From IMG/VR virus record IMGVR_UViG_3300030328_002252, positions 1 through 28,586 of that record: DNA of 28,586 bases; one strand, 5' to 3'. A program made the translations under genes and the position numbers. Positions 1 through 28,586 of the stretch are shown here, in pieces. This DNA comes from a virus. Numbering within the stretch: position 1 is the stretch's first letter; every line of letters begins with the position of its first letter. The notes below the pieces were generated by a model. The model searched no databases. It had not been told where the DNA came from and worked only from the letters and a program-made list of their open reading frames with translations.

Positions 1-3
1 AAA

Positions 4-192
4 ATGAGTGAAGAACTCAAAGATATGATTGAAAGAACTGCTTGGACCTTCATTGAAGCGTTCATTGGTGCCTTAACAGTTGCTCCTCTAGTTGGTGTAG
101 ACGCTGAAGTAATTCAGTTAGCTGCATTAGCCGGTGGTGGTGCTGCATTAGCAGTCATTAAGACATACGCTAAAAAGCAAATATCTAAATAA
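4..192 (+). CDS. Small holin-like membrane protein
   Basis: 62 residues. A charged N-terminus (residues 1-11) is followed by two hydrophobic stretches, roughly residues 14-31 and 36-53, and a short basic tail ending KKQISK. This hairpin-like layout, with an acidic residue in the turn (VGVDAE), resembles the small r1t-type phage holins that permeabilise the inner membrane so endolysin can reach the wall. No endolysin gene is visible here, but the window begins three bases before this ORF, so one could lie upstream. The upstream RBS cannot be judged. The metallophosphoesterase follows in the same direction after 69 bp. It could also be another small phage membrane protein. Confidence 0.6.
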   Translation: MSEELKDMIERTAWTFIEAFIGALTVAPLVGVDAEVIQLAALAGGGAALAVIKTYAKKQISK

Positions 193-227
193 TTAATTAA
201 TCTAAATACGCTTAATTGCCTCTAATT

Positions 228-249
228 CCTGTATACTTATATTGACAGG
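228..249. promoter_or_regulatory. Palindrome over a possible -10 before the phosphoesterase gene
   Basis: CCTGT (228-232) and ACAGG (245-249) form a dyad around a TATACT hexamer at 232-237, just upstream of a strong GGAGGT ribosome site (253-258) and the ATG at 262. I see no good -35. It could be an operator overlapping a promoter or a small RNA hairpin in the leader. The evidence is weak. Confidence 0.3.
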
Positions 250-261
250 AATGGAGGTATT

Positions 262-1437
262 ATGCCTAAGAAACATACGCCCGAAGAGTTAGGAAATAAC
301 TTTTATAAATCAGGGTGGCAACCCGGCTATGATATAGACAAACTATCAGGCCAAGGAACACTTACTCACGTTGGAACAGACCCAAACTATGAGAATAAGC
401 TAGATGAAATACTCAGAGAATGGGGATTTGACCCAAAGAAATACGAAATTGTAGGCACTGTACGTGCTTCTTCGTGGAATACACAGCTTAAAGGTGGTGA
501 AACTACCACATTCTACGCATTTAAAGGCATTGTTAGAGAGAAAATACCTGGACATGACAAGTATTTCCAACAATTATTCAAAGGTGCTATTAAAAAACCA
601 CCTGTTAAGAAGGTATACAAGGGAGGCGACACAGCCTTTCTTTTTTTTATGGCTGATTGGCAACTTGGAAAGCGAGATTTTGGAGTTGAGAACACAATAA
701 ACAGGTATGACATTGCCTTACAAGATGCCGTAAATAGAATAAAAGAGCTTCGTAAAACAGGCGTAGCAATTAATGAGATATATATGATTGGACTTGGTGA
801 CTTGACTGAAAATTGTTCAGACTCTTTCTACAAGTCTATGCCTTTCAATGTCGAACTCTCTCTCATTGAACAGTATGCTCTTGCTAGGGCTATGATTATG
901 AAGACTATAGAGACCTTTCTACCTTTAGCTGACAAGCTCATACTCGCAGGAGTTCCAGGAAATCATGGTGAGATGACAAGAAGTGGTAAAGGCCAAGTTC
1001 TATCAGACCGTCTTGATAACTCAGATACAATGCACCTACAAATATGTAGAGAGATAATGAATGCTAATAAGGATAGATATAAATCTGTATCAGTAGAAAT
1101 TCCTGATAGTTTTCATCAGGTATTAGAAATAAAAGGAATTAAATGTGCTTTTACTCACGGCCACATGACTAGTGGAAGTGGAAATCCCGAAACTAAAATA
1201 GAAGGTTGGTGGAAAGGACAAATGTATGGTCACCTTCCTGTTGGCGAGGCTCAAATTCTCGTGACGGGTCATTATCATCATTTTCGAAGTAAAATGCAAG
1301 GAGACCGTACTTGGTTTCAGTCACCGTCTTTAGATAAATCAATAGACTTTACATCTAAAACAGGAATGTGGTCACATCCAGGTGTTCTCTCTTTCACGGT
1401 TAACAAAAAAGGATGGGATAATTTAAGCATCCTCTGA
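262..1437 (+). CDS. Calcineurin-like metallophosphoesterase (Mre11/SbcD-like fold)
   Basis: 391 residues. The metal-binding blocks of the calcineurin-like phosphoesterase superfamily appear in order: ADWQLGK (D132), GLGDLTEN (D180), VPGNHGEM (N234, H235), THGH (H299, H301) and GHYHH (H337, H339). The usual first motif DxH is DxQ here (Q134), a variant of a metal ligand. Residues 1-120 are an extra N-terminal region of unknown role. Related phage proteins are often annotated as Mre11-like or DNA-polymerase-associated exonucleases, so a role in DNA processing is plausible; the substrate cannot be read from sequence. The start is supported by GGAGGT four bases upstream. It ends six bases before a convergent minus-strand gene. 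Confidence 0.85.
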   Translation: MPKKHTPEELGNNFYKSGWQPGYDIDKLSGQGTLTHVGTDPNYENKLDEILREWGFDPKKYEIVGTVRASSWNTQLKGGETTTFYAFKGIVREKIPGHDKYFQQLFKGAIKKPPVKKVYKGGDTAFLFFMADWQLGKRDFGVENTINRYDIALQDAVNRIKELRKTGVAINEIYMIGLGDLTENCSDSFYKSMPFNVELSLIEQYALARAMIMKTIETFLPLADKLILAGVPGNHGEMTRSGKGQVLSDRLDNSDTMHLQICREIMNANKDRYKSVSVEIPDSFHQVLEIKGIKCAFTHGHMTSGSGNPETKIEGWWKGQMYGHLPVGEAQILVTGHYHHFRSKMQGDRTWFQSPSLDKSIDFTSKTGMWSHPGVLSFTVNKKGWDNLSIL

Positions 1438-1443
1438 GATAGA

Positions 1444-1599
1444 TTATTCTCCGATAGTTTGGATGCAGTCTGCCGACACTCTCTTTAATTTGAGATGCGG
1501 ATAATGATTCACAACTTTTCTCGATAGACCTACTACGTCTTTTGCTTCTTTAACTAGAAAAGTTTGTTCCCATGTACCTGTTACTTTAATTTGTTTCAT
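1444..1599 (-). CDS. Small hypothetical protein, last gene of the leftward operon
   Basis: 51 residues, starting MKQIKVTGTWEQTFLVKEAK and ending CIQTIGE. It has a good ribosome site (GGGAGAT) four bases before the ATG and overlaps the end of the preceding minus-strand gene by 14 bp, which supports a real, translationally coupled gene. The N-terminus looks like a beta strand followed by a helix; there are no recognisable motifs and I do not recognise the family. The stop lies six bases from the stop of the convergent phosphoesterase gene, so the two transcription units meet here without an obvious strong terminator. Confidence 0.6.
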   Translation of the reverse strand: MKQIKVTGTWEQTFLVKEAKDVVGLSRKVVNHYPHLKLKRVSADCIQTIGE

Positions 1600-1735
1600 T
1601 TTTATCTCCCGAGTGTTTTATCATTGTAGCATTTATTATTTCTTGATACCTAAGTTCAATTAGTTTTTCTTCTACTAAGTTAGGATTATCTTTAAATTCT
1701 TTTGCTTTGAATTTTATGAAGTATTCTTTTGACAT
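1586..1735 (-). CDS. Small hypothetical protein
   Basis: 49 residues, starting MSKEYFIKFKAKEFKDNPNL. It is charged and probably helical. Its ATG shares one base with the TGA of the preceding gene (TGATG), and its end overlaps the next gene by 14 bp, so it sits in an unbroken chain of coupled minus-strand genes. No domain recognised. The support is context and reading-frame packing rather than homology. Confidence 0.5.
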   Translation of the reverse strand: MSKEYFIKFKAKEFKDNPNLVEEKLIELRYQEIINATMIKHSGDKNETN

Positions 1736-1962
1736 CACTCTTCTTCTGAATGTTTATCTTGTTGTTCTCTAACTTCGTTCATCATTTGCATGTGAAAATT
1801 ATAATCTACTACAAATTGTTCTAATAATTTATCAACTTTTGCAATATTGTGCTTGTTAAGTTTGATACTTGTTTGTGTTACTTCTTGTCCACCACAAGCA
1901 TTAGCTAAATTAATAGCCCATTTTTTAAGTTCTTTTTGTTCTTTAAATATATTTTTAGCCAT
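1735..1962 (-). CDS. Small hypothetical protein
   Basis: 75 residues, lysine- and glutamate-rich and predicted mostly helical (MAKNIFKEQKELKKWAINLA at the N-terminus, acidic EQQDKHSEEE at the C-terminus). Its ATG shares one base with the stop of the upstream 101-aa gene (TAATG), implying translational coupling, and a GGACAATTCT-type site precedes it. No conserved motif is recognised. Position in the early-type operon with an annealing protein suggests an accessory role in replication or host takeover, but this is only context. Confidence 0.6.
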   Translation of the reverse strand: MAKNIFKEQKELKKWAINLANACGGQEVTQTSIKLNKHNIAKVDKLLEQFVVDYNFHMQMMNEVREQQDKHSEEE

Positions 1963-2267
1963 TAGAATTGTCCTTTCTTATATAGTTCTTTCTGTTCTTT
2001 TGTTCTAATAATTGCTTCGCACGTTTTAATTTTATAGATAGTCCAATTATCTTCTGTAACTTCTTTATATTGTTTTATACAAAAGTCATTGCCATCCATA
2101 TCTGTTGCGTATTCTTTTGGTCGCTCGTTAGTAGTACGACCAATGTTACACATGTGTACAAAATTTCTAGGTGCAGGTTGGCTAAAATCATAGTGGGGGA
2201 AACGTTTCTCTAATCTTTTAACCAACTTATCTGCACTGTAACTTATTTTTTCTAAACCTTCCGACAT
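1962..2267 (-). CDS. Hypothetical protein
   Basis: 101 residues. The N-terminal third (ADKLVKRLEKRFPHYDFSQ) is helical and basic. The middle holds a motif-like stretch, PRNFVHMCNIGRTTNERPKE, and two further cysteines follow (DFCIKQYK, KIKTCEAI). Three cysteines and histidines are present but not in a clear zinc-binding spacing. It starts on a TAATG junction with the 35-aa zinc-finger gene and ends on a TAATG junction with the next gene. I do not recognise it. Confidence 0.6.
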   Translation of the reverse strand: MSEGLEKISYSADKLVKRLEKRFPHYDFSQPAPRNFVHMCNIGRTTNERPKEYATDMDGNDFCIKQYKEVTEDNWTIYKIKTCEAIIRTKEQKELYKKGQF

Positions 2268-2374
2268 TATTTATCTCCTGTAACATGAATACATTTGTGA
2301 GGCATAGAGTTTGTTTCGTTAAACTCTTCTCCACAATCCTCACAACTGTATTCCAATCCGTATGGATGTGACAT
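2267..2374 (-). CDS. 35-aa C2H2-type zinc-finger protein
   Basis: A very short gene filling the gap between two larger ones exactly. Its ATG overlaps the stop of the annealing-protein gene by one base and its TAA overlaps the ATG of the next gene by one base. Residues C11-x2-C14 and H26-x3-H30 are spaced by 11 residues, nearly the classic C2H2 zinc-finger spacing, with an extra C28. Phages often encode such mini zinc fingers; the target (DNA, RNA or protein) is unknown. The perfect packing on both sides and the metal-binding pattern make it a likely real gene despite its length. Confidence 0.65.
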   Translation of the reverse strand: MSHPYGLEYSCEDCGEEFNETNSMPHKCIHVTGDK

Positions 2375-3282
2375 TATACTTTATCGTTCCAATTATTAAT
2401 AATGTCGCTAGCTGTTCCACCTGTTATATTTCCATCGCCATAAAGTTTCTTAAGGTCTTCTAGGCCTTCAATATTTTGGTCAGTAGCTTTTTGAACAATG
2501 TCATTAACCCACTTCATTTGCTTTTCGCTAGCAGGATTATCTTTCCATTCATCACTCATCTCTTCGTCACCCCCTTTTTTTTCTTCCACTTCAAATACTT
2601 CGGATACATTATCTATACTACCTTTTTTATCCCATCCTTCTGAAAGTTTTTCAAACTCATCAAGAAATCTTGACATGTCATCTTCTTGCCAATCTTCTAC
2701 GCTTTCTGAATAACCTAAATCAGAAACAACATAACTGTATGCTTGTGCTTGAAAGTCTTTCATCTTTGTTTCATCACTAACCATACCTTGCATAACTTTT
2801 TTAAGTTGGTCTGCTTTAACTGTGCTAGATGGTTTAACCATTTCAGTAGCTATCTTTTCCATCTTTGCTTTCTCTTCTTCAGTAGGTTTATTTTCTTTTT
2901 TACGCATATCAACTTTTTCTACTTTGACTTTATCGTCTTTAAATTTCTGAGTCTTAGCCATTTCCTGCATAGATGGTCGCTTCTTACCACTACCTTGATA
3001 CATCCAATTAGCTAACGCTCTACCTATAGCAGAAGTCTCACAGTTTTCTACCCAAGAAGTATTATTTACATAAGCATTACCTTGTCCTTTAGTTTCTTCT
3101 GCTATACCTGTCGCTACAGGATTAACATCATCTATATCTTTATAAACTAAAGCTCTAATAACAATTACTTTTGCGTCATCTGAAGTGTAGGTTGGCTCTG
3201 TTTCAATTCTTCCGTTTGGATAATCCTTCCAAAACTTAACTAACCTATCCTCTACGTTTTCGTACTCGTCCTGCCATCCCAT
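2374..3282 (-). CDS. Erf/Sak-like single-strand DNA annealing protein
   Basis: 302 residues. Residues 1-105 carry the hallmark of a phage ssDNA-binding or annealing family: an N-terminal helix (VEDRLVKFWKDYP), a beta region with RALVYKDIDD, then the block ENCETSAIGRALANW (79-93) and a GKKRPSMQEM tail. Proteins with this block in actinophages are commonly called Erf- or Sak-like. Residues 106-245 are highly charged and probably linker or coiled coil. Residues 248-302 (NPASEKQMKWVNDIV... ASDIINNW) resemble a small C-terminal module common in phage replication proteins. Likely role: annealing or protecting single strands during phage recombination and replication. The start codon lies directly after the previous gene's stop. 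Confidence 0.7.
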   Translation of the reverse strand: MGWQDEYENVEDRLVKFWKDYPNGRIETEPTYTSDDAKVIVIRALVYKDIDDVNPVATGIAEETKGQGNAYVNNTSWVENCETSAIGRALANWMYQGSGKKRPSMQEMAKTQKFKDDKVKVEKVDMRKKENKPTEEEKAKMEKIATEMVKPSSTVKADQLKKVMQGMVSDETKMKDFQAQAYSYVVSDLGYSESVEDWQEDDMSRFLDEFEKLSEGWDKKGSIDNVSEVFEVEEKKGGDEEMSDEWKDNPASEKQMKWVNDIVQKATDQNIEGLEDLKKLYGDGNITGGTASDIINNWNDKV

Positions 3283-3468
3283 TTACATATCCTCTCTTTG
3301 CTTTACTCTTCCTTTGAAGAAATCTTCTTCAGTTGTCATTGGTTTACCGTCTAAATCACATATTGGTTCGTAATATTCTCTTGACCTATGAAATTCAAAT
3401 TTATATATTGTTCCAAATATATCAAAACGAAATTTTTTAGGCAATGATTCTCTCTTAGTCCACGGCAT
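3283..3468 (-). CDS. Small hypothetical protein
   Basis: 61 residues with a predicted beta-rich centre (KFRFDIFGTIYKFEFHRSRE) and a basic C-terminus (KGRVKQREDM). Its ATG shares one base with the stop of the preceding HTH gene (TAATG), and its stop abuts the ATG of the annealing-protein gene (TAAATG on the minus strand). No family recognised; tight coupling to the annealing protein hints at a joint role. Confidence 0.55.
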   Translation of the reverse strand: MPWTKRESLPKKFRFDIFGTIYKFEFHRSREYYEPICDLDGKPMTTEEDFFKGRVKQREDM

Positions 3469-3686
3469 TAGTTTCCATTTTCTATAATCTTATAAACACG
3501 TTGTCTTGAAATATCTAATAAATTAGCAATAGATATTATAGATAAATCGTTTCGCATTAAAAAAATCAGATGCTCTCTCTCTTTCCTTATTTCAGCAAGA
3601 GTTAGTTCTGCTTTCTTTTCTTTTTGTTTATACTCATCAACTAATTTTTTATAATAATTAATATCGAGTGTTTTTGTATCAGCCAT
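3468..3686 (-). CDS. Small helix-turn-helix protein with coiled-coil N-terminus
   Basis: 72 residues. Residues 8-45 form a strongly charged helix (YYKKLVDEYKQKEKKAELTL...), likely a coiled coil for dimerisation. Residues 48-70 (DLSIISIANLLDISRQRVYK) are a clear helix-turn-helix of the sigma-region-4/Trp-repressor type. It is probably a DNA-binding regulator of phage genes. A ribosome site (GAAAGGAAAA) precedes the ATG, and a 36-bp gap separates it from the upstream gene. The 12-bp palindromic repeats elsewhere in the window are possible targets, but nothing here links them directly. Confidence 0.65.
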   Translation of the reverse strand: MADTKTLDINYYKKLVDEYKQKEKKAELTLAEIRKEREHLIFLMRNDLSIISIANLLDISRQRVYKIIENGN

Positions 3687-3722
3687 TTTTCCTTTCTAAT
3701 TCTTAATTTAATAGTTGAAATC

Positions 3723-3917
3723 TTAGTTATCTTTTATTATCGGCTCGTCATACTCCATATATTTTCTACAAGTTTCAATAGCACTTTCTAGTGTTTGAAT
3801 TTCTATGTCTAGCGTATCGCTAACGTCTCTTATATTAAGTCCATCTTTAAAACCTCTTAGCTCAGCTAACCTTTCTAATAAATCTTTAGTTGCAGAGAGT
3901 AGAGGTGCGTTAGCCAT
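3723..3917 (-). CDS. Small hypothetical protein
   Basis: 64 residues, acidic and helical. It may contain a divergent HTH (LAELRGFKDGLNIRDVSDTL followed by DIEIQTLESAIETCRKY), but the pattern is not strong enough to call it DNA-binding. Its ATG overlaps the stop of the SGNH hydrolase gene by one base (TAATG), so the two are probably translated together. Confidence 0.55.
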   Translation of the reverse strand: MANAPLLSATKDLLERLAELRGFKDGLNIRDVSDTLDIEIQTLESAIETCRKYMEYDEPIIKDN

Positions 3918-4726
3918 TACAACACACCTTTACGCCATATCCACTTATTAATGTGCTTTGCTATACGCTTTGCACCTACGTCATTCGGCTCTATCTCATT
4001 GTAATAACAGTTAGTAGACATAAATCTACGTGTATCTAGTACATCAAAGTCCATGCCAATGCTATTACTTCTATTATTTTGGTCGTTTGCTATTCTGTAC
4101 AGTCTATCGTTCCACATTGAAACAATAGATACAGCAGTATGGTCTACGCCATCAAATCTCGATGGATTGTAAGCTAAGTTACCTTCGTAAGTTGTAACTA
4201 ATAAGAACTTTCTACCACTTTGTTTTAGATTCTGAATTAATGTTTCATAAGCTAACATATACTTGTCAAGCTCTTGATTCATTAAAGCCATTGTGATATT
4301 TGTATCATCACTAATGCCTAACAAGTCCATACTTGCTAGTAAATCATTACCACCTGCACTGATAACAACTGCGTTGCTCTTGTCATTAACTTTATGCACA
4401 TTTTCTATGCAATCATAGATAGTAAAGCCGTCAACAGATTGGTCATTAACCATTTTCTTCTTGCCTTGTTGCCCACCTTCTATGCTGTCTCTGACATAAT
4501 CAACAGTAGATTTACCTGTTCTAGTGTATGCTCTGTTATCAAGAACACTATCTCCAATTAATGTTATCTTTGCGTTTTTATTAACGGGATTTTTATTGGC
4601 AAACCAACTGTTAGTAGTAATTGGCTTTGTATCAACAATTTTATTTGTTTCAACAATTTTATTACCGTCAACACTATCCCATACACTTTCGTATGGATTT
4701 GCGTCTTCATACCAATTATCAGTCAT
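3917..4726 (-). CDS. SGNH/GDSL-type hydrolase, catalytic His replaced
   Basis: 269 residues, first gene of the leftward operon. Residues 1-50 are a low-complexity lead. SGNH blocks follow: LIGDSVLDN (nucleophile S60), G100 in SVDGFT, and AGGNDLL (N127). In block V, where the family has DxxH, this protein has NEIEPND (N243, E246) followed by GAKRIAKHI, so both usual catalytic D and H are absent; my recollection is that an IEP variant recurs in some SGNH subfamilies. It may be an esterase or deacylase acting on a cell-envelope or polysaccharide ester, or a pseudo-enzyme. There is no signal peptide. A promoter lies at 4755-4785 and a ribosome site (GGAAAGGAAA) precedes the ATG. Confidence 0.75.
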   Translation of the reverse strand: MTDNWYEDANPYESVWDSVDGNKIVETNKIVDTKPITTNSWFANKNPVNKNAKITLIGDSVLDNRAYTRTGKSTVDYVRDSIEGGQQGKKKMVNDQSVDGFTIYDCIENVHKVNDKSNAVVISAGGNDLLASMDLLGISDDTNITMALMNQELDKYMLAYETLIQNLKQSGRKFLLVTTYEGNLAYNPSRFDGVDHTAVSIVSMWNDRLYRIANDQNNRSNSIGMDFDVLDTRRFMSTNCYYNEIEPNDVGAKRIAKHINKWIWRKGVL

Positions 4727-4754
4727 GTTTTCCTTTCCTAATCTGACACTACCT

Positions 4755-4785
4755 ATTGTATCATAATGTAAGTCAACATTGTCAA
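4755..4785 (-). promoter_or_regulatory. Promoter of the leftward operon
   Basis: On the minus strand a perfect -35 TTGACA (4780-4785) is followed after 19 bp by TACAAT (4755-4760), which is preceded by TGA, giving an extended -10 (TGATACAAT). Transcription would start near 4748, about 22 nt before the SGNH gene's ATG at 4726. The spacer is longer than ideal, but the extended -10 compensates. Confidence 0.65.
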
Positions 4786-4804
4786 TTTATTTATGATTTT
4801 TATA

Positions 4805-5162
4805 GATAGCTTGTAACACACAGGAGTTCCTTTTATAAGGTCGCTCAATGCAATCCTAACCCATGTGCTACAAGCTACCTACAAGTTTGGTTTAGGGCTA
4901 TTGCTAGTCCTAAGTATATTCTTGTCGGTTGCCCGACTAGACTATACACTCATAAGTAGCGTCTAACAGACAAAACTTTAACGTCCTACTTCCCTACTCC
5001 CATTCGGTGAGGTCATTGGGCAAGGACTTGAATTATCTGCTAGACGCTACTTACTTTCAGTCACTAGGTTCAACAGGGCAGTATTACCTAGCTCTTATTT
5101 ATAAGTAGCCACTCCTAACTACTCCTTACTCCTATTCAAACAAAAAAGTAATTTGTAGTTAG
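4805..5162 (-). ncRNA. Large structured RNA, no known class assigned
   Basis: No gene fits this stretch, but the minus strand folds strongly. A 22-bp uninterrupted stem pairs 5033-5054 with 4952-4973, and a 20-bp uninterrupted stem pairs 4860-4879 with 4805-4824. Seven of these pairs are G-U wobbles that become C-A mismatches on the plus strand, which fixes the RNA strand as minus. Two hairpins between them, 4914-4947 and 4892-4913, both end in GCAA, a GNRA tetraloop. Further hairpins lie at 5064-5091 (CTAGGT/ACCTAG) and 5115-5162 (CTAACTAC/GTAGTTAG). The direction matches the flanking genes, so it could be read from the promoter at 5957. The 3' side lacks a U-tract, so processing or readthrough is possible. 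It does not look like tRNA, tmRNA or RNase P RNA to my eye. Confidence 0.75.
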
Positions 5163-5220
5163 TAGCGTTTAATAAATATAACATACTTGTAATTATATGT
5201 TGTCATTATTTTAATCTTTT

Positions 5221-5928
5221 TTATATATGGAAATCGTAAGTTAATCCAATATATTTAGTCTTTTTATTTCTCTTATTTCTTGCATGATATTTAGAAACAA
5301 CTTCCTTAACTTGTTTATTCCAATTATCAGCTAGTTCTTTTTGTTCTTTTGCTTCTTTAGTATCTCCGACAGTAACTCCAAACCATCCCATTTCGCTTTC
5401 TTCAATCCAACCATCTTCTTCGGTTATAACTGAATGAAAAGATACTTTAGGTACAATTACTCTTTCATATAATTCTTCGGGCGTATAGTATTCTTTGACA
5501 ATCCTTTTACCATCAGAATCTCTTTTTACCATACCGTCATCAGCACCACCTTTTATTAGTTCATATTTTTTTACAACTAAGTTCTTAACAAGTGGGGAAT
5601 CTTTCGTGTTTTCTTTTAACAAGTCCACATCTTTATGGTCTAACTTAAACCATCCTAATGTTTGCCAAGCATACACTTTTTCTGTAGCAAGAATATCATC
5701 TAAGTTTTTAAAGATTCCATTCTCACCATATCCACGCCAACGGCCACCTTCAGAATACCAATCAAACTTATAACCACCTGTATGTTCAGAGTAAGGCATA
5801 AGTATTTCTTCAGCATGTTCTGAATGAAAAGCACTATCGTATTGAGCCATTTCTTTCGTCTTGTCATAATCTTCATTAGTTTGTACTTCGTTTTCGGGTA
5901 CAATAACTAATCCAACAAAATGCGACAT
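5221..5928 (-). CDS. Conserved phage protein of unknown function (MSHF...GGRW family)
   Basis: 235 residues. It starts MSHFVGLVIVPENE and holds FDWYSEGGRWRGYG (about residues 55-68) and ESEMGWFG (about 177-184). I recognise this combination, an N-terminal MSHF-beta strand, a WY..GGRW box and an EMGW(W/F)G box, from many phage genomes, where the protein has no assigned function. The C-terminus is lysine- and arginine-rich (KYHARNKRNKKTKYIGL). It stands alone between its own promoter (5957-5985) and the structured RNA. A ribosome site (GAAAGGACA) precedes the ATG. Confidence 0.7.
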   Translation of the reverse strand: MSHFVGLVIVPENEVQTNEDYDKTKEMAQYDSAFHSEHAEEILMPYSEHTGGYKFDWYSEGGRWRGYGENGIFKNLDDILATEKVYAWQTLGWFKLDHKDVDLLKENTKDSPLVKNLVVKKYELIKGGADDGMVKRDSDGKRIVKEYYTPEELYERVIVPKVSFHSVITEEDGWIEESEMGWFGVTVGDTKEAKEQKELADNWNKQVKEVVSKYHARNKRNKKTKYIGLTYDFHI

Positions 5929-5956
5929 AATGTTGTCCTTTCTTTCAATTTATTAA

Positions 5957-5985
5957 ATGATATATTCTTTCTTTTTATTTGTCAA
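5957..5985 (-). promoter_or_regulatory. Strong leftward promoter
   Basis: Minus strand: perfect -35 TTGACA (5980-5985), a 17-bp spacer, then -10 TATCAT (5957-5962). The start would be near 5950, some 22 nt before the ATG at 5928. It is divergent from, and less than 20 bp away from, the rightward TATAAT at 5997, so the two promoters probably influence each other. It could also drive the structured RNA downstream. Confidence 0.75.
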
Positions 5986-5996
5986 TAGTTGTTGCA

Positions 5997-6002
5997 TATA
6001 AT
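5997..6002 (+). promoter_or_regulatory. Rightward -10 box, possibly giving a leaderless mRNA
   Basis: A perfect TATAAT with TG four bases upstream of it; no strong -35 at 16-18 bp. A start six to seven bases downstream falls on the ATG at 6008 itself, and no ribosome site lies before either that ATG or the next in-frame one (6026). Confidence 0.5.
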
Positions 6003-6007
6003 TTATT

Positions 6008-6319
6008 ATGTGGTATTCTTTAAACATGGAATTTGAATATTTCAGAGAGGTAGCTATTCCGACATTTAAAAGTCAGAGAGCTTTGGTTGAGTGGATGTTG
6101 CAGGTCGCAAGACCTAGCCACAAACCATCAATAAATGCTAATGAATTTATATACGAGTTCGGTATTCCAAGAATATCATCGCATATATTTCAGCTAAGAA
6201 AAGAGGGTTGGGTTATAGATAACTTGTCCAAGCATGGTAAGAGTGCAGAGTATTTATTGATTAGGACTAACCAAGAAGTTGACAAAGAAGTTGACAATAG
6301 GCAGTCTCTCTTACAATAG
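6008..6319 (+). CDS. Phage helix-turn-helix DNA-binding protein
   Basis: 103 residues from the first ATG; an alternative start is the ATG at 6026 (MEFEYFREV...). Residues 46-66 (NEFIYEFGIPRISSHIFQLR) followed by KEGWVI and AEYLLI form a winged-helix domain of the type common in phages (a FGI.R.S..I..LR..G pattern, as in HTH_39). It is probably a regulator or a replication-associated DNA binder. It is the first gene rightward of the divergent promoter pair, where a switch regulator would be expected. The hydrophilic tail (NQEVDKEVDNRQSLLQ) looks unstructured. The possible leaderless start is discussed under findings. Confidence 0.65.
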   Translation: MWYSLNMEFEYFREVAIPTFKSQRALVEWMLQVARPSHKPSINANEFIYEFGIPRISSHIFQLRKEGWVIDNLSKHGKSAEYLLIRTNQEVDKEVDNRQSLLQ

Positions 6320-6329
6320 AAAGGTAGAA

Positions 6330-6623
6330 ATGCAAGATATATATAAAGAATTGCAAGAGAAAGTTCAATCTCGTGCTGTTGAGATGTATCACGATGAGAA
6401 TGGGGACGAGCTAACGCTTGTTGAAATGAAGTCATTAAAGAATCTAGTTGGATGGATGGCTAACATTCTCTCTCTCATTGACAAAAAACACTTTGATAAA
6501 GATACATTTCTTTCGGGTTGTAGCTTTGACCATTTAATAATTAAGTTGGATATGAGGACAAAGTATCCTGCTGAAATAGAATTAGTCGATGATGAATTAA
6601 GGTTCAAAAAAGACAATGCATAA
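6330..6623 (+). CDS. Small hypothetical protein
   Basis: 97 residues when started at 6330 (MQDIYKELQEKVQSRAVEMY). I prefer this start over the ATG at 6279 because GAAAGGT lies six bases upstream and 6279 would lie inside the preceding gene. The protein is acidic and mostly helical (LTLVEMKSLKNLVGWMANIL), with a beta-type C-terminus. No family recognised. It is followed within about 100 bp by a terminator, ending this short rightward unit. Confidence 0.55.
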   Translation: MQDIYKELQEKVQSRAVEMYHDENGDELTLVEMKSLKNLVGWMANILSLIDKKHFDKDTFLSGCSFDHLIIKLDMRTKYPAEIELVDDELRFKKDNA

Positions 6624-6665
6624 ATGTTCTAAGAGATGTAGTAAGAATTACACCTCAACACATTG

Positions 6666-6713
6666 TATACTGCGGTTGATATGAAGGACTAATTAGCCCT
6701 ATTAGTTCGCAGT
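6666..6713 (+). ncRNA. Hairpin element, possible short transcript
   Basis: A TATACT box at 6666-6671 is followed by nested pairing: ACTGCG (6669-6674) with CGCAGT (6708-6713), enclosing an 8-bp hairpin (6686-6693 with 6701-6708, one G-U pair; the two pairings share base 6708, so one end pair must give). The terminator at 6717 follows directly. Either this is a 3' structure of the upstream mRNA or a roughly 65-nt RNA starting near 6678. No good -35 is visible. Confidence 0.35.
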
Positions 6714-6716
6714 TGA

Positions 6717-6749
6717 GTCACCATTCGTGGTGGCTTTTCTGTTTCTTTT
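6717..6749 (+). terminator. Rho-independent terminator
   Basis: Seven-bp stem GTCACCA (6717-6723) with TGGTGGC (6728-6734), TTCG tetraloop, one U-G pair, followed by TTTTCTGTTTCTTTT. It ends the 6008-6623 unit. Confidence 0.8.
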
Positions 6750-7320
6750 ACTGATTTGAGTTCTAGTTACAGGAATAAACACACAGGAATGTTCTAGGTT
6801 AACTACTACTACACAGTATTCAATGAAACACGGTACACTATATCTAGTATGTGTATCACAACTACACAATATATAGTATGTCTACAAGCAAAACAAAACA
6901 GTCTGCATCACGAATATACCGATATATACACAGGATTAAGTTGGGTAGGGTTCAATGCGGGCGGTCGTCTATTATGTAGTATGTTACCTTAGAATATGCT
7001 GTTAACTAGAGGTACAATATGTAGTGGTACTATATATAGTGGTGTACCTCTTATGTTTGTATATTTAATTTATGTCTATGTTTACTGAGGGGTTGAGGGC
7101 ATAGCGGGCTAGTAAAGAAAGATATAAAAAAAATATAATTGTAATGTCTTCAAGGGCCTTGGGTAGTTAGTTTGTGTTTCTACTTTACTGTCTCACCAGT
7201 TCTAACCTTTTTGACTCCCGATGCCACCTTCACCTGTATCCTTTACTGAATTACAATGTTTGTGAAACCAACTATATCATAATAAAAATAAATTACAAAT
7301 CATAGAAATTTTCAATCCAG
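6750..7320. other. Gene-free region, candidate origin or control region
   Basis: No supported ORF on either strand. It contains five copies of the ACWATATRTAGT repeat (listed separately), two direct copies of ACAGGAAT near 6769 and 6784 flanked by TTCTAG(G)TT, and a G-rich tract around 7085-7110 (GAGGGGTTGAGGG). It lies between the control genes and the packaging genes. An origin, a packaging signal or a regulatory hub are all possible; nothing decides between them. Confidence 0.4.
6835..7046 (+). repeat. Five ~20-bp repeats, core ACWATATRTAGT
   Basis: Copies at 6835-6854, 6864-6883, 6967-6986, 7012-7031 and 7027-7046, all in the same orientation and aligned on TAGT. Cores: ACTATATCTAGT, ACAATATATAGT, CTATTATGTAGT, ACAATATGTAGT, ACTATATATAGT. 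The last is a perfect 12-bp palindrome. Right flanks are ATGT or GGTGT, left flanks ACAC or GTAC. Copies 4 and 5 overlap by five bases and are enclosed by AGGTACA/TGTACCT. A sixth copy lies at 27750-27769. They may be operator sites, iterons or phage-specific promoters. Confidence 0.65.
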
Positions 7321-7321
7321 T

Positions 7322-7330
7322 TGATATAAT
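7322..7330 (+). promoter_or_regulatory. Extended -10 promoter
   Basis: TGATATAAT, a perfect extended -10, with no clear -35. The predicted start is near 7337. The only thing between it and the terminator at 7376-7411 is a short untranslated stretch, which suggests a small RNA. Confidence 0.6.
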
Positions 7331-7336
7331 GAATCA

Positions 7337-7411
7337 AGGTTTATGGATTCTTTCATAGCCCTCCTTTCTGACAATGGACAAGCCCTGATTAAATTCAGGG
7401 TGTCCTTTTTT
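7337..7411 (+). ncRNA. Candidate ~75-nt small RNA with anti-Shine-Dalgarno segment
   Basis: Bounded by the extended -10 at 7322-7330 and the terminator ending near 7411. It contains CCTCCTTTCT at 7360-7369, identical to the 3' tail of 16S rRNA in Gram-positive bacteria including Actinobacteria. It could pair with ribosome sites of mRNAs. The competing reading is a minus-strand Shine-Dalgarno for a 14-codon ORF (7356 down to 7312, MKESINLDSLYQLD), but that spacing is only three bases. Confidence 0.45.
7376..7411 (+). terminator. Rho-independent terminator
   Basis: Stem GGACA (7376-7380) with TGTCC (7401-7405), a short bulge, then CCCTGA with TCAGGG, followed by six T. It insulates the packaging operon from upstream transcription. 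Confidence 0.85.
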
Positions 7412-7443
7412 ACTGAAACCTAATAGAAAAAAAATTTTTTTAC

Positions 7444-7459
7444 ACACTATATTGGGGGG
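7444..7459 (+). promoter_or_regulatory. Possible promoter at the head of the packaging operon
   Basis: ACACTATATT followed by GGGGGG and the ATG at 7460. If TATATT (7448-7453) is a -10, transcription would start on the ATG, giving a leaderless message. The ACACTATAT part resembles the first repeat copy at 6835, but the rest does not match. Confidence 0.35.
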
Positions 7460-7648
7460 ATGAACAAAAAAATAAAATTCTGTGGCTTATGTAATGAACC
7501 GCTGAAGTTCTATCGAACATTTAAAAAATGTGTTAATCTAGGTTGTATAGATTACAACAAACACATGAGGAGATACGATGCCGTACACAAAGACAGGGAA
7601 GAAAAAAAGATACCCGGGCAAAAGAATAAAAACAAAGAAGTAGAATGA
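7460..7648 (+). CDS. Small zinc-ribbon protein
   Basis: 62 residues with CGLC (C8, C11) and CVNLGC (C24, C29) near the N-terminus, a four-cysteine zinc ribbon, followed by a very basic tail (MRRYDAVHKDREEKKIPGQK). Such small ribbons next to phage packaging genes may bind DNA. The gene starts immediately after GGGGGG and overlaps the nuclease gene by four bases (ATGA), so it is coupled to it. Function otherwise unknown. Confidence 0.6.
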   Translation: MNKKIKFCGLCNEPLKFYRTFKKCVNLGCIDYNKHMRRYDAVHKDREEKKIPGQKNKNKEVE

Positions 7649-7992
7649 AATTTTATTATGAAGTGGAAGTTCTTAAAGTTGTGGATGGAGATACAGTAGA
7701 TGTCCGAATTGATTTGGGTTTCGATGTGTGGCATAAATGTCGTGTACGACTTATGGGCATCAACGCTCCTGAGTCTCGAACCCGTGATAAAGAAGAAAAG
7801 AAACGAGGATTGGCTGCAAAGGAATGGTTATCTAAAGAGTTCTATGATGCAGTAGACCCAATAGAAATGAAATCGCATGGTAAAGGTAAGTTCGGAAGAA
7901 TACTTGGAGAAATCTTTATTAACGGAGTTAATATTAATAAACAAATGGTAGAAGAAGGCCATGCCGTAGAGTACTACGGTGGAAAGAGATGA
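7645..7992 (+). CDS. Staphylococcal-nuclease-like (thermonuclease) protein
   Basis: 115 residues, a minimal SNase domain without a signal peptide, so it acts inside the cell. Motifs: KVVDGDTVDV (D14, D16), RLMGINAPES (R35, E43), KGKFGRILGEI (R85) and MVEEGHAVEYY. R35, E43 and R85 match the catalytic residues of the family; the usual calcium-binding D in DAPE is N40 here. It is a Ca-dependent, sugar-nonspecific nuclease by family. It overlaps the terminase gene by four bases (ATGA), the place where many phages carry an HNH nuclease that helps DNA packaging, so a packaging role is a reasonable inference. Confidence 0.85.
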   Translation: MKFYYEVEVLKVVDGDTVDVRIDLGFDVWHKCRVRLMGINAPESRTRDKEEKKRGLAAKEWLSKEFYDAVDPIEMKSHGKGKFGRILGEIFINGVNINKQMVEEGHAVEYYGGKR

Positions 7993-9905
7993 CCGAAAAG
8001 AAACTGTGTTACGCAGGCGGATGCCACAGACCATTACCACCTAAAGCAAAAAAGTACTGTTCTAAAAGATGTTATAACAGAATCAACATGCAAAAGAAAC
8101 GTGCTAGAAAAGCAGGTAAGGAATGGACACAACAAGACGATACACTTGAAATACCTAGTGAAAAAAAGAATGTACAAACTAGGAGAGGTAAAGTATATAA
8201 CGATATAGTCGAATCAGGTTTAGCTGCAGAAATATATAATAAAAAGAATACTGTATCTGATGTTGCAAAGGTATTAGGAACTACTGTAGGTGCAGTATCT
8301 ATGGCATACTCTGCTTATCTAGATGACATGAAAACTGATGTAGAAAAAGAATCATGGTCAATACCACAGGTAGCAGAAAAATCATTATCAGAGTTCTCAG
8401 ATTTTAGAGAGAGATACTTTCAAACAGAACAAGGTATCCCATACGAAACAGCAGACTTCCATACAAAATGGATTGAATCAATTATGGAGGCTATAGATAG
8501 TGGTTCACAGCACATGATATTATCACCGCCTCGTCATGGAAAAACAGATTTACTTATTCACTTTGCTGTTTGGTTAATTTGTAAAAATCCAAACATTAGA
8601 ATTTTATGGGTAGGTGGTAATGAAGAGATTGCTAAGAATGCAGTAAGTTCTGTATTAGACCAACTAGAAAGTAATGAATTATTAATAGAAGAAATTTGTG
8701 GACCCGGAGCTAAATTTAAACCTACATCACGTACAGGTAAGGCATGGTCACAAAGTGGATTTACTGTAGGAACAAGAACGGTTACTGGTATTAAAAGCCC
8801 TACAATGGTAGGCCTAGGACGTGGTGGTAAGATTCTATCAAGAGACTGTGACATAATTATTGCAGATGACATTGAAGACCACACATCTACAATGCAACCT
8901 GCATCAAGAGAAAATACAAGAAGTTGGTGGACTACAACCTTATCTTCAAGAAAAGAGGACCATACAGCTATGGTTGTTATAGGTTCAAGACAACACTATG
9001 ACGATTTATATTCTCATTTACTAGATAACGAATCTTGGAGTACAACTGTAGAACAAGCACATGACGTAGGTTGTACCTTACCTGAAACAGAGGAACATGA
9101 AGAATGTATGTTGTGGGGTGAGAAAAGAACTCATGAATGGTTAATGGATAGAAAGAGAGCTGCTGAAACTACAGGTGGTAGAGCTATTTATGAAATGGTT
9201 TATCTAAATGTTGCTATGCCTGAAGGATTATCTTTATTTGATAGAGTAGAGATAGAAGCATGTAGAGACCAAGGTAGAGACATAGGACAGATTCCACCGG
9301 GTACAAGATTAATTGCAGGATTAGACCCTGCTTCTGTAGGATATCAAGCTGCATTTTTGTGGGCCTATGATTCAGAAACAAATAAATTACACATGGTAGA
9401 TATGAATAACTCTTTAGGTGGAGGAATACCTCAAGCATTAGACATTATGAAAGAATGGTGGCAGAGATACAACTGTTCACATTGGGTGATAGAAGAAAAC
9501 GGTTTTCAAAAAGCAATTAGACAAGATAGAAGTATTAAAGATTTTGCATCATCACACGGGATATTTCTTGAAGGACATGAAACGTACCGTAACAAGTTTG
9601 ACCCTATCTATGGCGTGACTGCTATGAGACCATTATTTGCTGAACAATTAATTTCTTTGCCATATCTAGGATTTGAAGCTCAAGAAAAGGTAAACTTATA
9701 TACAAGTCAGTTGGTGTATTTTAGTTCTGCAAAGAACAAGAGTAAATCTGTGGGAACTAAAACTGACATAGTTATGGCTAGTTGGTTTCCAATGAGAGCA
9801 ATTAGGCGTATGCAAAAGGAACGCTTTGCAGAGTTAGGATATGATTATAATCCTAGCTTTTCAGAGTATGAACCTAGTAGTATGGACATAGACACATGGA
9901 GTTAA
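7989..9905 (+). CDS. terL: Terminase large subunit with N-terminal zinc finger and HTH
   Basis: 638 residues. The packaging motor cuts concatemeric DNA and pumps it into proheads. ATPase: Walker A SPPRHGKT (179-186), Walker B CDIIIADDIED (287-297). Nuclease: AGLDPAS (D446), IEENGF (E502/E503) and KTDIVMASWF (D593). Unusually, residues 1-150 precede the motor: a C7-x4-C12...C24-x3-C28 zinc-binding motif and an HTH-like segment (NKKNTVSDVAKVLGTTVGAV, about 85-104). No separate small terminase gene is visible, so the extension may supply DNA recognition. The start is fixed by the ATGA overlap with the nuclease gene. Confidence 0.92.
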   Translation: MTEKKLCYAGGCHRPLPPKAKKYCSKRCYNRINMQKKRARKAGKEWTQQDDTLEIPSEKKNVQTRRGKVYNDIVESGLAAEIYNKKNTVSDVAKVLGTTVGAVSMAYSAYLDDMKTDVEKESWSIPQVAEKSLSEFSDFRERYFQTEQGIPYETADFHTKWIESIMEAIDSGSQHMILSPPRHGKTDLLIHFAVWLICKNPNIRILWVGGNEEIAKNAVSSVLDQLESNELLIEEICGPGAKFKPTSRTGKAWSQSGFTVGTRTVTGIKSPTMVGLGRGGKILSRDCDIIIADDIEDHTSTMQPASRENTRSWWTTTLSSRKEDHTAMVVIGSRQHYDDLYSHLLDNESWSTTVEQAHDVGCTLPETEEHEECMLWGEKRTHEWLMDRKRAAETTGGRAIYEMVYLNVAMPEGLSLFDRVEIEACRDQGRDIGQIPPGTRLIAGLDPASVGYQAAFLWAYDSETNKLHMVDMNNSLGGGIPQALDIMKEWWQRYNCSHWVIEENGFQKAIRQDRSIKDFASSHGIFLEGHETYRNKFDPIYGVTAMRPLFAEQLISLPYLGFEAQEKVNLYTSQLVYFSSAKNKSKSVGTKTDIVMASWFPMRAIRRMQKERFAELGYDYNPSFSEYEPSSMDIDTWS

Positions 9906-9906
9906 A

Positions 9907-11655
9907 GTGCCTTTAAATAGTGATGAATTATATAAGAGAATAGATTATCTTAGGAACATCAATAATGAACAGCTTATAGATAAAGCTAGAATTAGAGATA
10001 TTATGAATGGTGGAACAGACGCAGTTACTGCATTGCTTGGTAAGGGAATCAACATAGAATATCACGAACTTCCTGCACCTAACTTATTTTTAACAGCATT
10101 AGAAAGATTTGCACAAAAACTAGGTAGAACACCTGATTTAAAAGTAGATATTATGAATGAAAAAGATTCACAACGTGCAAAAAAGAAATCAGAAAAACTA
10201 GAAAGAATTGTTACTTCTTATGATGGTTTTTCAAAACTACACATGCAGTTACCACAAGTAGGTAGATGGCTACCTGGTTATGGTTTTGTTGTTTGGACAA
10301 TAGGACATAGAAGAGATAGAGATGGAAATCCTTATCCTTATGCTCAAACAAGAGACCCATTTCAATGTTTTCCAGGTGTTTTTGGAAACGACCAACAACC
10401 GCAAGAACTTGCAATAATACAAAGAGTTCCACACGATGTTTTAGCTAAACAATATCCTGAAGCTAAAAAATGGATATATGCGTCTGAAGAAGACGAAGCT
10501 CCGTTGTCATCTATATCTTATGGTGGAAGTTCTGAAAGTTGGTCAAACTCATCAGGTAAAGGAAAAGTTATTGTTGAATATATGAATGAAGATGGTACGT
10601 ATGTATATCTTCCTGAAAATAAAAAAACAATAGACTTTATGGAAAACCCACTGAAATCAGGACCTTGTTTTGTTGTTGCTAAAAGATATGCTTTTGACCA
10701 ACTTCAAAGTCAGTTCCAACACATTACAGGACTTATGGCAAACATGGCAAAGATTAATATTCTTGGAACTATTGCTATGGAAGATGCAGTATTCACAGAA
10801 ACAAATATTGTTGGAGAGATAGAATCAGGGAAATACCGAAAAGGTAGATTCGCTGTAAACTATTTAGCTCCAGGTTCTCAAGTGTCTAAGCCGGTCAATA
10901 ATCTACCATATCAACTTTTTCAACAAGTAGATAGACTCGAAAGACACTTAAGACTTGGTGCTGCTTATCCTGTTTCTGATGATGGACAATCTCCAAACTC
11001 TTTTGTTACAGGTAGAGGATTAGAAGAGTTAGGACAATCTGCATCACTTCATGTAAGAGAATATCAACAGGTATTAGGTGAAGCATTACAAGAACTAGAT
11101 GCTAAAAGATTAGAATATGATGAAGCTATGTTTCCTAATAAGAGAAAACCAATAGCAGGTATGCATAAAGGTACTGCTTATAAAGAAACATATTCACCAA
11201 CATCCGACATTAAACAAATGTACTCTACAAGACGTGTATATGGAGTAATGGCCGGATTTGATGAACCGCAAAAAATAATAACAGGACTGCAATTAAAACA
11301 ACAAGGCATTATTGATACTCAGACATTAATGGAAAATATGGATGGGTTAGAAAATATTACAAAGATACAACAAAGAATAAGTGCAGAAAAAGCAGAAACA
11401 GTATTGTTTGAATCTCTTATGGCACAAGCCTCTCAAGGAGACCCTAAAGCAACATTGGCTGCTATTGAAATTAAAAAGAATCCACAGAATATGGATGAGA
11501 TTTTAAATAAATATTATACAGCTGAAGGAGATGAACCAAGTCCTGAAGAATTAGCATTATTAGGTCAAGGTGGACCACAAATTCCTGGAGGACCAGGTGG
11601 TGGATTACCAGGAATAGAACAAGTATTAGGTGCTATAGGAGGACAAGGTGGGTGA
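9907..11655 (+). CDS. Portal protein
   Basis: 582 residues, GTG start one base after the terminase stop, with GGAG five to six bases upstream. Position directly after the large terminase, size and pattern fit a portal of the SPP1-type fold: helical N-terminus (DELYKRIDYLRNINNEQL), a mixed wing region, a long helical stem (QQVDRLERHLRLGAAYP), then EELGQSASLHVREYQQVLGE and a C-terminal helical crown ending in a Gly/Pro tail (GGPQIPGGPGGGLPGIEQVL). It forms the dodecameric ring at the head vertex through which DNA enters. No single diagnostic motif exists, so the call rests on order and overall resemblance. Confidence 0.85.
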   Translation: MPLNSDELYKRIDYLRNINNEQLIDKARIRDIMNGGTDAVTALLGKGINIEYHELPAPNLFLTALERFAQKLGRTPDLKVDIMNEKDSQRAKKKSEKLERIVTSYDGFSKLHMQLPQVGRWLPGYGFVVWTIGHRRDRDGNPYPYAQTRDPFQCFPGVFGNDQQPQELAIIQRVPHDVLAKQYPEAKKWIYASEEDEAPLSSISYGGSSESWSNSSGKGKVIVEYMNEDGTYVYLPENKKTIDFMENPLKSGPCFVVAKRYAFDQLQSQFQHITGLMANMAKINILGTIAMEDAVFTETNIVGEIESGKYRKGRFAVNYLAPGSQVSKPVNNLPYQLFQQVDRLERHLRLGAAYPVSDDGQSPNSFVTGRGLEELGQSASLHVREYQQVLGEALQELDAKRLEYDEAMFPNKRKPIAGMHKGTAYKETYSPTSDIKQMYSTRRVYGVMAGFDEPQKIITGLQLKQQGIIDTQTLMENMDGLENITKIQQRISAEKAETVLFESLMAQASQGDPKATLAAIEIKKNPQNMDEILNKYYTAEGDEPSPEELALLGQGGPQIPGGPGGGLPGIEQVLGAIGGQGG

Positions 11656-11860
11656 CGAAGAAGTCTTACATAAATTTTATAATATTATTAATTCAGAAGA
11701 TTGGGATGAAGATGCATTTGTATCACCAGTTAAAGAACAACCTCCAGTAGTATTTCAATCTGTTCTTATTCCAACTCCACATCCACATTACTTTATACAT
11801 TTAAACGTAGGGATGGAATATAATCCCGAATTAGGAGATGACCTTTATGGCGAAATATAA
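11648..11860 (+). CDS. Small hypothetical protein in the head module
   Basis: 70 residues from a GTG start overlapping the portal stop. Acidic (NIINSEDWDEDAF) with a His/Pro-rich centre (LIPTPHPHYFIHLNVGMEYN). No motif recognised. It overlaps the next gene by 14 bp (counting the preferred start there). It may be a small virion or assembly protein; unknown. Confidence 0.5.
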   Translation: MGDEEVLHKFYNIINSEDWDEDAFVSPVKEQPPVVFQSVLIPTPHPHYFIHLNVGMEYNPELGDDLYGEI

Positions 11861-12248
11861 TAGAGGCAGAAGAAATTCTGCATTAACTGAAGCAACTGAT
11901 ATGACAGGTGGTGGAGCTTATGCAGATATTGTTGTTCCTCCACAAGCAGAAGGAGATTCATTTGGACAAACAAAAGCATTACAAGAACAAGTAGATGCTG
12001 TTGGTTCAGAATTACCAACTGATGCACCTACACCACAAGGTATGCCAGGAGTAGGACCAATAAATTTAGCTGCTCCGACTAATAATATTTCCCAACCAAT
12101 TACTTCAGGTATTCCTTTTGGACCAGGAGATAATGGACAACAACCTATTCCTACATCTACCATTAATAACTTTATAATTGCAGCTAAGCGTAATTTTCCT
12201 GACCCGATATGGGATGAACTATTAGAAGATGATTCTGAAATAGGTTGA
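11847..12248 (+). CDS. Low-complexity Pro/Gly/Gln-rich virion-type protein
   Basis: 133 residues from the ATG at 11847 (MAKYNRGRRNSALTEATDM). This start is preferred over 11838 because AGGAG at 11831-11835 is correctly spaced only for 11847. The N-terminus is basic; residues 30-110 are rich in P, G, Q and T (APTPQGMPGVGPINLAAPTN) and probably disordered; the C-terminus is acidic (DELLEDDSEIG). It lies between portal and giant gene. A similar position in related phages holds small structural or assembly proteins. Function unknown. Confidence 0.55.
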   Translation: MAKYNRGRRNSALTEATDMTGGGAYADIVVPPQAEGDSFGQTKALQEQVDAVGSELPTDAPTPQGMPGVGPINLAAPTNNISQPITSGIPFGPGDNGQQPIPTSTINNFIIAAKRNFPDPIWDELLEDDSEIG

Positions 12249-12249
12249 T

Positions 12250-15200
12250 ATGGACTTTCGACCAAATTTCTTTGTTCCCAACGAAGCTAAAGAACAATTA
12301 GCTGATGTTACAACAACTAACTTAAATGAAATAAAATCTTTTGAAAGAGCTATAACTCCTGAGTTAGCTCAGAGTATGGCTGATATAACAAAAACATATC
12401 CTAATTTAGATAAACGTTTAATTGTATATTCTGCATTATCAGGACTACAAGCTGATGATGAATTAGTTTTACAGTTGTCACAACAACAACAAAAAGCTAT
12501 GGAGAAAAAACAAAGAAAAAATGTTAATACAGATGTTAACTTTTTAAAGCGTGGAACACAGTTAGCATTTTTAGCTATGGATTCAGCATTTCAAAATATA
12601 TCAAAGAATTTTAAATCTAGTATTGTTGCTGCACAAGAAACTGATACTTCATTAGCAAAAGCAGTTCTTGGTAATACTGCAGCAGGTTTAATTCCTGGTG
12701 AACAATTAACTGAATCAATAAGAAAATCAACATTAGGTAATGAATTTAATGAACAGTATGAATCAGCAAAAGAGGCTTATGGTGAAACAGAGTTTAAAAG
12801 AGCTTTGGGAGAAATAAATTCAGGAAGACAATTAAATCTTGGTACAGGTATTTTACCTAATTCAATTCCACTTGAAGAAACAGAAGTTTATAACAAACAA
12901 ATTAAATTAGGTAAATCACCAACACAAGCATACGAAGCTGCAAGAGAAGTATATGGAACTCCTATTACAGAAGAATTTGAAAGAGATGAATATCAATTTA
13001 AATATCAAACTAAAGAAGGAGATTTAATTCCTATATCACCAGGAAGAGTTGTTGCAGCACAATTCTCTCAAGAAGGAGATATTAAGTATGCTCTAGCAAG
13101 TACAATTATTGATGGTGCTTTTAGATTAGGTGCAGACCCAATTAACCTTTTATTAGGATATGGTGCAGGTGTAAAAACTGCTGCAAGAAAAGTTGTATCT
13201 AAAGCAGAAGTTGCACAGTATGTTGATGATGCTGCTTTTATGAGTAGAGCATTAAGTACTTTTAAACCAACTAAAGCAGGTAAAGAAGCTAGAAGATTAA
13301 CTTTTGGTAAAACTGCAGAACAAGTCCTTGATAGTAAATGGGGAGATAAGTTTATAGATGCATTAGTTACAAATAGTTCTGTAGCAAGATTAAAAGATAT
13401 ACCTTCGTTTAAGCAAGTTGATACAAAAGTTTTAAATTTATTAGCTCAAGTAAAAGATAAAAGTTCTATGAAAGAGATAGTAAGGTCATTACTTAAAAAT
13501 GGCGATTTATCTGATTTAATGGTTGCTCCATACACAGGTGCATTTATTGGAAAAGAAATAGGTGAAGCTGCTATAGGAACTCCTATTACAAAACTTCCTA
13601 TGAAACAATCTGTGGTAGGAAACATGGCAAATGAGTTAGCTAAGAAATTCGCAGGACAAGCTATTGATGTTGCACCTCTTAGAAATACTATTGGTGCATT
13701 ACTTGGAAAAATGTCAGATGACCCGTTTAAAGGAGTTATTGGTTTAGGTGGTTCATTGAAAAATGCTTTACCACAAAAGGTATCACGTTTATTTGATTTA
13801 GCACCTAGCAGAATGGCCGCAGTAAATCATATACAAGAAACTATAGAAAACATAGATGGAATTATGGTAACGCTTGGTGAGAATCAAGAAACTAGGGATT
13901 TCTTTATTGGAAGATTATTAGAATCTAAAACACAAGATGACATAGTTGGTGTAGTTAGACAAGTAAATAAAAAAATAGAGAAGAGAGTCATTGCTGATAA
14001 TCCTGATTTAGAAGATGAAGCAAAATTAGTAAATGAAGTTATGACATTTTTTAATAAAGAAATAGATGAACAAAGAAAATATTTCTATGACCAAGATGGT
14101 AAGGCCTTAGCTTTTCCTGGTACTAAATTTAAATACACACCACAACGAGTAGATGAACTTGGAAATATTACAGAAGATATAACTGTTGCTGTACCTTCAG
14201 CATTTTCTATGGGCCAATTTACAGAAAACTTTGTTCCGTTAATTGATTACAAAGAATTAAGTAGGTCACTAGCTTCTTTTAGAAGAATGGTTGGACCTAG
14301 TAGAACTAAATTAAATAAGATGATTGCAACTACTTGGTCAGACCCTACAAGACCAATAGGAGAAAAAATACTACAGCAAGCAAAACTTCCTACAAGAGGA
14401 TTGAAAGAAAACTACAGCAGAAAAAGAACAACATTAGCACCTAAGACTTGGCTTGAATACATGTACTCAGATTACATAATGCAACGTGCATTGAAACCAT
14501 CTTGGATGTTAAGAGGTGCCTTAGCACTTCGTGTTCCACCTGAAGAATCTGTAAGAGCAGCTTTTTATGGTGGGCCAAACGTATTTACACATCCGTTGTT
14601 ACTTGCTTCTTTAAAATCAGGAGTAAGACAAAATGACCCTACAAACATACAAGTTATTGGAAGTTTAGGTGAACAATTATTTTCTACAAGAATTAATAAG
14701 AATGAAATAGATTCTATTGCAGAGTTGATTGGTACAGAAGAATTACAAAAAGGTATTCAATCTTTGAATTACAACAAGATACAGCAAATTATGAAAGTTA
14801 TGAGACTTAATACAAATGTTTCAGGACAAGTAGGAGATGCTTATTTGGCAAATGCAATAGCAGGTGGTAATGCTACAGACTTTGCTTTTGATGAAATTAT
14901 TGGAGAAGTAAAACAATTAGGTAAACAAAAAGTAGGTAATACAGAAGGATTAGGACAAGCCTTTTTAGATTATGATGTTTCATTACCTGAAGTTCTACCT
15001 TTTATGAATACTTCTTCTATTCCTGAAGCAGCAGTAAGTACATCTCCTTATAAGAAATACAGAAATGTAGTTGAATTTACTAATAATGAAGAGTATGTAA
15101 ATGCTATTAAGTCTTTCCATGCAAACCCTGAAATTAAAATGTTACTTGGTAAGAAGAATCATGGACTTATTGTTACAAAAGTAGAAGATAGTGTTGTATT

Positions 15201-18200
15201 AGAGGTAGGTGTTCAATTAGGTAAAGTAGAAGATATAACTAAGTTATCACAATTAGAAGATGTTATTAAAAATGGTTTATCTGTAGCTATTAAAGGACAT
15301 CAACCAAAGATGTATTTACGTTCAAGTATGTATAATTTATTACCTGAAAATCATCCGTTACAATCTGTAATTAGACAAGTAGATGATGTATTTGAAATAC
15401 AAGTACATAAAACTCCTGATATGAGAATTGATAATATTGATATAGATTCAGAAGTTAATAAAGAAGTTATGGAATATCTGTTCGATAGCAACTTTCAAAC
15501 TGCTAGAAAAATAGTAGATAAAAAAGGTGGATATGCACAAGCTGCACCATCAGGTTCTTTTTTCAATACTGATGCACATTACTTAACTACTATGTCAGAA
15601 CAGTCATTAGTTAAAGCGTTGAAACCTACAGGTAAAGCATTAAAAGCAGGAGATAACGAATATATCATGGTTGATAAGTTTGACCCTAGTGGTCAGATAA
15701 ATCCTAATTGGTGGAGAGGTTGGATACATGACATGATTACTAAAGCATCTGACCCATTGTTTGTTGTTGTTGCTAGAGATGGTGCAGAAAAAGCATTAAA
15801 TTTCTTTACTGAAACAACTTCAGGTAAAAAGTATATAAACGAATTAATTTCTAGAAGTGATGACCCTGCAGTAAGAAGTGTTATTGAAAATAAAGATGAA
15901 TTATTTAAATATTTAAAATCTACAGAATATGAAATAGGAAGATTACAAGGTAATCAAACTAGAAAAGTATTTAGAGAAGGTCAAGAAATATCAGAACAAG
16001 AAGCTAGACAACTAATTGTTCAAGGTGAAAACTATATTTATCCTGACTACGAAGTAGATTTAGCATTAGGTTCAGATACAGTAAGAGACTTTATTGCTAA
16101 CGGTGGTTTTATTGATGGACAAGACTGGCTTGAATTATCTCAAAAGTATTCTGTATTGTCTGCTAAAACAGATAAATACTTTGGTAATTTTTATGACAAG
16201 ATGAAAGATGTATTTAAAAAAGATATTGTTGAGTTAGATTTAGGTCCAAGAAGACAAGCATTTAATAATAACCCTAACTTAACTCCATCAGGTCAAGTAT
16301 CTGATACTGCTTTATCAAAATGGGATGAAGTATTAGGAAATGGATACAGTTGGTTATTAGCTAAACCATCTGATTATTTAAATCGTGACCCATTGTTTAG
16401 ATGGTCTTTTTACACATTAGCTGAAGATATTATGCCTTTTATGACAGAAGATGTTAAAAAACAATTTATTGTAGGTTCTAAACCTTGGATAGATGGAAGC
16501 GATTTATATAAGAATTTACTTAGAAAATCTAAGTTACCATCCGAAGAAAATACTATAACATCCTTAGAACAAGCAGAATCATTACTTAAATACAAAGCAA
16601 TGGATGAAGTTAAGAACTTACTATATGCTAGTTCTGATAGGCATGTGTTATCAGATGTGTTTTCATCATACGTACCATTTCCTGAAATATGGCAGGAAGT
16701 TATAAAAACATGGGGTAAATTATTAGCTGATAATCCTGCAAAATTTAATAGAACACGTATTGGTGTTGAGAGAGGAAAAGAGGCAAAACCTTGGGATACA
16801 GAAAATGCATTCTTTACAAGTGACCCTGTTACAGGAGAATTGTTATTTAATTACGTAGATGTTATGAATGTTTTAACTTTTGGTTTAACTGCAATACCAG
16901 GAGCTTTTGGTTTTTCACCATTACAAACAGGATTATTAGGTGAAAATTTAGAAGATGAAGGTGTAAGAGTTAAATCTTATGGTTTCTTAGAAGGATTAAA
17001 CTTAATAGCAGCAAATGGTTTCTCACCAGGATTTGGTCCAAATGTAACAATTCCTTTCAGTGTATTTCAAAAAATAGCAACTGTTCCTAAAGTTATGAAT
17101 GATTTTATTTTAGGTAATTTTAATCAACCAGGTAAAGGAGTTAATCCAATAGATGAAATGCCTGCTTATTTGAAAGGTTTCTTTAAAGGTATACCTATGA
17201 CACAAGAAGCTACAGAAGAAATAAATGCATCGTATTCAAAAACAGTAATGGATTTATTTACGCTATATTACTATGCAGGAAAATGGACACCTGAAGATGA
17301 ACAAAGTATTAAAATAGCTATGCAAGAAGCTGAATCTGCTGCATCAAAACATTGGTTAATTAGAGGATTTGCACAATGGGGATATCCTACTGGTATACAA
17401 CCAAGATATGAAATACAAGATAAGAATGGTAGTTGGTGGACTATGCAGGTATTAGGACAAAAATATCAGCAAATGTTGGAAAGTAACAATTATGATTACT
17501 TCACAACAACACAACAATTTACTCAGAAGTTTGGTTTAAATCCAATTCCATTACGTCAATCTACTTCAGCTAAAAAAGGTAGATTCCCTGTTAAGAAAGA
17601 TTCATACGCATTTTGGCAATTAAATGAAAATAAAGAATTAATGGATAGAAAACCATATACAGCTATATATATAAATCCTGATAATGCAGATGACGAGTTT
17701 TCCTTACCTGCATTTATGGCCGGTGCAGAAGCATTAGAACCAAATCAGTTTCAACGTGCAGTTCAACAGTCATTATTGCAGTTTGAATTAGCACAATATA
17801 AAGAAGAATTAAAGAATGATAAATCACTATCAGCTACTGCAAGAGCAGAAAAATATTCTGCATATATTGCTAAAAAAGAAGATGAGTATGGAATTATCTC
17901 TTATGGTTCTATAGGTGATGCTGTTGTACAAGCTGATAAATATCAAATAATAAAAGAATTAAAAGATTGGGAAAATGAACCTTTATTAAGAGAGTCACCT
18001 GAATATGTACCTTTATCAAAATTTATTGAAGCATACGATGACGCAATTAGAGTTGCTTTAAATGGTGGAACATTTGGAAACGTAACAATTCCAAAGGGTG
18101 GTGTTTCAGGTAAAAGGGCTGCTAGAATGACAGGTAAAAGCACTGGAATGTTTGCTTTAAGAGAAGAACTAGATTCTTATGCAAGGCAACTAGCATTAGA

Positions 18201-18279
18201 GTATGAAGATACTAATTGGATTAGTATGTACTTAGGAAGTTTTTGGAAAGAACTAGACAATAGAAGATACGAGGATTAA
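12250..18279 (+). CDS. 2009-aa giant virion-associated protein
   Basis: The largest gene in the window, starting one base after the preceding stop and ending in an ATGA-like overlap with the next gene. Mostly helical. Hydrophobic or amphipathic stretches occur near residues 281-307 (ALASTIIDGAFRLGADPINL) and 1540-1563 (NVLTFGLTAIPGAFGFSPLQ). A block at about 1156-1172 (GWIHDMITKASDPLF), one at 1357-1397 (NRDPLFRWSFYTLAEDIMPF) and one at 1456-1503 (VPFPEIWQEVIKTWGKLLAD) look like segments I have seen in very large structural proteins of actinobacterial phages. No enzyme motif recognised. Likely an internal protein packaged with DNA and ejected to form a channel, or part of the tail or neck. 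Confidence 0.6.
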   Translation: MDFRPNFFVPNEAKEQLADVTTTNLNEIKSFERAITPELAQSMADITKTYPNLDKRLIVYSALSGLQADDELVLQLSQQQQKAMEKKQRKNVNTDVNFLKRGTQLAFLAMDSAFQNISKNFKSSIVAAQETDTSLAKAVLGNTAAGLIPGEQLTESIRKSTLGNEFNEQYESAKEAYGETEFKRALGEINSGRQLNLGTGILPNSIPLEETEVYNKQIKLGKSPTQAYEAAREVYGTPITEEFERDEYQFKYQTKEGDLIPISPGRVVAAQFSQEGDIKYALASTIIDGAFRLGADPINLLLGYGAGVKTAARKVVSKAEVAQYVDDAAFMSRALSTFKPTKAGKEARRLTFGKTAEQVLDSKWGDKFIDALVTNSSVARLKDIPSFKQVDTKVLNLLAQVKDKSSMKEIVRSLLKNGDLSDLMVAPYTGAFIGKEIGEAAIGTPITKLPMKQSVVGNMANELAKKFAGQAIDVAPLRNTIGALLGKMSDDPFKGVIGLGGSLKNALPQKVSRLFDLAPSRMAAVNHIQETIENIDGIMVTLGENQETRDFFIGRLLESKTQDDIVGVVRQVNKKIEKRVIADNPDLEDEAKLVNEVMTFFNKEIDEQRKYFYDQDGKALAFPGTKFKYTPQRVDELGNITEDITVAVPSAFSMGQFTENFVPLIDYKELSRSLASFRRMVGPSRTKLNKMIATTWSDPTRPIGEKILQQAKLPTRGLKENYSRKRTTLAPKTWLEYMYSDYIMQRALKPSWMLRGALALRVPPEESVRAAFYGGPNVFTHPLLLASLKSGVRQNDPTNIQVIGSLGEQLFSTRINKNEIDSIAELIGTEELQKGIQSLNYNKIQQIMKVMRLNTNVSGQVGDAYLANAIAGGNATDFAFDEIIGEVKQLGKQKVGNTEGLGQAFLDYDVSLPEVLPFMNTSSIPEAAVSTSPYKKYRNVVEFTNNEEYVNAIKSFHANPEIKMLLGKKNHGLIVTKVEDSVVLEVGVQLGKVEDITKLSQLEDVIKNGLSVAIKGHQPKMYLRSSMYNLLPENHPLQSVIRQVDDVFEIQVHKTPDMRIDNIDIDSEVNKEVMEYLFDSNFQTARKIVDKKGGYAQAAPSGSFFNTDAHYLTTMSEQSLVKALKPTGKALKAGDNEYIMVDKFDPSGQINPNWWRGWIHDMITKASDPLFVVVARDGAEKALNFFTETTSGKKYINELISRSDDPAVRSVIENKDELFKYLKSTEYEIGRLQGNQTRKVFREGQEISEQEARQLIVQGENYIYPDYEVDLALGSDTVRDFIANGGFIDGQDWLELSQKYSVLSAKTDKYFGNFYDKMKDVFKKDIVELDLGPRRQAFNNNPNLTPSGQVSDTALSKWDEVLGNGYSWLLAKPSDYLNRDPLFRWSFYTLAEDIMPFMTEDVKKQFIVGSKPWIDGSDLYKNLLRKSKLPSEENTITSLEQAESLLKYKAMDEVKNLLYASSDRHVLSDVFSSYVPFPEIWQEVIKTWGKLLADNPAKFNRTRIGVERGKEAKPWDTENAFFTSDPVTGELLFNYVDVMNVLTFGLTAIPGAFGFSPLQTGLLGENLEDEGVRVKSYGFLEGLNLIAANGFSPGFGPNVTIPFSVFQKIATVPKVMNDFILGNFNQPGKGVNPIDEMPAYLKGFFKGIPMTQEATEEINASYSKTVMDLFTLYYYAGKWTPEDEQSIKIAMQEAESAASKHWLIRGFAQWGYPTGIQPRYEIQDKNGSWWTMQVLGQKYQQMLESNNYDYFTTTQQFTQKFGLNPIPLRQSTSAKKGRFPVKKDSYAFWQLNENKELMDRKPYTAIYINPDNADDEFSLPAFMAGAEALEPNQFQRAVQQSLLQFELAQYKEELKNDKSLSATARAEKYSAYIAKKEDEYGIISYGSIGDAVVQADKYQIIKELKDWENEPLLRESPEYVPLSKFIEAYDDAIRVALNGGTFGNVTIPKGGVSGKRAARMTGKSTGMFALREELDSYARQLALEYEDTNWISMYLGSFWKELDNRRYED

Positions 18280-19706
18280 TGACAACGGCAAAAACTAAGA
18301 GACAGATTACAAATTATCTAGATGGATTAGACGATTCATTAGATTATCCTGCAGATTTTAAAGTATTTATTTCTGAGTTAAATAAATTAATAGAAATACC
18401 AATACAAATCACAACTTCACAAGGTACTGGTGGTGAATCCTATACACTAGGTTATTTGTTAGCTTTACCAGGACCAACAAAATTAGGTTTTGACTTAGAT
18501 ACTGTTGTTCCTTATGTTGAAGATTTAACAAATCCTGATAATTTAGCTACTTATTACAATGCATTAGAAAGTTTGTTACAAGATTTATCTCAAGAAAAAA
18601 CTATAAAAGGAACAAGTGGAGAAGATATCACAATAAAAGGAATGGGAAATACCGAATTTGCTTCTGATATTTATGATGAAGTTATAACGTGGAATACTAC
18701 AAGCACTCCAACTATATCTCATTCTGCAGCAAATCCTAAAGTAGCAAGTATTGTTGCTGCACCTTCACAAGGAGAAGTAGAAACAGAAGCAGGAGAAAAA
18801 ACAATATATGGTTCAAAGGATTATTATTCAGGACCAAATATTCCTATAGATGAATTTAATCAATATATAGATGCTAAAACAGGAGAGCCTAAAAAATTTA
18901 ATGGTGAAATAATAAAACCTTGGTTTAGAAAAGGCACAGCAGCAAGTATGTTTGAAGGTCTAAGTCAAGATGCAATATTTAATATTCAACAAGAATTAGC
19001 TTCTATAGGGTTAGATATCGGTGGATACGACTTTGTACCTGGTAGTGTAAATTTTCAATCAGGAGAAGAGATAGAATTTATTGCACAGTTAATGATGGAA
19101 GCAAATGATTTAAATGCTTTATATCCTAATTTGAATGTTATAGACAAAGAAGCAACAACTTTAATGGGTCAGTTAAATCCTTATATTGAATATAAAAAGA
19201 AAAACAAAGAGGAAGTAAATGCCTTTTATGACAAAGCAAGAGTACAATTTGCGGATGAAATACTACCTCCAACAGAATCAGAAGTAAAAGCTGCAGTAGA
19301 TTCTTTATTTGCGGAAAGAGGTATTAACCCTACTGCTAGAGATTATGAAAAATATGCTTCAATATTTACAGGTCTTAAAAAACAAGAAGCTGCAAGAGAT
19401 AAAATAATAGAAAAAAATAATTTATCTTTAGGTGATGTTATTGGATTATCTAAAGGTAAATACAGTGTTCCTGGTGGTGGAGACTTAACAGATATTATAT
19501 TTGGAGTAGATATGCCTACTCCTGAAGAAGCAAGGCAGAAATTAGGAAAACCATTAATGGGTAGATTTGATGTACAAGCAGAATTAGGAAAAGTAATGGA
19601 TGATTTAGAAGCAGGAAGAATAGATGCTAGTCAAGAAATATTAGCTAGGACACAACAAGCTGCATTATTTAAGAAAAACTTTATGGAGTTTGAGGAGGCC
19701 TTTTAA
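18279..19706 (+). CDS. 475-aa virion-type protein of unknown function
   Basis: Starts on the stop of the giant gene (TAATG) and ends on the start of the next (TAATG), so translation is coupled. Composition is acidic. Residues 90-180 look low in structure (KVASIVAAPSQGEVETEAGE). Residues 245-310 (FIAQLMMEANDLNALYPNLN) and 320-385 (PPTESEVKAAVDSLFAERGI) are helical, and the C-terminus (EILARTQQAALFKKNFMEFE) is likely coiled. No enzyme motif. By position it belongs to the internal or neck proteins. Confidence 0.55.
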   Translation: MTTAKTKRQITNYLDGLDDSLDYPADFKVFISELNKLIEIPIQITTSQGTGGESYTLGYLLALPGPTKLGFDLDTVVPYVEDLTNPDNLATYYNALESLLQDLSQEKTIKGTSGEDITIKGMGNTEFASDIYDEVITWNTTSTPTISHSAANPKVASIVAAPSQGEVETEAGEKTIYGSKDYYSGPNIPIDEFNQYIDAKTGEPKKFNGEIIKPWFRKGTAASMFEGLSQDAIFNIQQELASIGLDIGGYDFVPGSVNFQSGEEIEFIAQLMMEANDLNALYPNLNVIDKEATTLMGQLNPYIEYKKKNKEEVNAFYDKARVQFADEILPPTESEVKAAVDSLFAERGINPTARDYEKYASIFTGLKKQEAARDKIIEKNNLSLGDVIGLSKGKYSVPGGGDLTDIIFGVDMPTPEEARQKLGKPLMGRFDVQAELGKVMDDLEAGRIDASQEILARTQQAALFKKNFMEFEEAF

Positions 19707-21010
19707 TGTATAACGCACAACAACTTTATCAATTTTTAAAATATGCTGCTGAATATCTTGAAATGCAAGATGTCGAATTTAAGAGTAGTGATGTATTTGC
19801 AGACCCTACTAAAGAAGAAGATTTAAATAGACTTATTGCTATTGCATTAGCAGAACATAGAGATGGAGAAGATACAACTTCAGGATTCGCTACAAACGAA
19901 CATGGAGATTCAGGAAACTCAAGAGGACCATGGCAGATTTATGGTAGTACTTGGGAAGATGAATTAAGAGAATATGAAATATTTAACTCTTATGCAAATA
20001 TCAATGATGCATTAGATGACCCAGGACTCAATGCTATTGCTGCAGTAATTATTGCACAATACTCTGAAGGAGAAAGAAAAGGTATTGATAACTGGAGTAC
20101 AGTTTATGTTGATGATTTTGGTGAAGATATAAAACAAGGAAAAGGTGTTTTTGTAGAAGCTGCTAAAAGTTACGATACTTCTTTTATAGAAAGCCCTGAA
20201 TACATACAAGACCCTGAAGGAGAGATTACCGCAATTCCTGCTGAACCTACAGCAGAAGCAAAAGAATCTGTATTTAATGAACCACCATTAAGTATTCCAC
20301 AAATGTCAAGTAAATTAAAAGCTGCTAAAACTGGTGGATTATTTTCAAATCCTGAAACTTATGTTAAGTATGAAGGAAATCGTATTATAAAGCTAGATGG
20401 TGAGACAATAAATAATCAACACAAATCATTATTAGCCAATGTTGATATTGGAGATTTATCAAATGCTGAGATTGTAGATTTATACACAAAAAATATTCAT
20501 GCATATTTACCATACGATGCAGGTTATAAAGGTATAGATATGCAAGGAGAAGGATTAAATATTGTTGATATATTACAGTCAAAGAAGTTTAATTCAAATG
20601 ATAAAATATGGTCTGTAAAACAAAATAAAATTATTGATGGTGATACAGCAAATAAACAATTAAGCAGAGTAAAAGGTGCTGCTTATCAGATGTATCTTAA
20701 TAAAAAAGATTATACAAATTTAGATGTTTTAGATGCTGTATATGATTATATATTTAGAACAGACCAACAATATTATCAAGTAAGTGATGATGTAGATATT
20801 CCTGCACCTAGAAATTTGGAGTTTGAATCACAAGTTCCACAAATGGTTTCAGGTCAACCACAAGCTGCTCCTACAGCTCAAGGAAGTGTTGCATCACAAT
20901 GGCTTAATAATTTAGAAAAAATAATGAGAATTAAACCTCAAGGTAAACCAGTACAACAACAACAAGAAGAGACAAACGCAATATCTGAATTTCTACGTAC
21001 AGGAGGTTAA
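19706..21010 (+). CDS. Virion protein with lysozyme-like transglycosylase domain
   Basis: 434 residues. Residues 38-135 match a goose-lysozyme/SLT fold: IALAEHRD with the likely catalytic E50, then NEHGDSGNSRGPWQIYGSTW (64-83), the typical S-x-GPWQI substrate loop, and an alanine-rich helix (GLNAIAAVIIAQYSEGE). Such domains cut peptidoglycan glycan strands; inside a virion gene cluster they let the injection apparatus cross the cell wall. Residues 140-434 are unrelated to that fold, with a P/Q-rich segment (QVPQMVSGQPQAAPTAQGSV) near the C-terminus. Start by TAATG coupling with the previous gene. Confidence 0.72.
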   Translation: MYNAQQLYQFLKYAAEYLEMQDVEFKSSDVFADPTKEEDLNRLIAIALAEHRDGEDTTSGFATNEHGDSGNSRGPWQIYGSTWEDELREYEIFNSYANINDALDDPGLNAIAAVIIAQYSEGERKGIDNWSTVYVDDFGEDIKQGKGVFVEAAKSYDTSFIESPEYIQDPEGEITAIPAEPTAEAKESVFNEPPLSIPQMSSKLKAAKTGGLFSNPETYVKYEGNRIIKLDGETINNQHKSLLANVDIGDLSNAEIVDLYTKNIHAYLPYDAGYKGIDMQGEGLNIVDILQSKKFNSNDKIWSVKQNKIIDGDTANKQLSRVKGAAYQMYLNKKDYTNLDVLDAVYDYIFRTDQQYYQVSDDVDIPAPRNLEFESQVPQMVSGQPQAAPTAQGSVASQWLNNLEKIMRIKPQGKPVQQQQEETNAISEFLRTGG

Positions 21011-21181
21011 ATGGAACTCTCAGAGTATTTAGAAAATAATCCTCATCTAAAACAATATGTCGACAGTAAGAATGATGAAATTCTTTGGGATAAGTTAGGC
21101 ATAAATATAGAAGAAGAAAAGAAATCTTGGGATTTTCCTGGTGAAGTAGAGTATTTTATGGATATAACAACGGTTGTATAA
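21011..21181 (+). CDS. 56-aa hypothetical protein between two large genes
   Basis: MELSEYLENNPHLKQYVDSK at the N-terminus, ending YFMDITTVV. Very acidic and helical. It starts directly after the stop of the transglycosylase gene, four bases after a strong AGGAGG (21001-21006), and its TAA shares a base with the ATG of the 1411-aa gene. The good ribosome site and exact packing argue that it is translated. Function unknown; it could also serve to couple translation into the giant gene, which lacks its own strong site. Confidence 0.6.
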   Translation: MELSEYLENNPHLKQYVDSKNDEILWDKLGINIEEEKKSWDFPGEVEYFMDITTVV

Positions 21182-24100
21182 TGGATGAAATTAGTTTTAT
21201 AAACTTTGTAAGAGATGAAATAGAGATTTTATTACGTAATGATGAAGCATTACAAGAGGTATATAGCTTATGGGATAGTCAACCAGTAAGAGAACAAAAT
21301 AAATTAACAAAATCATTGTTACAACAAATGGAAAAAGGAGACCAAGATACAACTATTGTATCTCAATTAAATAGTCAGACAGGTACAACAGGTAATCCTA
21401 GACTTGTTGATTTAGTTACTGCGATAAGATATAAAAGAGAAAATCTTATAAGAGAATATCCTGAATTAACAGATGTTTTTAATATGCAAAACAGAGTGAT
21501 GACAGCTGCAGCAGATGAAGCAGCTGAAGTATTTTCTTTAGATATGGAAGAAGGTTTTAGAGGTGAGATAGGTAAGGTAATAAAAAAATATGCACCTCAA
21601 CTGGAAAGTGAAGTTTCATTTATAGAAAATATAAACTTAGAATTTGTATCATGGAGACCATACAATGAAGTTACTATAGATTTTGAAAATTATGACCCAA
21701 GTAGGGTTTTCAATAATGATACAGCAGAAGCAAAAAAGTTTGTTAAAGAATTAAATAAAGTAGCTAAAGAAAATAATCTTGTGATATCTTACAAATTAGA
21801 ATCAGGAATGCTTTTTGAAGATATATTTACTGACAGCGATGTACTTGTACCTACTAGTGAAGCCTCTCCGACAAATAGTCGAAATACATTTAAAGACCAT
21901 AGTCAAGCTCACGTATATTATCCTGAAGGTTTAGAAACAGCACAGAATAAATATGCAAGGGGTGTGCAAAAGTATTTGTTTGAAGATATAACTTTTAGAG
22001 AGTTTAATGATACTGGTATTCAAATAACTACTAATAAAGATAACCATAAAGTTCTAAAACAAAGATTAGATAATATTTTTCAATCTCGTTTCATATCTAC
22101 AAGAGGAGCTTTTGAAGGTACTATAACAAAATCAGAATTAGTAGGAGGATTAACTTCATCACAAGGTATGGATAAAATGTCTCCTGTATTTAATGGTACT
22201 AATAGATATGATAAATGGTTTGAAAAAAAGTCATTTGAAGATATAAGAAAAAAACCAAGTTATGTTATTGGAATGGTATCTGAATCTCCTGATGGTACAA
22301 AGAACTTTATATCTTTTGTAACTGGAGATAGGTTCGGTAATTATGGAAATACTATTAGTTCGTCAGGTTTTAACAATATGTCAGAAATTACTGCAGATTT
22401 TGTAGGAATGAATCCACGGGCTATTACAGGATATGTACCTAATCATATAACTGATGAGTTTAGTAAAGTGCATTCAAGAGCATTCGGAACAGCACAGAAT
22501 TGGTGGAAATCACTTATGCATAAAGCAGATGTTGAAGGAATAGTTTTAACAAATAGACCTGCTTCACCTCAAGTATTTCAATTATATGACCATTTTGGTT
22601 TTGTAAGTGATGTTCGTCTTCAGGCCAATGATACTGATATAAGCGGTGGAATGACTCGTATTCCAAATCCTAATAATCCTGTAGATGAATTAGGACGTGG
22701 TAAAAGAAGTTCTCCTGAATACAGAATAACTTTAGATGTTGTAGAAGATAAATTATGGGGTGGAAGTATACAGGAAATAGTTTCAGTATCTAGAAATAAA
22801 ACTATTATGACTCCTGAAAATGTTCATAAACATCCTGTAGTTAAAGCTTTACGAACATTAGGAGAAATAGATGAACTATATCCTGATGTGGAACAATTTC
22901 AAAATACAGAACTAATAAATAAACGTATTTTAAAATTGGCAATTCCTTACGGAAATTTTGATAATTTTGATTCAAGTAGTGTTCTTGAATTATGGGAAAA
23001 GCTAGGAGAAAATGATTATCTCTATACAGAGGAAATAATAGATAAATTAAAAGAAAGTATTAAACCAAAAGACTTATCTCAATTTATTTTACGAAGTTCT
23101 CAATTTGCATCAGAAGTAACTGGTGTTCCACCAAATGAAGCAGGATTTGGTGAAATAATAGAAACAGGTCTTAAGAATAATCAAGATGCTAAATTTACAG
23201 ATGCTTTAGTTAGACACATGGCTGAAGTAACAAACCAACCATTAGAGAGCTTGGGAGCTAAAAAAGTAAAAGATGTGTATGACGAATCTAGTCCTTATAC
23301 TAAAGATGAAGTATTTGCTCAGTATTACCATTCAGTTGACCCAACAGACACGCCTGTAATAGATAGAGCAACTAGTCAGCGTAATCTTGAAACAATAGAA
23401 GAAATAGAAAATGCACTTAATGAAAGAAGAGCTAACGTTACTCCACTAGCAGATGTTGTAGATACAGATAGTAGGATATCTTCTCAATTTAATAATGCAG
23501 CTTTATCCGATGTGTGGATGTACCAAGAAGTTCCTGAAGAAATAGCAGATTACGGAAGGTTAACTCGTGTACCGGACTTGTCAAATATGACAATGATAGA
23601 AGGTGGAGGTAGGTTAGTTATAGATGATGATGTAAGACATAAGTATATTAGAAACTTACAAGGATTACATGATTTAGATTATCCCGATACTTATAAAATA
23701 CTTACTGCAGATATAGAGTTTGTTGGTAAAACAAATATAGAAGCAGGAGTTGTTATCTTAAACACAAGAGAGAACACAATAAGTAAGTATTATCATAACT
23801 ATTATTTATCACATTTAGGAGAAGACATATCTATGTATCCTGCAATGGTTAGTAAAGATTATTCTCCTATGTATGAAGCATTATTTGAAACAATAGAAGA
23901 AATAGAAAATGCATCAGAAAATCCTAGACCTATAAATTTTGTTTCTTCAGATGATTTAGTATTTTCAAAATATCCTTCAGGAAGAATAGCTGAAGCAATG
24001 AGAATTACTAATGAAGGAGAAGTTAGTAATATGGCTCAAGGTAATGTACTAGATTTTACAGAACTAGAAATAAATCCGTCTAGAAGAGCTGAACTTCGTC

Positions 24101-25416
24101 ATTTAGAAGTAGTTAAACAACAAGATATAGATATTACACCACAACCTTTTTATACAGAAATTAATTATGATAATCCTGATATTGGTGTAAAAAGCGTGCA
24201 TGATACAAACAATATGATAAAAGAATTAGATGACATTGTTGATAATAAAACAAATGGAGCATACTTACTACGATTAAGACATGAAAGTGCTGATAATACA
24301 CTAACTTATATAACTGTTAAAAAAAGACATAACGCACCTCATACTACTAGTGAAGGTTTAGAGATAAGTCTTGAATTGCAAAATGGTCAATTAACTGGTT
24401 CACAAGGACAGTTATTAAAAGTAGATAGATTAACTATTATGGCACCTCAACAAGATTTTTATAATAATGTAATATTTAATAGTATAGAAATCTCTGAGGA
24501 ACTTAGTGCAGAGGGATTTAATAGAAGTGTAGACCAGTTTGAACGTAGAGTAAGAACAGGAAGTAGACAAGGTGGATATGATGTTACTATTAACCCAGTT
24601 GTTGAAATAGTAACTCCTGAATTAACAGAAGCAATAGCAGCTGATTATAGCTTAGGAAGACAACTAGACTATCTAGAATCACAATCTTATTATGCACCTG
24701 CATTTAGACCTGAACGTGAACCGGTACCAAGTAATCCTTCACCTAGACAATTACGTAAAATAGCTAGTGCGTTTGCTAAAACACCAGTAGGAAGAACATT
24801 AGGTTACGCATGGAAGACTATAGATATTGGTGAAACACTTATTGGTAAAGCATTCCAACAAGCACAGAAAGCAGCTTTGGCTGCAGGTGCTGTATCTTTA
24901 GGTGGTGCTGCTGCAACAGCGGCTTCTATGTGGGCATTGTATGAAATATCTAACTTAGTAGTTGCTGCAGGACAACAAACTGATGATTTATATAATGTAT
25001 TTAAGAGAAGAAATGAAATACTTTCCAATGGTGAAGACTGGGAAAAAGAGATAGCAGAACAAACTTTTTGGCAAGATTATGGTCCTGAATTATGGGAGAT
25101 ATTAGAAATAGCTTCAGACCGTTCTCCTTCAGAAATTCTTGGTGAAAAGATATGGGGATTTGCTTTAGATAATTTAATGAGACAATCAGAAGGTGAAGTA
25201 TTTGAAGAAGGTTTAATAGATGATAGTGAAGAATTAGACACAAGAGACGATATATGGAACTCATCTATGCCACCTAACAGAAAACTCGAACAAATGCAAA
25301 ACTACTATGATTATGATAAAGTATTTACAGGATATTTAAATGATAGACCTGATGCAAATGTAATTGCAAATAGAACATTACAACTTGCAAATAGTGTATA
25401 CAATGGGAATAGATAA
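21181..25416 (+). CDS. 1411-aa giant virion-associated protein with possible GNAT-like domain
   Basis: Acidic, mostly mixed alpha/beta. Residues 358-478 resemble a GNAT acetyltransferase fold: a strand (PSYVIGMVSESPDGTKNFIS), a helix region (HSRAFGTAQNWWKSLMHKAD), strand VEGIVLTNRPAS and the PQVFQLYDHFGFV motif typical of GNAT motif B. The acetyl-CoA loop is not clear. A strongly hydrophobic, alanine-rich segment at about 1215-1270 (KAALAAGAVSLGGAAATAAS) could insert in a membrane, as in ejected phage proteins. Starts by TAATG coupling with the 56-aa gene and ends the same way into the next. Probable internal or ejected virion protein. Confidence 0.55.
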   Translation: MDEISFINFVRDEIEILLRNDEALQEVYSLWDSQPVREQNKLTKSLLQQMEKGDQDTTIVSQLNSQTGTTGNPRLVDLVTAIRYKRENLIREYPELTDVFNMQNRVMTAAADEAAEVFSLDMEEGFRGEIGKVIKKYAPQLESEVSFIENINLEFVSWRPYNEVTIDFENYDPSRVFNNDTAEAKKFVKELNKVAKENNLVISYKLESGMLFEDIFTDSDVLVPTSEASPTNSRNTFKDHSQAHVYYPEGLETAQNKYARGVQKYLFEDITFREFNDTGIQITTNKDNHKVLKQRLDNIFQSRFISTRGAFEGTITKSELVGGLTSSQGMDKMSPVFNGTNRYDKWFEKKSFEDIRKKPSYVIGMVSESPDGTKNFISFVTGDRFGNYGNTISSSGFNNMSEITADFVGMNPRAITGYVPNHITDEFSKVHSRAFGTAQNWWKSLMHKADVEGIVLTNRPASPQVFQLYDHFGFVSDVRLQANDTDISGGMTRIPNPNNPVDELGRGKRSSPEYRITLDVVEDKLWGGSIQEIVSVSRNKTIMTPENVHKHPVVKALRTLGEIDELYPDVEQFQNTELINKRILKLAIPYGNFDNFDSSSVLELWEKLGENDYLYTEEIIDKLKESIKPKDLSQFILRSSQFASEVTGVPPNEAGFGEIIETGLKNNQDAKFTDALVRHMAEVTNQPLESLGAKKVKDVYDESSPYTKDEVFAQYYHSVDPTDTPVIDRATSQRNLETIEEIENALNERRANVTPLADVVDTDSRISSQFNNAALSDVWMYQEVPEEIADYGRLTRVPDLSNMTMIEGGGRLVIDDDVRHKYIRNLQGLHDLDYPDTYKILTADIEFVGKTNIEAGVVILNTRENTISKYYHNYYLSHLGEDISMYPAMVSKDYSPMYEALFETIEEIENASENPRPINFVSSDDLVFSKYPSGRIAEAMRITNEGEVSNMAQGNVLDFTELEINPSRRAELRHLEVVKQQDIDITPQPFYTEINYDNPDIGVKSVHDTNNMIKELDDIVDNKTNGAYLLRLRHESADNTLTYITVKKRHNAPHTTSEGLEISLELQNGQLTGSQGQLLKVDRLTIMAPQQDFYNNVIFNSIEISEELSAEGFNRSVDQFERRVRTGSRQGGYDVTINPVVEIVTPELTEAIAADYSLGRQLDYLESQSYYAPAFRPEREPVPSNPSPRQLRKIASAFAKTPVGRTLGYAWKTIDIGETLIGKAFQQAQKAALAAGAVSLGGAAATAASMWALYEISNLVVAAGQQTDDLYNVFKRRNEILSNGEDWEKEIAEQTFWQDYGPELWEILEIASDRSPSEILGEKIWGFALDNLMRQSEGEVFEEGLIDDSEELDTRDDIWNSSMPPNRKLEQMQNYYDYDKVFTGYLNDRPDANVIANRTLQLANSVYNGNR

Positions 25417-26630
25417 TGTTTAAAGAAGGAAGTTTACTTCAACAACCCGATGAGTTAATCGTTGTAGATGGCGAATATTATGCTGTTTATAACTACACAA
25501 CTTCAGATGGTTATGTAATGCCTTTAGTTGTATTTGTTGATTTGCAAGAAAGTATATTAGAAAGTGCTTTAAGTTCTGCTACAGAATATACAATCGAATC
25601 ATTTGCTCAAGAAAAAGGTTCTGTATTCTTACCATTATTTAACTTATCTCAAGTAAAACAAATGGACCCTGATAATCCAAAAACAGATATAGACGCTATA
25701 TTAGAAAATTTAGAAAATGATTTAGAAAGAAAAGCTAAGTATCTTGGTAAATCTTGGTATTTAGATAATGATGTACAACAACTATTTGCTTATGGTGCTT
25801 TAACAGGCGAGAGCATAACAGACTATTTAGATAATTTACAAGTATTTCAAGATTACAATAAGAATGAAAGAGCTTGGTTAGAACTACAATATACAAATCC
25901 TGATAAAGCAAAACAAATATTAAAAGATAATGCATCAGCATTAAGATTACAAGCAGGACAATTACAAATAACAGGTGAAGGAGTAGAAGATTTAATTACT
26001 CAATTAGCTGCAGATGTTAGCTCAGGTAGATTAACTTCAGACCAAGCTGCATTACAAATGGCTTATCTAGTTGACGATTATAAATTACAAATGGCAGGTG
26101 GACAAGATGTCATGGATTCTGAGTACTTACCTTTCTTAGGTAGAATTAATCAAACACAATCAGGAATGTCTGCTGCTAAATCTTTGGTTACAGCTTACTT
26201 AGGTGTAGATGCAGCAAGAGCTTTTTCAGATAATGGTTTGTTAGAAAATTATGCTTCTATGTTAAGAGCAGATGCTTCAGCAGGAGAAGGAGTAACTGTT
26301 AATGAAAATAAAATTAAAGATGAATTACAAGCTGCACATGATAAACTTTTTCCTAATTATGAAGGCAGTCAACATGCAATATGGTCTGCACCATTGTATA
26401 AAACTGCACAAACTATATTAGGGAAAGCTGCTTTATCAAATGCAGATAAAAAAGAAATAGATATTTTAAGTCAAGAGATGGGTGGAGACTTTAGTCTATT
26501 TGCAGGAGCATTAAGAAAACGATATGAAAATGACCCAACATATCAAGACAAAGTATTAGGAGATATGACAGGTGTATTTAAACAAGATGTATCAGGTATA
26601 TTCTCAGGACAAAGTTTGGTAGGTAGATAA
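25416..26630 (+). CDS. 404-aa virion-type protein of unknown function
   Basis: N-terminus beta-rich (DELIVVDGEYYAVYNYTTSD), the rest helical. Contains DLITQLAADVSSGRLTSDQA (about 189-208) and a glycine-rich ISGQSLVGR-like end. Shares base-level coupling (TAATG) with both neighbours. It may have distant resemblance to the 370-aa neighbour (helical A.DV..G/P L pattern), but I cannot prove homology. Likely a structural protein of neck, core or tail. Confidence 0.55.
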   Translation: MFKEGSLLQQPDELIVVDGEYYAVYNYTTSDGYVMPLVVFVDLQESILESALSSATEYTIESFAQEKGSVFLPLFNLSQVKQMDPDNPKTDIDAILENLENDLERKAKYLGKSWYLDNDVQQLFAYGALTGESITDYLDNLQVFQDYNKNERAWLELQYTNPDKAKQILKDNASALRLQAGQLQITGEGVEDLITQLAADVSSGRLTSDQAALQMAYLVDDYKLQMAGGQDVMDSEYLPFLGRINQTQSGMSAAKSLVTAYLGVDAARAFSDNGLLENYASMLRADASAGEGVTVNENKIKDELQAAHDKLFPNYEGSQHAIWSAPLYKTAQTILGKAALSNADKKEIDILSQEMGGDFSLFAGALRKRYENDPTYQDKVLGDMTGVFKQDVSGIFSGQSLVGR

Positions 26631-27742
26631 TGGCATCAGTAACAGTATGGAGAAAAGATACACCAGGTGGTGAAACATTTGATGATGATTATGCACAATC
26701 AGAAGGATATGCTAACGCTGAAGCCTTTGCTAGACATTTAATAGCTAATGCAGGATATAGTGATGAACCTGTTAGATTACATGCTGATTTCGGTGGTGGC
26801 ATGCCTGTTTCTACTGGTAATGAAATTTCTTATGCTGCACCTCAAGGACAAACTGTAAATAGTTCAACTTTAGAAAGTGTCTTAGGAGACTATTTTGATG
26901 CTGCAGAAACAGGTGATGCTATACAAACAGGTCCTTCTACTTTTGAACAAGCTAAAGGATTATTCCCGTATTTAGATGATAGATTAATTCGTTTATATCT
27001 TGACAAATACAATGAATCAGGAAATGAAAGATTAGCAATGGCAGAGATGAGAGCAGACCCTTTAACTGCTGAAGTATATCCGGGAATTAAAAGAGAAGAT
27101 GGTTCCTTAAGGATGACAGAACAAGAGTATGTTGCTGCTGTAGATAATATGCAAGGTAGTTTACGTAAATATAATTTAAATCCTACAGAATTTGCGGATG
27201 ATATAACAGAAGCAATAGCAGGAGATGTAGCTCCTTTAGAGTGGTCACAAAGATTAGATGCAGGATATGAACAAATAGTTAATAATATACCTCAAGTAAA
27301 AGAAGCATACCTAGAAAATTTTGGAATTAATTTACCTGATGAATCTATATTTGCTATGTTTGTATCTCCTACAGTAGGAAAGAAAATATACGAAGGACAG
27401 ATAAGAGCATCTCAAGTTATAGGTGAAGCATCAGCAGCAGGATTTGCTAACATTTCTGCAGAAGTTGCACAAAGTTTACAAGCACAAGGGTTAACACAAG
27501 ATTTAGCTAGAAAAGGTTTTGGTGCTGCATCAGTAGCACTCACAGGCATACAGACTGCAGCAAGGTCTCAAGGAAGAGATACAGTTACTGCTACTGATTA
27601 TGTACAAGCTACACAGCTTGGTGATGCAAGAGAATTAAGAAACATACAACAAATTGTTGAACAACTTCAAACAGGAAGCTCTTTTAAGAGTGGCCCTAGA
27701 CAATCACAAACAGGCGAAGTTACAGGATTAACTGAAACATAA
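26630..27742 (+). CDS. 370-aa virion-type protein of unknown function
   Basis: Residues 165-290 hold a pattern I associate with a family of actinophage structural proteins: EYVAAVDNMQGSLRKYNLNP, then TEAIAGDVAPLEWSQRL, NIPQVKEAYLENFGIN, SIFAMFVSPTVGKKIYEGQI and ASQVIGEASAAGF (helical repeats with D(V)P..E...R..A). The C-terminus is low-complexity and S/T/Q-rich. It ends the run of coupled genes; after it comes a 200-bp leader with its own promoter. Role unknown. Confidence 0.55.
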   Translation: MASVTVWRKDTPGGETFDDDYAQSEGYANAEAFARHLIANAGYSDEPVRLHADFGGGMPVSTGNEISYAAPQGQTVNSSTLESVLGDYFDAAETGDAIQTGPSTFEQAKGLFPYLDDRLIRLYLDKYNESGNERLAMAEMRADPLTAEVYPGIKREDGSLRMTEQEYVAAVDNMQGSLRKYNLNPTEFADDITEAIAGDVAPLEWSQRLDAGYEQIVNNIPQVKEAYLENFGINLPDESIFAMFVSPTVGKKIYEGQIRASQVIGEASAAGFANISAEVAQSLQAQGLTQDLARKGFGAASVALTGIQTAARSQGRDTVTATDYVQATQLGDARELRNIQQIVEQLQTGSSFKSGPRQSQTGEVTGLTET

Positions 27743-27743
27743 C

Positions 27744-27770
27744 TTGCACCACTATATATTGTGGTATACT
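27744..27770 (+). promoter_or_regulatory. Promoter of scaffold and capsid genes, overlapped by a repeat copy
   Basis: -35 TTGCAC (27744-27749), a 15-bp spacer, then TATACT (27765-27770) preceded by TGG, an extended -10. A copy of the ORF-free-region repeat (27750-27769, core ACTATATATTGT, the exact reverse complement of the 6864 copy's core) fills the spacer and reaches the -10. A regulator binding there would control capsid expression. Confidence 0.6.
27750..27769 (+). repeat. Sixth copy of the ACWATATRTAGT repeat
   Basis: Matches the 7029-7048 copy at 17 of 20 positions, including both flanks (ACTATATAT-GTGGT-TAC). It lies about 20.7 kb from the other five. Confidence 0.65.
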
Positions 27771-27776
27771 AATTTC

Positions 27777-27942
27777 AAGCTGCGTTTGTAAGTCCGCAGG
27801 ATAAAATGACTTCAAGATTGTATTCGGTCTTGATGCCTACTAACAAGACCTGTCAAATAAAAAAAGTAGAGTAAAAATAGGCAGAGGTAACTCATACACC
27901 TCTTGTAAAAATATCGTATGAAGCAAGGACAAGTGAATAAAT
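27777..27942 (+). promoter_or_regulatory. Structured 5' leader of the scaffold gene
   Basis: About 165 nt with hairpins CTGCG/CGCAG (27780-27799), CAAGAT/GTCTTG (27813-27832), TGCCTA/TAGGCA (27834-27883) and AGAGGT/ACCTCT (27883-27903). A 22-codon ORF (27806-27874) starts within it, after a weak CAGGA site; it could be a leader peptide. Such a long, folded leader is unusual in a genome where almost every gene pair overlaps. Confidence 0.45.
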
Positions 27943-28401
27943 ATGGCAGAGCAAGACTCTCAAGCTAACACAGGCGAAAAGAACTGGAAGGAAACTAGAG
28001 AAAAACTAGAGTTTCTAGAAGGGAAAGTTGCAGCTTATGAAGAAAAAGAAAGAGTGCAGATTTTTAAAGATGCAGGTCTTGATACTTCAAAAGGTGTTGG
28101 TAAAGCAGTAGATAAGTTATTCGAAGGTGAAGTAACTGTAGAAAATATTCAACAGTATGCTACTGAAGAATTTGGAGTAGAGTTTGGGCAACAAGACGGA
28201 ATACAACAAGACGTACCGGTCACACAAGCAATTGACGAAAGTCAATCCAAACTAGACAACATACAAAAAAATTCTGTAGTAGATGTTTTTGGAGATGATA
28301 TAGTTTCACAAATTCGAGAAGTTGAATCTAAAGGTACAACTAAACAATCTATAGCTGCTAAGTTATTTGCGATAGAAGAAGCTAAAAAGAACGACAAATA
28401 G
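27943..28401 (+). CDS. Capsid scaffolding protein
   Basis: 152 residues, charged and helical, directly before the capsid gene. Pattern: NWKETREKLEFLEGKVAAYE (coiled coil, residues 14-33), then ERVQIFKDAGLDTSKGVGKA, FEGEVTVENIQQYATEEFGV, a flexible Q/D-rich middle and a helical lysine-rich C-terminus (AAKLFAIEEAKKNDK), where scaffolds bind the shell. This coiled coil plus F..AGLD...GVGKA arrangement is common in actinophage scaffolds. It guides prohead assembly and leaves before or during packaging. The ribosome site is poor (AAGGA about 13 bases upstream), so leader structure may affect translation. Confidence 0.75.
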   Translation: MAEQDSQANTGEKNWKETREKLEFLEGKVAAYEEKERVQIFKDAGLDTSKGVGKAVDKLFEGEVTVENIQQYATEEFGVEFGQQDGIQQDVPVTQAIDESQSKLDNIQKNSVVDVFGDDIVSQIREVESKGTTKQSIAAKLFAIEEAKKNDK

Positions 28402-28461
28402 TAACTTTTAAGTCTTCTTCAAAAAAGTAACAGTAAACAATTAAATTAGGAGAAGATAATA

Positions 28462-28586
28462 ATGGCAGATATATCGTTAACAAATAGTACGATTTATGCA
28501 CAAAATATCAATAACTTTACTGGTGAATTGTTTAAAGTTGGTGGTCAAAGAACACCTCTACTTTCCTCAGTCGGTGGTATGAACGG
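28462..28586 (+). CDS. Major capsid protein, N-terminal part (cut by window end)
   Basis: The first 41 codons are present. MADISLTNSTIYAQNINNFT is followed by GELFKVGGQRTPLLSSVGGM; the FxGELF...RTPLLSxxGG stretch is typical of the start of actinophage HK97-fold capsid proteins. TAGGAGAAG lies about eight bases before the ATG, a strong ribosome site fitting a highly made protein. The gap to the scaffold stop is 60 bp and includes an ACTTTT/AAAAGT inverted repeat without terminator features. Confidence 0.75.
   Translation, partial: MADISLTNSTIYAQNINNFTGELFKVGGQRTPLLSSVGGMN

Follow-up and report, generated by a model that had tools for sequence, protein, structure and literature searches.

The window analysed here, the whole stretch of 28,586 nucleotides of an IMG/VR virus record (IMGVR_UViG_3300030328_002252), raises the question of whether the elaborately folded segment at 4805-5162 encodes one large RNA of a new class, as a preliminary description had proposed, and what such an RNA would do for a phage. 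The segment lies between two minus-strand genes (5221-5928 upstream, 3917-4726 downstream) and is free of genes as described, since no ORF of at least 60 aa overlaps it on either strand. When the reverse complement of 4700-5250 is folded, its MFE is -174.3 kcal/mol versus -117.8 ± 6.2 in 100 dinucleotide shuffles (z -9.2), none of which folds as low; the minus strand of 4740-5215 is likewise much more stable than shuffled sequence (z -9.2), a repeat of the shuffle test on 489 nt of the element gives z -9.3, and the plus strand of 4700-5250 has the weaker fold (z -5.5). Both uninterrupted stems described are exact, the one of 22 bp consisting of 19 Watson-Crick and 3 G-U pairs and the one of 20 bp (4860-4879/4805-4824) of 16 Watson-Crick and 4 G-U pairs, which makes up the seven wobble pairs counted initially. 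In the MFE structure the 20-bp stem is lengthened to 25 bp, and the two hairpins with a common GCAA loop are present between the long stems (Table 1). The element extends from about 5188, at a promoter-like block, to 4800 and therefore goes beyond the bounds first given.

Table 1. Features of the array locus in the window and of side elements in related loci.
Feature	Locus	Positions	Strand	Basis or remark
Promoter-like block GACAACATATAATTACA, TATAAT at 5197-5192	window	5188-5204	-	RNA start side; conserved in SGNH-group relatives; putative promoter
First array hairpin	window	5108-5167	-	MFE structure
Module C1: outer X'/X stem, AGUA.GA / ACYGAA internal loop, variable inner stem, GCCCUGUU loop	window	5045-5109	-	
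Arm X (divergent), 5' side of 22-bp stem	window	5033-5054	-	Alternatively pairs upstream as C1 outer stem
Module with CCTTGCCC...GAGTAGGGAAGTAGGAC core	window	4974-5032	-	Identical core in L103, other slot type
Arm X', 3' side of 22-bp stem	window	4952-4973	-	Fold and pair count
GCAA-loop hairpin A	window	4914-4947	-	MFE structure
GCAA-loop hairpin B, ACUAGCAAUAG core	window	4892-4913	-	Covaries in 8 sequences
Arm X (standard type GTAGGTAGCTTGTAGCACAT), 5' side of 25-bp stem	window	4860-4884	-	Fold and pair count
Last module GGATTGCATTGAGCGACC...AAAGGAA	window	4825-4859	-	Possible relatives in L004 and L124 (by eye only)
Arm X' (CCTGTGTGTTACAAGCTATCTATAA), 3' side of 25-bp stem	window	4800-4824	-	Fold and pair count
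Possible separate promoter of downstream gene (TTGACA, 19 nt, TACAAT)	window	4755-4785	-	Read from sequence
GDSL/SGNH-type hydrolase gene, downstream of array	window	3917-4726	-	PF00657, 27.3 bits, above cut-off
Upstream gene without clear family	window	5221-5928	-	ORF, family searches
tmRNA-like domain	L125	12095-12174	-	
tmRNA-like domain	L049	1587-1666	-	
tmRNA-like domain	L064	5418-5494	-	
tmRNA-like domain	L045	9998-10075	-	
tmRNA-like domain	L042	1042-1113	-	
tmRNA-like domain	L052	7441-7515	-	
tmRNA-like domain	L138	2334-2410	+	
tmRNA-like domain	L101	7971-8042	+	
tmRNA-like domain	L121	7054-7129	+	
tmRNA-like domain	L110	4336-4405	+	
T-arm look-alike module	L040	3227-3370	+	Modules also in L053, L021, L039 and L048
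T-arm look-alike module	L136	3651-3790	+	

Comparison with other IMG/VR sequences clarifies that both long stems consist of the constant arms of an array system and that their inner parts are variable cargo. The RNA carries two arms in alternation, X (TAGGTAGCTTGTAGCACATA) and X' (TGTGTGTTACAAGCTATCTA), with one module in the slot between X and X' and another in the slot between X' and the next X, and exact copies of the 18-base X core were found in at least 120 stretches of IMG/VR. Both arm pairs of this alternation, with exchangeable modules, are present in the window, its chain running from the first hairpin through C1, the B module enclosed by the 22-bp stem and the paired GCAA hairpins to the last module in the 25-bp stem. 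From 125 distinct arrays, deduplicated by sequence (contigs under two locus ids exist), 241 modules were cut, forming 111 families, 65 of which were seen once; the Chao1 estimate is about 243 families. Among the 47 recurrent families with neighbours, 33 adjoin different modules, C1 having 11 different neighbours on its left and 12 on its right, and nine families occur in both slot types. One same-family pair within a contig was observed versus 4.3 expected (P 0.066), which suggests, without reaching significance, a strict non-redundancy of modules per genome. The element is almost certainly a structured modular array, and it is not one fixed RNA class but one member of a modular RNA system.

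The hydrolase encoded downstream has 19 IMG/VR relatives, and the same type of element lies directly upstream of its gene in 18 of these loci, the contig of the remaining one (L019) ending short there. Fold z-scores in shuffle tests range from -3.8 to -9.3 for the window and 13 relatives. The GACAACATATAATTACA block, for which a scan found no -35 consensus, is common to this SGNH group and is situated immediately 5' of the array. In most of the relatives the array ends in a hairpin followed by a T-run, by its sequence likely an intrinsic terminator; the arrays of the window's SGNH-group relatives end with a terminator-like C1, and a terminal T-run is absent from the window's own array. As we read the sequences, a separate promoter-like stretch may precede the hydrolase gene in most relatives; the candidate in the window was missed by a promoter scan with 16-18 nt spacing. 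Array length varies from 290 to 717 nt among the relatives, modules being gained and lost, and because content, order and length of the modules differ among close relatives, the initial picture of one large fixed RNA has to be given up. The breakpoints are informative in pairs of closely related loci. In L006 and L007, one extra X-module-X'-module unit is flanked on either side by sequence of 98-99% identity, and the two matching blocks overlap within the X arm, so that the breakpoints fall inside X. L001 and L002 share 95.5% identity as far as the final base of X and can be aligned again from X', with unrelated modules in between. Whether modules are gained, lost or replaced in near-identical genomes, the breaks coincide exactly with the arms, and cassettes are very probably exchanged there. 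Recombination between direct arm copies would explain both the exchange and the single orientation of the modules.

Selection on the structure of a phage RNA, as originally supposed, is borne out by covariation in related phages, for C1 as well as for hairpin B. In 26 sequences of C1, 95% of the pair cells hold standard pairs, both sides change in 14 of 16 pairs, and 84 double-change cells were found versus 21 in shuffles, none of 500 shuffles reaching the score, in controls that ignore relatedness. When the partners are slid by one base, pairing falls to 27-38%. A covariance model of C1 gives 53 hits in 53 of 100 sources searched, at most one per locus, the window included (CM R1, 66.7 bits, E 1.4e-12), and the GCAA hairpin B recurs with exchanged stems. 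The stems of C1 change while AGUA/GAA and, in the hairpin loop, CCCUGUU stay invariant, an invariance that is partly by construction because the set was collected with a pattern fixing these motifs; AGUA.GA facing ACYGAA would be compatible with a bulged-G (sarcin-ricin-like) internal loop. Pairs between X and X' comprise 577 G-U versus 12 A-C among 3900 cells, with wobbles maintained at positions 4, 14, and 19, and pairs predicted from both strands comprise 87 G-U versus 22 A-C. In 122 of 124 arrays, and in all 30 family consensus folds, it is the sense strand that has the lower folding energy. Wobble asymmetry and sense-strand bias together argue for selection on RNA and not on DNA hairpins; the former fixes the minus strand, as had been claimed for the window, and rules out reading the element as a plus-strand RNA.

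Searches of the window with Rfam 15 identify no family at the gathering score, GOLLD, ROOL, OLE, tmRNA, RNase P and group I introns included, and with the element itself only noise is obtained at E ≤ 5. In 14 array-bearing loci the arrays match no family at the curated threshold, and at a relaxed E-value the sole non-chance match is of tmRNA type and lies outside the arrays, the other matches being chance matches to microRNAs. No CRISPR direct-repeat family scores above threshold (the best has 17.3 bits versus 45, on the plus strand and outside the element), and ARAGORN, run on the window and on 38 loci, calls neither a tRNA nor a tmRNA. DNA searches of 50,697 phage records yield no relative of the element or of the other arrays, and the SGNH protein of the window has none in the phage records either, so that no isolate or known host can be named. 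Among 84,980 prokaryote genomes the arm pattern is hit three times, each time with no second arm, and we take these hits as chance. In the open-access papers searched, no description of such arrays was found; the array system is undescribed, a single standardised, recombining format that holds more than 100 equally undescribed RNA fold families. The proposal of a new RNA class stands as far as the missing Rfam family is concerned, but a single class with one fold gives way to a chain of exchangeable modules.

Several known systems share part of this organisation. GOLLD, ROOL, and OLE are also large, elaborately folded non-coding RNAs, partly found in phages (PMC12286853), but each is a single class with a conserved fold, whereas in the arrays the arms alone are constant, the modules are exchanged, and one conserved secondary structure is not found. 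Phages are known to mimic RNA, for example with the pseudo-ToxI of phage PhiTE (PMC3475682) or with Racr RNA anti-CRISPRs (PMC10651486), which are phage-encoded structured RNA units, sometimes repeated, and provide a precedent for RNA decoys. In contrast to the arrays, whose modules are mostly unlike each other and match no known repeat, they copy one host RNA repeat; the scarcity of same-family pairs is at odds with tandem near-identical pseudoknot repeats of the ToxI kind, and the direct-repeat search is at odds with a mimic of CRISPR repeats. Integrons and CRISPR arrays likewise alternate constant repeats with variable units and turn over at the repeats, but the units of the present arrays are short folded RNAs whose arms alternate between sense and antisense, neither an integrase nor a Cas partner was identified, and their exchange is explained by the homologous arms.

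Among 50 records checked, 38 encode a terminase 53-85% identical to that of the window and represent, by this sequence measure, one unisolated phage family; the rest include fragments and other phages. For the terminase, the portal and an Mre11-like exonuclease, the closest named relatives are mainly from actinobacteriophages and, judged only by this gene affinity, the host is probably actinobacterial. The source environments are presumably mainly marine or estuarine, going by the metagenome identifiers. Arrays are on the coding strand of 96 of 118 upstream and 103 of 120 downstream neighbours, typically ending 12-36 nt before a start codon and many of them inside operons, and the adjoining protein families are mostly without assigned family. 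Two further loci, L074 (18 kb) and L094 (52 kb), have the same arrays and module families and do not encode the window's terminase; possibly they belong to a second phage group that shares host and module pool.

As a whole, these observations seem best explained by an exchangeable array of RNA ligand or decoy cassettes, an explanation that we put forward tentatively, at a little short of an even chance. The element is a cassette array of structured RNA modules from an uncultured, probably actinobacterial phage family, in which recombination between direct arm copies would shuffle the modules and keep their orientation fixed. The arms would present the modules, releasing them as free hairpins should RNase III cleave the stems, and each module might act as ligand or decoy for a host RNA-handling factor, i.e., a nuclease, toxin, modification or translation factor. 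The array would then amount to a changeable counter-defence or host-takeover kit that follows the same logic as gene islands for tail fibres or anti-defence, only in RNA form. The decoy role of the modules, taken by itself, we regard as plausible yet doubtful; it is favoured by the size and turnover of the module pool, the loop motifs of C1, the few repeated families and known phage RNA mimicry. The restriction of C1 to one copy per locus (53 hits in 53 loci) and the tmRNA-like acceptor domains encoded by several phages also speak for decoys. Against them, a location 12-36 nt ahead of a start codon would suit a cis role just as well, the predicted unpaired positions of the modules show no general excess of conservation, and in the sampled loci no known RNA that the modules might mimic was matched, apart from a gathering-level tmRNA outside the arrays.

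The main rival to a decoy library is mRNA processing or insulation, in which stems that are cut by RNase III or block exonucleases would stabilise operon mRNAs and the modules would be drifting, recombining stability domains. T7-type processing provides a precedent, the stems have a suitable 20-25 bp, and arrays lie on the coding strand. This position shortly before start codons favours processing or insulation, as does the conservation profile, predicted unpaired positions being more conserved than paired ones in only 7 of 25 module families. A general excess of conservation at unpaired module positions is thus unsupported, and C1 is a case in which unpaired positions do exceed paired ones. 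However, a simple processing hairpin would have no use for over 100 recurring inner folds, the AGUA/GAA and CCCUGUU motifs of C1 persist though its stems change, and where SGNH-group arrays end with the terminator-like C1 there is no downstream gene requiring processing, so that we judge processing or insulation rather unlikely as the main role.

A cis-regulatory switch, by which the array would flip between two conserved folds during transcription and control the next gene, draws on the ambiguity of the arms. Among the 80 X arms that are flanked by X' on both sides, 76 are able to pair with each of the two at no fewer than 7 of 8 core positions, and since X can pair with either neighbouring X', the two helices are mutually exclusive; in the window, the outer stem of C1 and the 22-bp stem use one arm and cannot form together. 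In L162 (1640-1840, plus strand), X and both adjacent X' arms carry matching changes, which makes this locus a test case for mutually exclusive helices. The location just before the ribosome binding site would suit a switch as well, but relatives whose arrays precede the same hydrolase gene carry different modules, one module occurs beside many different neighbours, and there is no link to a ligand, all of which leaves a switch decidedly improbable.

An assembly scaffold, i.e., arrays forming multimeric RNA particles like the RNA-only cages of GOLLD- or ROOL-type precedents (PMC12286853), would agree with a large, highly structured phage RNA that has GNRA loops and a possible sarcin-ricin-like internal loop, but is very improbable given that gain and loss of modules changes the array length more than twofold among relatives, unlike a fixed quaternary assembly. 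A DNA-level element, in which the inverted repeats would act as DNA hairpins in replication or packaging, as recombination hotspots or as a selfish repeat, would account for the inverted repeats and the recombination at the arms and is strongly disfavoured, to the point of being barely credible, by the excess of G-U over A-C in the arms as well as in strand-neutral pairs, the sense-strand bias, and the maintained wobbles, which weaken a DNA palindrome.

Returning to the ligand or decoy cassettes, a wider proposal is that the phage family keeps a common stock of RNA folds, probably exceeding 200, which are recombined at standard stems into arrays that bind or divert host factors. We offer this new genetic system with considerable reserve; if true, it would be the RNA counterpart of variable anti-defence gene islands and may add a new layer to the conflict between phages and abundant uncultured bacteria. 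The arrays show that RNA modules, like protein-coding cassettes, can be shuffled, and their pool is a large natural source of interchangeable domains for RNA structural biology. As modules are excisable at defined stems, a binding role lends itself to direct testing.

Ten loci of these phages encode tmRNA-like acceptor/T-arm domains of 70-80 nt, situated outside the X-X' slots (Table 1), one of which is hit by Rfam RF00023 above the gathering score. Like tmRNA (SsrA), these stand-alone domains have an acceptor stem, a T-arm, G3-U70 and a reduced D-loop, but they comprise 70-80 nt only and have neither messenger-like domain nor tag. The alanine identity pair G3-U70 is kept in 8 of 9 distinct sequences inspected, that of L110 being the exception, and the acceptor stems covary. 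Judging from these features, the domains are possibly a phage mini-tmRNA or a decoy of alanyl-tRNA synthetase or SmpB, and might themselves serve as decoys or acceptors. A module family with a tRNA T-arm look-alike (GTAGGTTCAAATCCTAC and variants) has further stems, and ARAGORN calls no tRNA in it. In L074, a recurring motif ATGTAACCTTTT...TAGTCTAAGTA precedes genes at five places between 1500 and 4300 on the plus strand and is perhaps a phage-specific promoter or leader.
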